Below, piece by piece: positions 1 to 64,000 of a stretch of DNA of 64,000 nucleotides (the first letter of the stretch is position 1; each line of letters begins with the position of its first letter). The position numbers and the translations under genes were made by a program. Origin of the DNA: Nitrospirota bacterium (GTDB taxonomy: Bacteria; Nitrospirota; Leptospirillia; Leptospirillales; Leptospirillaceae). The notes beneath the pieces were generated by a model. It searched no databases. It was not told the DNA's origin and saw only the letters and a list, made by a program, of their open reading frames with translations. The DNA lies in the NCBI GenBank assembly GCA_021785195.1, contig JAJYGC010000009.1:1-64000 (forward strand). The letters are read 5' to 3'.

Positions 1-524
1 ATCGGGATATAGCCGATTTCGTCGATGATCAACAGTTTGTACTGGGCCAGCTGCTTGAGCTTTTCTTCCAGACGCCCTTCCTGATGGAACCGGGTCAACG
101 AGGCAATCAAGGACTGGGCTCCGACAAAGAGGGTCCGATAGCCGCCTCGGATCGCTTCCACTCCCAATGCCACGGCCAAATGGGTCTTTCCCACGCCGGG
201 AGGCCCCAGAAAAACCACGTTGTCCCCGTTGGCCACCCACCGGCAAGCCGCCAGTTCCCGGATCCGCTTGGGATCCAGGGACGGTTGGGATTCGAAGTCG
301 AACCCCTCCAGGGTTTTGACGAAGGGGAACCGGGCCATCCGCACTCCCATGTCGGTGCGTTTGGCTGTTTTCGAGGACAGCTCCTCCGCGACGATCTTCT
401 CCAGAAACTCCCCGTACCCCCATTCCTGCTTGGCCGCCGTCTCAAGCCATCCGTCGAGCCGTTCGGCCAGGGTGACGAGCTTCAGGCGCTTCAGGGACTC
501 TTCCAGCGTGGTCGCCGAACTCAT
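1..524 (-). CDS. istB: IstB-like transposition helper ATPase (partial, C-terminus beyond window)
   Basis: AAA+ ATPase that assists the IS21 transposase, probably by target-DNA binding and remodelling. Translation from the ATG at 524 shows the IstB N-terminal region, Walker A GPPGVGKTHLA at about residues 106-116 and Walker B LLIIDEIGY near residue 165. The reading frame stays open to the window edge, so the C-terminal third is missing only because of the cut. The start codon overlaps the istA stop in an ATGA arrangement, the usual IS21 coupling. A GGAGG-type ribosome site lies inside the istA end. Identity is sure; whether the full protein is intact cannot be judged. Confidence 0.9.
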   Translation of the reverse strand, partial: MSSATTLEESLKRLKLVTLAERLDGWLETAAKQEWGYGEFLEKIVAEELSSKTAKRTDMGVRMARFPFVKTLEGFDFESQPSLDPKRIRELAACRWVANGDNVVFLGPPGVGKTHLAVALGVEAIRGGYRTLFVGAQSLIASLTRFHQEGRLEEKLKQLAQYKLLIIDEIGYIP

Positions 525-1840
525 CGGAGCACCTCCTGTTCCAGAAGGTCATACAGGGCCAGATCCCGCATCTCGACCTCTTCCTTTTCCCACCGGGGAT
601 CGTATTGGGGTGGAAGATCCTCCGAACAGGACGACGTCGGAACGGTCTTCTCCCCCGGACGGTGATGGGACGTATCGAGGCGACACTGTCCCGTATCTCC
701 GGTCAGAAGGGCATGACGGACATCCTCTCCGGTCGAACTCAGGATGATCAGATTCCGATCGTCCTGGGAGACCCGCACTGCAACCGGACCCCAGGACCAG
801 GGCACCGAATACCGATTCCCCTTCCAGTTCACAAAGCCTTCCCGGGTCACCTGGCGGGTGTTCGGCAAGCCCTGCAGATAGGGCTTGACCAGGGGACAGG
901 GCGTAAGGCGCTCTTCAGAAAACCGGTCAATGGGGCGACATCCGGTGGTTCCGTGAAGGCGCGTGTCCGCCTCTTCCCTGTTCCATCGTTCCAGTTCCTC
1001 ATTCAGATGGGCGAGATCCCGGAATCGTCGCCCCACCAGGAGGTTTTTCTTGACGTATTTGACCCCCGATTCGACTTTTCCCTTCGTCTGTGGCCGATAC
1101 GGGCGACAGAACCGGGGAGAATATCCCCAATGGCGGGCAAAGTCTTCGAACACCCCGTTCAGGACGACGGTGGCTCCTTCACGCCTGATGACCATGGTCT
1201 TGGGGTTGTCGTAGAGCACTTCCCCAGTGACCCCGCCAAAGAAGCGGAAGGCCTCTTCGTGCGCCTCGATCAGTGCTCCCAGACGTTCGTTCGGAAAGGC
1301 CCGGACGAACATCCGGCGGGAATATCCGAGCGTCATCACGAAAAACCGGATCCGGACCCGTTCCTCTCCGAACCAGACCTGACTCGACCCCCAGTCCACT
1401 TGCGCCTGTTGTCCCGGAAGCGTCTCAAACCGCACCGTCATCTGTCGGTTCCCTGTTGCCGGCCGAAGAGGGGCCAGGTACTTTCTGACCGTGTCGTACT
1501 TGCCCCGATAGCCCTTTCCCTTCAGCTCCCTGAACAGAACCCGCCCGTTGTATTCGACCTCCGGAGCCCGATGCCCAATCCATTTCTGGAAGGGACCCAG
1601 AAGAGGCTCCTTTCCCGAGGCTCTCCGATAGGGCACCCACTCCCGACCTCCCAGGATCTTCCGGACGGTCTTGATCCCGACTCCCAATAAGCGGGCAATG
1701 ACTTTCTTCTTCTTTCCGGCCTTGAACATTTCGACAATCCGCTCGTGGAGCGATTCCTCGATCACGACCTCCTCCTTCCCATGCGTTGCATCGGGAAGAA
1801 GATTATTCAGTTCTCCGGAAATTGTCTCTATAACCTCCAT
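521..1840 (-). CDS. istA: IS21-family transposase IstA
   Basis: DDE transposase of 439 residues, within the usual IstA size. A helix-turn-helix lies at about residues 44-62 (KVIARLLGVGIKTVRKIL). The catalytic triad is visible as D149 (QAQVDWG), D211 (LYDNPKT) and E257 (GKVESGVKYVKK). The start ATG at 1840 has a GGGGAGG ribosome site about 9 bases upstream. The stop overlaps the istB start (ATGA), so the pair is translated together. No frameshift or internal stop is present, so the transposase appears functional. Confidence 0.93.
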   Translation of the reverse strand: MEVIETISGELNNLLPDATHGKEEVVIEESLHERIVEMFKAGKKKKVIARLLGVGIKTVRKILGGREWVPYRRASGKEPLLGPFQKWIGHRAPEVEYNGRVLFRELKGKGYRGKYDTVRKYLAPLRPATGNRQMTVRFETLPGQQAQVDWGSSQVWFGEERVRIRFFVMTLGYSRRMFVRAFPNERLGALIEAHEEAFRFFGGVTGEVLYDNPKTMVIRREGATVVLNGVFEDFARHWGYSPRFCRPYRPQTKGKVESGVKYVKKNLLVGRRFRDLAHLNEELERWNREEADTRLHGTTGCRPIDRFSEERLTPCPLVKPYLQGLPNTRQVTREGFVNWKGNRYSVPWSWGPVAVRVSQDDRNLIILSSTGEDVRHALLTGDTGQCRLDTSHHRPGEKTVPTSSCSEDLPPQYDPRWEKEEVEMRDLALYDLLEQEVLR

Positions 1841-1881
1841 GCCTTTTTCCTCCCCAGGGGTCCCTTTTTCATTTCCTACTT

Positions 1882-1909
1882 GGGGGGTATTTTACGTTTC
1901 CGATTGACA
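1882..1909 (-). repeat. IS21 right terminal repeat
   Basis: The last bases of the element read TGTCAATCGGAAACGTAA and continue into a run of six C on the minus strand. The sequence changes character after 1909. IS21-family members normally carry such a TG-starting terminal repeat about 50-100 bp before the istA start; here it lies 69 bp upstream of istA. The matching left repeat is outside the window. Confidence 0.65.
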
Positions 1910-2164
1910 GGCTCAAGGGGCCATCATCGAAGGAGACGATGTTTTTCCTGACCCTGCCCGGAAATGGTAGAAAACCAGATGGCTCGCAGGGACTTGGTGC
2001 AGTGAAAGGGATGTCCGAGCGTGAGCTGTTTTCTGGTGCAAACCCTCGCAATGGAACGTTTCCGGATCGGACATGAACCCTCCATGATGATTGTTCTGAG
2101 GATGGGAACAGCAGTATCCCTCAGTAAAGATGATCGAGGGGGTGAAAATGCCCCGGACTGAAAA

Positions 2165-3196
2165 TTACCCCTGATCGGAAACAGGTTTGACTTGGGTCTT
2201 GTATGTTCCTTCGATTTCCAGAAGCAACTCGCGTCGACAGATCTGGGCCTGGAAGAATGACACGGGGGTTCCTATCCCGAAGGCATCAGACAAGGCTTCC
2301 CGAACCAAGTTAATGTGTTCGGGATAACGCAAGTACGTTTTGAGTTGGAGCCCCCCTGCCGGCATTGATCCATCGTTCGTGGTTTCGAGGACTGCTTGGA
2401 GGTTGGTAATTGTTTCGCGGGTCTGTTCACGCACAGATCCATCATACATACTGGCGTGGCCCACGATGCTCGCCGTCCCGGAAATGAATAAATGGCCTTC
2501 GCCCTGCATCGCCCGGGAAAAGATGGGGCTATGCTGACCATATTCTTTTGGGTAGTTGTAAGCGCTGACCTGGCGTTGGTTTTCCAGCGGCAAGCCAGAA
2601 GATTTGGATGAAAGGAAGTAGATGACCAATGATCCGTCAGAAGTCCCGAGTGCCGATGCGGCTGGGGCGGCTTTCAAATCCTTGCGATAGGCCGAGAAAG
2701 CGCGATACCGTCCCGAATTGAATGCCTTATAGCGTTCAAGAATGCCTTCACCATCAGTGATACGGGGAAAATAATGCCAGATCCGCAACAAATGCCCATA
2801 GCCGGATTGGTCAATATGAGTGAACAAAAGTTTGTAGGCTTGTTCGGTGTTGAGTGAAAGATCCTCCTCATGGGTTGATTCGAGGGTCAAACAACCAAAG
2901 AGAAGTGTCGGGCTGTTCGCACAATGGAGAGGTCCATCCTGTGTATAGCTCACGGGTGCATCTGTAGTCCAAATCTCAAAAAGGGCATCCTCTTCGAGGG
3001 GTGTCAAGGGAACCTGAATGAAAGGGACGGGAGCAAGGGGAGGGGGCAAAGGATGTTTGGAGAAACCGACGACTCCGATCACCTTCTGCGGACTATTTGA
3101 AAGGCTTGATTGGAGTTGTTCATTCGTACAATGGGTGACATGCAAAGACGAGGTCTCGCGCGTTGCCGCTTTGCGGTCGCATCCCTCCTGCTCCAT
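2165..3196 (-). CDS. Chorismatase (FkbO/Hyg5/XanB2-type chorismate-hydrolysing enzyme)
   Basis: Predicted to split chorismate into pyruvate plus either a dihydroxycyclohexadiene carboxylate (FkbO type) or 3-/4-hydroxybenzoate (Hyg5/XanB2 type). The 343-residue product has the family layout: an N-terminal domain and a RidA-like C-terminal half. Conserved-looking blocks include RIWHYFPRI, RYKAFNSGRYRAF, SALGTSDG, a glutamine/arginine/tyrosine-rich segment (ENQRQVSAYNYPKEYG) and FISGTASIVGHAS. I start at the second ATG (3196), where a GGAGG site sits 6 bases upstream; an ATG five codons earlier has no such site. No xanthomonadin, aryl-polyene or macrolide genes lie nearby, so the product's destination is unknown. 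Which of the product classes it makes cannot be decided by eye. Confidence 0.8.
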   Translation of the reverse strand: MEQEGCDRKAATRETSSLHVTHCTNEQLQSSLSNSPQKVIGVVGFSKHPLPPPLAPVPFIQVPLTPLEEDALFEIWTTDAPVSYTQDGPLHCANSPTLLFGCLTLESTHEEDLSLNTEQAYKLLFTHIDQSGYGHLLRIWHYFPRITDGEGILERYKAFNSGRYRAFSAYRKDLKAAPAASALGTSDGSLVIYFLSSKSSGLPLENQRQVSAYNYPKEYGQHSPIFSRAMQGEGHLFISGTASIVGHASMYDGSVREQTRETITNLQAVLETTNDGSMPAGGLQLKTYLRYPEHINLVREALSDAFGIGTPVSFFQAQICRRELLLEIEGTYKTQVKPVSDQG

Positions 3197-3719
3197 GGAA
3201 TCCCTCCACATGTTAAGCCGAGGCCACCAGGGTTTACCGGATTCGAACGACTCCCCTTAGGCCATTCCGCTCGAAATCTTTGAGTGGGAAGATTTCCGAT
3301 CAGCTTCAAAGAAGCCTGAGTGTGAAATGTGGTCACGCTTGTACTGACCCTGTTCCGGTCCAGAGGCCTTGATTTCCTCGAATGCAGAGCTACATGTGCT
3401 CCCGTATTTGAACAAGCAGCCGGTCCCTTATCCCTACGAATCTCTCCATTCTGGAGGGGTTGGATCATATTCAGGGAAACGGATTAATCCCTTGGCAACG
3501 GTATCAGCGACTACCAGCGGGGTCCAGAATCGAAAGGTCTTACCAGGCCGGAACGCCTGAACCTGTTTTTGAGGCGCACCCGATCCCAGATTGGCAAGCA
3601 AAAATCTTTTCGGACCTGCGCGCTTGGACCGAAGAAGAAGGGCACATGGGGCCAAGGCCTTTCGAACCCCATGTGTTTTGTTTCTCTTTGGTCTGGAGCT
3701 CCCGAATGAGGCCTTCGAT
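3197..3719. other. Intergenic region, 523 bp, no supported gene
   Basis: Several overlapping open frames exist but none has a good ribosome site or a recognisable family. A perfect inverted repeat lies at 3643-3675 (listed separately). A T-arm-like GGATTCGAAC at 3239-3248 does not sit in a foldable tRNA. The stretch may hold decayed coding remnants near the insertion sequence. Confidence 0.5.
3643..3675 (+). terminator. Terminator-like hairpin
   Basis: CACATGGGG and CCCCATGTG form a perfect 9-bp stem around a 15-base loop. On the plus strand TTTTG follows directly and then a pyrimidine-rich tract. On the minus strand the stem is followed by CCCTTCTTCTTC. It lies 45 bp past the stop of the small lipoprotein gene (minus strand), so it may end that transcript even though the better T-run is on the other strand. 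Confidence 0.45.
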
Positions 3720-4028
3720 TTATTCGCAAATGGCCGTTGCGCGCACTTTGTAGACCTGAACGATCCCCAGAAAATCGCGCGTGCTGAGTTGTGTCTGGAC
3801 ATTGCTGATGTGTCCGCTGCTGCAAAGCGCGAGGAGCTCCTTGTTCGCGTTTGGGGTCAAGTCTTTCGGGATCATGAGGTGGAGAATTCCGAGGTCCCCG
3901 GTGTATGTCACGTGAATGGGTTGTCCGGAGGTCCCCTTTTCTGTCCCGGTGATGGAACTCGAGTCGATGGATACGCATCCAGCGAGTGAGAAAGCGACAA
4001 GAAAGGACAGAAGAATCATTTTTTTCAT
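3720..4028 (-). CDS. Small lipoprotein of unknown function
   Basis: A 102-residue exported lipoprotein. The signal peptide starts MKKMILLSFLVAF and ends in the lipobox SLAGC with C18 as the lipidated residue. The mature part is short, polar at first (Ser/Thr/Gly) and has a hydrophobic strand around GDLGILHLMI; no family is recognised. I start at 4028 because the lipoprotein signal begins there and a GAGGG site lies just upstream; the open frame continues upstream without signal-like sequence. A possible promoter is at 4309-4336. The mature protein has two more cysteines (in ALCSSG and TAICE), which might pair in the periplasm. Confidence 0.75.
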   Translation of the reverse strand: MKKMILLSFLVAFSLAGCVSIDSSSITGTEKGTSGQPIHVTYTGDLGILHLMIPKDLTPNANKELLALCSSGHISNVQTQLSTRDFLGIVQVYKVRATAICE

Positions 4029-4452
4029 TTCAACCCTCTTTTTAAATGCCCCCGATGGGGATGAGTAAGATCTCTGGAGCCACGGGAAAGGGTGACTGGG
4101 AAAATAAAGGGCGGATTTGCCATGATTCTCGCCTCTTATCCTTGTCCCGATGAGGATCCGGTCAAGCGAGAAATAGGGCCAGCCTGAAGAAACCGGATCA
4201 CGCAATCCCCCCCCGTGAGGCCAGAGAAAATGTGGATAGAGTGATGCGAAAACGGGTGTCGATCGGTTGGTTGGTCAGGGAAAGGAAAATTGAAAAGTTC
4301 TTTCCCTAACGATATATCCAATCCTTGCAGTGTCAAGTCGACCGGGAGGATTGGACGCCGGGGACAGCGGAGGGATCGGCAAGGGTGGATGGTTCAACAA
4401 GGCAAAATGAACAGGGGAAAATCGACATTGAGCGAACTTTCCCGTCATGGAA
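4029..4452. other. Intergenic region, 424 bp
   Basis: No convincing gene. It contains a perfect TTGACA on the minus strand (4331-4336) and a long leader up to the small lipoprotein gene. Open frames here lack ribosome sites. Confidence 0.5.
4309..4336 (-). promoter_or_regulatory. Possible sigma-70 promoter
   Basis: On the minus strand TTGACA (4336-4331) is followed after 16 bases by TATCGT (4314-4309), a 4-of-6 match to TATAAT. It points at the lipoprotein gene at 4028 but would leave a leader of about 270 bases. Confidence 0.35.
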
Positions 4453-5559
4453 TCACGGTCTACCGGCCTGATCGGGTTTTTGATCCTCAAAGAGTGCCAG
4501 CTGTTCCAGAATCTCCAGAACCCTGAGGCTGGACTGTTCCATTCTGGAGAGCTGTTCAGGAATGGATGAAAAATCTTTGCTCAGATAAGCGTTCAGGGCT
4601 TTTTGGGCAGACTCGTGAACGGTTCGGTGGGGCGTTTCGAGTTCAAGGAATGCCGGGATTCTGGAAAATGATTCTCGCCCATCCCCTTCGTAATACCATT
4701 TTCCGAGGCGGCAGCGATGATCATTCGGAAAATCATCCGGAGTTTTTTCCGATCTGCCCATCAAGACCCGATAGGTTTCAAATTTGAAGATCAGATGGTC
4801 CACCTTGAGTAACTCGGCAAAACTTCGGAATCTGGAGGCTGAGGCCATGGATCCCATTTCGAGAGAGAGGGACAGGATGTTTTTCATGCTCGCGGAGGCT
4901 TCCGCTCCTTCTTTGTTCAGCAGTTCCGATTCTCCGGACCATTTGACCATCTGGTCCTTGGTCTGCTGGGTTTCTGTCTGGATGGTGGAGACCAGGGTCG
5001 CAATTTCGTTGGTGGCGTTTCGGGTCCGTTCTGCCAGTTTTCGAACTTCGTCTGCGACTACCGCAAACCCGCGGCCCTGTTCTCCAGCCCGTGCAGCCTC
5101 GATGGCGGCATTCAGGGCCAAAAGGTTGGTTTGTCCGGAAACATCCTTGATCAATTGAACGATTCCACTGATTTGCCCGGTACGAACGTTCAGTTGGTCA
5201 ACATGCCTCGATGTATCTCGTGTGTCTTCAGAAACCTTCAGCATGTTTTCGGACATCGTCCGGATCCGTTTCTCAATCTCGATGGTATCGTTTGTGGCCA
5301 GACTGATCTTTTCTCGTTCAGTGCATGACTTTTCAAAGATCGTTGCAAGGGAGTTTCTGGTTTTTTCCAGGGATTGTCCGAAAGTCACCATGTTGGAGAA
5401 AAGATGACGAAGATAGGTGTTTTCCTCCTGAAGTCGAACCATTTCCTCCGAATCCCGGGGATTTGATTGTGTTCCTCCGGGCTGTCTTAGGTGGCCGCCT
5501 TCGGTGGCCGTCGATGACCGGGTCATTTCAGAATTCTTTTCTTTCCTGAACAGGGCCAT
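4453..5559 (-). CDS. Soluble methyl-accepting chemotaxis protein with C-terminal CZB zinc-binding domain
   Basis: Cytoplasmic chemoreceptor of 368 residues with no membrane segment. It begins with a coiled-coil-like stretch (residues 35-85) and has the MCP signalling hairpin at about 85-245. The conserved tip is at 145-182 ([20 protein letters not shown], then [15 protein letters not shown]). The C-terminal CZB domain carries the zinc ligand pattern H255, C283 in [11 protein letters not shown]311 and H315 in HRTVH. CZB receptors sense zinc-linked signals such as hypochlorite or redox state in other bacteria. Start ATG 5559 has AAGGAG 8 bases upstream. No che genes are adjacent, so it must work with a signalling cluster elsewhere. 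Confidence 0.9.
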
Positions 5560-5822
5560 TGTTATCTCCTTGAACGGTGATCCTTTTTGCCATGCGGCCA
5601 GACCGTCCGGAACAGGTGAAATGGTTTGGAGGTCGGACTATTATACTTATCGGACAAAATGGGAATCCATTCAGGGATTAAACAGGAAAAACGCCAGGAA
5701 GATCGCTGGGGAAAAGATCCTCCCGAAAGATCTTCGACGGGGCTTGGGTTCATTTAAGAAAAATCCGGCTGGACACCATTTCTGGAAGTCCCTGTCCGGG
5801 TGACGCGATCAACCGTTTTGGA

Positions 5823-5993
5823 TCAGGGTCGGGAAACGTTCTGCCCTGGGTCTTGCCCGAAGGGTTCGGCGGGGGATGGACCCCCTTCCCGGGAGACGGT
5901 CGTTTCGACTTCCTGGAGTTCGAACCATAATGCATGCAAGACAGACAGCAATACTGCCATGGTGACACCGATAAACCACACGAAATACCACAT
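5823..5993 (-). CDS. cydX: Cytochrome bd oxidase small subunit CydX
   Basis: A 56-residue protein starting MWYFVWFIGVTMAVLLSVLH, the hallmark CydX/YbgT N-terminus, with one transmembrane helix (residues 3-24) and then ALWFE. CydX subunits stabilise the haem-containing bd oxidase. The gene lies 24 bp downstream of cydB on the same strand, exactly where CydX is expected, with a GAGG ribosome site. The tail after the helix is acidic and proline-rich and longer than in Escherichia coli CydX (37 residues). It is shorter than usual gene-size cut-offs and so easily missed. Confidence 0.88.
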   Translation of the reverse strand: MWYFVWFIGVTMAVLLSVLHALWFELQEVETTVSREGGPSPAEPFGQDPGQNVSRP

Positions 5994-6017
5994 GATGACC
6001 TCGATTCTTCCAATCGT

Positions 6018-7157
6018 CTAGTACAGGGTTTGTTTTTCCTTCAGGACATCTTCTTCCGTGACCGGTCCCCTGAGGATTCGATAGGCCCACCCTGTATAGG
6101 CGATCACGATGGGAACAAGAATGAGCGAAGCCCAGAACATCAGGAGAAGCGTCAGGTGGCTGGAGACAGCGTCCCACACGGTCAGACTGCTTCGAGGGTC
6201 AAGACTTGAGGGAAGGATGAAGGGAAACATGGAAGATGCGGCCGTGAGGATGATGGCTGTTCCCGAAAGGGAGGATCCGAGAAAGGCCAGCATCGGGCGA
6301 GCAATGAGGACCCCGGAGATCCCGATCAGGATTCCCGCGTAAACCAGTGCAGGAATGGACCAAAGGATCGGGTGGGCATGATTGTTGAGAAACCACGCGC
6401 CCATCTCCCGGACGACCTCTTTGTTCAGTGGGTCCGGGACCGTTTGGTGCCCCGGAGCGGAGAGGATCCGGTACCCCGGGACATATCGATATGCCCAGAG
6501 TCCGGAAATGGCAAAAATCCCTCCCAGTCCCGGCCCCAGAATCAGGGACCACTTTCGGGCTCTCTCTTTGAGGACTCCTTCTGTTTTCAGGAAAAGGTAG
6601 TTTGTTCCATGGAATGCCATCATGAGAAGGCTCACCAGGCCACACAAAAGGGTGAACACGTTGAGCTGGCCCCAGAACGTTCCGGTTGTATAAGAATGAA
6701 GAGTGCTGTCGAACCGGAAGGGAACTCCCTCGAGCAGGTTTCCGAAGGCCACTCCGAACATGACAGGCGGAACGGTTCCGCTGGCGACAAGTCCTCCGTC
6801 CCAGAAGGTTCGCCATCGGGTGTTTTCGAGTTTGCTTCTGTAGTCAAATCCGACAGGCCGCAGAAACAATGTCCACAGGACAAGAAACAGGGCCATGTAG
6901 AAGCTCGAGAACGCTGTCGCATACACGAGCGGCCATGCGGCAAAGAGTGTTCCGCCGGCTGTGATGAACCAGACCTGGTTCCCTTCCCAGTGAGGACCGA
7001 TGCTGTTCAGGAGGACGCGTCTCTGAATGTCATTGCGTCCTATCCATGGGAGGAGGAAGGCGATTCCCATGTCGAACCCGTCGGTGATGAAAAAAACGGA
7101 CAGGAGGAAGACCACGATTCCCCACCAAAGGACCTTGAGCGTGGCGTAATCAAGCAT
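6018..7157 (-). CDS. cydB: Cytochrome bd ubiquinol oxidase subunit II
   Basis: Membrane subunit of the terminal quinol oxidase that reduces oxygen to water with high affinity. The 379-residue protein shows the CydB N-terminus (ATLKVLWWGIVVFLLSVFFITDGFDMG), the conserved GPHWEGNQVWFITAGG block and about eight to nine hydrophobic helices. I start at 7157 (MLDYATLK), where AAGGAG lies 7 bases upstream; the upstream extension in the frame is not CydB-like. The start overlaps the cydA end by 8 bases and cydX follows 24 bp later, so the three form one operon. Confidence 0.95.
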   Translation of the reverse strand: MLDYATLKVLWWGIVVFLLSVFFITDGFDMGIAFLLPWIGRNDIQRRVLLNSIGPHWEGNQVWFITAGGTLFAAWPLVYATAFSSFYMALFLVLWTLFLRPVGFDYRSKLENTRWRTFWDGGLVASGTVPPVMFGVAFGNLLEGVPFRFDSTLHSYTTGTFWGQLNVFTLLCGLVSLLMMAFHGTNYLFLKTEGVLKERARKWSLILGPGLGGIFAISGLWAYRYVPGYRILSAPGHQTVPDPLNKEVVREMGAWFLNNHAHPILWSIPALVYAGILIGISGVLIARPMLAFLGSSLSGTAIILTAASSMFPFILPSSLDPRSSLTVWDAVSSHLTLLLMFWASLILVPIVIAYTGWAYRILRGPVTEEDVLKEKQTLY

Positions 7158-8736
7158 GCCGATCTCCTTCTGGCAGGGTTTGCGCTGCCGGGTGGCTCCT
7201 TTTAATTTGTCCGCCCGATCCATCCTCCGGTCCAATTCGGACATATTTCACCATCAAAAAGATCTCGACGGCCAGAAGCCCCGTATAAAACACCACGAAT
7301 CCCGCAAACGTCAGCAGGACGCTTGAGGTGGAGAGAAAGGAAGCGGAGGCAAATGTGGGCAGAACCCCGTAGATCGACCAGGGCTGGCGGCCACATTCGG
7401 CGATAAACCAGCCTATTTCGCTGGCGAGGTAGGGAAGGGGAATGGAAAAAACCGCCCACTTGAGGATCCAGGGATGCGACAAACAGGAATTTCTGCTGGA
7501 ACAGTAAAACGCTGCGGTGAAAAGGGCCATGAATGCGAATCCGAGTCCGACCATGGCGCGAAATCCCCAGAATAGGGGGGTCACTGTCGGAATCGTATCC
7601 AACGCGGCCTGATGGATTTCCTCCGGGGTCGCTTTTTTGAGGTCCGGTGCGTAACGTTCGAGCAAAATCCCGAAGCCCAGATCCTCGCGATATTGTTCGA
7701 ACGTCGTCCGGGCCTGAATGTCTGCACGATTCTTTCGGATTTTGTCCAAGGCGATAACGGCCATGATTCCCCTTCTGATGCGTCCCTCATTTGTTTTCAC
7801 GATCTCCCGGATCCCCGGGATGGGCGTATCATAGGTCCGGGTGGCGATCAGTCCGAGAACCCAGGGGATCCGGATTGAAAAATCATTTTTCATGTGGGCC
7901 TGATCGGGGATCGCAAACAGGTTGAAGGAAGCTGGGGCGGGTTCTGTTTCCCACATGGCTTCCATCGCGGCAAGTTTTGTTTTTTGTCCGATATCGTCAA
8001 GATATCCCGATTCATCCCCCAGAATGATGACGGAAACACAGGCGGCCAGGCCAAATGCGGCCGCGATCCGGAACGATCGTTGTGCAAAGGCGATATGTCT
8101 TTTCCTGAGCATGTACCAGGCGCTGATTCCCATGACAAAGCATGAGGCGGTGACATATCCGGCGCTGACCGTATGGACAAACTTGGCCTGGGCAACCGGG
8201 TTCAGGACAATCTCCCAGAAACTGGTCAGTTCCATCCGCATGGTATCCGGATTGAATCTTGATCCCACAGGGCGTTGCATCCACCCATTGGCAATCAGGA
8301 TCCACAGGGCGGAAAGATTGGTGCCTGTGGCGGTCAGAATCGTTGCGATCAGGTGTCCTCCCTTCGAAAGTCTGTTCCACCCAAAGAAGAAGAGTCCGAC
8401 AAAGGTGGACTCCAGAAAAAACGCCATCAGACCTTCGAGCGCGAGGGGCGGTCCAAAAATATCCCCCACATACTGGGAGAAATAGGACCAGTTCGTTCCG
8501 AATTCAAACTCCATTGTCAGTCCGGTGGTAATTCCGAGGGCAAAGTTGATTCCAAAGAGCTTTCCCCAGAACTTTGTCATTGTTTTGTAGAGAGGATTCC
8601 CGGTCATCACGTAGATCAATTCCATGATGACCAGAATGTAGGCAAGGCCAAGGGTCAGCGGAACGAAGATAAAGTGGTACAGAGCCGTTACCCCAAACTG
8701 GATCCGGGACAGATCCACCAGTTGTTCAGTCGGCAT
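7150..8736 (-). CDS. cydA: Cytochrome bd ubiquinol oxidase subunit I
   Basis: Catalytic haem-bearing subunit that oxidises quinol at the periplasmic Q-loop and passes electrons to haem b595/d. The 528-residue length fits the long Q-loop form. Visible ligands and motifs: H21 (ALYHFIF), H188 (AKFVHTVSAGYV), acidic residues in LALEGLMAFFLEST, and the C-terminal signature GWFIAECGRQPW. I chose ATG 8736 with AAGGAG at good spacing over a GTG three codons upstream. A possible -10 hexamer TATACT lies about 65 bp upstream. In an iron oxidiser a bd oxidase would serve low-oxygen respiration or protection rather than the main iron-oxidation chain; that is inference. Confidence 0.95.
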   Translation of the reverse strand: MPTEQLVDLSRIQFGVTALYHFIFVPLTLGLAYILVIMELIYVMTGNPLYKTMTKFWGKLFGINFALGITTGLTMEFEFGTNWSYFSQYVGDIFGPPLALEGLMAFFLESTFVGLFFFGWNRLSKGGHLIATILTATGTNLSALWILIANGWMQRPVGSRFNPDTMRMELTSFWEIVLNPVAQAKFVHTVSAGYVTASCFVMGISAWYMLRKRHIAFAQRSFRIAAAFGLAACVSVIILGDESGYLDDIGQKTKLAAMEAMWETEPAPASFNLFAIPDQAHMKNDFSIRIPWVLGLIATRTYDTPIPGIREIVKTNEGRIRRGIMAVIALDKIRKNRADIQARTTFEQYREDLGFGILLERYAPDLKKATPEEIHQAALDTIPTVTPLFWGFRAMVGLGFAFMALFTAAFYCSSRNSCLSHPWILKWAVFSIPLPYLASEIGWFIAECGRQPWSIYGVLPTFASASFLSTSSVLLTFAGFVVFYTGLLAVEIFLMVKYVRIGPEDGSGGQIKRSHPAAQTLPEGDRHA

Positions 8737-9077
8737 CAGACACACTCCTTATCTCAAAAAACGGTGAAGGGCTCGGGGAATCCATGTGCCCCTCGATTCA
8801 GTATAGGGGGCTTTGCCCGCGACAAGAATCAGGAAAGGCAAGGCCTCCTGCAATTGGACAGCCTCCTGGGGATCGATCGGCCTTCTCCCCCGCGATGGGG
8901 GCTGTCTTTTCCAAATTCCGATCGTGAATCTTGGAGCGTGTTGATCAAGGAGAGACTTCGAACGGCCGGCCTTGGGAATGGTGACGGGAAAAAGGAGTCG
9001 AAAGAGTCCAGCGGTTTCCCAATACCCGGAACCGGAGAAAACAGGAGTTCAGGAGACCGGGAGAGCGGCCTGGATCG
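8737..9077. other. Intergenic region upstream of cydA, 341 bp
   Basis: Holds the cyd promoter region. On the minus strand TATACT (8805-8800) is a fair -10 with a poor -35 (TTCTTG) 17 bases upstream. No gene is supported. Confidence 0.4.
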
Positions 9078-10112
9078 TTAAGCGGGCTTGCTTCCGCTCC
9101 GGGCAATGATGACGGCTTCGTTTCCGTTTGCAAACCGTATTGTTTCCGTGAGTAGGCCGATGGTGGAAAACTCTGCGGCAATCTCTTCCGGGTTCAGAAG
9201 GCGATTCCCCTGAACATGTTCTCCCAATCCCTGGAAGGCCAGGGGGCGCCGGGCAGGATCCCTGAGCTCCTTTCTGTCCAGAGGCCATGCAGGCTCCCAT
9301 ATGACAACGGCTCCGTCGGGCTTCAGGTGATCCCGAAAAAAGGAAAAGACGGTTTTTTTCTCGCTCCAGACATGGTGGAGGGCCCGGTTCATCACAAACA
9401 GGTCCACGGGCTCCTGGATCGGGTATTCCCGGATGTTTCCCTCGAGAAAGGTCAGCCTGTTTTCCATCCCCTCCTTTTTGGTGTGTAGGGTGGCCTGGTC
9501 GATATTTTCCCGGAAGCCGTCAAGGCCTATCCCCCTTAAGTTTGGGTAATGGCGGGCCAGGGTCTTAAGGTACCAGCCGTTCCCGCATCCCAGATCCACG
9601 ACCAGTCCCCCTTTTTGGTTGACCCTTTCAAATTCCCGGACCCGGGGGAGGATCTGTCCTTCAAAAAGGGGAGAAAAATTTGCCTCGAGCATGGGACCAA
9701 ACCAGGGGAGGATGGTTTTGCGTTCGCCAAGGACTTTCTCTCCTGGGCGTTCTCCGGTTCTCATCAATTCTGCCGCGCGTTCAGTCATGTGGGCTGAAAG
9801 AACAGAGCCGACCGCCATCGGCATCAGGGTTTCGGGGGAGTCGGGACACATGGCGTCCCCCATACGGGTCAGGGAAAAAAGTCCGCTCCCATCGTCCTCC
9901 AGATAGCCGAATGCATAGGCGGCGTCGCACCAACGGGCGACATACCCGGGGTCCATCGAAGAGGCCTGGGCCAGGGTTTCTGGGGTTAAACCGGGTTTCT
10001 GTCTCAGGCAGGTGAACAGGCCATTGACGACACCGATGAAGGCGACGTTGAGGCTCAAGGCCCCTTGGGCCTGTTTCTTGAAAAGCGATTTCAGGTCCTC
10101 TGGTTCATTCAT
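9078..10112 (-). CDS. SAM-dependent methyltransferase with N-terminal winged-helix-like domain
   Basis: Class I methyltransferase of about 344 residues. The N-terminal 100 residues resemble the dimerisation/winged-helix part of small-molecule methyltransferases (LTPETLAQASSMDPGYVARWCDAAYAFGYLE). The SAM motif I is VVDLGCGNGWY, followed by an acidic strand end (GIGLDGF) and the post-I/motif II-like blocks LTFLEGNIREYP and VDLFVMNRALHHV. The substrate is unknown. An upstream in-frame ATG at 10142 would add ten residues; I prefer 10112 because GGAAA precedes it, although this site is weak. The gene follows the SDR gene on the same strand and may share its transcript. Confidence 0.8.
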   Translation of the reverse strand: MNEPEDLKSLFKKQAQGALSLNVAFIGVVNGLFTCLRQKPGLTPETLAQASSMDPGYVARWCDAAYAFGYLEDDGSGLFSLTRMGDAMCPDSPETLMPMAVGSVLSAHMTERAAELMRTGERPGEKVLGERKTILPWFGPMLEANFSPLFEGQILPRVREFERVNQKGGLVVDLGCGNGWYLKTLARHYPNLRGIGLDGFRENIDQATLHTKKEGMENRLTFLEGNIREYPIQEPVDLFVMNRALHHVWSEKKTVFSFFRDHLKPDGAVVIWEPAWPLDRKELRDPARRPLAFQGLGEHVQGNRLLNPEEIAAEFSTIGLLTETIRFANGNEAVIIARSGSKPA

Positions 10113-10201
10113 CAATATTTCCGATCGTTTAGCGGTTTTCATTCAGGCGGGCGATGATTGAGGAGGTCTTCCGGCCCAGTCAAAGTGCCCGGACCCAAAA
10201 T

Positions 10202-10945
10202 TCAGGGAGAGGGGACCTTTCGATAAACCCTGTCTGCCCGGGCCTGATCCCTGGGCTTCAGGAGGATCTGGTCGATGTTCACATGTGGAGGTCTGGTAGC
10301 CGCCCAGACCACCGCATCTGCAACATCTTCTGCCACCAGCGGTGTCATCCCCTCATAAACCTTCTTTGCCCGAACGGCATCTCCTTCAAAACGAACCAGG
10401 GAAAACTCGGTCTCCACGAGTCCCGGGTCGATTTCCGTGACGCGGATCGGCAAGCCAAGCCATTCGATCCGCATCGTTTCCGTGATGGCCCGGACGGCAT
10501 GCTTGCAGGCGGTATATCCCGCCCCACCCAGATATGTTTCCAGTGCGGCCACCGAACCGATGTTTATGATGTGGCTTCCCTCACCCGATTGATCAAGGAG
10601 GGGATAGATCTCCCGGGTCATCCGGACCAGCCCCAGAACATTGGACTGGAACATCGTCAGCCATTTTGATTCGTCCATTTCGACGACCGGTTCAAGACCC
10701 AGGGCCCCCCCTGCGTTATTGACAAGCAGGTGGACCCGTGCGGGAAGGCGGCTTGCAAATTTTCGGACGGATTCCGTGTCGCAGACATCGAGGGGAAAGG
10801 CCTCTCCACCCACTTCCTTCGCGAGCGCTTCGAGTTGTTGCATCCTCCGGGCGCCCAGAATGACACGGAACCCGGTTTTTGCGAGCGCCCGAGCAGTGGC
10901 GGCTCCGATGCCTGATGAGGCGCCGGTGACGACTGCAATCTTCAT
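10202..10945 (-). CDS. Short-chain dehydrogenase/reductase, YdfG-like
   Basis: NAD(P)-dependent oxidoreductase of 247 residues. The Rossmann glycine motif TGASSGIG is at residues 7-14, the NNAG motif is LLVNNAGGALG, and the catalytic serine is in INIGSVAA with YTACK as the Tyr-xxx-Lys pair. An arginine-rich ILGARRMQQLE after the second strand suggests NADP preference. The best family match by memory is YdfG (3-hydroxy acid/serine dehydrogenase, malonic semialdehyde reductase); the true substrate is not shown by context. I start at 10945 (MKIAVVTG), which has AAGGA 8 bases upstream. Confidence 0.85.
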   Translation of the reverse strand: MKIAVVTGASSGIGAATARALAKTGFRVILGARRMQQLEALAKEVGGEAFPLDVCDTESVRKFASRLPARVHLLVNNAGGALGLEPVVEMDESKWLTMFQSNVLGLVRMTREIYPLLDQSGEGSHIINIGSVAALETYLGGAGYTACKHAVRAITETMRIEWLGLPIRVTEIDPGLVETEFSLVRFEGDAVRAKKVYEGMTPLVAEDVADAVVWAATRPPHVNIDQILLKPRDQARADRVYRKVPSP

Positions 10946-11256
10946 GAGGGGGTCCTTCCCGGACAGAAAGACCAACTGCAATCCCGGAGCCCAGCGATCC
11001 GGTGGAAGCCTGTGTCCGTGTTCTTTATGCAAGTGGCCATAGGGATGAGGTTACCTGTATCCCTGAGACCATGTCAAAAAGGTCTTTCGAAGAATTTGTG
11101 TTGGGGCCATGATTGATTTCCCGAAGGGGGCTTCTCCATCGATCAGGCACAGCACTTGCTCTATCCTCCATGACGGCCGAATAAGCGGGGCTTTTGGCTC
11201 CTATGGAAGGGCCAGATCCAGTTTTGATGAAAATCGTTGCCGACGAGGAGGTGAAT
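10946..11256. other. Intergenic region, 311 bp
   Basis: No gene is supported between the SDR gene and the 20-codon open frame at 11257. It presumably contains the SDR promoter, but no clear hexamers were found. Confidence 0.4.
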
Positions 11257-11319
11257 ATGAAAGTGATCCTGGCGATTCTGGCAGTCCTGATATGTGCGGG
11301 GGCAATCCTGAACGGATAA
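11257..11319 (+). CDS. Possible 20-residue hydrophobic peptide
   Basis: A very short open frame starting MKVILAILAVLICAG and ending NG before TAA. It is preceded by an excellent GAGGAGG ribosome site 6 bases from the ATG. The product would be a single membrane-spanning helix with one lysine at the N-terminus, the form of small membrane peptides or type I toxin peptides. There is no homology evidence and the length is near the limit at which chance frames occur; the ribosome site is the main argument. Confidence 0.4.
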   Translation: MKVILAILAVLICAGAILNG

Positions 11320-11906
11320 TGAAAAACGGTGAATCGCGGGGCCCAGGTAGCTTCAGACCGAATGGCCTGTTTCTCTGGTTCCGGGGCTTCGCAACCACCT
11401 GTTTATTCAAACGGATCACAATCTGAAAGCATCCTGCGCCGCTCCAACATGATTGTGCAAGGTCATTGCTGATCCCGCATCTTTACCCCACTGACCCCAT
11501 CATTCGATTCCGTATTTTTTCCCAACCCCCTTTCTCCCGAATCCTTAAAATGGGCACTCGAGAGATCTTTTTTTTGCAAGGGACTTGGGGCGTCTTTCTG
11601 CTTGAGATGATTAATCAATCATTTTTGTAGGCATTTCATTATTATTATTTTAATTACAATTTTGTTTACTTTTTAATTTTATTGATTATTGTATAGCTTG
11701 ATTGGCTATTGTTATACCAGTTTGAATGATTGGTCCAGTGTCACGTCAATTAATCGACGCATTCTCCAATGACATTTGTCCGATCAATGCAATCCAGTCC
11801 CTTTCCCCATTCGCCGTCCATCGGTTTCCCTTCTTTTGAAAACGTCTTGATCGATCGTTTCTCAGCTCAAATTCATGCTGGAATGCAGGATGGGAATGCA
11901 TAGATC
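11320..11906. other. AT-rich intergenic region, 587 bp
   Basis: From about 11600 to 11760 the sequence becomes strongly AT-rich (runs such as ATTATTATTATTTTAATT), unlike the surrounding coding DNA. No gene, tRNA or clear terminator is seen. Such tracts commonly hold promoters or nucleoid-protein sites; here no hexamer pair stands out. Confidence 0.5.
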
Positions 11907-12917
11907 TTATGACCGGATGACAATTTTCCCGAACGCATTTCCCTTATCCTTTTGGTCAAAGGCCTGGAGGGAATCCTGGAAGGAAAAAGTGCTGTCGATG
12001 ACCGGTCTCAACTGGTGTTTCCGGATGGCGTTGTTCATTGATGCGAAGAGAATTTTGCTTCCGACCAGGAGGCCCCTGATCCGCGCGGATTTCCGGATGA
12101 TCTGGCCCAGGCTCATTTCTGCCGTAAATCCGGATAGTCCTCCGATGATGCTGATTCGACCATTCGTCCGCAATGCCAGCAGGGACTGGGAGATCGTTTT
12201 TTCGCCTCCCAGTTCGATGACGTGTTCAACCCCCTGACCGTGGGTCAATTCAAGGACTGCCTTGCCCCAGTCTGGTGTGGTCTTGTAGTTGATCCCTTTG
12301 GATGCCCCCATGTTCCGGACTTTTTCCAGTTTGTCGTCACTGCTGGACAGGACGATCGATTCCAGTCCGGAAATCGTTGCGAACTGAAGCGCGAAAAGGG
12401 CCACATCACCCGTTCCCTGGATCAGGATCCGTTCGCCCGGGATTGGAGGGGCCTCGGAGAACAGGGCATTCCAGGCTGTGAGCCCTGCGCAGGGAAGTGT
12501 CGAGGCTTCTTCGTTTGTCAGATGCTCCGGGACGGAAATGACGGATGATTCGGGAAGGACGACATATTCGCACAGGGTTCCGTCTGTTTCGGCGCCCAGG
12601 GTGGGGAAAATCTTTGAAGGGGTCGGGTCCCCATCGAGCCAGTTCGGGGAGAATAGGCATGCGACACGTTCTCCGATTTTTGCGCGATCGACCCCTGGTC
12701 CGACTTCGATGATCCTTCCGACCCCATCGGAGAGCGGAATGAGGGGAAGGGGCATGGAAGGATTGTAGGCTCCTTTCCGGATCAGCGTGTCGCGGTAGTT
12801 GAGGGATCTGGCGTCAATTTTGACGGAGACTTCCCGGGGACCCAGCCGGGGATCGGGCCGTTGGGAGAGGGAAACCCCCCAGTTGCCGGAATTGTTGTGG
12901 ATTTCAAATGCCAACAT
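11907..12917 (-). CDS. Zinc-independent alcohol dehydrogenase/quinone reductase family protein (MDR)
   Basis: Medium-chain dehydrogenase/reductase of 336 residues. The N-terminal GroES-like domain shows SLNYRDTLIRKGAY and LIPLSDGVGRIIEVG; the nucleotide-binding domain follows from ILIQGTGDVALFALQFA. The zinc-ligand cysteine/histidine set of true alcohol dehydrogenases is missing, placing it with NADPH quinone oxidoreductase-like members. The Rossmann motif reads GTGDVA rather than GTGGVG. Start ATG 12917 has GGAGG 6 bases upstream. It is divergent from an ArsR-family regulator gene at 13357, with an inverted repeat between them. That suggests the regulator controls it, perhaps as a response to reactive electrophiles. 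Confidence 0.85.
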   Translation of the reverse strand: MLAFEIHNNSGNWGVSLSQRPDPRLGPREVSVKIDARSLNYRDTLIRKGAYNPSMPLPLIPLSDGVGRIIEVGPGVDRAKIGERVACLFSPNWLDGDPTPSKIFPTLGAETDGTLCEYVVLPESSVISVPEHLTNEEASTLPCAGLTAWNALFSEAPPIPGERILIQGTGDVALFALQFATISGLESIVLSSSDDKLEKVRNMGASKGINYKTTPDWGKAVLELTHGQGVEHVIELGGEKTISQSLLALRTNGRISIIGGLSGFTAEMSLGQIIRKSARIRGLLVGSKILFASMNNAIRKHQLRPVIDSTFSFQDSLQAFDQKDKGNAFGKIVIRS

Positions 12918-13356
12918 GATCGAACCTCCGATATTTTGCGGGTTTGGGTTTATGTCGGGCTTTTTCTTTCCGGGCTCGGATCCACAGCCTGACCGCGTCC
13001 GGCGTCATTGGGTTCTTTGAGTTGAAAAGCAGCCGCGATTGTCGGTCCTCGTCCGCTGAAATGGGGACCCAATGCGAGGGCGGATGGGTACGACGAACGC
13101 TCCGCCGCCCCTTGATGCCCCTTGAGCCGAATCTCCCATTCCATCTCCTGGAATGCCTTCATGGTATTGGTAGGTAATGGTGACTCCTTAATAATGAATC
13201 ATGAAGAACGCGATTTTCCGGGACCAACGAATTTCGTGAAAACTATTTTGTTTAGTTCAATTGTTCGATAATAATAGAACTATTTTGGGATTCGATCAAC
13301 CAATCCGAGATCGATCGGGGAAGATTCTCCGTTCTTCGATGTGACATAATGGTGGA
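12918..13356. other. Divergent promoter region, 439 bp
   Basis: Lies between the divergent MDR and ArsR-family genes. The part near 13190-13290 is AT-rich and carries the inverted repeat listed at 13253-13282. The part next to the MDR gene is GC-rich with no supported gene. Confidence 0.5.
13253..13282. promoter_or_regulatory. Candidate ArsR-family operator
   Basis: TAGTTC (13253-13258) and GAACTA (13277-13282) are perfect inverted copies. A second left half-site TTGTTC (13261-13266) also pairs with GAACTA at 5 of 6 positions, with 10 AT-rich bases between. AT-rich spaced half-sites of this form resemble SmtB/ArsR operators. It lies 75 bp upstream of the regulator start. Confidence 0.5.
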
Positions 13357-13683
13357 ATGAGAAGCTTATATCATCCTTCCGAGACGGATTTTCGTCTTCC
13401 GAACATTCTGCATGCGCTGAGTGATCCGATCCGGTTGTCGATCGTAAGGGAACTGGCCCGAACAGGAGCCCGATCATGTGGAACCTTTGATTTGCCGGTT
13501 GCAAAATCGACTGCATCGCACCATTTCCGAATCCTTCGGGAAGCGGGGATCATCCACATGCATCCGATGGGATCTCAATACGTAAACTCTCTTCGGCGGA
13601 CGGAGATCGACTCCCGCTTTCCAGGCCTGCTTGAGGCCATCCTGAGGGCAGAGGAGTCCGTTCCTTCCAAGGAGGCCTTGTGA
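13357..13683 (+). CDS. ArsR-family transcriptional regulator (no metal-binding cysteines)
   Basis: Winged helix-turn-helix repressor of 108 residues. The core is LHALSDPIRLSIVRELARTGARSCGTFD, the recognition helix follows in KSTASHHFRILREAGIIHMHPMGS, and the wing is short. Two features differ from metal sensors: only one cysteine is present and no ELCVCDL-type ligand pair, so it probably senses an organic or redox signal. It is divergent from the MDR dehydrogenase gene, with a candidate operator between them, and likely represses both. The ribosome site (GGTGGA) is moderate. Confidence 0.85.
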   Translation: MRSLYHPSETDFRLPNILHALSDPIRLSIVRELARTGARSCGTFDLPVAKSTASHHFRILREAGIIHMHPMGSQYVNSLRRTEIDSRFPGLLEAILRAEESVPSKEAL

Positions 13684-13802
13684 GGAGGACTGAGGGAGCT
13701 TTGGGGGTGATGGGCCTCCGAATTTTGTTTTTCTCCGCACGAAGTGTTTGTTTGAGTACATTATCGTAGGATATGCCTATTGATGATGGGGGGGAGAAAA
13801 AG

Positions 13803-13826
13803 CCTGATCTTTCGGGAAAAATCAGG
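13803..13826. promoter_or_regulatory. Inverted repeat upstream of sigma-54 promoter (candidate activator site)
   Basis: CCTGAT (13803-13808) and ATCAGG (13821-13826) are perfect inverted copies with a 12-base spacer. The right arm ends 11 bp before the sigma-54 promoter. Enhancer-binding proteins bind such dyads, though usually farther upstream. Confidence 0.35.
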
Positions 13827-13837
13827 GGATTGCTGTT

Positions 13838-13853
13838 TGGCACGGAAGATGCT
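13838..13853 (+). promoter_or_regulatory. Sigma-54 (RpoN) type promoter
   Basis: TGGCACGGAAGATGCT matches the -24/-12 consensus TGGCACG-N4-TTGCW at all but one fixed position. GG and GC are spaced by exactly 10 bases. The expected transcription start is near 13864. No protein gene follows at short range, but a strong terminator does (13979-14020). Confidence 0.6.
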
Positions 13854-13863
13854 TCTTAACTTT

Positions 13864-14020
13864 GCACCAAAGGAGTCACGGCGCTCCCCCGATGGAGCCC
13901 AATGGTACTTCTTGGTGGCGGGACGGACCGCATGGTAAGTGGGCGTTCGTGGTTCCATGGGGGTCACGAATGGCGGAGAAGCCGGATGGGCCTGAGCAAT
14001 CGGGGCTGTCCGGCTTTTTT
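13864..14020 (+). ncRNA. Predicted sigma-54-dependent small RNA, about 157 nt
   Basis: The span runs from the predicted start 12 bases past the sigma-54 promoter to the end of the T-run of an intrinsic terminator. Short internal dyads are visible, for example GGAG and CTCC around 13872-13887. An open frame starting near 13892 runs past the terminator to 14074, so it is unlikely to be the product of this transcript. No known RNA family is recognised. The call rests on promoter-terminator spacing only. Confidence 0.45.
13979..14020 (+). terminator. Intrinsic terminator
   Basis: AAGCCGGA (13979-13986) pairs with TCCGGCTT (14009-14016), and the stem runs into six T (14015-14020). The 22-base loop can form a short inner GCC/GGC pairing. 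This is one of the clearest terminators in the window and no protein gene lies directly before it. Confidence 0.75.
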
Positions 14021-14381
14021 ACTGCCTGGATTTTCCGGGATGCCGTCTGGGAAAAGGTGATCATAACGTCCTGATTTGATCCAGATCCTTCCCGGGGCAT
14101 ATTTTCTCCGAAATCTTTCTAACTCAAGATGACTGGAATTCCTTCCGCTTCTTCTATCATGGAGCAGGGGCTTCCCGGGCCACTGCCGCAAACACCCTGA
14201 CCTCCCGGATCATTATCTGTGGCTTCCTGTTCTGGATTTCAAGTGACCCCGGTCCAAAAAATGGATCAGCCCCTCCCCCCAAATTGGGTGGGAGTCAGTT
14301 TACCTTTTTTGTAATTATGTTTACTAATTTGTATTGAAGATTCCTGCCTCCGGAGTTTTAAGGTTTGTGAGAAATAGGAGA

Positions 14382-14419
14382 AAATGGCTTTGGACAAGAA
14401 GATTGCCCGAGAGCCATTT
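14382..14419. promoter_or_regulatory. Inverted repeat upstream of second sigma-54 promoter
   Basis: AAATGGCT (14382-14389) and AGCCATTT (14412-14419) are perfect 8-bp inverted copies with a 22-base spacer. The right arm ends 11 bp before the promoter at 14431, the same spacing as at the first sigma-54 promoter. Candidate activator-binding dyad. Confidence 0.35.
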
Positions 14420-14430
14420 ATATTCCGGAC

Positions 14431-14446
14431 TGGCAGATGAGTTGCA
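14431..14446 (+). promoter_or_regulatory. Second sigma-54 (RpoN) type promoter
   Basis: TGGCAGATGAGTTGCA matches the -24 core TGGCA and a perfect -12 TTGCA, with GG and GC spaced by 10 bases. The expected start is near 14457. A hairpin of TCCCCT (14461-14466) and AGGGGA (14478-14483) would lie at the very 5' end of the RNA. No gene or terminator follows at short range, so what it drives is unknown. Confidence 0.5.
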
Positions 14447-15300
14447 CCCTTTTGATGGGATCCCCTCGGATAGCGGAAGGGGAGGGTTTGTAGTGCAAAT
14501 GGTTCCCTTTACGTCAGATCGGCGAAATCGTCCGGTTGAAGGCTGTTGAACAGTCCACAATCAAGGTGGGTTGTCTTTTGGAGGCAGGGGGCGAACTTGA
14601 ACTGGTTGCGTTATGGAACGGCTCCCTGAATGCTTTTATCCCCTTCCCGACGGTGGTTCAATTGTTCTGCTACAAACCTTGGAAATATGATCTGTTGCAA
14701 GAATGCGCGAACAAGTGAAGGGTCTCACCGTCCGAGGGTGTTGTCCCAAGGTCTTGGCCCCTCGGGGGTTCAGCGTTCTCGAAGAATGCCTTATTTCCGA
14801 CAGGCCATCTGCCAAGAGCGAATTTGGCTGAAATAAGAGAGAGGTCGAGAAATGAAGGGGGTGTGGTCAGGATCAGCTTTTCTTGGTTTTTCTGGAAAAT
14901 GAGGAAAGGAAATTGCCAAGGTGCCTGCGTTCCCAAAAGGGTTCATCCCATCAGCCTGTCGGAGCGGAGCTCCTTCCAGTCCTGATCAGGAACCATCGGG
15001 TGAGACGGACGAAAACCCAGGATTCGGTTGGGGAAATTGGGACCAGGGTTCTTTGTGAATGGAAAAGGGGGCAAGGTGATTCGGACTCGGGATGAGGGAC
15101 GGGAGTTTTGCCGAAAGAGTGATTGGACGCAGCCACACCAGGATTCACAAATGATCTCCAAGATTCATGATCCCTCAAGCAGGGTCCGATCCCGTTTCAG
15201 TCAGATTCAATTGTTTTGTGAGCGGTTTGAGGGTCTGGTAGGGGGCAGGGCGGAACGATCGGGTCACAATAAATGGGTGAAGTAGCCGGAGGAGGCTCAG

Positions 15301-16500
15301 ATGGACGGATTGCACGAATCTGGCAGCTCCGGTGCCGTGTTTGTTGATACGACCCTTCGCGAGGGGGCGCAATCTCCCGGGGTTTTTTTTGACCAACCGA
15401 CCAAGATCGCGTTTGTCAGTACCCTGTCGGCCCTGGGGGTGGGAGAGATCGAAATTGGAGCTCCCTGCCTGGGAGCGGAAGAAGAAGAGGATTTAAGGAC
15501 ATTAATCCATCTTCCGGTTTCTGCCCGCCTTTTTACCTGGAATCGGGCACTGGAAGAGGATCTGGCGGCTTCTCTCAGGCTCGGTGTACAGAAGGTCCAT
15601 ATCTCTTTCCCTGTTTCGGATCAGCATATCCATTCCGTTCTCCGAAAATCCCGTTCCTGGATCCGGGACCGTCTTGTAAAGCTTGTGTCGTTTGCCCAGA
15701 GGGAGGGGCTGGCTGTTCAGGTCGGATTCGAGGATGCCAGTCGGGCCGATTGGGAGTTTTTGAAGGATCTGGGGGGGGAATCCCGGATGGCGGGTGTGGA
15801 GAGAATCCGCTACTGCGACACGGTCGGTTGCCTGGATCCGATCAGGCTGAAGGAACAGATAGAACGATTCAGGGAGATCGGTCTTCCGATCGAGATCCAT
15901 TGCCATAACGATCTCGGAATGGCAACGGCCAACACGGTCTCAGGATATCAGGCCGGAGCCTTGTTCTTGAGTACGACCGTTTCGGGTGTGGGGGAGCGTG
16001 CCGGGAACGCATCGATGGAAGAAGTGGCCTTTGCTCTTGAATATTCCCTTGGTCAATCGACCGGGGTCCAGCTGACGCGACTGGCAGCAATGGGGCGGTG
16101 GATCCATCAGGTCATGGGAAGGGCCCTTTCTCCTTATCGCCCAATCCTGGGCTCCCGTGTCTTTCATCATGCCTCGGGGATCCATGTGGACGGAGTCCTC
16201 AAGAATAGTGAGAACTATGAGATCTATCCACCTGAGGTCGCTGGTCTCAAACGAAAGATTCATGTGACGCACATGACCGGCCATGCGGGTGTTCGAAATG
16301 TTCTGGAACGGATGGGTTACTCACCTTCTCCAGAAATTCTGGAAAAGCTCTGGCCCATCGTCCGGCGAGAAGGAGTTGTCCGGCGAGGGATTGTTCCTCC
16401 GCAGGTCATTCTGGAGATTTTCCTGAAACTGCTGGATGAGCGGTCGGGAATTCCCTCAAATTTTTTTCGGCAAAACATCGTCAGGGAAACCGAATCATAA
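15301..16500 (+). CDS. Homocitrate synthase/2-isopropylmalate synthase family protein, NifV-like
   Basis: Claisen-condensing enzyme of the HMGL/DRE-TIM family, 399 residues. The metal and substrate motif DTTLREGAQSPGV lies at about residues 14-26, the metal-binding histidines are in IEIHCHNDLGMA, and the loop GVGERAGNAS is the family glycine-rich signature. Length and the single catalytic domain without a LeuA regulatory domain fit NifV homocitrate synthase, which makes homocitrate for the nitrogenase cofactor. No nif gene is adjacent, so a role in another 2-oxo acid elongation is possible. Start ATG 15301 has GGAGGAGG 6 bases upstream. Confidence 0.8.
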   Translation: MDGLHESGSSGAVFVDTTLREGAQSPGVFFDQPTKIAFVSTLSALGVGEIEIGAPCLGAEEEEDLRTLIHLPVSARLFTWNRALEEDLAASLRLGVQKVHISFPVSDQHIHSVLRKSRSWIRDRLVKLVSFAQREGLAVQVGFEDASRADWEFLKDLGGESRMAGVERIRYCDTVGCLDPIRLKEQIERFREIGLPIEIHCHNDLGMATANTVSGYQAGALFLSTTVSGVGERAGNASMEEVAFALEYSLGQSTGVQLTRLAAMGRWIHQVMGRALSPYRPILGSRVFHHASGIHVDGVLKNSENYEIYPPEVAGLKRKIHVTHMTGHAGVRNVLERMGYSPSPEILEKLWPIVRREGVVRRGIVPPQVILEIFLKLLDERSGIPSNFFRQNIVRETES

Positions 16501-16914
16501 CCGGCCTCGTTTAATTCGGTCGCATTTGTCCAAAAACTCAATGTTTCCGGGTATTCCGGAATCAGCTTTTTTTGAAATCCCCCTCCCGGGTCTCCAGGGA
16601 ACAACTCCCGCTTGTCCTCGCCTCTCTTTTGGATCCGGGCTTTCCGGGTGAAGAAGAGGCTCAAAAGGGGACTCCCTTCAAGAAAGTCATTCCATTTCAC
16701 CTTGAGATTCCATTTTTTTGCCTTCATAATTCGCTGGCGGATGAGAATTTTACACCTGAACCCGGTGAGGCTCAGTCGAACCTGGGTGTGTGGGCCGAAA
16801 GCCTTTGTGCCTTGGCAACTCAGCCGGTCTGAAGAGGGGCTAGGCGAGCAGGATCAATGTGCCGGGTTGACGATTTTCCGGGGGAAATGGTCTCCCTAGC
16901 AAAAGGATGGTTCG
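16501..16914. other. Intergenic region, 414 bp
   Basis: No supported gene, terminator or clear promoter between the homocitrate synthase-like gene and argA. Confidence 0.45.
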
Positions 16915-18225
16915 ATGCATTCATCCCAGTTTGTCAGGGGATTTCGGGAATCCTCCCCGTATATTCACCGTTTTCGGGGTAATGCATTTGTGATCGCCCT
17001 CGGCGGGGATGTTCTCGCAGACGGAAGTTTTCCAGCGATTGCCAGTGACATAGCCCTGTTGAAGAGTCTGGGAATCGGAATCGTCCTTGTTTGTGGAGCC
17101 GAACCCCAGATTGCCGCAGCGCTTTCCCAGTCGGGAATTGAACTGACTGTGACAGATCACGGTCCGGTTGTATCGGCGGATGCCTTGCAGTCGATTGCCC
17201 GTGCGGTGGGGGGGGTTCGTTTTGAAATTGAGGCGGCCCTTTCCAGAGGGGTGAGCGGCTCGCCTATGTCCGGAGCGGATGTGAGGGTGGTCAGCGGCAA
17301 CTTTCTGGTTGCCAGACCGTTGGGAGTGATTGACGGGATTGATCACCAGTTTTACGGAAAACCTCGTGAAGTCCGGGTCGAGGCCATTCGATCCCAGATC
17401 GCGGAGGGGCATGTTGTCCTTCTCTCCTCCATGGGGGTTTCCCTTTCCGGAGATCTGTTCCATCTCTCTGCTGAAGATGTCGCACAGTCGGCAGCGAGTT
17501 CCCTGCTGGCTTCAAAGCTCATTTTTCTGGTGGACGGCGACGGGATTCCCGATCAGGAAGGGGGAGTGTTCCGGGAGCTGACCGACCGGGAAGCCCGTAA
17601 TGTGCTGTCTTCGGATGAATCGTTGCATCCGGTGATGAGGGATCGGTTGAGGCGGGCCATTGAAACGGTGGCGTCCGGGGTGGATCGCGTTCATCTCGTC
17701 AACCGCGCCCATGATGGTGCCCTGTTGCTGGAATTGTTCACGCGGGATGGATTGGGGACACTGATTTCCGAGGACCGGTTTGAATCAATCCGTCCCGCGG
17801 CGATCGAAGATGTCGCTGGCATCCTTGACCTGATCAGGCCCCTTGAGGCCATGGGGATTCTGGTCGGGAGAAGCCGGGAAGCCATCGAGACAGATATTGG
17901 GAGGTTTGCGGTCATTTATCGCGACGGGAAAATCATCGGTTGTGCCGCTCTGTATCCTTTTCCAGAATCGGAGATGGCCGAAATTGCCTGTCTGGCGGTT
18001 CATCCGGAATATCAAAAGTCCGGTCGCGCGACCCACCTCCTGTCCTGGTTTGAGAAAACAGCCCGGGAATCCGGATTCAGGAAACTGTTTGTCCTTTCGA
18101 CACAGGCCGCCCACTGGTTTGTTGAGCGCGGGTTTGTGTCAGGGCAGGTGAATGAGCTTCCCCCGGTTCGGCAGGAGCTCTATAGCCATAGCCGTAAAAG
18201 CCTGGTTCTTTACAAGGGGTTGTAA
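16915..18225 (+). CDS. argA: Amino-acid N-acetyltransferase (N-acetylglutamate synthase)
   Basis: Catalyses acetyl-CoA plus glutamate to N-acetylglutamate, the first step of arginine synthesis. The 436-residue protein has the classical ArgA layout: an amino-acid-kinase-like N-terminal domain (residues 1-280), which normally binds the feedback inhibitor arginine, and a GNAT domain from about 290. The GNAT acetyl-CoA site is visible in MAEIACLAVHPEYQKSGRATHLL, and the C-terminal block is VLSTQAAHWFVERGF. Start ATG 16915 has AAAGGA upstream. It stands alone; no other arg gene is nearby. Confidence 0.92.
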   Translation: MHSSQFVRGFRESSPYIHRFRGNAFVIALGGDVLADGSFPAIASDIALLKSLGIGIVLVCGAEPQIAAALSQSGIELTVTDHGPVVSADALQSIARAVGGVRFEIEAALSRGVSGSPMSGADVRVVSGNFLVARPLGVIDGIDHQFYGKPREVRVEAIRSQIAEGHVVLLSSMGVSLSGDLFHLSAEDVAQSAASSLLASKLIFLVDGDGIPDQEGGVFRELTDREARNVLSSDESLHPVMRDRLRRAIETVASGVDRVHLVNRAHDGALLLELFTRDGLGTLISEDRFESIRPAAIEDVAGILDLIRPLEAMGILVGRSREAIETDIGRFAVIYRDGKIIGCAALYPFPESEMAEIACLAVHPEYQKSGRATHLLSWFEKTARESGFRKLFVLSTQAAHWFVERGFVSGQVNELPPVRQELYSHSRKSLVLYKGL

Positions 18226-18306
18226 TCCAGAAAATATGGATTACCGGGTCAGGGCCCTGCAATCAGATTTCAGGAAAGGGTCGTTTCCAAGGATTGAAAA
18301 GAAGGT

Positions 18307-18334
18307 GGGAAGCCGGGCCCTCCCCCGGCTTCCC
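18307..18334 (-). terminator. Intrinsic terminator of the exported-protein gene
   Basis: GGGAAGCCGGG and CCCGGCTTCCC form a perfect 11-bp stem with a 6-base loop. On the minus strand the stem is followed by ACCTTCTTTTC. It lies 9 bp past the stop of the gene at 18343. Confidence 0.7.
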
Positions 18335-18342
18335 GTTCGTGA

Positions 18343-18990
18343 TCAGGCCTTCTGCTGTTTGAAGAGTGGATAGGCGGGGGAGGGTACAGGTAAGTGGGTG
18401 GTGCGGCGGAGTTCCTGGGACTGGCTCCCGGGCCAGATGGTGACAGAGAGGGCCTGGATCAGACGAATGGTTTGACCTTTGGAAGAAGTGATCGAAGGAA
18501 GGATCTGAATGCTGTCCTCGTTCTTTGGTGCGCGCGAGAATCGGTCGACATCGTTTCCGTCTACCGTCAGGCAATCGCCGACGTTCAGATAGGATGGAAG
18601 AGGATCCTGTATGCTCTCGACAACCATGAAGGAGCTGCGTTCCCTCGGAGGCGCCGGTTTCGGTCCTGCGAGAACCCGTACGAGGCTCCCGGTTGGTTTG
18701 CTGCAGACGGGATGACCCTCCTTGTCCATGGGGGTGATGTCGAGAAGGAGTTGAGTCCTTTTGGAGGAGGCCAGTTTCTGGACGTGGACAACGATCCCCC
18801 CAAAAACATTGTGGGATCTTCCGGACTGCTCCTGTTTGTGTTTCTCCTGATCTTCTGCGAATGCTTGTGATCCCATCAAGCCCGATAATGCGACACAGAG
18901 CCCCAGCCCAAAGCGAAGTCCCAGTTGAAGACAGGGTCTTACGATTCCGGTTTTAAGCAGGGTTTCCGTTTTTCTGGTCGGGGTTTTCAT
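18343..18990 (-). CDS. Exported protein of unknown function
   Basis: A 215-residue protein with a long signal peptide: a basic start (MKTPTRKTETLLKTG), a hydrophobic core (LGLRFGLGLCVALSGLMG) and a likely cleavage after SQAFA near residue 45. The mature part begins with a charged stretch (EDQEKHKQEQ), and later segments look beta-rich. No family is recognised. GAGGAG lies about 7 bases before ATG 18990, and an 11-bp terminator follows the gene, so it is a well-formed single-gene unit. Likely periplasmic. Confidence 0.7.
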   Translation of the reverse strand: MKTPTRKTETLLKTGIVRPCLQLGLRFGLGLCVALSGLMGSQAFAEDQEKHKQEQSGRSHNVFGGIVVHVQKLASSKRTQLLLDITPMDKEGHPVCSKPTGSLVRVLAGPKPAPPRERSSFMVVESIQDPLPSYLNVGDCLTVDGNDVDRFSRAPKNEDSIQILPSITSSKGQTIRLIQALSVTIWPGSQSQELRRTTHLPVPSPAYPLFKQQKA

Positions 18991-19165
18991 TGCATTCTCC
19001 TCAATGGCTGTTCATGTCGCACGCTTTTTCCATTGCAAAGAGGATACCAGACCCGAATACTCTTGTTCTGTGACAGTCGTCGGTTTTTAGGGTGGGGAAG
19101 ATCAACCCAATCGTGTTTATTTATTTACAAAAATGTTTATGATGGTTCCATGGGAATAGGTATTG

Positions 19166-19834
19166 ATGATGACTGAGCCTACTGGAAAGGATCGACTCGG
19201 ACAGGATGTTCTGTGGGCCCGTGGGCTCCCCGGGCGTCTGTTGGTTTATGGACCGGGAAATGGAAAGTCCTGGGACCGGGTCATGGTACGGTCCGCTTTT
19301 GTGATTGCGGTGGGCACTGTCGTTCTGTTTTCAGCCGCACGGTTCTTTGGATTTCACTGGGCCTGGCTGATCCCGGCTTCCGTCGCTTCAATGGTGTTCC
19401 TCATGACGGTGCTTCTTGTGGCCAGAATGCGGGAACGCCCCGTATATGCGATTCGGGTCGACCAAGAGGGTTTTTCCCTGGAACACCTTTCCTTCAATGT
19501 CATTGTCCGAAAACGGACCGCGTTTCGGGTGCCCCTTTCGGGTATAAGCCTGGAGCCCGTTTCGGAAGGTGTTCCAAATGAGGGTTTTCGGCTGAAGGCT
19601 GGCGGTGAAGTTGTTTGTGAGTGCCGGATGACACAGGTCAAGGACGTTTCTCTTTACTTGGGGGTTTTGCAGTATTTTTCGATGGACCCTGATGTCCGAC
19701 CCGCAATTCCCCCCCGGAAGAACATGTTTTCGAAGGAAAAGCTCTTCTGGTTGCTGTTCTCCTGGGGGTTCATTGCCTTGATTCTGGTTGTCTGGAGGTT
19801 GTATGAAAAACATCTTGAGCTCTCTGTGAAATAG
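19166..19834 (+). CDS. Membrane protein of unknown function
   Basis: A 222-residue protein with two adjacent membrane helices near residues 40-85 (SAFVIAVGTVVLFSAARFFG, then WLIPASVASMVFLMTVLLVA). A soluble middle domain of about 100 residues follows, and one C-terminal helix (LFWLLFSWGFIALILVVWRLY). The layout resembles PH-domain-like membrane proteins, but no motif confirms that. The start is among TTG-ATG-ATG at 19163-19171; I use the first ATG with AGG 5 bases upstream. The preceding 80 bp are AT-rich and may be the promoter. Confidence 0.65.
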   Translation: MMTEPTGKDRLGQDVLWARGLPGRLLVYGPGNGKSWDRVMVRSAFVIAVGTVVLFSAARFFGFHWAWLIPASVASMVFLMTVLLVARMRERPVYAIRVDQEGFSLEHLSFNVIVRKRTAFRVPLSGISLEPVSEGVPNEGFRLKAGGEVVCECRMTQVKDVSLYLGVLQYFSMDPDVRPAIPPRKNMFSKEKLFWLLFSWGFIALILVVWRLYEKHLELSVK

Positions 19835-20013
19835 GGGCTTCTTGATTCTGGCAGGTATTGAAAGATCACCGATTCCCCCACCTTTCTACCACCATTCCTG
19901 TCGATAGCATGTGGATCCCCCATTCTGGTTAGGTCTCAGATTCAGAATCCCAATGCCCGGCAAGAGCCTCCCTGATTCGAGGCACACTGGTCAACCCGGA
20001 ACGCCTGGGGAAA

Positions 20014-20256
20014 TTGGAAACTTCGCGTTTTCGGCACATGATTGATGGGGAAACGCTGAATTTGGAAGGGTTTGTCCCGATCCCACAATTGGATTTGATC
20101 ACTCTGCTCCATGACTCCCCTCTCTGGCCGTCTTGTGTCCTCTGTTCAGATTACCGTAAAACGGTCGTCTTTCATTTGGAGAGAGTAAATCTAATTTACA
20201 CTGGGTGGGTTGAGGAGGTCATTGTTGGAAACAGGAAATACCGTCATGTGGAGTAG
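20014..20256 (+). CDS. Possible small protein upstream of the sigma-54 activator
   Basis: An 80-codon open frame from TTG that ends 11 bases inside the next gene. It contains a cysteine pair (SCVLCSDYRK) and a hydrophobic strand VVFHLERVNLIYTGWVEE. The start is uncertain: GGGGA lies close before the TTG, and the frame stays open back to 19933. It may be a real partner of the activator, or a frameshifted remnant of a lost sensory domain. No family is recognised. Confidence 0.3.
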   Translation: METSRFRHMIDGETLNLEGFVPIPQLDLITLLHDSPLWPSCVLCSDYRKTVVFHLERVNLIYTGWVEEVIVGNRKYRHVE

Positions 20257-21214
20257 TGCTTCAGAATCCTATCAAAAGGCACTTCGAAGTCTGGAGATTT
20301 TTTCCCGGCATGATGTGCCGGTTGTGTTGGAAGGGGAGACCGGAACTGGCAAGGAGCTCTTTGTGGAAGCCCTTCATGCTCGTTCCCAGCGGGCATCCGG
20401 TCCACTGATTGCGGTCAATATGGCAGGGGTGCCAGGAAGCCTGTTTGAAAGCCAGTTCTTTGGATATCGCAAGGGAGCGTTCACAGGAGCCCAGGAAAAC
20501 TGGGCGGGTTTTTTTGGCGCGGCCGATCGAGGCACCTTGTTTCTGGACGAGTTCAATTCGATGAATCCGGATTTGCAGGCCAAGTTTCTCCGGGTCCTCG
20601 AGACACGGACCTATCTTCCGGTAGGGGATGTCCGTCCCCGGAGATCTGACGCCCGGATTGTCCTGGCCACCAACATTCCCCTCCAGACCTTGCGGGAAAC
20701 TGGCCGGATCCGGGAAGACCTGTTTTTTCGCCTTCAGGCCCACCGGATCCGGATCCCTCCGTTAAGGGAGCGGCTCCGGGATCTGCCCGAGTTGGTGGAT
20801 TCCCTGATCCAGCATTTCTCCATTCGGTACCGAATGAAGGCCATGGAGGTCGGTCCCGGGGTGATGGATGCCCTTGCCGCCTATCACTGGCCCGGAAATG
20901 TCCGGGAGTTGTCCGAACGGATCTCTTCGGCAATGCTGCACTCCACGGCAGGTCCCCTGACTGTCCCCCTCCTGTTTCCGGATGATGAAGATGCCATTTT
21001 CCCTCCTTACTCCATTGCCCGGGAAACCTGGGAGAACGCCTATTTTGACGGGGTGTTCCGGGTGACGGAGGGAGATCCGGGAAAAGGGCGAAGGATTACG
21101 GGGCTTTCTGAGACGACCTACCGCCGCAAAATACGACGATACAATAAAAAAAACCTCCTTGAAACCGTGAGTGACAGCCACGATCGCCTTGATTATTTTG
21201 ATAAACTGCCCTAA
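20246..21214 (+). CDS. Sigma-54-dependent transcription activator without sensor domain
   Basis: Enhancer-binding protein of 322 residues that would use ATP to open sigma-54 promoters. The AAA+ domain fills residues 10-240: Walker A GETGTGKE at 30-37, the sigma-54 contact loop GAFTGA at 77-82, Walker B GTLFLDEF at 96-103. A Fis-like helix-turn-helix is likely near the C-terminus (RRITGLSETTYRRKIRRY). There is no receiver, GAF or PAS domain, as in PspF. The start is uncertain: ATG 20246 has AGGA 9 bases upstream; TTG 20225 has a stronger AGGAGG. Two sigma-54 promoters lie 6 kb upstream and are candidate targets. Confidence 0.85.
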   Translation: MWSSASESYQKALRSLEIFSRHDVPVVLEGETGTGKELFVEALHARSQRASGPLIAVNMAGVPGSLFESQFFGYRKGAFTGAQENWAGFFGAADRGTLFLDEFNSMNPDLQAKFLRVLETRTYLPVGDVRPRRSDARIVLATNIPLQTLRETGRIREDLFFRLQAHRIRIPPLRERLRDLPELVDSLIQHFSIRYRMKAMEVGPGVMDALAAYHWPGNVRELSERISSAMLHSTAGPLTVPLLFPDDEDAIFPPYSIARETWENAYFDGVFRVTEGDPGKGRRITGLSETTYRRKIRRYNKKNLLETVSDSHDRLDYFDKLP

Positions 21215-21329
21215 TCTTTGAGACACGGAAAGGTTGCCGGTTCCGCTACTGAGGGGCCACGGGAATATTCAATCGTTGACCTTGCGGACCAAGCAGGTCT
21301 CGTCACGATTTTTTCGTGAAAGGGAATCC

Positions 21330-23729
21330 ATGAAGTACATCCGCTTTTTTAATGAGATCAAGCTGACCGATCTCCCATTGGTTGGCGGAAAGAATGCCTC
21401 TCTCGGCGAGGCCTATCAGGAACTTGTTCCCAAAGGGGTCAAGGTTCCCAACGGCTTTGCGATCACGGCCGATGCTTACTGGCACATCCTTGAGGCCGCC
21501 GGTATCTTTTCCGCGCTCAAGGAGACCCTGAATGGCCTTGACCGACACAACATGGACGATCTGGCGCGTCGGGGAAAACGGGCCAGGGACCTGATCCTGA
21601 GTGCGGTGATCCCGGAGGATCTCTGGTCGGAGATTGTTCAGGGTTACGAGATCCTGGGCAAGGAATACGGCGAAAATCCTGATGTGGCCGTCCGGAGTTC
21701 GGCGACAGCCGAGGATCTTCCCACCGCATCCTTTGCCGGGCAGCAGGATACCTACCTGAACATTCGCGGTTTGGCCGAACTTCGGGAGTCTTGCCTCAAG
21801 TGCTTTGCATCCCTGTTCACGGACAGGGCAATCTCCTACCGGGTCGACAAGGGATTCAACCATTTCGACATCGCCCTTTCAATCGGTGTCATGAAAATGG
21901 TTCGTTCGGACAAGGGATCGAGTGGTGTCATGTTTTCCCTCGATACGGAGACTGGTTTCCGTGATGTGGTTTTCATCACGGGGGCTTACGGTCTCGGAGA
22001 GAACGTGGTCCAGGGCAATGTGGATCCGGACGAGTTCTATGTATTCAAGCCTACTTTTGAAACGGGACATCGTTCCATCATCCGCAAGAATCTCGGACAA
22101 AAGCAGTTCCGGATGGTTTATTCGGAGGGAAACGCCAAAGAGACTGTCCACAATGAGCGCGTTTCGGCGGAGGATGCCCGGAAGTTCTGTCTGACTGACG
22201 ATGAAATCCTCGTGCTGGCAGATTATGCCATCAAGGTCGAGAAACACTACTCCCATAAGGCCGGGGAGAGTCGGCCGATGGACATGGAGTGGGCAAAGGA
22301 CGGAATTTCCGGAGAGATCTTTCTGGTCCAGGCCCGTCCCGAAACAGTCGAGTCCCAGAAAAAAGATGATTATCTGGAGGCCTATACGCTGGATGAAAAG
22401 AGCCGCGTTCTGGTTCGGGGCAAGTCCGTGGGCCAGAAGATTGCGGCCGGCAAGGTCCATGTCATCCGCGAGCTGACCCAGATCAGGGATTTCAAGCCCG
22501 GAGAGGTATTGGTGGCCGAGACGACCACTCCCGACTGGGAACCGGTCATGAAGACCGCCGCGGCGATCATCACGAATCGCGGAGGCCGCACCTGCCATGC
22601 GGCGATTGTCAGCAGGGAGCTGGGAATTCCGGCGGTGGTGGGCTCTGAGGCGGCCACCGATGATCTCCAGGATGGTCAGGAGGTGACCGTTTCTTGTGCC
22701 CAGGGAGATACCGGCATGGTCTACGAGGGGATCCTGAAGTTCCATGTGGATCGGACTAAGCTTGACCGTCTGGAACGACCCAAGACCCAGGTCATGATGA
22801 ATCTGGGAGATCCGGATCAGGCCTTCAGCCATTCCTTCATCCCGAACGATGGGGTGGGATTGGCCAGGATGGAGTTCATCATCAACGGGTTCATCAAGAT
22901 CCACCCGATGGCGCTTGTCCATCCGGAGAGGGTGGTGGATCCGAAGGTTCGCGCCCAGATCGAGGGGATGACCGCAGGGTATTCCGACATGAAGGACTAT
23001 TTTGTCGAGAAGCTGGCATTTGGCATCGGAACGATTGCCGCGGCTTTCTATCCCAAGCCGGTCACCGTGAGAATGAGCGACTTCAAGTCCAACGAATATG
23101 CCAGCCTGATCGGTGGCACCTATTTCGAACCCCATGAAGAAAACCCGATGCTGGGTTTCCGCGGTGCCTCCCGGTACGCCAGCCCCCGGTATCGTGAGGG
23201 GTTTGGACTGGAATGTCAGGCGATCCGGAGAGTCCGGGACATCATGGGCTTGACCAACGTACGGATCATGATTCCCTTTTGCCGGACGATCAAGGAAGGT
23301 GAGGCGGTCATCGGGGTGCTGGGAGAGAATGGCCTTCGCCGTGGGAAGAATGGGCTCGAAATTTTCGTCATGTGCGAAATTCCCAACAATATCATCCAGA
23401 TTGATGCTTTTTCCAAGCTTTTTGACGGATTTTCGATCGGTTCGAACGATCTGACACAGATGACACTGGGAGTCGATCGGGATTCGGAAATTCTGGCGGA
23501 GTCGTTCGACGAACGGGATCCCGGGGTCATGTCCTTTATCCGGATGGCGGTCGAAGGGACTAAGCGGAACAAGGTCCATTCCGGAATCTGCGGGCAGGCG
23601 CCAAGCGATTTTCCGGAAGTTGCGGAAGCCCTGGTCAGGATGGGAATTGAATCCATCTCCCTGAACCCGGATACGGTCATCAAGACGACGCTGACCATCC
23701 TTGAAGCAGAACGGCAGATGAAGAAGTAG
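21330..23729 (+). CDS. ppsA: Phosphoenolpyruvate synthase
   Basis: Converts pyruvate and ATP to phosphoenolpyruvate, AMP and phosphate, feeding gluconeogenesis; in reductive-TCA autotrophs it links acetyl-CoA fixation to sugars. The 799-residue protein shows the ATP-binding domain (VAVRSSATAEDLPTASFAGQ), the phosphohistidine domain (GGRTCHAAIVSRELGIP) and the PEP-binding barrel with SIGSNDLTQ and the catalytic cysteine in HSGICGQAPSD. I start at 21330 (MKYIRFFNEI), where AAAGGG lies 5 bases upstream; the longer frame is not PpsA-like. A strong terminator follows at 23760. Confidence 0.95.
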   Translation: MKYIRFFNEIKLTDLPLVGGKNASLGEAYQELVPKGVKVPNGFAITADAYWHILEAAGIFSALKETLNGLDRHNMDDLARRGKRARDLILSAVIPEDLWSEIVQGYEILGKEYGENPDVAVRSSATAEDLPTASFAGQQDTYLNIRGLAELRESCLKCFASLFTDRAISYRVDKGFNHFDIALSIGVMKMVRSDKGSSGVMFSLDTETGFRDVVFITGAYGLGENVVQGNVDPDEFYVFKPTFETGHRSIIRKNLGQKQFRMVYSEGNAKETVHNERVSAEDARKFCLTDDEILVLADYAIKVEKHYSHKAGESRPMDMEWAKDGISGEIFLVQARPETVESQKKDDYLEAYTLDEKSRVLVRGKSVGQKIAAGKVHVIRELTQIRDFKPGEVLVAETTTPDWEPVMKTAAAIITNRGGRTCHAAIVSRELGIPAVVGSEAATDDLQDGQEVTVSCAQGDTGMVYEGILKFHVDRTKLDRLERPKTQVMMNLGDPDQAFSHSFIPNDGVGLARMEFIINGFIKIHPMALVHPERVVDPKVRAQIEGMTAGYSDMKDYFVEKLAFGIGTIAAAFYPKPVTVRMSDFKSNEYASLIGGTYFEPHEENPMLGFRGASRYASPRYREGFGLECQAIRRVRDIMGLTNVRIMIPFCRTIKEGEAVIGVLGENGLRRGKNGLEIFVMCEIPNNIIQIDAFSKLFDGFSIGSNDLTQMTLGVDRDSEILAESFDERDPGVMSFIRMAVEGTKRNKVHSGICGQAPSDFPEVAEALVRMGIESISLNPDTVIKTTLTILEAERQMKK

Positions 23730-23759
23730 GATTGTGTTTGGTCAGCAATGCATTGTACA

Positions 23760-23789
23760 GCAAAAAGGCGGGTGCTCCCGCCTTTTTGC
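23760..23789 (+). terminator. Intrinsic terminator of ppsA
   Basis: AAAAAGGCGGG and CCCGCCTTTTT form a perfect stem of 11 bp (plus flanking GC) with loop TGCT. The A-run and T-run make it usable on both strands. It lies 30 bp past the ppsA stop. Confidence 0.9.
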
Positions 23790-23928
23790 GTTTCTGGACA
23801 GAAACCGGATCAGGAATTGCGGTGGGGGAGTGCGTCAGGACTCTTCTGGAAAAGGATCTGGGTGCAATGCTAAGGTGGACCAAAATGTGTCTCTGCCTGA
23901 TCGTTGACCCCGAGCTGATCAACCCCGA

Positions 23929-25827
23929 ATGAATCCAACCCGTCAGGCGGATTTCCGAAAGACCTCCCGTCCACTGCTGAAATGGGCCGGTGGGAAAAGT
24001 CAGCTTCTCGAGGCACTGACTTCCCGGTTGCCATTGCGGTATGGTCGCTACCTCGAGCCGTTCTTCGGAGGGGGGGCTCTCTTTTTTGCCCTTGCACCGG
24101 AGGAGGCCATCATTTCTGACAGCAATCCTGAAATCATCAACCTCTATCGGTCCGTGGCCAAAGACCTCGGGAAAGTGATCGATCATCTGTCCCGTTACCG
24201 CAACGAAGCGGACCTCTTCTACTCGGTCCGGGCGATGGACTGGACTGGTCTTGATCCGGCCGAGGCGGCGGCAAGGACTCTGTTTCTGAACAGGACCTGC
24301 TTCAACGGGCTTTACCGGGTCAACCGGAAAGGGCAGTTCAATGTTCCATTCGGGCGGTACGCCAGTCCAAGGATCCTGGATGAGGAGACCCTCCGCCAAG
24401 CCTCCCTGTTGCTCAAAAAAACGACGATTCTCTGCGGGGATTACAAGGAAATTCTCGCTGGACATGCCCGGCCGGGGGATTTTGTTTTCCTTGATCCCCC
24501 CTATCTCCCGATTTCTACCTGTTCCGATTTCAAACGGTACACCAAGGAACAGTTTCATGAAGAGGATCACCGGGAGCTCGCCTCTGAGGTCCATCGCCTG
24601 AATGAGCTGGGGTGTCATGTCGTCCTGACGAATTCAAACCACCCGCTGGTCCATGAGCTTTACCAGAAATTCCGGATCGAGACTGTTCAGACTCGTCGGT
24701 CGATCTCCTCCAAGGGCAAGGGAAGAACGGGGGAAGATACGATTGTCACGGCGATTTCCCCTTCTCCGATCGACGTGCACCGGGTTGCCAATCCGCTTTC
24801 CGGGCAGGTGTTCCTCTATCCCCAGACCCGTTTCATGGGGTCGAAAAACAAGCTTTTGTCCAAAATCTGGTCGGTGGCGTCACAGTTTGATTGCGAGACC
24901 TTCATCGATCTTTTTTCCGGGTCCGGAATCGTCGGATACATGATGAAGGCCCATGGCAAAAAAGTGTATGCCAACGATTACATGGCCATGTCCGCTGCAT
25001 TTACCAGGGCCATGATTGAAAACAGTTCCACCACGCTCCCTCCGGAAGAGGCGTCATCGTTGCTGGTCCGGAACGCCCCAGGGGATTCCTTCGTGGAAAG
25101 GACCTTTCCGGGGCTGTATTTTTCAGACGAAGACAACCGGCTGATTGACATCCTGAGGGCCAATATCCGGAGCATCCTGGATCCGGACAAACAGGCGATC
25201 GCGGTGGCCGCGCTGATCCGGGCCTGTCTCAAAAAACGCCCAAGAGGAATCTTCACCTATGTGGGCCATCGGTATGATGATGGTCGCAGAGATCTCCAAT
25301 GCTCTTTTCGGGAACAGTTTCTCGATGCGGTCGAGGCCGTCAACGGGGCCGTCTTTGACAACGGACAGGAGAACCGGTCGCGGTGGGGGGATGCCATGTC
25401 CTTTCAACCGGATGACCCGCAGGCGCTTGTTTACATCGACCCCCCTTACTTTTCTCCTTACTCCGACAACGAGTATGTTCGTCGGTACCATTTTGTGGAA
25501 GGTCTTGCCCGGAACTGGGAGGGAGTGGAGATCCAGACCCATACGGTCACCAAAAAGTTCAGGTCCTATCCGACTCCGTTCGCTTCACGGAAAGGAGCTT
25601 CGGAGGCCTTCGACCGCCTGTTCCGGAGCTTTTCCAAAAATGTCCTGGTGGTTTCCTATTCATCGAACAGCCTGCCGTCCCTGGAGGAAATGAAGAAGAT
25701 CATGTCCTCTTATAAAAAACATGTCGAAGTCGTTCCTGTCGATTACCGGTACACTTTCGGGAATCAGGGACATAAAATCGGAAACAATAATAACGATGTT
25801 CTCGAGTATCTTTTTGTGGGGTATTGA
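23929..25827 (+). CDS. Tandem two-domain D12-class adenine-N6 DNA methyltransferase (M.FokI-size)
   Basis: A 632-residue fusion of two complete methyltransferase domains. The first (1-280) is Dam/DpnM-like: [11 protein letters not shown] at 17-27, [11 protein letters not shown] at 45-54, DPPY at 189-192. The second (296-632) resembles the FokI N-terminal methylase: [10 protein letters not shown] at 301-310, [10 protein letters not shown] at 327-336, DPPY at 504-507. Two-domain enzymes of this size belong to type IIS systems, where each half methylates one strand of an asymmetric site. No endonuclease gene is adjacent. The ATG has no strong ribosome site. Its 3' end abuts a truncated gene, a sign of transfer or rearrangement. 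Specificity cannot be read from sequence. Confidence 0.88.
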
Positions 25828-26045
25828 TGCTCCATGGCCCACTTTCTGGTTAAAAATCCAATGATCTGCTCCCTGCCCTTGATGAACTCGATGCGATTTC
25901 TCCATCTGCTGTCACCGGTATAAGCGAGCGATACCTGTTCGGGATTGCGGGAGTTCCATGCGTCTTCGGCCCTCCGCACTTTCAGGAGGGCCATTTCGCG
26001 GGTGAACGGCGGGACGGGCGGGTGAATTTGGTCAGAGGAGCTCAT
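25821..26045 (-). pseudogene. Truncated NTF2-like (DUF1348) gene, 5' half only
   Basis: From ATG 26045, with AGGAG 6 bases upstream, the frame encodes the DUF1348 N-terminal half. It includes [40 protein letters not shown] and [12 protein letters not shown]. Family members run to about 150 residues. Here the similarity stops at the tyrosine codon 25821-25823, which overlaps the last codons of the methyltransferase on the other strand. The frame then continues through antisense methyltransferase sequence to 25764. The missing 3' half is not found on the far side of the methyltransferase gene. Confidence 0.75.
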
Positions 26046-26115
26046 GATGGTCTCCTGATCGTTTTCGTAACGGGCAAAAGGTCTTGCGGCGGTTGTCAGG
26101 GGAATCCACCAAGAA

Positions 26116-26628
26116 TCATTCCCGGTCGTTTTGGGTGGAGGAGCCAGTCTTTAAGGTCAGTTCGAAGTTGTTGAACTGTTCATCCAGTCTGAATCCTGTT
26201 CCCTCGTACAGTTTTCGGGCCCGGGAGTTGGTGCGCTCCGTGCTGATCCACAAGCGACCGTTTCCTTGTTCTCTGGTCTTTGAGATCACCGTCAGGAGGA
26301 GGTTCCTTCCAATCCCTTGGTTCCGGGCATGATCAGAGACGAAAAGGTCGTTGATCAGCCACCCGGAAAGGAGTGAGACAGAAGAAAACATCCGGTACAT
26401 CTGGGCAAACCCCAGTATCTCCGGAGGGTCCGGTGCGGTTCGGACAGCACAGAGAATCCAGGATTCGCCCCGTTCCATTCTTTGCTTCAGGAATTTTTTT
26501 GAGGCATCGGGGTCTGGGGGCTGTTTGTAAAACTGGCGGTATCGGTCGAAAAGGACAGACAGACCTTCAAGATGGTCGATGGTCCCACGCTCAATGTTCA
26601 ACGTGTTCAATGTCATTTTTGGCTCCAT
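26116..26628 (-). CDS. GNAT-family N-acetyltransferase
   Basis: A 170-residue acetyltransferase of unknown acceptor. The acetyl-CoA binding motif A is visible as [26 protein letters not shown] (Q/RxxGxG/A as RNQGIG). The later strand-helix [19 protein letters not shown] is the typical GNAT motif B. A GGGGA site precedes ATG 26628; an in-frame ATG four codons in has GGAG and could be the true start. It follows der on the same strand with a gap of about 120 bp and need not be co-transcribed. Confidence 0.85.
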
Positions 26629-26749
26629 GCGGTCGTCCCCTGATTCCCTAAAGAGATGGTGGGAGGTCTTTTCCGGCCCCCGGTGGCATCGAGGGAACTT
26701 CCTTCATCGGGAGGGGAAGGAGCTTTTCCGGTTCCGGGAAGAAGAGGCG

Positions 26750-28153
26750 CTATCGGTCTTCCCGGTCCTTCCGGTTTTTCGACTGGACCTTCAGAAGAAA
26801 GGGAACTCCCGTAAAGGCATGCCTTTCCCGGACCTTCCGCGAAAGAAACTGTCGGTACTGGAGAGAGATTCCTTCCGGCTTGTTGGAAAACAGGACAATG
26901 ACAGTCGGGGCAATCTGGATCTGGGTGGCATAGTAGATCCGTACTGCCCAGTTTTTGAGCCGGGGGGGAGGAGAGACTTCCACAATCGGAAGGATCAGTG
27001 CATTCAGTTCCGAGGTCGGAATCCGGGTGTAGTACCACTCCCGGACGATGGCGATCTGGTCGAATAGCTGGGAAAGATGAAATCCTGTTTTCCCGGAACA
27101 GGAAACCATGGGGGCGAAGGCCAGAAAGGGATACCGTTCCCTGACCTCCAGAAACGTGGGAGCCGTTGGTTTGTCGGGTTTTTTGACCAGGTCCCACTTG
27201 TTCCAGGCAAGGATCAGGCCCCTGCGATGGTCGATGACCTGGCGGATGATCCTGAGGTCTCCATCGGTCAGTCCATCTTCCGCGGACAGGAGCACGATGA
27301 CGATTTCCGATTCGAGAATGGCGCGGTCTGTCCGGATCTGGGCATAGAGTTCGGAGGCTTCGGCGACCTTCCCCCGCTTCCTGAGCCCGGCAGTATCCAC
27401 AAAATGGTAATTCTTGTCCTTGAAGGTGACCATTGTGTCGATCGCATCCCGGGTGGTTCCCGGAATTGGACTGGTGACCAGCCGATCCTCTCCGAGGAGT
27501 CGGTTGATCAGGGTGGATTTTCCGACGTTCGGACGGCCCACGACGGTGACGCGCGGAGGTTCGGAAAACCGTTGTTCCAGCCAGGCCTTGACGTCTTCGA
27601 GATCGGAGTCGGAAAAGCGGATCCCCGGGGGGCCCGGGGTGCTGTCCAAAATATCCGGCATCAGTTCTTCGAAGGCATCGAGCAATGCGTCGACATTGCG
27701 TCCATGAGCCGCAGAAATTGCGATCAGGGGAGAAACGCCATGTTGGTGAAAGTCGGCCAGGATTTCTTCGGTCCGGATGGTGTCGACCTTATTGACGGCG
27801 TAGATGGCGGGTTTCCCGGATCGCCGGATCCTCTCGATGACGTCCCTGTCGATCGGGAGATAGCCTTCCTGTCCGTCCATGACGTAGATCAGGGCATCCG
27901 CCTCCTCAAGGGCAAAAAGGGCCTGCTTGACGATCGCGTCTCCGAGCGGGTGGTCGTCTTTGAACAGGATTCCTCCGGTATCGACAAGGCGGAAAGCTTT
28001 CCGTCCGTGAGTCCCCTGACTGTAATGGCGGTCCCGGGTCACACCCGGGCGGTCTTCGACAATGGCTTCCCTGCGGGCGAGCAACCGGTTGAACAGTGTG
28101 GACTTCCCGACATTCGGGCGTCCAAGGATCGCAATCAGTGGGGGAGTGTTCAA
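26750..28153 (-). CDS. der: Ribosome-assembly GTPase Der (EngA)
   Basis: Essential GTPase for 50S subunit maturation, 467 residues. Two tandem G domains each carry GRPNVGKST (near residues 9 and 200), a DTxG motif (DTGGI and DTAGL) and NKxD (AVNKVD and WNKWD). A C-terminal KH-like domain follows. I place the start at TTG 28153, which has GGGAGG 6 bases upstream and overlaps the stop of the upstream GDPD-like gene (TTGA). The open frame continues far upstream, but that part is antisense to the preceding gene and is not Der-like. Confidence 0.95.
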   Translation of the reverse strand: MNTPPLIAILGRPNVGKSTLFNRLLARREAIVEDRPGVTRDRHYSQGTHGRKAFRLVDTGGILFKDDHPLGDAIVKQALFALEEADALIYVMDGQEGYLPIDRDVIERIRRSGKPAIYAVNKVDTIRTEEILADFHQHGVSPLIAISAAHGRNVDALLDAFEELMPDILDSTPGPPGIRFSDSDLEDVKAWLEQRFSEPPRVTVVGRPNVGKSTLINRLLGEDRLVTSPIPGTTRDAIDTMVTFKDKNYHFVDTAGLRKRGKVAEASELYAQIRTDRAILESEIVIVLLSAEDGLTDGDLRIIRQVIDHRRGLILAWNKWDLVKKPDKPTAPTFLEVRERYPFLAFAPMVSCSGKTGFHLSQLFDQIAIVREWYYTRIPTSELNALILPIVEVSPPPRLKNWAVRIYYATQIQIAPTVIVLFSNKPEGISLQYRQFLSRKVRERHAFTGVPFLLKVQSKNRKDREDR

Positions 28154-28857
28154 TGGGTTCCTCCCGTTGAAGCCGATGCCGCCGCTTTTCGGGTAAAGTA
28201 GGGAGTGGGGGTGATCACGCCCCAGAAACCGGGAAGCCGTCGAAGGGAATTGAATTCTCTGACAGGTCCCGGGGTGGTGACCAGTATTTTCGAAAATCCG
28301 GTGCATTGACCGGACAGGGCGAATTCCAGAGGGATGATCGCCTGCATTCCCGATCTGTTTTTGGCCGGAGGGAGATCCGGTTCCTGTTCGATGGTCCGCC
28401 AGATCCGGTCTGCCGGGATTCCGGCGGGACTTGGGGTGGTGGAAGGCAACACCAGGAAGGTGGGAATCCTTGTCCGGGACTCCATCAGGATTTTTCCCAG
28501 TCCACTCAGTGATTCCTGGTTCTCGAGAAGGGTTCCCGAGGGTTTCATGAAGGCCCGGATCGGATCGGTTCCGAGCCATTCCATCAGCTTCGGAAAAGCG
28601 AAAAGGGGGTAAGAGGCTCCATCCTTTTGGCGGATGGGATGGACCTCTTCGAGTGTCTTGGAGTTGAGGGCACTTAGGGATTGATCTCCCTGGGCCGTCC
28701 TGATCATTCCTGAGCGGGACAGGACCAGAGCGTGATCCGGGGTTTCCTGAAGGTGGACGAGAATCCCGTCTGCCCATTCGGCAATCGCAAATTCAAAAGA
28801 AGCCCTTGTGTTGTCCTGGGCACGCTCGGGGGAGCCACCGTCTCCGATGATCCACAT
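28150..28857 (-). CDS. Glycerophosphodiester phosphodiesterase-fold protein lacking catalytic residues
   Basis: A 235-residue protein whose start (MWIIGDGGSPERAQDNTRASFEFAIAEWADGILVHLQET) aligns with the GDPD signature GHRG-PENT-SF-A-GAD. The catalytic HR has become DG, the PEN is QDN, and the metal ligands of ELDVxxT and the following HD are replaced (LVHLQET, LSRS). It is thus probably an inactive fold used for binding or regulation. The stop overlaps the der start (TTGA), so the two are translationally coupled. Start ATG 28857 has GGAAC 7 bases upstream. The alignment was made by eye and the assignment is tentative beyond the N-terminal half. Confidence 0.6.
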   Translation of the reverse strand: MWIIGDGGSPERAQDNTRASFEFAIAEWADGILVHLQETPDHALVLSRSGMIRTAQGDQSLSALNSKTLEEVHPIRQKDGASYPLFAFPKLMEWLGTDPIRAFMKPSGTLLENQESLSGLGKILMESRTRIPTFLVLPSTTPSPAGIPADRIWRTIEQEPDLPPAKNRSGMQAIIPLEFALSGQCTGFSKILVTTPGPVREFNSLRRLPGFWGVITPTPYFTRKAAASASTGGTH

Positions 28858-28898
28858 GATGTTGTTCCAATCGTTCGGGAAAATGAGGAGAGGAGTCG

Positions 28899-29081
28899 TC
28901 AGTCCTTTCGGAACAGACGGGGTTTCTCGGTATATTCCTGGGGAGGGGTACGGCGGACGAACCTCTGGTAGACCCACTGGAGGAATACGACGACAAGACC
29001 CCCTGCCATGACAGCCAGAAATCCGTAAACCATGATGACATTCATCCTGGAGACGTGATCATACACTTCACTTCCAGACAT
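28899..29081 (-). CDS. Small single-pass membrane protein
   Basis: A 60-residue protein with one transmembrane helix (VIMVYGFLAVMAGGLVVVFLQWVY, about 15-38) and a basic, proline-containing tail (QRFVRRTPPQEYTEKPR) that would lie in the cytoplasm. ATG 29081 has AAAGGG 7 bases upstream. It lies 41 bp upstream of the GDPD-like gene on the same strand and probably starts the operon with it and der. No family is recognised. Confidence 0.65.
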   Translation of the reverse strand: MSGSEVYDHVSRMNVIMVYGFLAVMAGGLVVVFLQWVYQRFVRRTPPQEYTEKPRLFRKD

Positions 29082-29216
29082 CCAAGACCCTTTCTTTTAA
29101 ACTGCCCGTCTTTTACACTATCACTGTCATGTCCATTTTTCAATTGGAAAACCTGTCCCAAGTCCCTGATCTATCACGATTAAAAGGCTGATTTATATGG
29201 TTAGGAGCGCCGAGCG

Positions 29217-30617
29217 GTGAGTCTTTGGCATTCTTCCCGGAGCGCTATCCGCCCCATTTCCCCGATGGAACGCAATTATGGGTTCTGGGACTTGTTCTGG
29301 AACTGGTTCGGTGATGGTTCCAATGCTTCCAGCTGGTATTTTGGAGGACTCCTTGCCCTTGCCGGCCTGACATTCCTTTTCCAGAACGCATTCTTCTGGA
29401 CCCCACTGATCATCATCCCCTGGGCGACCCTGGCTTATATCGCCTATCGGTATGGGGCGACCACGGTCGTGCTGGCCCGTCCTGTGCTGGGAACGCTGGG
29501 CGCCAGCCTTTTCCTGGGGCTTTCGGAAATGATCGTCCAGATAGGATGGACAACGGTGACGACCTATATTGGCGCAGCCTCCCTTGTCCAGATCTGGCAT
29601 TTTTCGCAAAAATCTCCCGCACAGGGGGGAGGCTCGGGGGAACCCCTGGTATTTGCGATTCTCCTGATTGCCCTCCTGCAGGGGATTGCCGCAACCCTGG
29701 GACATGTCAGCATCAAGGTCCTGAAATGGGTCGCTTCCCTTCTCCTCCTGGGGTTTGGGGGTGTCGAGACCTGGAAGGTCCTGTCGGAATGGGACCTCCA
29801 CCAATTCCTGTCCTACCGGGCCAGCGCTTCCCCCCTTACCATTACCCAGCTTCTGGATATTTCGTTCATCAATGTCTGGACTTGGCTTCAGGTGGGTGAC
29901 TTTGCCAGATTTTCGCGTTCCGGAAGGGTGGCGGTCATGGGATCGTGGCTGGGTCTATGGGCGGGCCAGACCTGGTTTGTCATGGTGGGTGCATTGGGCG
30001 TGATCGGGCTGGGACTCGCCTCCGGCCATCTGGACGCCAATGACGGGGATCCCTCACGGCTGATGGCCAGGCTGGGACTGTCTTATGTGGCGCTCTCGGT
30101 CATTCTTCTCTCTTCCATCAGTGTCAGCGCGAGCAACCTGTATGGTGCGGGAATGGCCCTTTGGGCCTTTCTGACGAGGAAGGGACGCCCCGCCAGCAGT
30201 TCGCGCGCGCTTCTGGCGGTCAGTTCCATCCAGATTCTTACGGCGTTCATTCCGCTCTTTTTCAAGACGTTCCTTGGGTATTTCACCACCTTCCTGACCG
30301 TGATCGGCGGGGTATTCATCCCGTTATGGAGCCTGGTTCTGGTGGATTATCTTTTCCTTCGGAAAGGGGTGCTGGATCCGGAGGGCCTGTTCGGGTTCAC
30401 GCCAGGGACCGCCTATTGGTTCCGGGGTGGTTTCAATCTGACGGGACTGGCAAGTCTTGGTGCCGGGACGGCTTTTTATTATGGGTTGTCCCATTTTTTT
30501 CCGGGGTGGTCGTCGTGGACAGGCGTGGCGATTCCGACCATTTTTCTGACGGGGCTGCTTTACATGTTTCTGGTCAGGACGGTGATGGGAGACGGGGGAG
30601 ATTTCCCCCGTGGATAA
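29217..30617 (+). CDS. NCS1-family nucleobase/cytosine permease-like transporter
   Basis: Inner-membrane transporter of 466 residues with about 12 hydrophobic helices. The N-terminal segment ERNYGFWDLFWNWFGDGSNASSWYFGG and the following helices match the layout of nucleobase:cation symporter-1 proteins such as CodB. The substrate could be cytosine, another nucleobase, hydantoin or thiamine-related. I use GTG 29217, which has AGGAG upstream; ATG 29265 would also keep all helices. It is followed by ndh after 57 bp, in the same direction. Confidence 0.8.
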   Translation: MSLWHSSRSAIRPISPMERNYGFWDLFWNWFGDGSNASSWYFGGLLALAGLTFLFQNAFFWTPLIIIPWATLAYIAYRYGATTVVLARPVLGTLGASLFLGLSEMIVQIGWTTVTTYIGAASLVQIWHFSQKSPAQGGGSGEPLVFAILLIALLQGIAATLGHVSIKVLKWVASLLLLGFGGVETWKVLSEWDLHQFLSYRASASPLTITQLLDISFINVWTWLQVGDFARFSRSGRVAVMGSWLGLWAGQTWFVMVGALGVIGLGLASGHLDANDGDPSRLMARLGLSYVALSVILLSSISVSASNLYGAGMALWAFLTRKGRPASSSRALLAVSSIQILTAFIPLFFKTFLGYFTTFLTVIGGVFIPLWSLVLVDYLFLRKGVLDPEGLFGFTPGTAYWFRGGFNLTGLASLGAGTAFYYGLSHFFPGWSSWTGVAIPTIFLTGLLYMFLVRTVMGDGGDFPRG

Positions 30618-30674
30618 TCACCTGATGCAAGATGCAATTGTTTTTAAGGGGTCGGGGAACGAGGAGTCCAAGGG

Positions 30675-32057
30675 ATGACGTCGTCAGATTTCGATGAGAC
30701 AAGGACTGGATCGGAACCTGTGAGACCCTACCGGATCCTGGTCTTGGGAGCAGGATTCGGGGGGCTCTATACGGCTGTATATCTTGGAAAATATCTTCGG
30801 AACCTTCCGAATGTCTGGATTACGGTGATTGATCGCCGGAATTATTTTCTCTTCACCCCCATGCTCCACAGTACGGCAACCGGGGCGTTGGAACCCAGAT
30901 ATATCGCCCATTCCGTCCGCAAGATATTCCGGAAAACACAGATTCACGCCCACATCGGAGAGGTGCTTGGGGTTGATCTGGAAAACCGCTCGGTGTCGAC
31001 GGTTCACCGAACGATGACGTTCGACGATCTTGTCCTGTCGCTGGGGAGCGAAACCAATTTTTATGGCTTGGAGAACACGCTTGAGAATGCTTTTACGCTT
31101 AAGTCGCTTCAGGATGCCGTGGCCATCAACAATCACCTGATCCGTATGTTCGAGAAGGCCTATTGGGAGGAAAATCCGGAGTTGCGGCGTGGCGCGTTGA
31201 CCTTTGTGGTTGTGGGGGGTGGTCCGACCGGGGTGGAGCTGGCAGGGGAGATCTACGAATATGCGAACCGTGAGCTTCTTCGGGACTTCGGACGCCGGAT
31301 CAATAAAAACGAGATTCGGGTGCTTCTCATTGAAGCGACCGGACGAATTCTGCCGTCCCTTCCGGAACACCTTTCGAATGAAGCGCTGGATCGCCTGAAG
31401 AAGATCGGGATCGAAGTCTTTCTGGACACCCGTCTGAAGGGTTACAAAAACCGGATCCTGGAGATCGATGGCCAATCCCCTATTCGGGCGGAAACGCTGG
31501 TCTGGGCGGCCGGGGTCCGGACGAATCCGTTGATTTCAGGACTCCCCCTCGAAAAGGATCCATCGGGAAGGATCAAGGTGAAAGGAACCCTTGAAAGCTG
31601 TTCAAAGGATCATGTTTGGGTTGTGGGAGACAATGCGTCCTGCCTCAATCCACACGAAGGAAAGCCTTATCCGCCGACCGCCCAGACGGCGGTCAGGCAA
31701 GCCAAGGTTGCTGCCCACAATATTGCGGCCAGGATTCTTCGAAAACCCGAGAAGACCTTCTCCCATCAACATGTCGGGGGATTTGTTTCCATCGGCGACA
31801 ATTATGCCCTTCTTTCCGCCAAGCAGTTCACGGTGAGCGGAATTCTGGGCTGGTTTCTCTGGAATCTTGTCTATATCCACAAGTTGCCGATTGTCCGATA
31901 CCGGCTTTTTTCGACGTTCGGCCTTTTTCTCAAAATCCTCTTTGAACGGGCGACGACTGAAATCGATCTTTGCCCGGAATTCGAGGAAAATCCCCGGAAG
32001 ACCACAGGTTCCCGCAGGGTCATGAATCCAGGCGACAACCGGGAATCGCGCCCCTGA
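30675..32057 (+). CDS. ndh: Type II NADH:quinone oxidoreductase (NDH-2)
   Basis: Membrane-associated, non-proton-pumping flavoenzyme that passes electrons from NADH to quinone. The 460-residue protein has the FAD Rossmann motif ILVLGAGFGGLYTA, the NADH motif FVVVGGGPTGVELAGE, the second FAD block VWVVGDNA and the quinone-site region PPTAQTAVRQAKVAAHNI. A hydrophobic C-terminal stretch (ILGWFLWNLVYI) fits membrane anchoring. It could feed the bd oxidase encoded at 5823-8736. The stop lies 3 bp from the stop of the convergent APC gene. Confidence 0.92.
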   Translation: MTSSDFDETRTGSEPVRPYRILVLGAGFGGLYTAVYLGKYLRNLPNVWITVIDRRNYFLFTPMLHSTATGALEPRYIAHSVRKIFRKTQIHAHIGEVLGVDLENRSVSTVHRTMTFDDLVLSLGSETNFYGLENTLENAFTLKSLQDAVAINNHLIRMFEKAYWEENPELRRGALTFVVVGGGPTGVELAGEIYEYANRELLRDFGRRINKNEIRVLLIEATGRILPSLPEHLSNEALDRLKKIGIEVFLDTRLKGYKNRILEIDGQSPIRAETLVWAAGVRTNPLISGLPLEKDPSGRIKVKGTLESCSKDHVWVVGDNASCLNPHEGKPYPPTAQTAVRQAKVAAHNIAARILRKPEKTFSHQHVGGFVSIGDNYALLSAKQFTVSGILGWFLWNLVYIHKLPIVRYRLFSTFGLFLKILFERATTEIDLCPEFEENPRKTTGSRRVMNPGDNRESRP

Positions 32058-32066
32058 TCGTCAGGG
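32052..32066. terminator. Shared hairpin between convergent stops
   Basis: CCCTGA, loop TCG and TCAGGG form a perfect 6-bp stem. It contains the ndh stop on one strand and the APC permease stop on the other. No T-run follows, so termination efficiency is doubtful. Confidence 0.3.
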
Positions 32067-34013
32067 CAATCTGGGAGAGGTCTCTTCGTTCGTCTTCGAT
32101 AGCACGATCGGTCGTTCGACGGTCAGCCGCGGTTTCGGCGTCGGAGTCCGCTGGGCGCCTTCGACCTTGTGGAAACTCCAGACCGTCACGGAATTGGAGG
32201 ATCGTTCGACGGCAGAGAGAATGGTTTTTGAGATCGCCGACCCCGTATTGTTGATCACCAAAGTATCTGCTTTGTTTTTCTTCAGGTGAAAATTCAGCGC
32301 TGGACCCACCCCCCGTCCTTTGGCAAGGATCGTATCGATCAGCACATCCTCTTCAACTCCGATCGCTTGGCAGAGGTCAAGGGTATGGCGCGCAACCTTC
32401 TCTTCAACGGACATGTCGGCGTTGAGGGGAAGGGTGAGGGGCACTTCGATGACTGAAATGACGATGATCTTCGCCTTGTCCGCCCGGGCGATCTTGCAGA
32501 CATCGCGCAACATGGGGGAAGGTCGTGTCGGACTGGTCGCGACGAGAAAAAGTTTGTGGGGAACTTCGACTTCCGGCGTATCCGAAACCTCCGTGATCTG
32601 GACCCTTTGCATGACAGGAAAAGATTCTTTCCGACGGAACCAGAGGTAATAGAGCACTCCGGCAACCATCCAGACTGTTCCAAAAACCCGACCATATTTG
32701 TGGAAGAGGAGAACCATGATGAAAACCCCACCGGTTCCGAGAATGCCGAACAGGGCTGTCAGGGGAAACTCCCACTTCCCGAGGACGATGGAAAAGGGGA
32801 TCCTGAACGGACGGACCAGATCCGGTTCCTTGTTCCGGAGAACGATGAGTGCGATATGGGTCATGGTGAAGGAGAGCATGGCTCCGTAGTTGTACAGATC
32901 CGCGAGAATGTCCAGATAGGGAAAGAATGCCACGATGATGGCGGCTAGAGAGCCGAACACGGCCAAAGAATAGACGGGCGTTTTCCACCGGACGGTGGTG
33001 TGGCGGAAGATCGGATGGATCAGAAAATTGTTGGACATGGAGTAGGCCAGCCGTGATACCCCGATCAGACCGGCATTTGCGGCGATGGTCAGGATGGTTC
33101 CCCCGAGTATGGCAATCCATGGTCCCAGAAAGTGATGGATGTGGGGCATGTAGTGGGCAATGCCGGCAATGGGGTCGTTGACCCATGTCGTGGAAAGAAT
33201 CTTGGGATCCATGGCGGAGAGGGCCACCATGGAGATTCCGGCATACAGAAAAATGGTAGTTCCCATGGTCATGAACATGGCTCGGGGGACGGATTTTCCA
33301 GGGTCCCGCGCTTCTGCCGCCATCTGGCTAATGGCTTCGATTCCGGTATAAGCCACCATGGCGATGGAAACTCCATACAGGAAATGGGGCCATGTGGGCG
33401 CTGTTCCCATCGTGAACTGGTTCCAGATCTTGTTGAAGTTCATGAGGAAAAAGATCCCCAGCGCCATGAGTGAGACCTGAGTGATGATATCGAACCCTGT
33501 CAGCATGAGGCTGAACCACGAAGATTCCTTGAGCCCGAAGACATTGACGACAACCAGCAGGGTGATGAGAAGGGCCGTGAAGGTGACATTCGCCTGGGCG
33601 CTGGTTTTCAGGATCGGAAAGAAATATCCGAGGTAGGGTCCCACGGAAAATGCGCTGATTGCCAGAGTCAAAATATAGTCCAGAAGGAGAGCCCATCCAG
33701 CGAAGAAAGCCCCCCCATCTCCGAAGGCCCTTTGGGAGAAAAGGGAGGATCCTCCGGCTTCCGGCATGGCAGAACTCAGTTCCGCATAACTGAGAACCGT
33801 TGCGATAAAAAACAGCCCTGCAATGCCGATCGCGATGAAGGAGGCACCCTGGGCATAGATGGTAGTCACCCCCAAAGCGTAGTAAATGGAGGAGCCAACA
33901 TCTCCGTAGCCTGTCGAATAAAGGGCTCCGATGCCCACAACCCTTCGGAGGACCGATTGCTGGAACCGGGCAATGGTGGTTCGGGTATTGTGGTAAACCT
34001 GAAAGAGGGCCAT
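32061..34013 (-). CDS. APC-superfamily permease with C-terminal UspA domain
   Basis: A 650-residue inner-membrane transporter. The first 460 residues contain about 12 helices with the APC start (GIGALYSTGYGDVGSSIYYALG), then AELSSAMPEAGGSSLFSQRAFG and AYTGIEAISQMAAEARDPGKSVP. From about 490 a soluble UspA-like domain follows (KLFLVATSPTRPSPMLRDVCKIARADKAKIIVISVIEVP). The fused domain probably gates or regulates transport by nucleotide binding. The substrate, amino acid or other, is unknown. Start ATG 34013 has AAGGG upstream. The gene is convergent with ndh and tail-to-tail within 3 bp. Confidence 0.85.
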   Translation of the reverse strand: MALFQVYHNTRTTIARFQQSVLRRVVGIGALYSTGYGDVGSSIYYALGVTTIYAQGASFIAIGIAGLFFIATVLSYAELSSAMPEAGGSSLFSQRAFGDGGAFFAGWALLLDYILTLAISAFSVGPYLGYFFPILKTSAQANVTFTALLITLLVVVNVFGLKESSWFSLMLTGFDIITQVSLMALGIFFLMNFNKIWNQFTMGTAPTWPHFLYGVSIAMVAYTGIEAISQMAAEARDPGKSVPRAMFMTMGTTIFLYAGISMVALSAMDPKILSTTWVNDPIAGIAHYMPHIHHFLGPWIAILGGTILTIAANAGLIGVSRLAYSMSNNFLIHPIFRHTTVRWKTPVYSLAVFGSLAAIIVAFFPYLDILADLYNYGAMLSFTMTHIALIVLRNKEPDLVRPFRIPFSIVLGKWEFPLTALFGILGTGGVFIMVLLFHKYGRVFGTVWMVAGVLYYLWFRRKESFPVMQRVQITEVSDTPEVEVPHKLFLVATSPTRPSPMLRDVCKIARADKAKIIVISVIEVPLTLPLNADMSVEEKVARHTLDLCQAIGVEEDVLIDTILAKGRGVGPALNFHLKKNKADTLVINNTGSAISKTILSAVERSSNSVTVWSFHKVEGAQRTPTPKPRLTVERPIVLSKTNEETSPRLP

Positions 34014-34182
34014 CTATTCCCTTTTTGAAAGTGGTGGTTCCTCTGGCGATGGGGCCTGAACGTCCCACGATCCATGTCTTGCTTCAATCAATCGCCCTGC
34101 GGATAACCGTTTGATCGTAGCCGGACCTTCTTTCTGATGCAACCGTTTGTTTTCCTGAGATGAAAAATGAAAGAGTCTCCGA

Positions 34183-35742
34183 TCAGTTTCGAATCGTCAA
34201 TGAATAGGAAAGTGTTGAGGAGTTAAAAAGATTGTCATAGCCAGTTAGTAAATAGGTATAAGTAGTTGAGCTACATGTCCCAGATGGGACATTAAAAGTA
34301 AACTGAAAAGAACCTTTTGTTGGAGTTGACGTTAGTATCTTGAATTGGGGTGTAATTGAATTTGTGAAAGGAGATGTTTCTTCAACTGAAACAGAGTTCG
34401 GTCCAGACCCATTATCCGTCAGAATTCCTGTCACAGTAATGGCTACATTGCTTCCCTGGCAGTAGACCAGTGGAGTCCCTGGGGCGGGGGAGAGATTCGA
34501 GATGGTGGGAGGCGTGTTGTCGATCGAAAATGGGATGGTTTGGGCGGTGTTGTTCCCGGCATAGTCGGTCGCACTGAAGATCAGTGTGTAGGGGCCGTCT
34601 GGCAATGTGGTCGTGTTAAAGGATGTGATGAGGGGGTTCCCATACAGATTCCCTCCAGGGAGGGGCACATCGGAAGAGGAGAGGACCAGACTCCCGATGC
34701 CCAGGTCGTCGGAAGCCGTGGCAGAAATGAGAAGGGATCCGTTGTAGTACTGATTGCTCTGGGGTGATTGAACCAAAAGAGTGGGGGAGCCTGGATCCGG
34801 TGCGACCGGGGTTGAGCTCCCCGGGAACAATGAGGATGTGTTGAGGGCAAGGCTGTTGGCGGACCCTGAAATTTGTGTGGGGGTCAGTCCCGATTTGTTT
34901 CTGGCGTTCCAGAGAAACTCCAGAATTCCCGCCGCCAGGCTTTTTCTCAATGTATCGGCGGTCAGCGTGTATCCGTAATAACTCAGTGGGGTGGCCGATC
35001 CGAGGGCCATTCCATTGAGCTTGCCATCGGAAAGGTCGCTTTCCAGCTGTGAGAGAAGGCCCAATGTATTGGCGGTTCCCAGCGCCAGACTCTGGCTTTG
35101 CCCAATATTGTCCGCAAGCTGTGAAAGCCCTGCCAGATCCAGTCCGTAGAGTCCTGCTGAAGTCGCCTGGGTGGGTCCTCCCGTTGGATCGTCGACGGTC
35201 GTTTTGATCGGGTCAAACCCCAGAAATCCGGTCCAGAGGCTCCCCGATTTGATGAGAGCTGACTGGGGAGATTCTCCCTGTTGGATGAATGTTGTGGCCA
35301 ATGTGGTCTCAAGGGTCGTGAATGGGGTGACACTGAAAGACCCGCTGTTGAAATCGCTCCCTGTTCCCATTGCACTCAACTGGTCTCCCTGAGCAAAATT
35401 GATGGTGGTGCCGGAAGCGAGATCGATAGTTTTTCCATTCGTCACGGAAACGATGTAAATCGCATTGGGGTCCAGGGGCGGGACTGTCATGGAAAAAGTC
35501 CCATTCCCATTGGTGGTGGCTGTTCCAATGGCGCCGGAGCCGGGTGGAAATTGTTCCAGGGTAACATTTGCCTGAATCACCGGTCCGTCAAAGGCGGTTC
35601 CCGTGAGCAGGGCCGAAGAGTTTCCTGAGGCGGATCCGGCTGGAAACGTCAGGTTGTTTCCCTGACATCCGGAAAAAAGAATCGAGCAAATGAACACAAG
35701 GGTCATCCCGGCACTGGAACAGGCTTCATATGGTCGGAACAA
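34183..35742 (-). CDS. Large surface or periplasmic lipoprotein with Ig-like repeats
   Basis: A 519-residue lipoprotein with signal MTLVFICSILFSGC, the cysteine in SGC being the lipid site. The mature chain is rich in Ser, Thr, Gly and Asn. A carboxypeptidase-regulatory-like domain near the start (GTAFDGPVIQANVTLEQFPP) resembles the same region of the lipoprotein at 36612. Ig-like strands lie near 330-430 (SPQSNQYYNGSLLISATASDD; FSIDNTPPTISNLSPAPG). Start TTG 35742 is preceded by AGGAG 7 bases upstream; no ATG has a comparable site. The function is unknown; a cell-envelope or biofilm role is inferred from composition. Confidence 0.75.
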   Translation of the reverse strand: MFRPYEACSSAGMTLVFICSILFSGCQGNNLTFPAGSASGNSSALLTGTAFDGPVIQANVTLEQFPPGSGAIGTATTNGNGTFSMTVPPLDPNAIYIVSVTNGKTIDLASGTTINFAQGDQLSAMGTGSDFNSGSFSVTPFTTLETTLATTFIQQGESPQSALIKSGSLWTGFLGFDPIKTTVDDPTGGPTQATSAGLYGLDLAGLSQLADNIGQSQSLALGTANTLGLLSQLESDLSDGKLNGMALGSATPLSYYGYTLTADTLRKSLAAGILEFLWNARNKSGLTPTQISGSANSLALNTSSLFPGSSTPVAPDPGSPTLLVQSPQSNQYYNGSLLISATASDDLGIGSLVLSSSDVPLPGGNLYGNPLITSFNTTTLPDGPYTLIFSATDYAGNNTAQTIPFSIDNTPPTISNLSPAPGTPLVYCQGSNVAITVTGILTDNGSGPNSVSVEETSPFTNSITPQFKILTSTPTKGSFQFTFNVPSGTCSSTTYTYLLTGYDNLFNSSTLSYSLTIRN

Positions 35743-35789
35743 TTGAGTCTCCTAAAAGATGGGCAAAGTGTTGGAGGTTCGGAAAAAGG

Positions 35790-36320
35790 TCATAGCGGGA
35801 TGGAAATTCCCAGAAACCAGCGGTCGTTGTTCAACGAACTTGACGGATTGGAATCGAGTCCCCCTCCTTCGGGAAAGAACAGCCGATTTTCAATTTCGAT
35901 TCCGACATGTTTTCCCGTCCAGAAAACACCCCCGATGCCGATGTCAAAAACGGGAAGGGTTCCCGATGCGGAAACCGGTCGGGTCAGTTCATAAAAGGCT
36001 ACCCCTGCCCCACCAGATACGTAGAGGCTCAGGAATCGGGCCGGATTGATCCAGTAGAAAATGTTTTCGGTGACGGTGCTCTGGGAAAGGGTGCAGTTTC
36101 CGCAGATTTGGGGCGTCCAAAGAAGATCTGTTTCAAGACCCAGGTTGGGGACAAGAAACAGCTTGGCCTGCCCCCCGAATCCAGGTGCCCCATTGGATAG
36201 GCCAATGCCTGGAGTCAGGATGGCACGGTCCGCCCCCAGCGATTTTCCGGTGGTCCAGAAGAGGACGAGAATGATTGCAAGTCCGACCGGTAATGCCTGA
36301 TGCATGCTTGGAACTCTCAT
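35790..36320 (-). CDS. Outer-membrane beta-barrel-like protein
   Basis: A 176-residue exported protein. The signal peptide runs MRVPSMHQALPVGLAIILVLFWTT to GKSLGA. The mature part alternates polar and hydrophobic residues in short strands with turn residues (GIGLSNGAPGFGGQAKLFLV, FLSLYVSGGAGVAFYELT, GIEIENRLFF), as in small outer-membrane barrels. A cysteine pair (QICGNCTLS) lies in a loop. I start at 36320, where AAGGAG lies 7 bases upstream. It sits 47 bp upstream of the lipoprotein gene at 35742 in the same direction, probably one transcript. Confidence 0.7.
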   Translation of the reverse strand: MRVPSMHQALPVGLAIILVLFWTTGKSLGADRAILTPGIGLSNGAPGFGGQAKLFLVPNLGLETDLLWTPQICGNCTLSQSTVTENIFYWINPARFLSLYVSGGAGVAFYELTRPVSASGTLPVFDIGIGGVFWTGKHVGIEIENRLFFPEGGGLDSNPSSSLNNDRWFLGISIPL

Positions 36321-36554
36321 CGATTTTCTCCTTGGCGCGATGGACTCAGAAACGAACGACCCCGGAGCAAGCAATGAAAGTGCTAGGAATAAAGTGTTTT
36401 TTGAAAATGACTTATGGATTTTAGAATGCGATGGATTCGGTCGTGTTTGATCGGGGAATCAAAAAATTGGTTAAGCGACAGCCACTTGGAGGGGGAGCAG
36501 GGAAGCTTTGATGAGAACGAGAATCAGAATCGGTATTGTCGGGGGATAGGAAAA

Positions 36555-36578
36555 ACCGGGGAAGAATCCTTCCCCGGT
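36555..36578 (-). terminator. Intrinsic terminator of the lipoprotein gene at 36612
   Basis: ACCGGGGAAG and CTTCCCCGGT form a 10-bp stem with loop AATC. On the minus strand TTTTTCC follows the stem. It lies 33 bp past the stop. Confidence 0.75.
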
Positions 36579-36611
36579 CGTCTCTTCAGGTCGTGTCCTA
36601 GGGCAGGATGG

Positions 36612-38183
36612 TCATGAGTCCCGTTGAATGATATCCCCTGAAAAAATCATGGTCGTTGCAGTATTGCCGGAGGTGCACGGGGAGGAGCCCCAGCAGTTGG
36701 CGGCCATTGCCTCGTTGGCTCCGAGGACATAGATAAGGTTAAGCGCAATGCTGTTGACGGTGAAGGTCGAAGCGGAAACCTGGATGAACGGATAGGGTGT
36801 TCCCGTTGGATTGTACTCGTTCAACGGGAATGAACTGCCGAAGGTTGTGGCGGTCGATTGCCCTGACATGTCGTCTTCTCTGGGTGTGGAGGCATCCTGG
36901 AGGGTTAGTGATGAAGCAGATCCCTGAATGCAAAAAGGGATCGAGACCCCTCCGACGCTGGGTCCCGTCAAGGTTCCCCTGAGCAGGTATCCTGAAGAAC
37001 AGGTCGCTCCTTCCCCTTCCTGATCCGAGGGCTTGAAGTTTCCCCAGACCGGTTGGGCTCCTGAACTGACCAGCACGGCATCCACTCTCACCGCCTGGTT
37101 GGAGGGTCCGGTACCACCGGCCCGGATGGAGAATCCCGATCCGTTGGTCAGCCAACTGCTGTCGAGGGGAAGAATGGTTCCGGTGAGCGTAAAGTCGACA
37201 TGGCTATTGTCCGTGAGGACCATGTTGATGGACTGGCCCAATACCTGAGCATGGCTGATCCCGGAAATGTTCAGTGAAGTCGTGGTGGTTCCCATGGTGA
37301 GGTTCCCGTTGGCGTCCACGGAAATGGTGGCGGAAAACGGTTCGATCAGGGGGGTGTTGTTGGTTGACCCGTCAGTGGAAACCCCGGACTCTTCCAGAAC
37401 CCCTTGAAGGGTGTAGTTTCCTGGAGTGACGGGAATTTGGGTGGAGACGTCTTCGCCGCCGTCCAGTTCAGGGGTCCAGTCGGGGCTTTCCGAAATCAGG
37501 TTCAGGTAGTTTTCAATGTTCGTGCAGGAGGTGAAGTTACCGGCACTCGAATTGATCAGATTGCTTGAAGAGTTGGAACTGGCCTGGCCGGCAACCTGTT
37601 GGGCCATTTCCCAGGAATCCTGGCTGGAGGTCGGATTGACCTGATTGTCGACATCACACATGATGTCGGCCGAAAGTTCCAGGAGTTCCTTTCGATGGGT
37701 GGAAAGAAGGGACTGGTAAGAGCCGTTTGTCAGGGTGGAAAGAGTTCCGTCCAGTTTTTCAGCCAGTGCCAGCGCTGCAGTCGTCACCTGGGAGACCTCA
37801 AGGTCGGGAAGTTCTGTGGAGTCCAGTGTCTTTCCGGACTCCTGGGACAGTTTCTGGGACAAGCCAAGAAAGGAGACCAGAGTGGTATTTCCGTCTGTCG
37901 CGGTCAGAAAGACCGGTAGGTTGCCGGACGGGGGGGTGATCGTTATCGTATAGGATCCGGAACTGTCGCTGGTGCCCGTTCCAATGGTTGTTCCGGAGGC
38001 TCCGGGAGATCCGGTCGTGATGGTGATGGTTGCGTTTGGGATGGGATTGTCGATGACCTTTCCCGATACGACTACACCGCCGCCACCTCCTCCGGACGAA
38101 GCGCTACAAGCCGTCAAAAACAGTGCAGCCAGTAAAAATCCTCCCCAGCCGAGGAGGGTATTTCCTTTGCGTTTCTTGTCCAT
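36612..38183 (-). CDS. Ser/Thr/Gly-rich lipoprotein of unknown function
   Basis: A 523-residue lipoprotein: signal from MDKKRKGNTLLGWGGFLLAALF, lipobox LTAC, then a poly-Gly linker after the cysteine (SASSGGGGGG). A carboxypeptidase-regulatory-like beta domain follows (VVVSGKVIDNPIPNATITIT), then long Ser/Thr-rich regions with a few cysteines that could form disulfides (TSCTNIENYLN, ATCSSGYLLR, NCWGSSPC). Its first domain resembles that of the lipoprotein at 34183, so the two may be distant paralogues. Start ATG 38183 has GAGGGAG upstream. A terminator lies just downstream. Confidence 0.75.
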   Translation of the reverse strand: MDKKRKGNTLLGWGGFLLAALFLTACSASSGGGGGGVVVSGKVIDNPIPNATITITTGSPGASGTTIGTGTSDSSGSYTITITPPSGNLPVFLTATDGNTTLVSFLGLSQKLSQESGKTLDSTELPDLEVSQVTTAALALAEKLDGTLSTLTNGSYQSLLSTHRKELLELSADIMCDVDNQVNPTSSQDSWEMAQQVAGQASSNSSSNLINSSAGNFTSCTNIENYLNLISESPDWTPELDGGEDVSTQIPVTPGNYTLQGVLEESGVSTDGSTNNTPLIEPFSATISVDANGNLTMGTTTTSLNISGISHAQVLGQSINMVLTDNSHVDFTLTGTILPLDSSWLTNGSGFSIRAGGTGPSNQAVRVDAVLVSSGAQPVWGNFKPSDQEGEGATCSSGYLLRGTLTGPSVGGVSIPFCIQGSASSLTLQDASTPREDDMSGQSTATTFGSSFPLNEYNPTGTPYPFIQVSASTFTVNSIALNLIYVLGANEAMAANCWGSSPCTSGNTATTMIFSGDIIQRDS

Positions 38184-38369
38184 CAAACTCCCTCTTGAAT
38201 GGTTCACATCTGCTCCCCAGTGGGGAACATGCAGTCCAGGAAGACTTTCAATCGGGCCTGATTCCAGCTCCGTTGAATCGCAATGGATTCTAGAAAAACC
38301 GGTGTCGGAACGCAGTGCACCAGATCACAGCTAAAATGTGACCCATGTCACGGATTTTTTTGATGGGGA

Positions 38370-39407
38370 CTAATTTTTGATGGTACAGGCGGAAATATAG
38401 GATGGGGGCGGTTGGAGGGAGGTCGATGCATTGGTTGTCCAGATCTGGTTGGGGGAGCCCATTCCCCCAGATGTATTGATGGATATCTGGTAAATCGCAC
38501 CGTTCGGAGTTGGCAGATAGATCTGGTTGTCCTTCTGGTCGACACAGGGTGAAGTGATCGTGGAAGGAATGGTGGTGCTGGAGGCATAGGTGGTGGTGGT
38601 GGTCACAGAATTTCCGCCCAACACGCTTCCCAGCTGGCCAGAAGACGCACTGTTGGTAGAAAAGTAGAAATAGGATGTGGAAGGGCTGAACGCGGAATAG
38701 AGGGGGGTTATCCTGGTTAGCGTGGAAGGAGTTCCCGGAAATGTAGTCGAAGTGCTGGTGGTGTTCCATCCACTAAAATACTCCGGGTTGGTGCCAGGAA
38801 CGGGGGCAGAGATGCTGGATGTTGACAGTGTTAGAAAGAAATTACAAGCTGAAGCTCCGATCTGACAGTCCACACTCACGGAGATGGGATAGTATGTCCC
38901 GATTCCCGCTGGATAACAGGTCTTGGTTTTAAGATTGATCGCGGCAATATTGTTGGATGAACTGGTTGTGCCATCCACCGCCAGAAGCCAGTTCCCGTCG
39001 GGGGTGGCAGTTACCCCCGTATAGCTTCCAAGGCAGCTGCTGGGGGAAAGTGGCCCGGATGCCGACAGCGCTCCGCCTCCTGTGATGGTGTAGGTGGTGA
39101 TGGATGTGGCGCCTGTCGCCGCATAGAGCGTCGGAGTTCCGGACCCCCCGGGAGACTGGACATACTGGAGGGAATAGACGGTTCCGGATGCAAGCGGCGT
39201 GCTGGAGACAGGTTTCAGGACGTTGTTGGACTGAAGGGAGAAGGCGTAAATTCCGTTGGTCGACCCGACATAGAGAGTGGTCCCGGTGGAGGTGGAGACA
39301 TCCGGCCCCCCCCCGCAGGAGGTCATTCCAAAGAGGCCAAAGACACAGAGAAACCCAAGGGAGAGCGCGCGAATCGATCGGGAAAGACTGCTGGGTGATG
39401 GTGTCAT
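38370..39407 (-). CDS. Lipoprotein with beta-propeller-like repeats
   Basis: A 345-residue lipoprotein with a long hydrophobic signal (RALSLGFLCVFGLFG) and lipobox GMTSC. Repeated strand-like units (TLYVGSTNGIYAFSLQSNN, TPTLYAATGATSITTYTITGG, YTGVTATPDGNWLLAVDG, NQIYLPTPNGAIYQISI) suggest a seven-bladed propeller of the lactonase/YncE type. Cysteines recur at regular sites (SSCLGS, KTCYPA, SVDCQIGASAC). The function is unknown. The ribosome site is poor (GGAG 14 bases upstream). It is the third lipoprotein of a minus-strand surface-protein cluster. Confidence 0.7.
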   Translation of the reverse strand: MTPSPSSLSRSIRALSLGFLCVFGLFGMTSCGGGPDVSTSTGTTLYVGSTNGIYAFSLQSNNVLKPVSSTPLASGTVYSLQYVQSPGGSGTPTLYAATGATSITTYTITGGGALSASGPLSPSSCLGSYTGVTATPDGNWLLAVDGTTSSSNNIAAINLKTKTCYPAGIGTYYPISVSVDCQIGASACNFFLTLSTSSISAPVPGTNPEYFSGWNTTSTSTTFPGTPSTLTRITPLYSAFSPSTSYFYFSTNSASSGQLGSVLGGNSVTTTTTYASSTTIPSTITSPCVDQKDNQIYLPTPNGAIYQISINTSGGMGSPNQIWTTNASTSLQPPPSYISACTIKN

Positions 39408-39480
39408 CTCAGGTTGCTTTTCTCCGGTGACAAGGAATATGTCAGAATCTGACAGATCTTACTGGAACAATGGCGCCCGA

Positions 39481-40911
39481 TCAAGACTGAATCTCGATGT
39501 GTTCTTCCGCCGCCGGCAAGAGCCGGGTCTTTCGGCCCAGCGCATAAAAAAGCAAGCCTGCCATTAACCACCCCACGAGAAGCAGGATGGTGGAATGGGG
39601 GACCGATCCGATCAGAATGAGGTCCAGCACGATGGAGAAGAGCGGGACGGCCGGGACCCAGGGGCACCGGAAGGCTCCGGGAACCGGGGGGTGGATCCGG
39701 CGGAACCGGAGCAGGGACAGGGCCACGAGAATAAAGGAAAAGAGTGTTCCTGCCGAAGTCAGTCTGGCCAATGTGCCGATCGGAAAGAGCATGGCCGGAA
39801 CCGAGACGAAAACCATGAGGAGTGCCAGTGTCGGGACCGGGGTTCTCCACTTTGGGTGAACCCGGCTCATGAAGGGCGGCATCAGCCCGTCCCGGGCCAT
39901 CATCACCAGGATGCGGCTCTGTGCAAACAGGAGGACGAGCAGAACGCTTGTCAGTCCGACGAGGGCTCCGAGTGTTACCAGCGTTTCCCCGAACCGGACG
40001 CCCACATCCAGAAGGGCCCTGGCCACGGGTGCCGGATTGTTCAGTGTCATGGAAGGAACCATGCCGGTCAGGACAAAGGCGACTGCCATGTAGAGCAAAG
40101 TCGACAGACCGAGTGAGGCGATGATCCCGAAAGGGACGTCCTTTTGCGGATTGTGGGCCTCTTCCGACGCTGTGGTCACGGCATCGAATCCCACGTAGGA
40201 GAAAAAGATCGTCATGGTTCCGGAGAGGACGCCCCATCCCCCGTTCAAAAAGAACGGGTGCCAGTTTGAGGGCTGGATATGCTGGCTCCCCAAAATGAGG
40301 AAAAGCACGATAATCCCGACCTTGACGGCAACCATGATGTTATTGAAGGAAGACGATTTCCGGGTTCCGATCATGAGAAGTCCCAGGATCAGGATCAAGA
40401 TGATGCCTGCCGGAAGGTTGACCGTCCCCCCCTCGAATGGATTCCGGGTCAGTGTCTCCGGAAGGTAGGGGACTCCCAGTCCCACAAAAAGGGATTTGAC
40501 GTACCCGGCCCATCCGATCGAGACGGCGACGGCTCCAAGCGCATAGGTCAGGATCAAGGCCCATCCGGTCAAAAATGCCGGTATTTCTCCGAAGGCCAGC
40601 GACACGTAGGCATAGGCGGAACCGGTGATGGGGACGGAAGAGGCGAATTCGGCATAGATCAGGGCGGCGAGGGTGGCGATCACCCCCCCGAGGAGAAAGG
40701 AGAGGGTCACCGAGGGTCCCGCATATCGGGATGCCGCAATGCCCGTGAGGACGAAAACCCCGACGCCGATCACCCCCCCGATGCCAAGAAGGGTCAGATC
40801 CATCCTTCCCAGCGACCGCTTGAGCCGCAAGTGGTCAAGACGGCTCTGGTCCAGATATCTCGAAGGATGCTTGGGGGAGGCCAGGCGGTGCCTGAGATCG
40901 CCCAGGTTCAT
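39481..40911 (-). CDS. APC-family amino acid permease (cationic amino acid transporter-like)
   Basis: Inner-membrane transporter of 476 residues with 12 or more helices. The signature region is GRMDLTLLGIGGVIGVGVFVLTGIAA. Other conserved blocks are YAEFASSVPITGSAYAYVS and IFFSYVGFDAVTTASEEAHNPQKDVP, typical of YfnA/CAT-type permeases. It lacks the UspA tail of the permease at 32061. No clear ribosome site precedes ATG 40911. It likely imports amino acids, but the substrate is not determined by the sequence. Confidence 0.85.
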   Translation of the reverse strand: MNLGDLRHRLASPKHPSRYLDQSRLDHLRLKRSLGRMDLTLLGIGGVIGVGVFVLTGIAASRYAGPSVTLSFLLGGVIATLAALIYAEFASSVPITGSAYAYVSLAFGEIPAFLTGWALILTYALGAVAVSIGWAGYVKSLFVGLGVPYLPETLTRNPFEGGTVNLPAGIILILILGLLMIGTRKSSSFNNIMVAVKVGIIVLFLILGSQHIQPSNWHPFFLNGGWGVLSGTMTIFFSYVGFDAVTTASEEAHNPQKDVPFGIIASLGLSTLLYMAVAFVLTGMVPSMTLNNPAPVARALLDVGVRFGETLVTLGALVGLTSVLLVLLFAQSRILVMMARDGLMPPFMSRVHPKWRTPVPTLALLMVFVSVPAMLFPIGTLARLTSAGTLFSFILVALSLLRFRRIHPPVPGAFRCPWVPAVPLFSIVLDLILIGSVPHSTILLLVGWLMAGLLFYALGRKTRLLPAAEEHIEIQS

Positions 40912-40971
40912 CCGGCAACGGGAAGGGAAATCAGGTGGATCATAGGGGAGAAACCTCCGGCAATGGTGGGT

Positions 40972-41508
40972 TCAAAGATTCTGGAGCGTTCGCCGCCGGG
41001 CCCGTTCCTTTTTCGACAGACGTCTTGGATTGCCTTTTTTCTTTCCGTCTTTCCGGGAATCGTCCGGATCATCGTCCCCGTCTTTTCCGGGAGAGGGATG
41101 GTGAGAGACGCGGGGGATCGTCCGTTCTCCCACTCGGGTCATGAATTCCCGGGCCCCCACGACTCGGGACCCTTCCCGCTGGACCCTTTCGATGACTTCC
41201 CGGTCGGAGGTGATGACGACCGCCTGTTCCCGGTAGCGCATGGCCAGACGGATCAGGACGGTGTCCGCCGAGCCTTCCTCTTCGGAAAAGACCACTGAAA
41301 AGGTTCCCGATGACTGGACGGGCTCCCTCTCCGGGGCAAATCCATCGAAGACAACGGTCATCTGAACGTCCGATTCCAGTCGGGATCGGTACTCTCCCAA
41401 AAGCCGGACGAGGCGGAGACGCTCGTGGGCGAGGATCTCCCGGTTGTTCCGGAATCGCCCTGCTGATCCGATCACGTTGTATCCGTCGACCAGAATGACC
41501 CGGCCCAT
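40972..41508 (-). CDS. YacP-like NYN-domain RNase
   Basis: A 178-residue protein of the PIN-like NYN family whose Bacillus member (Rae1/YacP) cleaves mRNA on the ribosome. The first strand carries the catalytic aspartate in ILVDGYNVIGS. Further acidic sites are VVFDGFAPERE, EEEGSADTVLIRLA and ITSDREVIERV. The tail is highly basic (RKDGKKKGNPRRLSKKERARRR), suited to RNA or ribosome binding. I start at 41508 with AAGGAGGAG upstream. It is the last gene of the tmk-holB-ricT-metG-tatD run, after a gap of about 70 bp. Confidence 0.85.
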   Translation of the reverse strand: MGRVILVDGYNVIGSAGRFRNNREILAHERLRLVRLLGEYRSRLESDVQMTVVFDGFAPEREPVQSSGTFSVVFSEEEGSADTVLIRLAMRYREQAVVITSDREVIERVQREGSRVVGAREFMTRVGERTIPRVSHHPSPGKDGDDDPDDSRKDGKKKGNPRRLSKKERARRRTLQNL

Positions 41509-41575
41509 GGCGCTCCTCCTTCCGACAGTGTGCCATGATCCAGCCGGAAAGTGCAAAATGCCGGGGGAGTCCCTT

Positions 41576-42049
41576 TCAGGATGAAGGATTCAGGTGTTTC
41601 CCGAAGCAGAGGATGTCGGCGTGGTGGTAGTGGTCGGGGAGGACCGATTCGGGGCGGTACCCCAGCGACAGGAAAAACGGGATGTTCCCCTCGGTCTGGA
41701 GCAGGGTGCAGAGGTGGATCTTGTGGGTGTTTGGCGGAACCCGTTCTTCGAGTCCCTGGATCAGCGCCCGGCCGATCCCTTGTTTGTGAAGGTCCGGGTC
41801 CACGGAAATTTTCCGGACGAAGACCACCCCTTCGATTTCGGCAAACCGGACCGACCCCAGAACCCTTCCTTCCGGCGCCCGGGCCACCAGGATCGTTTTT
41901 TGACCAGAGTCCTCAACGAGTTCTTCGATCGTTTCCCGGGTCCAGGGTTCGGGATTGACCCGCGGCGCATGGATCCCGAAGGCCTTTTTCTGGACCTCCA
42001 GAATTCCCGGAAAGTCTTCGGGGTGGGCCCCGTCGATGACAAAATCCAT
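41576..42049 (-). CDS. GNAT-family N-acetyltransferase
   Basis: A 157-residue acetyltransferase. Motif A is visible as VFVRKISVDPDLHKQGIGRALIQGLE, and a later block is LCTLLQTEGNIPFFLSLGYRPE. The acceptor is unknown. Its ATG shares one base with the tatD stop (TAATG), so translation is coupled to tatD. The spacing in this cluster is tight, which argues that it belongs to the housekeeping operon rather than being an insertion. Confidence 0.85.
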   Translation of the reverse strand: MDFVIDGAHPEDFPGILEVQKKAFGIHAPRVNPEPWTRETIEELVEDSGQKTILVARAPEGRVLGSVRFAEIEGVVFVRKISVDPDLHKQGIGRALIQGLEERVPPNTHKIHLCTLLQTEGNIPFFLSLGYRPESVLPDHYHHADILCFGKHLNPSS

Positions 42050-42834
42050 TACACGGAGTCCGGCAGGGCAAACAGGGTTCGGGTATTGTTCCTGATCTCC
42101 ATGGCCAGACGAGCAGGGTCGGCAGCCCGGGTCAGACTCAGGACCGAAAGCGTTTCAGGGAGGTAGGAGGGTTCGTTGGTCTTTCCGCGGTAGGGAACGG
42201 GGGCAAGGTACGGACAGTCTGTCTCGACCAGGATCCGGTCATGGGGAACGTGTTTTGCCACCTCCCTGAGGGATTCTGCATTCCGGAAGGTCAAGATTCC
42301 CGAAAAAGAAAGATAGAACCCCATTTCAAGGGCCCGATCGGCGGCTTTCTGATCCCCCGTGAAACAGTGGAGGACGCCCGGACGGGAGGGAAGGGACATT
42401 GATTCGAGGATGGAAAAGAGGCTCTCGAAAGCATCCCGGCAATGGATGACCAGCGGGAGGTCCCGGGAGGTCGCCAGAGCGATCTGCCCCCGAAAGGAGT
42501 GGATCTGGTCCTCCTGGGAGGGCTCCGGATAGGAGAAATCCAGCCCTGTCTCTCCGATTGCGACGACGCCCGGTGCATGGCTCAGGAGTTCAATCTCTTT
42601 TTGAAGTTCGGGGGTCCAGAGATCGGCGTCGCTGGGATGAAGTCCCACCGTCGCAAAAACATGGGGGAACTGAGCGGAGAGGCGCACCGATTCCCGGGAG
42701 CGTTCCAGGTCTGTTCCCACGTTGATGAGGGCTTCGAGTCCCGCCTCCCGGGCCCGGTCATAAACGTCTCCGGGGGAGTGTGTTTCCGGCATGAGATTCA
42801 AGTGGGCGTGGCTGTCGATGAATGGAAGAATCAT
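42049..42834 (-). CDS. tatD: TatD-family metal-dependent hydrolase/DNase
   Basis: A 261-residue TIM-barrel metallohydrolase with 3'-5' nuclease activity in studied members. Metal ligands are visible in FIDSHAHLNL (H-x-H), AIGETGLDFSY (Glu), LVIHCRDAF (His), VLHCFTGD (His) and LVETDCPYLAPVPYRGKTNEP (Asp). It follows metG with an 11-bp gap and overlaps the next gene by one base. metG-tatD pairing is common across bacteria, which supports the call. Confidence 0.93.
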   Translation of the reverse strand: MILPFIDSHAHLNLMPETHSPGDVYDRAREAGLEALINVGTDLERSRESVRLSAQFPHVFATVGLHPSDADLWTPELQKEIELLSHAPGVVAIGETGLDFSYPEPSQEDQIHSFRGQIALATSRDLPLVIHCRDAFESLFSILESMSLPSRPGVLHCFTGDQKAADRALEMGFYLSFSGILTFRNAESLREVAKHVPHDRILVETDCPYLAPVPYRGKTNEPSYLPETLSVLSLTRAADPARLAMEIRNNTRTLFALPDSV

Positions 42835-42845
42835 CCGGTCAGTCC

Positions 42846-44876
42846 TTATCGGATTTCGGACCCTGGTTTCAGGTCCCGGTCGAAGGTGATCAGCGAAACA
42901 CCGGTTTCGGTCTGTGCCGCCAGGACCATCCCCTGGGACTCTACCCCCATGAGCTTGGCCGGCTTCAGGTTTGCCAAAACGAGAATCGTTTTTCCGATGA
43001 GTTCCCCGGGGGTGTAGGACCCCGCGATTCCGGCCACCACCGTGCGTTTCTCCCGGCCGATGTCGACTGTCAGCTTGAGGAGTTTCTTCGACTTGGGAAC
43101 TGGTTCGGCCGCAAGAACCGTCGCAGGGGTCAGTTCAATGCCCTGGAACGCTTCCAGGTCGATTTCCGGCTTGGCCGGACGGGTTAGGGGTTGGCTTTCG
43201 CCGGTCTTCAGGGGCTCGGCCGGAATTGGTTCTCCTGAAGGAGAAGGCGCGGGAATCTCTCCCCTTCGTTCGGGCGATCCCACTCTGGCGGGACGCGGTT
43301 CCTTCTGGACGGAGCCATCCGGGTTCCGTTTTTCGAACAGGGGCAAAACCGGTTCCAGCGCAAGGGTCTTCGGAAGCCTCCCCCAGGCTCCGTCTGTCTG
43401 GTAGGAAAGGCCCGTCAGGGATTCCGACGATTTGAGCGATTCGATGATCCGGATCGCGGTCTGTGGCATGAACGGGGCCAGATAGACTGCCGTCACCCGA
43501 ATCCCCTCGAGAAGGTCCGAAAGGACGCAGTCCAGCTCGTGCTTGCGGTCGGGGTCCTTGGCCAGGACCCATGGCGCCTTGCTGTCCACATACCGGTTGA
43601 GAAGGCTGATGAAGGTCCAGAGGGTTCCCAGGGCCTTGTGGAACTCGAACCGCAAGGTGAGGCGGGGAACTTCGGGAAGGATCTCTCGCGCGGCCTGAAG
43701 AAGTTCCGGGGAGGGGACATATCCCTCCGGGATCCGGAACATCCCGTCTTCGGCGGAACGGGAAGCCATGGCCACGACACGGGACAGGAGGTTGCCCAGA
43801 TCGTTTGCCAGATCCGCATTGACGCGCTGGATCAGGGAACTGTCGGAGAAATCGGAATCCTGTCCGAATTGGCCCTCCCTCATGAGGAAGTAGCGGAGGG
43901 TGTCGGAGCCAAAACGCTCGGCGTAGAGGACCGGGTCCACGGCGTTTCCCCGGCTCTTGGACATTTTTTCTCCATTCACGGTCCACCACCCATGGGCAAA
44001 GATGAGACGGGCAGGTTCCAGTCCGAGGGCATGGAGGATGGTTGGCCAATAGACCGCATGAGTCGTGAGGATATCTTTTCCGATGACATGGGTGGCGGGC
44101 CAGAGACGTTTCAGGTTTTCCGCTGTTCCCGGCATGGAAAGGGGAACGGTGATGTAGTTCAGGAGGGCGTCGAACCAGACGTAGGTGACATAATCCTTCG
44201 CAAAGGGGATGGGAATCCCCCAGGGCATGCGGGAAACAGGGCGGGAGATGCAGAGGTCTTCCAGGGGCTTTTCCAGAAATCCCATGATTTCGTTGTAGCG
44301 GCTTTCCGGCCGGATGGCGTCAGGGTGTTCCCGGTACCAGGAGACTAGCCAGTCCTGGTACTGGCTCATCTTAAAGAAATAATTCGTTTCAAGGACCTGT
44401 TCCACGGGCCGTTTGCAGTCCGGGCAGAGTCCGTCCGAAACGTCCTTCTGGGTCCAGAACCGTTCGTCGAACATGCAATACCAGCCCTCATAGGGTCCTT
44501 CGTAGATGTCCCCTTTCTTCCAGAGCTGGTTGAGCGCTTCCTGTACGCCGAGAATATGGCGCTCCTCGGTTGTCCGGATGAAATCGTCATTCGAGATGTG
44601 CAGAAATTTCCAAAGGTCCCGGAATCGGGGCATGATGCGGTCGACATAGATTTTGGCGGGAAGATTGAGTTTCTGGGCAGACTGCCAGACTTTCTGTCCA
44701 TGCTCGTCGGTTCCGGTCAAAAAGAACACCGGTGTTCCTGTCATTCTGGAAGTCCTGGCCACGACATCGCAGGCGATTGTCGTATAGGCGTGACCGATGT
44801 GGGGAATATCGTTGACATAATAGATCGGGGTGGTCAGATACAGCCATTCCCGTGGGGACATTTCGTCTTGAGCCAT
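42846..44876 (-). CDS. metG: Methionyl-tRNA synthetase with C-terminal tRNA-binding domain
   Basis: Class I synthetase charging tRNA-Met, 676 residues. The HIGH motif is PHIGHAY at 25-30 and the KMSKS motif is EKMSKSRGN near residue 300. A single CPDC knuckle lies in the connective peptide (LCPDCKRPVE) with another cysteine in WYCMFDE. After a Pro/Glu-rich linker (about 530-575) comes the tRNA-binding OB-fold dimerisation domain (IELTPATVLAAEPVPKSKKLLKLTVDIG). I start at 44876 with AAAGGA upstream. It lies 32 bp downstream of ricT in the tmk-holB-ricT-metG-tatD operon. Confidence 0.95.
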   Translation of the reverse strand: MAQDEMSPREWLYLTTPIYYVNDIPHIGHAYTTIACDVVARTSRMTGTPVFFLTGTDEHGQKVWQSAQKLNLPAKIYVDRIMPRFRDLWKFLHISNDDFIRTTEERHILGVQEALNQLWKKGDIYEGPYEGWYCMFDERFWTQKDVSDGLCPDCKRPVEQVLETNYFFKMSQYQDWLVSWYREHPDAIRPESRYNEIMGFLEKPLEDLCISRPVSRMPWGIPIPFAKDYVTYVWFDALLNYITVPLSMPGTAENLKRLWPATHVIGKDILTTHAVYWPTILHALGLEPARLIFAHGWWTVNGEKMSKSRGNAVDPVLYAERFGSDTLRYFLMREGQFGQDSDFSDSSLIQRVNADLANDLGNLLSRVVAMASRSAEDGMFRIPEGYVPSPELLQAAREILPEVPRLTLRFEFHKALGTLWTFISLLNRYVDSKAPWVLAKDPDRKHELDCVLSDLLEGIRVTAVYLAPFMPQTAIRIIESLKSSESLTGLSYQTDGAWGRLPKTLALEPVLPLFEKRNPDGSVQKEPRPARVGSPERRGEIPAPSPSGEPIPAEPLKTGESQPLTRPAKPEIDLEAFQGIELTPATVLAAEPVPKSKKLLKLTVDIGREKRTVVAGIAGSYTPGELIGKTILVLANLKPAKLMGVESQGMVLAAQTETGVSLITFDRDLKPGSEIR

Positions 44877-44908
44877 CCTGATCCTTTCGAATCTGCCGGA
44901 GGTTCCGG

Positions 44909-45721
44909 TCAGGAGATGGTTTGGAGGGGAAAAACGGGCGTTTGTGGCGGGGTGCCGCGTGGGTCGTTGTCCACCGGGACCCATTCTTCCCGGCGTTCCG
45001 CAGTTTTTTCATAGGAAAGACAACACTTGAGACGCCCGCACATGCCAGTCGTCTTCATTGGATTCATGTCCGGATCGAAGTCACGGGCCTGCCGCGTCGT
45101 GACGGACTGGAATTCGCGGAGGAACGTGGAGCAGCACAGCGTTTTTCCGCAAGGCCCAATTCCTCCCAGAAGGGCAGAATGCTCGCGGGGACTGATCTGC
45201 CGAAGCTCATGACGGCCCCGGAACTGGGTATGGATGTCCTTGACGAGTTCCCGGAAGTCCACGCGGCCTTCCGCGGTGTAGTAGATGATGAATTCCGAAG
45301 CGGACAGGTTTCCGGTGACTTCCACGATATTCATGCCAAGGTTCCGGGTCTGGGAGCGTTCCCGGACAAAGATGCTGAGGGAGGTTTCCCGGGCCCTGAG
45401 CGATACGGTCTTTGCCGCGTCGGCCGGTTCGACGAACCGGATGAACCCGTATTCCGGAGGGGTGACCTGGGGGTCGGCATTCTGGATGCGCGGGGACTCC
45501 ACCAGCGTCATCGGCACGGGACCGATCTCCGAATCGCCCAGGATCCGGTCGCCCATCCGGAACGTCAACCCTTCCTGACAGGGAGCCGACAGGGTTCTGT
45601 TTGGACCCAGATTCTTGATCTGGGCTGTCAGGACCCAGTATTCCCCGGTGGGTAGAGGTCTCTGTGGGGGGGGGGTCCTGGGATTGTTCTTTCCCGGATC
45701 ACCGGTTTTCTGGCGTGTCAT
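44909..45721 (-). CDS. ricT: PSP1-domain protein RicT (YaaT)
   Basis: A 270-residue member of the PSP1/RicT family; in Bacillus RicT acts with RicA and RicF in an Fe-S complex that promotes mRNA maturation. The cysteine motifs are intact: GGIGPCGKTLCCSTFLREF and TTGMCGRLKCCLSYE. The N- and C-terminal tails are proline-rich. The start overlaps the holB stop in an ATGA arrangement. The holB-ricT-metG order is widely conserved, supporting the identification. Confidence 0.92.
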   Translation of the reverse strand: MTRQKTGDPGKNNPRTPPPQRPLPTGEYWVLTAQIKNLGPNRTLSAPCQEGLTFRMGDRILGDSEIGPVPMTLVESPRIQNADPQVTPPEYGFIRFVEPADAAKTVSLRARETSLSIFVRERSQTRNLGMNIVEVTGNLSASEFIIYYTAEGRVDFRELVKDIHTQFRGRHELRQISPREHSALLGGIGPCGKTLCCSTFLREFQSVTTRQARDFDPDMNPMKTTGMCGRLKCCLSYEKTAERREEWVPVDNDPRGTPPQTPVFPLQTIS

Positions 45722-46749
45722 GTCTGCGAGCCAATGGCTTCTTTCCAGTCCCAGAGAAGTTCTTCGACTGCAAGGCCCCGATTGATGTTATGCACTTGTA
45801 GTGTCCTCAGTTGCTGGACTCTATCATGAAAATGGGTTCGCTTCAAATGGGGAAGTCGGACTGCCAGTCCTGCCTTTCGGGAACCCTGTTCCAGAAGTTC
45901 ATCCCCCTGAACGGACGCGTCCTGTCGGTACAGACTGAGGAGGAGGGCTTCGACCGTGTCCAGAAAAAGCGTGAATCCTTCTTCGTCTGACAGTTGGGCG
46001 ATATTGTCCGGATCGAAGGGAGGACCGTTCCGGGAATCGAGCAGCAGGCTGATGATCTGCTGAAGGAGCTGACAGGTCGACGGGGAGGAGATGAGGGACT
46101 GGAGGCGTCCCGGAGCTCCCCGGGAGAGGTGGAGCAGGGCTTCTCGCTCAAGGGGGGGGAGTCCTGGGGAAAGTCGATTGAGGATTCGTTCCATTTCAAG
46201 GCGGGGGAGAGGGGGAAAGGCGATGGAGAGGGCACGGGATCGTACGGTAGGTAAAAGGGCATCCGGGAGATGGGTGACCAGGATGAGGACCGTGTCGTCC
46301 GGAGGGTCCTCCAGTGTCTTGAGAAGGCTATTCGATGCAGCAGTGGTCAATTTGTGCGCATTGTTGACGATTCCGACCCGCCGCGGGCTGTAAAGGGGTG
46401 CATTGGTCAAATCTGCGATGAATTTTCGGGTCTGGTCGATCAGGATATTCCCTTCCTTGTCTCCATCTTCTTCGTCCCGGCCTGGGAGGAGAAGAAGATC
46501 AGGGTGGTCTGCCGTGGAGGGGGGCAAAAACAGTCTGCAGGAACCGCAGGCAAGATCGGGCGGGTGGCCGGGGTTTGCGCACAACAGGGATTTGCTCCAT
46601 TCGATTGCGATCTGTCTCTTGCCGGTCCCCTCCGGACCCCAGAAGAGATAAGTGCTGGGAAGGGACGGGTGGCGCGAGATCCGTGCGAGTCGATCCCTCA
46701 ATCCCCGGTACCCCTGGAAGGGGCCTTCCGGGTCGTCAGACCGATCCAT
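45718..46749 (-). CDS. holB: DNA polymerase III delta' subunit
   Basis: Clamp-loader subunit of 343 residues. The AAA+ fold is visible with the P-loop FWGPEGTGKRQIAIEWS, a zinc-knuckle-like region (CANPGHPPDLACGSC), the strand VGIVNNAHKLTTAASNSLLKTLEDPP and ILVTHLPDALLPTVRSRAL. The ATG at 46749 lies inside the tmk end (14-base overlap), and the stop overlaps the ricT start, so three genes are coupled. The C-terminal 120 residues are less conserved, as is usual for delta'. Confidence 0.93.
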   Translation of the reverse strand: MDRSDDPEGPFQGYRGLRDRLARISRHPSLPSTYLFWGPEGTGKRQIAIEWSKSLLCANPGHPPDLACGSCRLFLPPSTADHPDLLLLPGRDEEDGDKEGNILIDQTRKFIADLTNAPLYSPRRVGIVNNAHKLTTAASNSLLKTLEDPPDDTVLILVTHLPDALLPTVRSRALSIAFPPLPRLEMERILNRLSPGLPPLEREALLHLSRGAPGRLQSLISSPSTCQLLQQIISLLLDSRNGPPFDPDNIAQLSDEEGFTLFLDTVEALLLSLYRQDASVQGDELLEQGSRKAGLAVRLPHLKRTHFHDRVQQLRTLQVHNINRGLAVEELLWDWKEAIGSQT

Positions 46750-47419
46750 GGAAGGCTTCCTGGATCGGCTTCAAGTCAAGGAATTTCCGGATTTCCGTTG
46801 TGATCAGACGGGTGATCTCTTCCTCCGGAAGGGTGGCATCGAGGACCAGAATCCGTTCGGGTTCATTCCGGGCAAGTTCCAGATACCCGTTCCTGACTCG
46901 TTCGAAGAACGTCTCGCCCCGTTGTTCGATCCGGTTTTGGGATCCGGACCGCTTCCGGATCCGCTGAAAGGCGGTCTTCGGATGCAGGTCGAGGAGGAAC
47001 GTCCTCTTGGGGCGGATGGATTTCAGGATCATCCGGTTCAGGGTCTCGAGGACTGGAAGCGGGTGTCCCAACCCGTAGCCCTGATAGGCGATGGTGGCAT
47101 CGATGAACCGGTCGACGAGAAGGGTCATGCCTGAGGAAAGCCCTGGGCGGATAACCTCTTCCACATGCTGGGATCGATCGGTCAGGAAGAGGAAAAGTTC
47201 CGAAAGGGGCGACAGGGGAGGTGTTTCAGAAAGGAGGATCGTCCGGACAGCCTCACCCAGGGGAGTCCCCCCGGGCTCACGGGAAAGGGTGACCGGATGA
47301 CCGTTGCGGATGAGAAAATCCCGGATGTGCCGGGCCTGGGTGGATTTTCCGGAGCCATCGATCCCTTCGAACGTAAAAAGGGAGCCGGATAGAAGATCTT
47401 GGTCCGCCTGGTCTTTCAC
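46736..47419 (-). CDS. tmk: Thymidylate kinase
   Basis: Phosphorylates dTMP to dTDP for DNA synthesis; 227 residues. The P-loop is FEGIDGSGKST, the dTMP-binding region is REPGGTPLGEAVRTILL, and the DR(Y/F) motif is LLVDRFIDATIAYQGYG. I favour GTG 47419, giving about 13 residues before the first strand as in typical family members. A TTG at 47518 would add 33 unconserved residues and has no ribosome site. Even the GTG has only a weak site (GCGGG), so the start is uncertain. It is the first gene of the tmk-holB-ricT-metG-tatD run. Confidence 0.92.
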   Translation of the reverse strand: MKDQADQDLLSGSLFTFEGIDGSGKSTQARHIRDFLIRNGHPVTLSREPGGTPLGEAVRTILLSETPPLSPLSELFLFLTDRSQHVEEVIRPGLSSGMTLLVDRFIDATIAYQGYGLGHPLPVLETLNRMILKSIRPKRTFLLDLHPKTAFQRIRKRSGSQNRIEQRGETFFERVRNGYLELARNEPERILVLDATLPEEEITRLITTEIRKFLDLKPIQEAFHGSV

Positions 47420-47584
47420 TGGAACCCGCTTTTTTGGGGGAAGGCGCCTGCCGTATTTATCGCCATGGGAGAAGAATTCAGGAAGGCCCTCCCGGATCTG
47501 GTCCAGGGGGGCCCCCAATAATACGGAAGAAGAATGAGAGCACGGAAGAAAATGCGAAACTGGGCCGATGGTGAGCCCGAATGC

Positions 47585-47674
47585 CTAGTGCTCCTTGATC
47601 TTGTTTGCGATGATCAGCGTGGTGCTCACCACAACTCCGAGAAAAAGAGAAACAACCCAATGCAGATCGCCCAT
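47585..47674 (-). CDS. 29-residue single-pass membrane peptide
   Basis: The frame starts MGDLHWVVSLFLGVVVSTTL and ends IIANKIKEH, one membrane helix followed by a basic tail. GAGG lies 6 bases before ATG 47674. It lies 165 bp upstream of tmk on the same strand. No family is recognised. The ribosome site and clean helix with a positive C-terminal end make it more convincing than a chance frame. Confidence 0.5.
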   Translation of the reverse strand: MGDLHWVVSLFLGVVVSTTLIIANKIKEH

Positions 47675-47937
47675 GTGGCACCTCTCGGTTGATAGATGGT
47701 TCCGGTTTTTGGACCGGAGCAGACGCCGGGCCCGGGAATCGGATCCGGTCAAACGCACCGACACCACATTCTATCAAGCCTGACAAAGAAAGCAAGTCCG
47801 TTTGTTTTTCATTGGGATCCCCCTGACGGATCGGTTTCTTGAGGAAATCTTAATTTTTTTGTCGCCTCTTGATCCTAAGACTAGGGTGGACCTTTTTTCC
47901 GGTTGATCGAAACCTGTTGAAAAAGTTAGGAGATGCG

Positions 47938-50604
47938 ATGGGAATGCTGAAGGAAAAAGGAGGATTATCTTCAAATCTCTGGAAGCTGGAAATGGATGCC
48001 GGATCGGTATCCGCCAGGGGGATGGTCCATTTTTTTTTCCAGCTTGATCCAACTGTCTGGGCCGAACGCGTTTATCGGATGTTTCTGGAACACGAGGACT
48101 GGTCATGGATTCCCATTGTTGAAGGTAAAAAGCCATTGGGCGTGATCTCCAGGAATGTCTTGATCGAAAAATTTTCTTCCCGCTACTCCCATGATCTTTT
48201 TTCCCGGAAACCGATTTCCCTTTTTATGAATCCGGACCCCCTGATTGTCGAGGCGGACTGGCCCCTAAGCGAACTGAGCCGCTCTTTTTTAAGCCGTGGG
48301 TTCAAGCGCGATGACGGCTGCTTGATCGTCACGGAGGGTGGAGACTACCTGGGGCTCGTGACCGTCCATGACTGGATGTGTGAGCTGACCCGACGGGAAG
48401 AGTCCTTTCTCCACCATCAGGCCCACCATGATCCCTTGACCGGTCTGTCCAACAGGTTGCACTTCCAGACATTTCTTCAGGAAAAGACCAGTTCCCTTTC
48501 AGAAAGTCGAATGACATTCGCCCTCCTCTATATCGATCTGGACAGGTTCAAGTTTGTCAATGACAGTTTTGGGCATGGTGCCGGGGATGCCCTGCTTGTG
48601 GAGGTGGCGGGAAGAATCGGCCGACGGCTTTCCTCTGGAGATCTGGCGGCCCGGTTGGGTGGAGACGAATTTATTGTGTTTCTCGAGGAACGGGAAGGGG
48701 ATTGCAGAGAATATTTTTCAGCCAGAAAAGAAGAAATCGAGTCCCTGTTTTCAGAGGCTTTTCGGTACAGGGATCATGAAATCCCGGTAGCGGCTTCGAT
48801 CGGCATGGCAATCTGGCCGGAAGAGGGTTCGGATCCTGAAGAGATCATTCAGGTGGGGGATCGGAACATGTACCGCTCGAAACGATTGCGGAGGGGGGAT
48901 TCCTACCTTCCCATGGGAGCACGGGGTTTAGAGTCTCAGTGCGAGCCTTTCTCCGGAACCCTTCTGGAGTATGAACCTGTATTTCTTGAATTGGGATCAG
49001 GAGGGAATCTTTTGTCCGCGAAAGGGAAAGCGGTCTCAAGATTGCTCCCTGATGATTCCCGCTCGTTCGGGCGGTTTCTGGATTTCCTGAAAGGAACAGG
49101 GGGAAGAGACTCTATCTTTTTCAGGATGAACGCCTCGGAACGGGATGCGGGAGGTCCCGTCATTTTCGACGCAGTGGATGGATCCCTTCCGTTGTACTGG
49201 ACTTCCCGCCGCCATACGGAAGAGGGAGAGACCGTCCGGTTTGACCTGGATTTATGGATTGCAGACTCGGCCATGGACCTTTTGGTCGAGCTGGAACGTC
49301 GCAAGAAGCTTGATGGCCTGACGGGCCTGATGAACCGATCCTCTCTCTATGACCACATTGACACCCTTCTGGGGCAATCGCTTCCGCTGATCATTCTGCT
49401 CATAGACCTGGATCGGTTCAAAAGCATCAATGATACCTATGGTCCCATCGTGGGTGACCAGGTGTTGATTGCGGCGGGAAGACGGATCCGGACATTTTTC
49501 CGTCCTGAGGATGTGGTGGCCCGGATGGGAGGGGATGAATTCGCAATCGTCCTGGAAGGTGGAATCCCGGAACATATTCTGAAAGAACGAGTTGACCAAT
49601 TGATTCATTCGTTGTCGTCTCCCTATGCATTGCCGGATGGGGAAATGGTGGTGACCCCCAGCATTGGGGTGAGCTTTTCACCAACGGACGGGAACGAGAA
49701 GTCAGTCCTTCTCAAAAACGCGGATTCGGCGCTTTATGATGCCAAAAACAAGGGAGGAAGCCGTTTCTGTTTTTACCAGGAACCGATGAATGCCTGGTCG
49801 CGTGAACGCCTTCAGCTGGAGTCCCAGCTGAGGGGAGCGGTGGACCGGGGGGAGTTCCGGGTATTCTATCAGCCCATCATGTCCTTTCCCGATCGTCTTC
49901 TGAAAGGCGTTGAAGCGTTGGTCCGGTGGCAATCACCCCAGTTCGGTCTCGTCGGTCCGGACCGCTTCATCCCGTTGTCGGAAGAAACGGGACTGATTGT
50001 TCCGATCGGGGAGTGGGTTCTCAGGCAGGCGTTGGAACAGTCCGTGCGATGGTCTGAGCAGATCAGTCTTCCCCTGTTGTTTTCGGTCAATATTTCTCCG
50101 CGCCAGATCCATGAGGCTGATTTTGTGTCCATGATAGACCGTGCCATACAGGAAACCGGGGCGGATCCGGAGCAGTTGGTGCTGGAATTGACAGAAAGCG
50201 CCCTGATGCAGGAAGCAGGGCTTGTGGCCCAGACGCTGCAACAGGTCAAGGAGCGAGGAATTGGCATTGCAATTGATGATTTCGGTACTGGATATTCTTC
50301 ACTCAATTATTTGAAAACATTTCCTGCGGACATCATCAAGATCGATAAGAGCTTTGTTCGGGAAGTGGTCAAGAGCCCAGAGGATGCGGCAATCGTTCGG
50401 GCCATCATCAGCCTTTGTCACAGTCTTGACCGAAGGGTGTGCGCGGAGGGTGTGGAAACACAGGAGCAATGGGAATTCCTCTCGGAGGTCGGCTGCGACC
50501 GGGCCCAGGGATTCTTGATCAGCCGTCCGATGGAGAGCAGTCTTTTCCAGAAAACCTACCTCGATCTGTTTGTCGGTCATTGCTCCGATGGACAAGAAGC
50601 ATAG
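47938..50604 (+). CDS. CBS-GGDEF-GGDEF-EAL cyclic-di-GMP signalling protein
   Basis: An 888-residue cytoplasmic protein. Order: CBS-like pair (about 25-150; VYRMFLEHEDWSWIPIVEGKKPLGVI and CLIVTEGGDYLGLVTVHDWM), first GGDEF domain (GGDEF at 241-245), a degenerate PAS-like middle (345-445), second GGDEF domain (GGDEF at 531-535, with inhibitory-site RPED at 522-525), then EAL (EALVRW at 659-664, later DDFGTGYSSLNYLK). Both cyclase motifs and the phosphodiesterase motif look intact, so it could make and degrade c-di-GMP. The first GGDEF lacks an RxxD inhibitory site. I start at 47938, where AGGAG lies 5 bases upstream. Confidence 0.9.
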   Translation: MGMLKEKGGLSSNLWKLEMDAGSVSARGMVHFFFQLDPTVWAERVYRMFLEHEDWSWIPIVEGKKPLGVISRNVLIEKFSSRYSHDLFSRKPISLFMNPDPLIVEADWPLSELSRSFLSRGFKRDDGCLIVTEGGDYLGLVTVHDWMCELTRREESFLHHQAHHDPLTGLSNRLHFQTFLQEKTSSLSESRMTFALLYIDLDRFKFVNDSFGHGAGDALLVEVAGRIGRRLSSGDLAARLGGDEFIVFLEEREGDCREYFSARKEEIESLFSEAFRYRDHEIPVAASIGMAIWPEEGSDPEEIIQVGDRNMYRSKRLRRGDSYLPMGARGLESQCEPFSGTLLEYEPVFLELGSGGNLLSAKGKAVSRLLPDDSRSFGRFLDFLKGTGGRDSIFFRMNASERDAGGPVIFDAVDGSLPLYWTSRRHTEEGETVRFDLDLWIADSAMDLLVELERRKKLDGLTGLMNRSSLYDHIDTLLGQSLPLIILLIDLDRFKSINDTYGPIVGDQVLIAAGRRIRTFFRPEDVVARMGGDEFAIVLEGGIPEHILKERVDQLIHSLSSPYALPDGEMVVTPSIGVSFSPTDGNEKSVLLKNADSALYDAKNKGGSRFCFYQEPMNAWSRERLQLESQLRGAVDRGEFRVFYQPIMSFPDRLLKGVEALVRWQSPQFGLVGPDRFIPLSEETGLIVPIGEWVLRQALEQSVRWSEQISLPLLFSVNISPRQIHEADFVSMIDRAIQETGADPEQLVLELTESALMQEAGLVAQTLQQVKERGIGIAIDDFGTGYSSLNYLKTFPADIIKIDKSFVREVVKSPEDAAIVRAIISLCHSLDRRVCAEGVETQEQWEFLSEVGCDRAQGFLISRPMESSLFQKTYLDLFVGHCSDGQEA

Positions 50605-50664
50605 CCTTCCCCAAGGGAATCTCCTGAAATTTTCCCCCCTCCCGGGAAGCAACCCGTTGTCCTC

Positions 50665-50694
50665 TTGACAAATTGTTCTATCTAGGACAATACT
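50665..50694 (+). promoter_or_regulatory. Promoter with embedded MarR-type operator
   Basis: TTGACA (50665-50670) and AATACT (50689-50694) form a -35/-10 pair with 18-base spacing. Between them lies the dyad ATTGTTC (50072 offset aside: 50672-50678) and GGACAAT (50685-50691), 6 of 7 positions inverted, with a 6-base spacer. A repressor bound there would block the polymerase, as expected for an autoregulated marR gene 31 bp downstream. Confidence 0.6.
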
Positions 50695-50724
50695 GATTAA
50701 AACTAATTTTGTTCGGGAGGCCAG

Positions 50725-51243
50725 ATGGGGGCGGGGCGTTTGGAAAGCGATCCGGATCAGGTGAATGGAGAAGAACCGTTTCTACTGGTTTTGCGCCCGT
50801 TGGCAGAAGCATATCTGGCATTTATCCGGGAGTCTGACCGACAAACAGAACGGATGGGATTGACGGGGGGGCAGTTTGACGTGATTGCCACACTCGGGGA
50901 TACCGAAGGATTGTCCTGTCGAGAACTTTCGGAAAGGACATTGGTTACCAAGGGGACCCTGACCGGAGTTCTGGATCGTCTGGAGGCCAAGGGGCTGATT
51001 GTCGGAGAGGTCAACCCCTTGGACCGTCGGGTTCGAATCGTACGATTGACAGGTGAGGGAGAGGCGTTGTTCAAAAAAGTTTTTCCGGCACAGATCTGTC
51101 ATCTGAGGCCTTTCTTTGAACAAGCCTTGAATCTGGAGGAGATGCATCAGCTTAGGCGTCTTCTGATCCGAATCAAGGAAAGCTTCCAGGGGAACCGGGC
51201 CGGCAGAATGAGTCGAAAAAGTCTGAAGAATGAGTCCAGTTGA
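50725..51243 (+). CDS. MarR-family transcriptional regulator
   Basis: A 172-residue winged helix-turn-helix repressor. The DNA-binding part is LTGGQFDVIATLGDTEGLSCRELSERTLVTKGTLTGVLDRLEAKGLI, and the wing is GEVNPLDRRVRIVRLTGEGEALF. GGGAGG precedes ATG 50725. It is first in a likely marR-doxX-CDGSH unit and has a dyad within its promoter, so autoregulation is likely. The ligand is unknown; the DoxX and CDGSH partners suggest a redox or oxidative-stress signal. Confidence 0.9.
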   Translation: MGAGRLESDPDQVNGEEPFLLVLRPLAEAYLAFIRESDRQTERMGLTGGQFDVIATLGDTEGLSCRELSERTLVTKGTLTGVLDRLEAKGLIVGEVNPLDRRVRIVRLTGEGEALFKKVFPAQICHLRPFFEQALNLEEMHQLRRLLIRIKESFQGNRAGRMSRKSLKNESS

Positions 51244-51253
51244 GGAGAGTCCA

Positions 51254-51718
51254 GTGAAATCGTTCTTTTCTACGAATGCAAGTTGGCCCCTGTTGATTGT
51301 GCGCCTTGGTGTCGGTGGGGTTCTTCTCCCCCACGGGTTCCAGAAACTTCTCGGGTGGTTCGGGGGGTTTGGATGGAGTGCCACCCTCTCCTTTTTTTCC
51401 AGTGCGCTCCATGTTCCCGTTCCGATCGCCGTTCTGGTGATTTTGGGAGAATCCCTCGGGAGCGTTGCGATGCTCCTCGGATTGATGACGCGATTCGTGG
51501 CGTTCGGATACCTTCTGATCATGATTGGAGCCATTGCCATGGTCCATTGGCCGAATGGGTTCTTTATGAACTGGTTCGGCAAACAGGCAGGTGAGGGGTT
51601 TGAGTACCATCTCCTGGTGATCTCGATGGCCGCTGCGCTCCTCGTGGGAGGAGGCGGAAAGTGGTCGGTTGACGCAATCATTGCCCGTCGGACCCGTCGG
51701 ACTGGATCAGGCCGGTAG
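51254..51718 (+). CDS. DoxX-family membrane protein
   Basis: A 154-residue inner-membrane protein with four helices, starting at WPLLIVRLGVGGVLLPHGFQKL (the DoxX signature with G-x-x-x-x-x-HG). It continues with VPIAVLVILGESLGSVAMLLGL, FGYLLIMIGAIAMVHW and a last helix LLVISMAAALLVGGG. DoxX-type proteins appear in thiosulfate:quinone reductases and in oxidative-stress complexes. I start at GTG 51254 (GAGGAG 6 bases upstream, 10 bases after the marR stop). ATG 51230 overlaps marR and is the alternative. Confidence 0.85.
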   Translation: MKSFFSTNASWPLLIVRLGVGGVLLPHGFQKLLGWFGGFGWSATLSFFSSALHVPVPIAVLVILGESLGSVAMLLGLMTRFVAFGYLLIMIGAIAMVHWPNGFFMNWFGKQAGEGFEYHLLVISMAAALLVGGGGKWSVDAIIARRTRRTGSGR

Positions 51719-51783
51719 GATGTGTCACCGATCTTAGGATGGAAGCAGTTAGTTGAAAAACGAATGACGAAAAGGGAGGTTCC

Positions 51784-52014
51784 ATGAGTCGATTCTCACC
51801 GATAGTACGGGATGAAAAAGCCGGCGAATATCATTGGTGCGCTTGCGGGGAGTCACAGTCCCAGCCGTTTTGTGATGGGGCACACAGCCGAAAGAATACC
51901 GGAAAATCCCCAATGGTTGTGAAACTGGAGTCTGACCGCAAGGTTGCCTGGTGTACCTGCAAGCATTCATCCAATAAGCCTTTCTGCGATGGAACGCACG
52001 CGCGGATTTCCTAA
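51784..52014 (+). CDS. Double CDGSH iron-sulfur protein
   Basis: A 76-residue protein with two CDGSH motifs: CACGESQSQPFCDGAH and CTCKHSSNKPFCDGTH. Each gives the C-x-C-x-S-x3-P-x-C-D-G-x-H set that binds a redox-active 2Fe-2S cluster through three cysteines and one histidine. It is soluble, without membrane anchor, unlike mitoNEET. GGGAGG precedes the ATG. It lies 65 bp after doxX, with a terminator directly after it, so it probably ends the marR-doxX unit. Confidence 0.92.
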   Translation: MSRFSPIVRDEKAGEYHWCACGESQSQPFCDGAHSRKNTGKSPMVVKLESDRKVAWCTCKHSSNKPFCDGTHARIS

Positions 52015-52029
52015 GGCAATGTTGGCCCT

Positions 52030-52061
52030 CCGGGTGGGATGTGCCCCTTCCACCCGGTTTT
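52030..52061 (+). terminator. Intrinsic terminator of the CDGSH gene
   Basis: CCGGGTGG (52030-52037) pairs with CCACCCGG (52050-52057), followed by TTTT. It lies 16 bp past the stop of the CDGSH protein gene. Confidence 0.7.
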
Positions 52062-52329
52062 GGGAAAACAGTCATGGTGCAATGATTTGTTTCCCAAGCC
52101 CCCTCACCAATCATCAGCATTCCCCCTGCCCGTGTCCAATTCATAACCTTCTCTCCCTGGGTTGATCGGTCCCTTTCCCGAACGAAAGAGTTCCCGAATG
52201 GAGGTCGGCATTTTTGGTGTCTGTCGAGTGCCATTGCTCCGATTGCTTTCGGAAAAGGGTTGTGGGGTCTGCTTTTCGATCGGATCCCGGAGATTCATTG
52301 TTCATTTCAAATTTTTTAAACCGTGAAAT

Positions 52330-52349
52330 ATTTTTATAATTATAAAAAT
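52330..52349. repeat. 20-bp perfect AT-only palindrome
   Basis: ATTTTTATAA is followed at once by its reverse complement. It lies in a roughly 100-bp tract that is almost entirely A and T within a GC-rich neighbourhood. It may be a protein-binding or melting site upstream of the gene at 52547, or low-complexity coincidence. Confidence 0.5.
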
Positions 52350-52546
52350 TATTTATTAAAAAAATACTTGCAAAAACAAAAATATGAGTATATTTTTTGT
52401 GTGGTCTTGGAGGGAGTTGAGTTTTTTGAAGGAGTGTTCTTTTGGTCGATTCTTTCCGAGAAGACTGTTGTGTTTGATTCGGAATCATTACGTTCGGAAT
52501 TCTCTTTTCGGGGAGAATCTGGGCAGAAAGGAATCGGGAGGGGGAG

Positions 52547-52828
52547 ATGTACATCAGGCATCACGAGCCGGAAAGCCGGCTGAGGCGCACTGCGGTTGTG
52601 CTTTCGTTGGTCGGGGCTGTTCTTTTTCCATTGGCGGGCTATATGGATTGGGGCAAGGGAGAAGGGCAACGAGGAACCCCCGGAGTCCTGGAAATCTCCG
52701 GAATATCGACCAAGGCGATGTGGGATCCGGCTATTGGCGCGTGCCGGAGCTCCAACTCGGGACAGGGCTGTCCGACCATTCTGTCGAAGCAGACCCCAGT
52801 CAATCCTGATCCATCCAATTCACGCTGA
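52547..52828 (+). CDS. Small membrane-anchored or exported protein of unknown function
   Basis: A 93-residue protein with one N-terminal hydrophobic segment (TAVVLSLVGAVLFPLAGYMDW, about 15-35) after a basic start (MYIRHHEPESRLRR). The rest is soluble and Gly/Pro/Ser-rich, with two cysteines (GACRSSNSGQGC). A strong GGGAGGGGG site directly precedes the ATG. The AT-rich island upstream may supply its promoter. No family is recognised. Confidence 0.55.
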   Translation: MYIRHHEPESRLRRTAVVLSLVGAVLFPLAGYMDWGKGEGQRGTPGVLEISGISTKAMWDPAIGACRSSNSGQGCPTILSKQTPVNPDPSNSR

Positions 52829-53208
52829 ACCAGAAGGTGATATGGGTATTAATGAATGTCATCGGCAGGACCGGTGGGCAAACCCTCTCGAACACACTCC
52901 CTGATTCTTCCCTCCGGTCCGTTCCGATTCATGAAGTGGTTTTCGCGATGAGATCCTGAAGCCCTTTCCGGTCGCCATCCGATCCCTGAAAGGACCGCGT
53001 CCCGACGGAGTCAGGGTACTCCTCCATCCCCCACTTGCCCTTTGCGGTCTTGTCCCACCTGTTCATCCTTGTTCCGTCCGAAGCATTCCGGTTCCCAATG
53101 TAATGATCGATCTGATTCCATTCCACAGTCGGGGACTTTGCCGGGGGAGTTTGTGGTTGTGAAGATCGGCTGACCGAATGGCAAGGCTTGTTTTACAACA
53201 GCAGACAA
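52829..53208. other. Intergenic region, 380 bp
   Basis: No gene, RNA or terminator supported. The right end leads into the arsR operator. Confidence 0.4.
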
Positions 53209-53224
53209 TTCCATTATTATGGAA
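53209..53224. promoter_or_regulatory. Candidate ArsR operator
   Basis: TTCCAT (53209-53214) and ATGGAA (53219-53224) are perfect inverted copies around TATT. The dyad ends 2 bases before the arsR start codon, where bound repressor would block its own transcript. Confidence 0.5.
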
Positions 53225-53226
53225 AT

Positions 53227-53547
53227 ATGGATAATAAAGAGGCCGTCTATCTTCTTGACGCTTTGGCCCAGGAGTCCCGACTTGCCATTTTCCGGTTGCT
53301 GGTGGAAGCCGGGCCGGGGGGGCTCCACGCCACCCAAATCGGAAAGTCGCTGGGAATTCCAGCGGCAACCCTCTCGTTCCACCTCAAAGAGTTGACCCAT
53401 GTCGGGTTGATCCAGAAACGAAAATCCGGGCGGTTCCTTTATTATGCGACCGACTATCGGGTGATGAATGCACTGGTAGGTTTTTTGACGAAGAATTGTT
53501 GTTCGGGACAGTCTTGTTTTCCGGAGCCTGTTCATGACGGTGAATGA
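53227..53547 (+). CDS. arsR: Arsenic-responsive repressor ArsR
   Basis: A 106-residue winged helix-turn-helix repressor of the ArsR/SmtB family. The core is LLDALAQESRLAIFRLLVEAG, the recognition helix IPAATLSFHLKELTHVGLI, and the wing KRKSGRFLYYATD. It lacks the classic ELCVCDL ligands in the DNA-binding helix. It carries C-terminal cysteines (NCCSGQSC), as in the arsenic sensors of acidophiles such as Acidithiobacillus. I start at ATG 53227; the upstream frame from TTG 53188 would run through the operator dyad. It is followed 35 bp later by arsI. Confidence 0.85.
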   Translation: MDNKEAVYLLDALAQESRLAIFRLLVEAGPGGLHATQIGKSLGIPAATLSFHLKELTHVGLIQKRKSGRFLYYATDYRVMNALVGFLTKNCCSGQSCFPEPVHDGE

Positions 53548-53582
53548 GGTCCATCGGGAATTTTTGTTTTGGGGAGGGTCAT

Positions 53583-54029
53583 GTGAAAAGATTCCATTTG
53601 CATCTTGCGGTTGAGAACCTTGAGGAAAGCGTCGCATTTTATTCCGGGTTGTTTGGGGTTTTTCCCTCCGTGAGGAAGGAAGACTATGCCAAATGGATGC
53701 TGGACGATCCGAAAATCAACCTGGCCATTTCCACGAGGGGACTTTTGCCGGGTCTCGACCATCTGGGCATTCAGGTGGATTCCGAGGAAGAGCTGGCCGA
53801 AGTGAAAGGACGGATGGGACGTGCGAATCTTCCGGTTGCGGAGCAGTCGGAGGCTTCCTGCTGCTATTCCCGTTCGGACAAATACTGGACGGTGGATCCC
53901 CAGGGGATTGCGTGGGAGGCGTTCCACACCCTGTCCGACATCCCGGTGTTTGGGGAAAGGGAGAGTCAGGAAAAGGACGGTTCATCCTGTTGTGTTCCCA
54001 CCTTTCCCATCCGCCTGGGGAAGATCTAG
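53583..54029 (+). CDS. arsI: ArsI/CadI-family vicinal-oxygen-chelate protein (C-As lyase-like)
   Basis: A 148-residue VOC-fold dioxygenase-like protein. In its family ArsI cleaves the carbon-arsenic bond of trivalent organoarsenicals using Fe(II) and oxygen. Signature parts are HLHLAVENLEESVAFYSGLFG (metal-ligand histidine), the vicinal cysteine pair in EASCCYSRSDKYW, and VDPQGIAWEAFHT (glutamate ligand). A further CC lies at the C-terminus (GSSCCVP). I start at GTG 53583, which has GGGGAGGG upstream. Pairing with arsR fits an arsenic-induced unit. CadI (cadmium-induced) proteins share this sequence, so the substrate is not certain. Confidence 0.82.
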   Translation: MKRFHLHLAVENLEESVAFYSGLFGVFPSVRKEDYAKWMLDDPKINLAISTRGLLPGLDHLGIQVDSEEELAEVKGRMGRANLPVAEQSEASCCYSRSDKYWTVDPQGIAWEAFHTLSDIPVFGERESQEKDGSSCCVPTFPIRLGKI

Positions 54030-54067
54030 GGCGAGGGTCCGAACCTCGCCGGGATCCCGGGAGTGGG

Positions 54068-54934
54068 TCAAAAGTTGAAGACGACCCCTATTTCGGGTCC
54101 CCACCAGGTTGTGCTGGAGTCCGGCTCCTGAAGGGAGATCTGTGGGCTCTGGTTGGGTACCGTATGGGGGGCGCTCTGGATGAATGTCCAGTTGCTGTAG
54201 GCCATGTCGAGGGAGATACCCCATCTGGAGGTGATGTAGTACCGGCCTCCCAGCCGGGAATGAAAGTTTGTGGCCCCGCCAAGGGCCAGCGTCGGGTTGT
54301 CGTAGGCCCCGATGGTCACATTCGGGGAGAGTGCCGTTCGGTATCCGATTTCGGAAAAAATGACGATGGAATGGGTAAGGGGTGTTTGCGTATAGAGGTT
54401 CACTCCGAAGTAGGGAATCCGGTAGATTTCTTCGTACCCTTTGGGAGCCGGGGTCATCCAGATCTGCTGGTGATAGCCGATTGATCCCCACAGATCCCAG
54501 CGGGTGCCTAGAAATACCATGCTCCCCCCCAAGTGGCCGGACCCCTGAAACATCGTTTCCGCCATTTGGGTGGAATAGGGGGTTGTCTGGACCGTATTGC
54601 CGTTTATGGTCTGGACGAATCCGTTGTAGGTCCCGTTGAAGGTTGCCTCATAGCCCAGATCGGCTCCGAAGACAAGGGGTCCCCAATATTTCAGGAGACG
54701 TCCACGGATCGGGATCATTCCGGCGGAGTCCCGATCTCCTGCGGATTCCTGATAGTTCCAATTGTAATATCCCGAATAGATGTCCAGTTCGGCAGGCGGG
54801 GCCGGGGAAAGAAGGTCGGAGACCCCGGCCGTTGCGGAATATGCGGATCCCGGGAGGAGAATCCCAAGGAAAATTCCTGAAAGGATGGAAATGCACGCCG
54901 AACGTCTTGTCGGTGTGGAGTACTTGAGGGCCAT
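54068..54934 (-). CDS. Outer-membrane beta-barrel protein
   Basis: A 288-residue exported protein. The signal peptide runs to about residue 33 (SILSGIFLGILLPGSAYSA). The mature chain consists of alternating aromatic strands (DIYSGYYNWNYQES, LVFGADLGYEATFNG, DLWGSIGYHQQIWMT, RLGGRYYITSRWGISLDMAYSNW) and ends in VVFNF, with the C-terminal phenylalanine required for barrel insertion. No family is recognised. Only a weak ribosome site (GAAAGAA) precedes ATG 54934. It is convergent with arsI, 38 bp apart. Confidence 0.75.
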   Translation of the reverse strand: MALKYSTPTRRSACISILSGIFLGILLPGSAYSATAGVSDLLSPAPPAELDIYSGYYNWNYQESAGDRDSAGMIPIRGRLLKYWGPLVFGADLGYEATFNGTYNGFVQTINGNTVQTTPYSTQMAETMFQGSGHLGGSMVFLGTRWDLWGSIGYHQQIWMTPAPKGYEEIYRIPYFGVNLYTQTPLTHSIVIFSEIGYRTALSPNVTIGAYDNPTLALGGATNFHSRLGGRYYITSRWGISLDMAYSNWTFIQSAPHTVPNQSPQISLQEPDSSTTWWGPEIGVVFNF

Positions 54935-55232
54935 GGAATTCTTTCTTCTCTGATGGGGGTCCTATTGGCTGCCTGTTTCTTCAAATCGTGGTTCGTGAAG
55001 GTGCCCCGGTGAGGGACCAAGCCTGTGTTTCCCTGCCCCGTCATAATGCAGCGCCTCCCAAATTTTGCCATTCTAGCAGAGAATGCCGTTCTCTCATCAA
55101 TGATTTTTGGAATGGTCCTGTCCTTGCGGGGATTTTCCCAAACAGGTAAGATAAATTTTGGTATTCGGCAGGGAAACCGGGCAACCATGATGATTCGTGC
55201 AGACCGGGTGCACCGGGAGGAGGTGGGGAACC

Positions 55233-55901
55233 GTGGACTGGCTGCAATCCAGAAAACAGCGCATTGAAGCATCACTGAGGACCCGGTTTCTGACCGGATT
55301 GGTGATTGTCCTGCCAGCGGCGCTCTCTCTCTATATCTTCTATCGAATTTTCGATTTCTTGGATTCCTTTTGTGACCCGATCCTCCAGCGGATTTTTGGG
55401 AGATCCATCCCGGGGCTCGGGGTGGTTTTGCTCTTTCTGATCGTGCTGGCTGTCGGGACGATCGCCACGAACGTCCTCGGCAACCGAATTCTCCATTTCT
55501 TCGAAACAACCATGGCCCGCATTCCTGTCTTCAAGAAGGTATATGCCGCCCTGAAGACCGTCATGGAATCTTTTTCCCCGAATGGTTCAAAGGGGTTCAA
55601 GAAGGTTGTCCTTGCGGAATATCCGAAGGAAGGGGTTTATACGTTGGGGTTCCTGACCGGATGGGTCAGGCTGGGTGATCGCCCTGAACTTTATGCCGCG
55701 GTTTTTTTTCCGAGCAATAATCTGTATATCGGGGTCCAGTCGTTCATTCGGGCAGAGAAGACCCTGGTGACCGCCCTTTCGATCGAGGAGGGCATGAAAA
55801 TGATCCTGTCCGGGGGACTGGGGATTCCCGCCTCCCTCCCCCTGGATGGCGCCTTGGGAAAGGTTTTGCATGAACACGATGTTGTGGCAGGGGGAACATG
55901 A
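55233..55901 (+). CDS. DUF502-family membrane protein
   Basis: A 222-residue inner-membrane protein with two helices near the N-terminus (RFLTGLVIVLPAALSLYIFYRIF and IPGLGVVLLFLIVLAVGTIATNVLG). A conserved cytoplasmic part follows (RIPVFKKVYAALKTVMESFSP, VVLAEYPKEGVYTLGFLTG, AAVFFPSNNLYIG), as in DUF502 proteins. The role is unknown. I start at GTG 55233 (GTG GAC TGG), with GGGGAA upstream. The stop overlaps the glmU start (ATGA), so it belongs to the glmU-glmS unit. Confidence 0.85.
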   Translation: MDWLQSRKQRIEASLRTRFLTGLVIVLPAALSLYIFYRIFDFLDSFCDPILQRIFGRSIPGLGVVLLFLIVLAVGTIATNVLGNRILHFFETTMARIPVFKKVYAALKTVMESFSPNGSKGFKKVVLAEYPKEGVYTLGFLTGWVRLGDRPELYAAVFFPSNNLYIGVQSFIRAEKTLVTALSIEEGMKMILSGGLGIPASLPLDGALGKVLHEHDVVAGGT

Positions 55902-57322
55902 TGATCGTTGACGCTGCCATTCTGGCAGCGGGATTCGGGACCCGAATGCGTTCTCCCATACCGAAAATGGCCACTCCCATCCTGGGAGAGCCCCTTCTCC
56001 GGTATCCCTTCGATGCAGTCTGTCAGATGACCTCTCCCGTCCGTTCCATCTTTGTCGTGGCAGGACGCGATCCCATTGAATCCACTCTCCCGGAGGGGGT
56101 GCTGTGGGTTCACCAGCACCTCATGGATGGAACGTTGGGTGCCCTTGAAGCGGTCCTGCATTCGCGAACCTATCAGGAGGGGGGGGCGACCCACCTTCTG
56201 GTCCTCAATGGAGACGCTCCGCTGGTGGACGGGATTCTGCTGGGGGGGTTCATGGACGCGGTCAAGAATGACCCGGATTCCTTCTGGTTCGTATCGACCG
56301 TGTTGACGGATCCGGGACGTTATGGCCGCGTGATCCGGGACGGGAAATCGAATGTAACGGCTGTCCGGGAGTGGGTGGACCTTGACGAAGACGGCCGTTT
56401 GATTGCCGAGGTGAATGCGGGGATTTACTGCATTCCGAGGGATTTTCTGGAACGTACAGTCAGCCGGGTGACACCCCATCCCGGAAAAAATGAACGATTC
56501 CTGACGTCACTGTTTGCCCTTTCCACGGAAGAAGGCCTACCGATTCGGGCCTATCATGCCGGGCCGGAATCCGTCCTTGGGGTCAACACCCAGGAAGAGC
56601 TGGCGGTAGCGGCCGGGATTCTGAAATCCCGGATCAACGCCAGATGGATGGAGCGGGGAGTCACGTTCTGGGATCCGGACTCGACCTATATTGGGCCGGG
56701 AGTGATTGTCGGTTCTGGCACCATCCTCTACCCGGGGGTGATTCTGGAAGGGGAAACGACACTGGCGGAGTCCTGTCGGGTGGGCATGGGAAGCCATCTC
56801 CGGAATGTCCGCATGGGGGCGGGTGTCCATATTCGCGATTATTGCGTGATCTCTGACGCGGTCATCGAGGAGGCGGCCGTCGTCGGTCCCTTTGCCCATC
56901 TGCGTCCGGGAAGCTACCTTGAGCAGGGTTCCCACGTTGGCAATTTTGTCGAAACAAAGCAGGTCCGTCTGGGGCAGGGGGCGAAGGCCAATCACCTGTC
57001 CTACCTCGGAGATGCCACGGTGGGGGAGCGGACCAATATCGGGGCGGGAACGATTACCTGCAATTACGATGGGGGAGAGAAGCACCGAACCCGGATCGGC
57101 AAGGATGTATTTGTCGGAAGCGACACCCAGATCGTGGCGCCGGTCGAGATCGGGGACGGAGCGGTCATTGCGGCGGGAACGACTGTGACCATGAATGTTC
57201 CGTCCGGGGCGATGGCCATTTCAAGACCTGTCCAGCAGAATTTTGTCGAGAAGGGTAATGCCTACCGCTCCAGGATCCGGGACAGGGTCCTGGAGAAAAA
57301 GATGGAAAAGGAGCGGTCCTGA
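55898..57322 (+). CDS. glmU: Bifunctional GlcNAc-1-P uridyltransferase/GlcN-1-P acetyltransferase
   Basis: Makes UDP-N-acetylglucosamine for peptidoglycan and lipopolysaccharide; 474 residues. The N-terminal nucleotidyltransferase shows LAAGFGTRM, NGDAPLV and EVNAGIYC. The C-terminal left-handed beta-helix shows RPGSYLEQGSHVGNFVETK and GERTNIGAGTITCNYDG, the acetyltransferase site. After GTRM the sequence (SPIPKMATPILGEPLL) departs from the usual LPKVLH block, though the lysine is kept. The ATG overlaps the DUF502 stop, and glmS follows 1 base after the stop, so the three are coupled. Confidence 0.95.
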   Translation: MMIVDAAILAAGFGTRMRSPIPKMATPILGEPLLRYPFDAVCQMTSPVRSIFVVAGRDPIESTLPEGVLWVHQHLMDGTLGALEAVLHSRTYQEGGATHLLVLNGDAPLVDGILLGGFMDAVKNDPDSFWFVSTVLTDPGRYGRVIRDGKSNVTAVREWVDLDEDGRLIAEVNAGIYCIPRDFLERTVSRVTPHPGKNERFLTSLFALSTEEGLPIRAYHAGPESVLGVNTQEELAVAAGILKSRINARWMERGVTFWDPDSTYIGPGVIVGSGTILYPGVILEGETTLAESCRVGMGSHLRNVRMGAGVHIRDYCVISDAVIEEAAVVGPFAHLRPGSYLEQGSHVGNFVETKQVRLGQGAKANHLSYLGDATVGERTNIGAGTITCNYDGGEKHRTRIGKDVFVGSDTQIVAPVEIGDGAVIAAGTTVTMNVPSGAMAISRPVQQNFVEKGNAYRSRIRDRVLEKKMEKERS

Positions 57323-57323
57323 A

Positions 57324-59138
57324 ATGTGTGGAATCATGGGATACTCCGGGCCTCGGCCCCCCCTCCCTCTCCTGGTTTCCGGGCTCGAGCGTCTTGAGTA
57401 CAGGGGGTACGATTCGAGCGGGGTGGCATTTTTTAACGACCGCGGATCGATCGATGTGCTGAGGGCCGCCGGGAAGGTTTCCATCCTGAAGGAACGGGTC
57501 GGTCTTCTCGAGGGGCACCCCGGAGCAGCGATCGGCCATATCCGGTGGGCGACGCACGGGGCCCCGACGGTTGAGAATGCCCATCCCCACAGATCAGGAC
57601 CGATTGCCCTGGTCCACAACGGGATTATCGAGAACGAACAGGCGCTCAGGGAACGCCTCAAATCGGAAGGGGTTCATTTCCAGTCCGAGACGGACACGGA
57701 AGTCCTGGCCCATCTCATTAGGCGGGAGTATGAACGGACCGGGGAGTTTGCGGATTCTGTCTCGAAGGCCCTGGTCCAGGTTGAGGGGAGTTATGCCCTG
57801 GCGATCCTGTGCCAGGATGCCCCGGCGGATCTGATCGCGGTGAGGCAGGGCCCTCCCCTGATCCTGGGCATGGGGGAAGGGGAAAGCTTTGTGGCCTCGG
57901 ACATTCCGGCATTCCTCCACTTCACCCGTCAGGTCTATTCTTTCCAGAGCGGAGAAATCGGGCTGATCCGACATGGCGAGGTCCGCATCGGAACCCTTTC
58001 CACCCCTCTTTCCTCATGGAAATCCCCGGTGGCCAGGACGATCTCATGGGACCCGTTCTTTGCCGAAAAAGGGAGTTACCGCCATTTCATGGAGAAGGAA
58101 ATCTTTGAAAGCTCCAGGGCTCTGATGGATACACTGGCGGACCGCATTGCTCCTGGAAATCTTCTTCCGGAACTTTTGCCCCTGGCCCCCTTTCCCCCTC
58201 CTTCCCTGACGTTTGTCGCATGCGGAACCTCCTGGCATGCGGCACTTCTCGGTCGATCGTTCATGGAATCCATGGGGATTCCCTCAACGGTCGAGATCGC
58301 TTCCGAGTTTCGTTACCGACCCCTCCTGATTCCAAAGGGAAGCTGGGTGATCGGCATCAGCCAGAGCGGGGAAACGGCGGATACGCTGGGAGCGCTGGAG
58401 CTTGCACGCAAGGAAGGATTCCGGACGCTGGGCATTTCAAATGTTCCCGGATCTTCTCTGGAGCGAGAGTCCGACCTCTGCCTCCTGACCCATGCCGGTC
58501 CCGAGGTCGGGGTTGCCTCGACCAAGGCGTTCCACTCACAGGTGGCGCTGTTGATGCTTTTCTCCCTGGCCCTGTCCGGCAGGAACCATGAGACGCATGA
58601 GCTTGCGGCGTTGACCCGGTCCCCGCATCGTCTGGAGACATTTCTGGAGGCCATTTCCCCGGAGCGCTACGACCAGGTGGTGGAACGCCTTCGCCACTCC
58701 CGCCTGGTGATGTTTGCGGGACGGGGCGTGGACTACCCGCTTGCGTTGGAAGGGGCCCTGAAATTCAAGGAGATCACCTACCATCCTGCGGACGGGTACC
58801 CCGGGGGAGAGTTGAAGCACGGTCCGATCGCCCTGGTGGAGCCAGGGGTGACGATCGTTGCGCCGATGGTGGAGATTGGCCTGAGACAAAAGGAAATCTC
58901 GAATCTCCGGGAAATTCGGGCCCGGGGGGGATACGTTCTGGCCATTGGTCACTCCATTGAGGAAAGCCAGCGGGGGATCTGGTACGATGACAAGATCGAT
59001 TTGCCGGATGGTCCAGTATGGTCGGGCGTGTTTCAGGCCGCTTCGGTGTTGCAGTATGTGTCTTACCGGGTCGCGGTGGCCCTCGGAAATGACGTGGACC
59101 AGCCCCGGAATCTGGCGAAGTCCGTGACGGTCGAATAG
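57324..59138 (+). CDS. glmS: Glutamine-fructose-6-phosphate aminotransferase
   Basis: Converts fructose-6-phosphate and glutamine to glucosamine-6-phosphate, the entry to amino-sugar synthesis; 604 residues. The N-terminal nucleophile cysteine follows the initiator in MCGIMGYSG. The glutaminase region has YRGYDSSG, GHIRWATHGAPT and HNGIIEN. The isomerase half has two SIS domains (CGTSWHAALLGR, SQSGETADTLGAL, EVGVASTKAFHSQ). The C-terminus LAKSVTVE matches the family. The start is 1 base after the glmU stop, with AAGGAG inside glmU. No glmS ribozyme precedes it. Confidence 0.96.
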   Translation: MCGIMGYSGPRPPLPLLVSGLERLEYRGYDSSGVAFFNDRGSIDVLRAAGKVSILKERVGLLEGHPGAAIGHIRWATHGAPTVENAHPHRSGPIALVHNGIIENEQALRERLKSEGVHFQSETDTEVLAHLIRREYERTGEFADSVSKALVQVEGSYALAILCQDAPADLIAVRQGPPLILGMGEGESFVASDIPAFLHFTRQVYSFQSGEIGLIRHGEVRIGTLSTPLSSWKSPVARTISWDPFFAEKGSYRHFMEKEIFESSRALMDTLADRIAPGNLLPELLPLAPFPPPSLTFVACGTSWHAALLGRSFMESMGIPSTVEIASEFRYRPLLIPKGSWVIGISQSGETADTLGALELARKEGFRTLGISNVPGSSLERESDLCLLTHAGPEVGVASTKAFHSQVALLMLFSLALSGRNHETHELAALTRSPHRLETFLEAISPERYDQVVERLRHSRLVMFAGRGVDYPLALEGALKFKEITYHPADGYPGGELKHGPIALVEPGVTIVAPMVEIGLRQKEISNLREIRARGGYVLAIGHSIEESQRGIWYDDKIDLPDGPVWSGVFQAASVLQYVSYRVAVALGNDVDQPRNLAKSVTVE

Positions 59139-59139
59139 G

Positions 59140-59158
59140 GCCCGCTTCGGGCATTTTT
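59140..59158 (+). terminator. Short terminator-like hairpin after glmS
   Basis: GCCCG and CGGGC with loop CTT, then ATTTTT. The stem is only 5 bp but all GC. It lies directly after the glmS stop and before the ribosome site of the next gene. Confidence 0.45.
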
Positions 59159-59177
59159 CGTAAGGAGTGACGGAAGG

Positions 59178-60497
59178 ATGGCAGTGAAAGTCGAAACCGA
59201 AAAACTGGTTCCTGGAAAAGTGGAGATCTTGCTCCCACGGTTCTCTCCGGATGGACAGAAGATTTCCTATATCCGACTCACCGACCCGGATGCATTGAAC
59301 GAGCTTCGGGACCTCGGTTGCCTGTCGGTCATGGAGGCCCGGACAAGGCAGGAACTCCTTGACATCAAGGGGGACCTCGTCGCGCTGAACTACCGTGAGC
59401 GGGGGCGGGGTTACCTGGACCTCATGCCGGTATGGTCTCCGGACAGCCGATTCGTTTACTTCCACTACGATGATCCCGCCTGGGAATCGATTGGTCCCAG
59501 ATGGAGCCTTTACCGGGCAGACCTTTCAACCGGACACGTCATCCGGATGCCGTTTTCAATCGACGAGTACCGGGTCAATACGGTAGATGTCTCTCCGACT
59601 GGGAAATTCCTCGCGCTCAATACGCGGCAGAGATGGAAACCCTATGAGCGGAAGTTCTTCTGGAAATCCACCCGGAGGATGATTCTGGCGGACCAGTTGG
59701 TGGTGTGCGGTCCCGGAGGAGAGGATCCGGTCAATGTGATCGAATGGCCCAACGACCGCCTTCACCAGTCGGAAAATCTGGGAGACTTCCACTGGTCCCC
59801 TTCCGCGGATCTACTGGCCTACATCGTCCGTTTCCGGGAAGGCCGCTACAAGGAGGAGTGCTTTCTGAACGTCTATGACCCCGAAACCCGTTCGGTAAGG
59901 GAGATCTTCCGGACCACTGAACATCTGGATCATTTTACCTGGACCCCCGACGGAGCCTCGATCCTGTTCCATACCCGGGATCCCCGCGCCCAGAAGTCAT
60001 CCCGGAGGTACAGCATCTTTCGCGTGTCGCCGACCACCGGGGAAAGCCAGAAGCTGACCGACCATCAGGAGTTCTTCTATCCGATCGCTCCGGAAAAGGG
60101 GGACCGGATCCTCCTTGAAACCCATCTGGAAGCGGGGGGCCGGGGAATTTCCCTGATGGAGGTTTCCGGAGGCGCGATCAGCACGGTGGTCCGGACCGGG
60201 TACAACCTTTACCCGGCCTGGGCGCCTTCGGGAGATGCCTTCGTATACCTCCGGACCAAGCCGGATGCCAAGCCTTTCTGGACATGGCCCGCTGAACCTG
60301 TATTGCAGATGGTGGAAGGCAACCCTCCGGTCAAGCTCGCACCGGTTGACTCCTCCTCTCGGCTGACCAGCTGTCGCCCGATTTTTTCCCCTGACGGGCG
60401 GACCGTCCTCTTTGTGGCGAAAGACGAAAGCGAGGACGCCCAGGCCCGCTTCCCGGGGCTTTGGATCTCGCGGATCCTTGATTTATCCCCGGAATGA
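59178..60497 (+). CDS. TolB/WD40-like beta-propeller protein, cytoplasmic
   Basis: A 439-residue protein with repeated propeller blades: LLPRFSPDGQKISYIRL, MPVWSPDSRFVYFHYDD, VDVSPTGKFLALNT, FHWSPSADLLAYIVR, FTWTPDGASILFHTRD, YPAWAPSGDAFVYLR and CRPIFSPDGRTVLFVAKD. These are the W-SPDG-I-Y units of TolB-type folds. Unlike TolB it has no signal peptide, so it probably acts in the cytoplasm. The last bases overlap the helicase start (ATGA), so it is coupled to a DNA-repair helicase. No enzyme motif is seen; a scaffold role is possible. Confidence 0.8.
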   Translation: MAVKVETEKLVPGKVEILLPRFSPDGQKISYIRLTDPDALNELRDLGCLSVMEARTRQELLDIKGDLVALNYRERGRGYLDLMPVWSPDSRFVYFHYDDPAWESIGPRWSLYRADLSTGHVIRMPFSIDEYRVNTVDVSPTGKFLALNTRQRWKPYERKFFWKSTRRMILADQLVVCGPGGEDPVNVIEWPNDRLHQSENLGDFHWSPSADLLAYIVRFREGRYKEECFLNVYDPETRSVREIFRTTEHLDHFTWTPDGASILFHTRDPRAQKSSRRYSIFRVSPTTGESQKLTDHQEFFYPIAPEKGDRILLETHLEAGGRGISLMEVSGGAISTVVRTGYNLYPAWAPSGDAFVYLRTKPDAKPFWTWPAEPVLQMVEGNPPVKLAPVDSSSRLTSCRPIFSPDGRTVLFVAKDESEDAQARFPGLWISRILDLSPE

Positions 60498-62758
60498 TTC
60501 CCGATGAACTGAATGCTTCCCAGCGGGAGGCGGTTTCCCACGAAGGGGGGCCGCTTCTTGTCCTTGCGCCCGCAGGTTCGGGGAAAACCCGGGTCGTGAT
60601 CGCCCGGCTCCTGTATCTGTTCGACCGTTATGGTTGGACGGATGACCGGATTCTGGCCGTGACCTTTACCCGAAAAGCGGCCCGGGAGATGTTGCAACGG
60701 ATCGCTGTGTTTCGGCCCTCTTTCCGTCCCCCCTGGGTCGGGACCTTCCATTCGGTTGCGGCCCGGATGCTTCGCCAGCACGCGGGGCGGATCGGTCTTC
60801 CCAAAGAGTTCACCATCGTCGATGCGGGAGACCAGCGGCAGATGATTCGGGATCTTGTGGAGTCTTCCGCCCTTTCGGAAAGGGACCATGATCCGAAAGG
60901 TGTCCTTTCCAGGATCAGCCAATGGAAGACCACCGGGATCTCTCCAGACGAGGCGGAGAAAACTTCGTTTGGTCCATTTCGGGCCCAGGCCGCACTCTAC
61001 AGGGAGTATCAGGAACGGCTGGATTTGCAGAAAGCGCTTGATTTTGACGATCTCCTGGTTCGCCTGACAGAGCTCCTCCAGAAGGAAGAGGAGGTCAGGT
61101 CCTTCTACCAGGAACAGTTCGAACACATTCTGGTGGACGAATACCAGGATACGAATGCCGCCCAGGAAACGCTCCTGAGACTTCTGTCCCGTGACCGGAA
61201 AAATGTGACCGTCGTCGGAGATGACGATCAGAGCATTTATCGGTTTCGGGGGGCGGATGTCGGTCACATTCTCTCGTTTCCGAAAGAGTATCCCCAGGCC
61301 CGCCGGATCGTTTTGTCGATGAACTATCGCTCGACCCGTTCCATCGTGGGAGCCGCATCCTCGATGATTTCCGCGTCCCTGTCCCGGTTCAGGAAGGAAA
61401 TGTCCTCCACGGGACGATCCGGCGAGCCCGTATTGCTGAAGCAGCTGGATCATGAGCGCGATGAAGCCCGTTTTGTGGCCGAGCGGATCCTGAAACGGGT
61501 GGCGGAGGGAGGGTCTTTCAGGGATCAGGCAGTGTTGTTCCGGATGAATGCCCAGTCCCAGCCGTTCATCCGGGCCTTTGGGGATCGGGGAATCCCGTTC
61601 CAGACCCGCTCGGGGGCCGACGGTTTTTTTACCCGCAAGGAAATCAGGGATCTTCTGGCCTACCTTCGCGTTTGTGCCAATCCGTTTGACCGGGTCAGCC
61701 TGTTCCGAATCCTGAATGTGCCGCCCCGGGGATTCGGGGACAAGACAAGACAGAAACTGGAACATCTTTCCGCGGAGAGCCCCCTCCCGGCATCCCTCCT
61801 CCTTGAGGCACTCTCCCGCGATCTTGGCGGGAAGTCGGGCGAGGTGGCCCTCCGGCTGTCCGAGGACCTGGCCCGGGGGGCCACAATGGTGCAGGACCAC
61901 GGGGTTCCCTCATCGCTTCTTTCATTCTGGTTGGCGAGGACCGGCTACGAAGACTATCTGGCAGATTCTGATGAGCCGGGCGGAAGTTCCCGCTCCCGAC
62001 TGGAAAACCTTGCGGAATTCCTCCGGATGTCCGAGCGGTTCGAACAGGGAAAGGCCTTCGACAAGGATCGGATGCCGGTCGGGGTCTTTCTGGAAGAGCT
62101 GGCGCTTTCCCAGGAGGATCCAGGAGATCCGGGGGCTGGCGAAATGCCGGACAGGGTCTCTCTCCTGACGATCCATCAGGCCAAGGGACTCGAGTTCTCC
62201 CATGTCTACCTGACCGGTGCCGAAGAGGATGTCATCCCGATGAAGTCCCGCGAACGGACCGATGTTGAGGAAGAGCGGCGCCTGTTTTATGTGGCGATGA
62301 CCCGTGCCCGGGATTCTCTGGCAATTACGTACTGCCTGACCCGTCAGCTGTTTGGACGGACAGATTCCCAGAAACCGTCCCGGTTTTTGCTGGATCTTCC
62401 AAAGGAGGCCGTTTCTGGCGACCGACCCGTGATGCGGGCTGTCCCGTTTCCCGCCCACGACCGGCCCTCCCCTCCGGCCCGGCCCCCGGAGTCCGGGAGA
62501 CAGTCCCCCTCACGTTCGCTCCGGGTCACAGGGGAGCCCAGACCTTCCTCCCCCGTCGTTTCCAATCCCGATCCGAAACCTGCCGCTTTGCCCCGACCGG
62601 AATGGGTCGGAAAATCGGTCGTTCACCCGCGGTTCGGAAAAGGGGTGGTTGAATCGGCTTCGGGAGCCGGCGGGGATCTGGAGCTGACAATCCGGTTTGA
62701 AGGGACCGGAGTGAAGAAGCTTCTTGAGAAATACTCGAACCTGAGTCTGTCCGAGTAA
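60494..62758 (+). CDS. UvrD/PcrA-type superfamily 1 DNA helicase
   Basis: A 754-residue 3'-5' DNA helicase for repair and replication. Motifs: Q-motif LNASQREAV, Walker A APAGSGKT, motif Ia AVTFTRKAAREM, motif II VDEYQDTN, motif III VVGDDDQSIYRFRGA, motif IV LSMNYRST, motif V LLTIHQAKGLEFSHVYL, motif VI RRLFYVAMTRAR. A Pro/Ser-rich linker (about 640-690) leads to a C-terminal Tudor-like domain (GKSVVHPRFGKGVVES), as in PcrA, where it contacts RNA polymerase. Whether it is UvrD or PcrA by name is a matter of convention. The ATG overlaps the preceding stop. Confidence 0.93.
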   Translation: MIPDELNASQREAVSHEGGPLLVLAPAGSGKTRVVIARLLYLFDRYGWTDDRILAVTFTRKAAREMLQRIAVFRPSFRPPWVGTFHSVAARMLRQHAGRIGLPKEFTIVDAGDQRQMIRDLVESSALSERDHDPKGVLSRISQWKTTGISPDEAEKTSFGPFRAQAALYREYQERLDLQKALDFDDLLVRLTELLQKEEEVRSFYQEQFEHILVDEYQDTNAAQETLLRLLSRDRKNVTVVGDDDQSIYRFRGADVGHILSFPKEYPQARRIVLSMNYRSTRSIVGAASSMISASLSRFRKEMSSTGRSGEPVLLKQLDHERDEARFVAERILKRVAEGGSFRDQAVLFRMNAQSQPFIRAFGDRGIPFQTRSGADGFFTRKEIRDLLAYLRVCANPFDRVSLFRILNVPPRGFGDKTRQKLEHLSAESPLPASLLLEALSRDLGGKSGEVALRLSEDLARGATMVQDHGVPSSLLSFWLARTGYEDYLADSDEPGGSSRSRLENLAEFLRMSERFEQGKAFDKDRMPVGVFLEELALSQEDPGDPGAGEMPDRVSLLTIHQAKGLEFSHVYLTGAEEDVIPMKSRERTDVEEERRLFYVAMTRARDSLAITYCLTRQLFGRTDSQKPSRFLLDLPKEAVSGDRPVMRAVPFPAHDRPSPPARPPESGRQSPSRSLRVTGEPRPSSPVVSNPDPKPAALPRPEWVGKSVVHPRFGKGVVESASGAGGDLELTIRFEGTGVKKLLEKYSNLSLSE

Positions 62759-62821
62759 ACCTGGAGTGTTTCTTCTGATTGACAACAGTCTGTCATGATT
62801 CGGGCGGGTGGGGAACCCTCC

Positions 62822-62850
62822 TGTAATTTCCCCCGAAGATCGAATATAAT
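62822..62850 (+). promoter_or_regulatory. Possible promoter of gatC-panD-gatA
   Basis: A perfect TATAAT lies at 62845-62850; the hexamer 17 bases upstream (TGTAAT at 62822-62827) is a poor -35. The start would fall near 62857, giving a leader of about 37 bases to gatC. Confidence 0.45.
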
Positions 62851-62893
62851 TCCGGGACGATGTAATCTGGACCCGCGAGAAAGGAAGAGTATC

Positions 62894-63193
62894 GTGAAAC
62901 TGACTAAGGAACAGGTCCTCCACGTAGCCCGTCTGGCAAGCCTTTCCCTGACGGATGATGAAGAGGAGCATTTCGCCGGGGAACTCTCGGGCATACTTGA
63001 TTATGTGGAAACGCTGAACCGCCTTGAACTTCCTCCGCCAGGAATCCATGTTTTGGAACAATCGGAAGAGCCCACCTTGCTCGACCCGGATACGCCCCGT
63101 CCATCCATTCGTCCGGAAGAGGCCTTGTCCAATGCCCCGGACCACTCCGGTGCGTTTTTCCGGGTGCCCCGCATTCTAGAGGAGGGACGCTGA
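62894..63193 (+). CDS. gatC: Asp-tRNA(Asn)/Glu-tRNA(Gln) amidotransferase subunit C
   Basis: A 99-residue subunit that holds GatA and GatB together in the amidotransferase converting Glu-tRNA(Gln) and Asp-tRNA(Asn). The N-terminal helix is typical ([22 protein letters not shown]), followed by [19 protein letters not shown] and a C-terminal half with [25 protein letters not shown] start at GTG 62894, which has AGGA 8 bases upstream. It is followed by panD and then gatA. Confidence 0.93.
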
Positions 63194-63197
63194 TTTT

Positions 63198-63563
63198 ATG
63201 CTGAGAACCATGCTTCGCTCCAAAATCCATCGGGCAACGGTGACCGAGTCCGATCTCGAATATGAAGGCAGCCTGACCCTCGACGAGGATTTGATGAAGG
63301 CTTCCGGCCTGATCCCGTTCGAGCAGGTGGTGGTCAGCAACCTGAACAACGGTGAGCGTTTCACCACATATGTCATTCCGGGTCCCTCCGGAAGTGGCAC
63401 TGTGTGCCTGAACGGTCCGACGGCCCGAAAAGGTGCCGTCGGGGACAGGATCATCATTTTCTGCTACGCCCAATACACAGGGGAAGAGCTCTCAAAATAC
63501 CTGCCGGTCATCGTCAAGGTCGACGGGAAGAACCGGATTCGCTCCACGGGGAATGTCCTGTGA
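63198..63563 (+). CDS. panD: Aspartate 1-decarboxylase
   Basis: Makes beta-alanine from aspartate for pantothenate and coenzyme A; 121 residues. The self-processing site is Gly-Ser in [12 protein letters not shown], where Ser becomes the pyruvoyl group. The catalytic lysine ([12 protein letters not shown]) and the [17 protein letters not shown] region are present. GAGGAGG lies upstream inside the gatC end. The stop overlaps the gatA start (GTGA), so panD is translated between two amidotransferase subunits, an unusual interleaving. Confidence 0.94.
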
Positions 63564-64000
63564 GCGGCTTGTTCACCACACTCGAATCATTCGTGAAAGG
63601 CCGGGACGAAAGGGCATTTTCGATCGAAGAGGCCGTCCGCCATTATCTTGGCCGGATCGAAGGCTTGGACAGTGGTCTGGGCGCCTTTCTGACGGTCAAC
63701 CCCAATGCCATCAACCGTGCAAGGCAGCTGGACAACCGGCTGGCCCGGAATCCGGCCCATTCCCCCTTCTATGGCTACCCCATCGCGATCAAGGACAATA
63801 TGCATGTACTGGGGTTGCCCACGACCTGCGCTTCCAGGATGCTGGCCAATTTCCGTCCCCTTGAAAATGCGACTGTCGTGGAACGCCTTCTGAAGGCCGG
63901 GGCGGTCATCCTTGGGAAAACCAACATGGATGAATTTGCGATGGGAAGCTCCACCGAAAACTCCGCCATGGGAATCACCCGAAACCCTTGGGATACGGAA
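63560..64000 (+). CDS. gatA: Asp-tRNA(Asn)/Glu-tRNA(Gln) amidotransferase subunit A (partial, runs off window)
   Basis: Amidase subunit that releases ammonia from glutamine. The first 147 codons are in the window from GTG 63560. The amidase signature region is visible: [15 protein letters not shown] with the catalytic lysine, then [51 protein letters not shown]. The Ser-Ser part of the triad lies beyond the edge. The GTG overlaps the panD stop (GTGA). Confidence 0.93.

What the first reader, a model, noticed from the sequence alone, without database searches (positions are those of the whole stretch)
13803..14020. Sigma-54 promoter driving a predicted small RNA
TGGCACGGAAGATGCT at 13838 is a near-consensus -24/-12 element with exact GG-N10-GC spacing. 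It is followed about 125 bp past the expected start by a strong intrinsic terminator, with no plausible protein gene between. The enclosed transcript of about 157 nt has no family I recognise. A dyad (CCTGAT...ATCAGG) ends 11 bp upstream. Sigma-54-dependent small RNAs are rare and usually regulatory.
Basis: partly seen in the sequence, partly recalled or inferred. Interest (0 to 1): 0.75.

Follow-up and report, generated by a model that had tools for sequence, protein, structure and literature searches.

The report
Orphaned nitrogenase (nifH) promoter and leader
The "small RNA" is most likely the leftover on-switch and regulatory leader of the nitrogenase gene nifH, stranded when this bacterium lost the nitrogenase genes at this spot; a leader with the same terminator stands in front of nifH genes in related bacteria.

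Summary
Promoter, terminator and dyad are real. But the element is best read as the promoter and 5' leader of nifH, orphaned by loss of the nif structural genes, not as a dedicated small-RNA gene. (1) A NifA-type site TGT-N10-ACA lies 93 bp before the -24 box; 6 of 10 family nifH promoters have one at 81-93 bp. (2) The terminator core GGCGNNGAAGCCG...CGGCTTTTT occurs once in this 1.41-Mb assembly, here, and at 14 places in 12 of 20 family genomes, all 14 directly before nifH. (3) Downstream, 14285-15278 is the PII-ANTAR spacer plus decayed ANTAR and Rop-like genes, then intact nifV, the order found in same-genus genome G001. An open nifA is present elsewhere in the assembly. In relatives the leader looks like an attenuator with two hexaloop hairpins, the second overlapping the terminator, probably served by the cluster's ANTAR protein. 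Against: the leader body is barely alignable, a covariance model of nifH leaders misses it with default filters, and G001 has contig ends exactly between arsR and nifH. Whether the stranded leader still acts as an RNA is unknown.

The parts
13357..13683 (+). ArsR-family regulator, left flank; the equivalent gene is cut after 29 codons at the end of contig C235 of same-genus genome G001
   Evidence: Pfam HTH_20 / HTH_5; G001 match 97% over residues 1-29 at a contig end
13745..13760 (+). NifA-type upstream activator site TGTTTGTTTGAGTACA (TGT-N10-ACA), 93 bp upstream of the -24 box
   Evidence: exact TGT-N10-ACA at 81-93 bp in 6 of 10 family nifH promoters; 8 such sites in the whole 64-kb window
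13803..13826 (.). dyad CCTGAT...ATCAGG between activator site and promoter; terminator-like on the minus strand; role unknown
13838..13853 (+). sigma-54 promoter TGGCACGGAAGATGCT, here read as the nifH promoter
13918..13931 (+). hexaloop hairpin GCGG[GACGGA]CCGC, candidate first ANTAR-type hairpin (loop G1..G4..A6), though not at the position of the family's first hairpin
   Evidence: family first loops are GNNGNA in 13 of 13
13972..13983 (+). hexaloop hairpin GGC[GGAGAA]GCC overlapping the 5' arm of the terminator, equivalent of family GGC[GCTGAA]GCC
13975..14020 (+). intrinsic terminator (attenuator) hairpin and T-run
14285..14463 (+). relic of the PII-ANTAR intergenic region of the nif cluster
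   Evidence: alignment of 14285-14450 to G001 contig C204; 38-bp 89% block at 14426-14463
14431..14446 (+). second sigma-54 site TGGCAGATGAGTTGCA, promoter of the former ANTAR-Rop-nifV operon
   Evidence: a site of at least 10 of 12 about 50 bp 5' of the ANTAR gene in 5 of 8 family loci, G001 included
14464..15278 (+). decayed ANTAR and Rop-like (PF05082) genes
   Evidence: local alignment score 89 against at most 45 in 60 plain shuffles, global z 6.3; 73% identity over 680 aligned columns in 77 blocks; families of the intact G001 copies
15301..16500 (+). homocitrate-synthase-like gene nifV, intact
   Evidence: 87% identical to G001; TIGR02660 best family at 388 bits, below its cut-off of 463; dN 0.074, dS 1.25 against G001

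Best explanation
The element 13745-14020 is the NifA/sigma-54-dependent promoter and 5' leader of nifH, orphaned when the nif structural genes between it and the ANTAR-Rop-nifV operon were lost. In relatives with intact clusters it most likely works thus: NifA bound at TGT-N10-ACA activates sigma-54 polymerase; the nascent leader forms a terminator before nifH; under nitrogen-fixing conditions an antiterminator, probably the ANTAR protein encoded in the same cluster, binds two hexaloop hairpins, the second of which uses the 5' arm of the terminator, and lets polymerase into nifH. Shown by sequence: promoter/UAS/terminator geometry, association of the terminator core with nifH in 14 of 14 places in relatives, decayed nif flank here, an open nifA. 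Inferred: homology of the whole leader, a deletion event, ANTAR control, and that the orphan is now a relic making at most a short terminated RNA.
For: Terminator core pattern: 15 matches in 21 family genomes, one of them this locus and the only one in this assembly, reversed control 0 in all 21; 14 of 14 others are directly 5' of nifH, ATG 50-54 nt after the matched T-run, sigma-54 site 121-135 nt upstream in the 13 where it lies on the contig, 134 here. UAS at 93 bp here and at 81-93 bp in 6 of 10 nifH promoters. Right flank: PII-ANTAR spacer, decayed ANTAR and Rop-like genes, nifV, in the order of G001, whose contig C204 (nifH, four nitrogenase-component genes, a NifB-like gene, PII) overlaps the ANTAR-nifV contig C37 by 141 identical bases. 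Left flank: G001 contig C235 ends inside arsR and carries a MOT1-type molybdate transporter gene; a 30-39% identical relative lies upstream of nifH on the same strand in 8 of 10 family loci, the other two having little upstream sequence. NifA frame open in this assembly. Family leader: first hairpin with covariation (27 double-change cells, 0 of 500 shuffles as high), both hexaloops GNNGNA. Short-type ANTAR genes are in 11 of the 12 relatives that have the attenuator and in 3 of the 8 that do not.
Against: The leader body is not clearly alignable: local alignment beats all 100 shuffles for only 2 of 5 nifH leaders tested (5 of the 10 held), and 2 to 107 of 383 other window pieces score as high. 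The covariance model of ten nifH leaders misses the site with default filters; with filters off it is the best match in 741 bases but at only 7.6 bits, E 0.048, less than hits elsewhere in the window (9.3 bits). G001 has contig ends exactly between arsR and nifH, so that junction is unseen. Bases 14021-14284 are unassigned; no nifH remnant detected there. The core pattern was written after looking at both sides. The covariation counts come from an alignment fitted to the structure, and the number of pairs with double change (10, mean 7.7) is reached by 52 of 500 shuffles. Loops are GNNGNA, not the published A1/G4 ANTAR loops. In the window the hairpin at the place of the family's first hairpin has loop CCCGAT; the GNNGNA hairpin lies elsewhere.
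Confidence: 0.87

Rival explanations
1. A dedicated sigma-54/NifA-dependent trans-acting small RNA, unrelated to nifH.
For: Strong fold (z -3.64), good promoter, strong terminator, no tested ORF with a family, NifA present.
Against: Same geometry and terminator core stand before nifH in relatives, 14 of 14 places; no homologue of the 228-base stretch in 20 family genomes at a convincing E-value (best 0.017); right flank is a decayed nif cluster.
Confidence: 0.05
2. The orphaned leader still has a job (compatible with the best explanation): a NifA-induced, terminated RNA whose hexaloops sequester an ANTAR antiterminator encoded elsewhere in the genome, as EutX/Rli55 is said to do for EutV.
For: Two GNNGNA hexaloop hairpins are present (10 of 383 pieces tiling the window have two); the nifA frame is open; the terminator hairpin is still strong although its sequence differs from the family's. 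Relatives G006 and G011 carry two nifH copies, so a second nif cluster could lie in the unassembled part.
Against: No ANTAR gene found in the 64%-complete assembly and the local one is decayed; the position-matched first loop is lost.
Confidence: 0.06
3. Leader of another NifA operon, or chance coincidence of motifs in decaying DNA.
For: The sigma-54 motif alone is expected 0.2 times per 64 kb by chance; the leader body is weakly similar at best.
Against: UAS spacing, terminator core and both flanks agree.
Confidence: 0.04

Closest known systems
NifA/sigma-54 nifH promoters (TGT-N10-ACA and GG-N10-GC; both consensus forms seen in passages of PMC3912193)
   Same: Both elements at the family spacing; NifA encoded in the assembly
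   Different: No nifH downstream at this locus
ANTAR-controlled leader attenuators (NasR/nasF, AmiR/amiE, EutV/eut; passages of PMC3369931 and PMC8934654)
   Same: Leader terminator; two hexaloop hairpins with G at loop position 4; second hairpin overlaps the terminator 5' arm; ANTAR protein encoded in the nif cluster of relatives
   Different: Loop position 1 is G, not A; G at 1 and A at 6 kept in 13 of 13 first and 14 of 14 second loops; 64-79 nt from the first loop to the second hairpin, while the cited EutV work says 20 nt more linker abolishes antitermination; no binding evidence
Geobacter GnfR (called a nitrogen fixation response regulator in a PMC7962754 passage; its ANTAR domain and role in nif antitermination are recalled, that paper is not held)
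   Same: From memory, ANTAR antitermination of nif genes already proposed there
   Different: Other phylum; leader not compared here
EutX / Rli55 (RNA said to sequester the ANTAR protein EutV; PMC8934654 passage)
   Same: A free, terminated RNA with ANTAR-type hexaloops would resemble it
   Different: No sequestration evidence; ANTAR gene decayed here

Membership tests
NifA/sigma-54 nif promoter | GG-N10-GC -24/-12 element | tested here: met
   13838-13853, 11 of 12 consensus positions
NifA/sigma-54 nif promoter | TGT-N10-ACA about 80-150 bp upstream (distance range recalled) | tested here: met
   13745-13760, 93 bp before the -24 box
NifA/sigma-54 nif promoter | NifA and sigma-54 in the genome | tested here: inconclusive
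   NifA met; rpoN not found in a 64% complete assembly
Family nifH leader attenuator | terminator core GGCGNNGAAGCCG...CGGCTTTTT 121-135 nt after the sigma-54 site | tested here: met
   134 nt
Family nifH leader attenuator | whole-leader match to the covariance model | tested here: not met
   no default-filter hit; 7.6 bits, E 0.048 in 741 bases with filters off; so described as an orphaned, diverged relative, not as a full member
Family nifH leader attenuator | nifH 50-54 nt after the T-run | tested here: not met
   no nifH downstream, the reason it is called orphaned
ANTAR-target leader | two hexaloop hairpins with A at loop position 1 and G at 4 | tested here: not met
   G at 4 met, G instead of A at 1, in relatives and here
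ANTAR-target leader | second hairpin overlaps the terminator | tested here: met
   13972-13983 overlaps 13975-14020
ANTAR-target leader | bound by an ANTAR protein | not testable with these tools
   needs a binding assay
Rfam RNA family | score over gathering threshold | tested here: not met
   0 matches in the window

The most novel reading that the evidence does not exclude
Loss of the nitrogenase genes turned a nifH attenuator leader into a free-standing NifA/sigma-54-induced RNA that titrates an ANTAR antiterminator (or NifA) acting on a second nif cluster: a small RNA born from an orphaned leader by gene loss.
Probability: 0.06. Interest if true: 0.75.

Novelty: new variant of a known kind. 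Interest (0 to 1): 0.5.

Why it matters
It replaces a speculative small RNA by a testable statement: in 12 of 20 other genomes of this bacterial family nifH has a conserved intrinsic terminator between promoter and gene, and 11 of those 12 encode a short ANTAR antiterminator, so nitrogenase would be switched both at initiation (NifA) and by attenuation. The GNNGNA hexaloops would widen the published ANTAR target rule. The window itself shows how a nif cluster decays: regulatory DNA and nifV outlast the structural genes.

Tried and rejected
Rfam at gathering and at E up to 10: only matches below gathering score (Vault, snoRNA and the like), rejected. DNA search for the element in 40 relatives and in 20 family genomes at E up to 10: best non-self E 0.017, treated as chance. 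Protein gene in the element: no Pfam match for five ORFs tested. Six-frame comparison of 13690-15300 with nine nif loci: output cut by the tool, so not all of it was seen; nothing convincing in what was shown beyond the 14431 promoter block. tblastn of G001 ANTAR, Rop-like, ThiF-family and solute-binding proteins and of a PII protein against the window: no convincing match; the ANTAR/Rop relic only showed at DNA level. Genome-contig scan with NifV kept 80 loci, all at most 37% identical, and did not help. Covariance model of the nifH leaders: weak or no hit, counted against. Papers: nine searches, read as listings, some of them capped, plus passages of five papers: none describes a nifH-leader attenuator in these bacteria; the library lacks most subscription papers, so this is not proof that none exists.

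Full report
What is there. The site TGGCACGGAAGATGCT at 13838-13853, the hairpin-plus-T terminator ending at 14020 and the dyad at 13803-13826 are as described. The predicted 157-nt RNA folds better than all 200 shuffles (z -3.64) and reaches no Rfam gathering score. The promoter motif alone would turn up 0.2 times per 64 kb by chance, so the case rests on context.

Context upstream. A perfect TGT-N10-ACA lies at 13745-13760, 93 bp before the -24 box; the window has eight such sites in all. In ten nifH promoters of the same bacterial family the exact motif is at 81-93 bp in six (90, 93, 81, 93, 92, 93), at 24 bp in one and absent in three. The assembly holds six strong sigma-54 activators, one of which passes the NifA equivalog cut-off (556.8 against 528.85 bits). 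rpoN was not found in this 64%-complete assembly; 18 of 21 genomes have it, the other two without being G006 (96% complete) and G011. In ten relatives where both were found, an ANTAR gene lies about 6-7 kb from rpoN on the same contig; that ANTAR gene is missing here as well, which fits a gap.

Context downstream. The stretch 14285-14450 aligns with the spacer between the last PII gene and the ANTAR gene of G001 (for 14021-14425 alone the local score is 40 against at most 37 in 100 plain shuffles), and a 38-bp block at 14426-14463 is 89% identical. It contains a second sigma-54 site at 14431; 5 of 8 family loci, G001 included, have a site of at least 10 of 12 about 50 bp before the ANTAR gene. 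The stretch 14464-15278 is a decayed ANTAR plus Rop-like gene pair (score 89 against at most 45 in 60 plain shuffles). nifV follows intact (dN 0.074, dS 1.25). In G001 the contig that starts at nifH codon 18 runs through four nitrogenase-component genes, a NifB-like gene and PII and overlaps the ANTAR-nifV contig by 141 identical bases. So, compared with G001, about 18 kb from nifH to PII is missing here, and what remains on its left is the promoter in question. The two NifH-family matches in this assembly are partial or weak (best 30 bits, over 40 of 271 positions, against 398-446 bits for full NifH in 9 of 12 family relatives).

The nifH leader. The ten nifH leaders compared run from the sigma-54 site through a structured leader to an intrinsic terminator, then to nifH. 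The pattern GGCGNNGAAGCCG-N15..45-CGGCTTTTT, written after comparing the leaders with the window, has 15 matches in 21 family genomes and none in the reversed control. One is this locus, the only match in this assembly; the other 14, in 12 genomes, are all directly 5' of nifH (14 of 14). The sigma-54 site is 121-135 nt before the core in the 13 where it lies on the contig, 134 nt here. This is the strongest single result.

Likely mechanism in relatives. The first leader hairpin covaries (9 of its 15 pairs show double changes; over the whole structure 27 double-change cells, 0 of 500 shuffles as high; but the count of such pairs, 10, is reached by 52 of 500, and the alignment was fitted to the structure). 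Its hexaloop is GNNGNA in 13 of 13 complete leaders, and a second hairpin GGC[GCNGAA]GCC, in 14 of 14, overlaps the 5' arm of the terminator. This is the layout of ANTAR-controlled leaders (passages of PMC3369931, and PMC8934654), but with G instead of A at loop position 1 and 64-79 nt from the first loop to the second hairpin. A short-type ANTAR gene (frame of 198-247 residues) is found in 11 of the 12 relatives with the attenuator; the exception, G004, has only the rpoN-linked one, and its contig ends about 1.2 kb after nifH. Of the 8 relatives without the pattern, 3 have it too: G001 (nifH start unassembled), G020 and a fragment in G015. ANTAR antitermination of nifH is therefore an inference, not shown. 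In the window the two loops of this kind are GACGGA (13918-13931) and GGAGAA (13972-13983); 10 of 383 pieces tiling the window have two such hairpins, so this is weak support.

Results against. The leader body is hardly alignable (2 of 5 leaders tested beat all shuffles, and 2 to 107 of 383 other window pieces score as high). The covariance model of ten nifH leaders misses the site with default filters and gives only 7.6 bits with filters off, below unrelated hits elsewhere in the window. Under the stricter filters used for many genomes it finds leaders in 12 of 118 genomes of the phylum, all in this family, most of them the ones it was built from. The arsR-nifH junction of G001 lies between two contig ends. 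Bases 14021-14284 are unexplained.

Verdict. The element is best read as an orphaned nifH promoter and attenuator leader. If transcribed it would yield a short terminated RNA, and whether that RNA does anything is open.

Noticed in passing
window 20246-21213 (+): A sigma-54 activator with GAFTGA but no N-terminal receiver domain found by Pfam, encoded about 6 kb downstream (Sigma54_activat, E 1.1e-53). Its target is unknown.
   Followed up: partly
window 15301-16500: nifV is intact and constrained against G001 although its operon partners ANTAR and Rop-like are decayed; it scores below the NifV equivalog cut-off and may serve another pathway.
   Followed up: partly
L162 (G001:C235) 5289 (-): The MOT1-type molybdate transporter gene of G001 has an 11-of-12 sigma-54 site with a TGT-N10-ACA 132 bp upstream; the gene has no match in the window.
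   Followed up: partly
G001, G002, G003, G004, G005, G007, G008, G009, G010, G012: A second, longer ANTAR protein (open frame 415-453 residues) lies about 6-7 kb from rpoN in these ten relatives; function not examined.
   Followed up: no
window 13803-13826: The dyad is a good terminator-like hairpin for the minus strand; I saw no minus-strand gene with a known family reading towards it, but did not search for one systematically.
   Followed up: no
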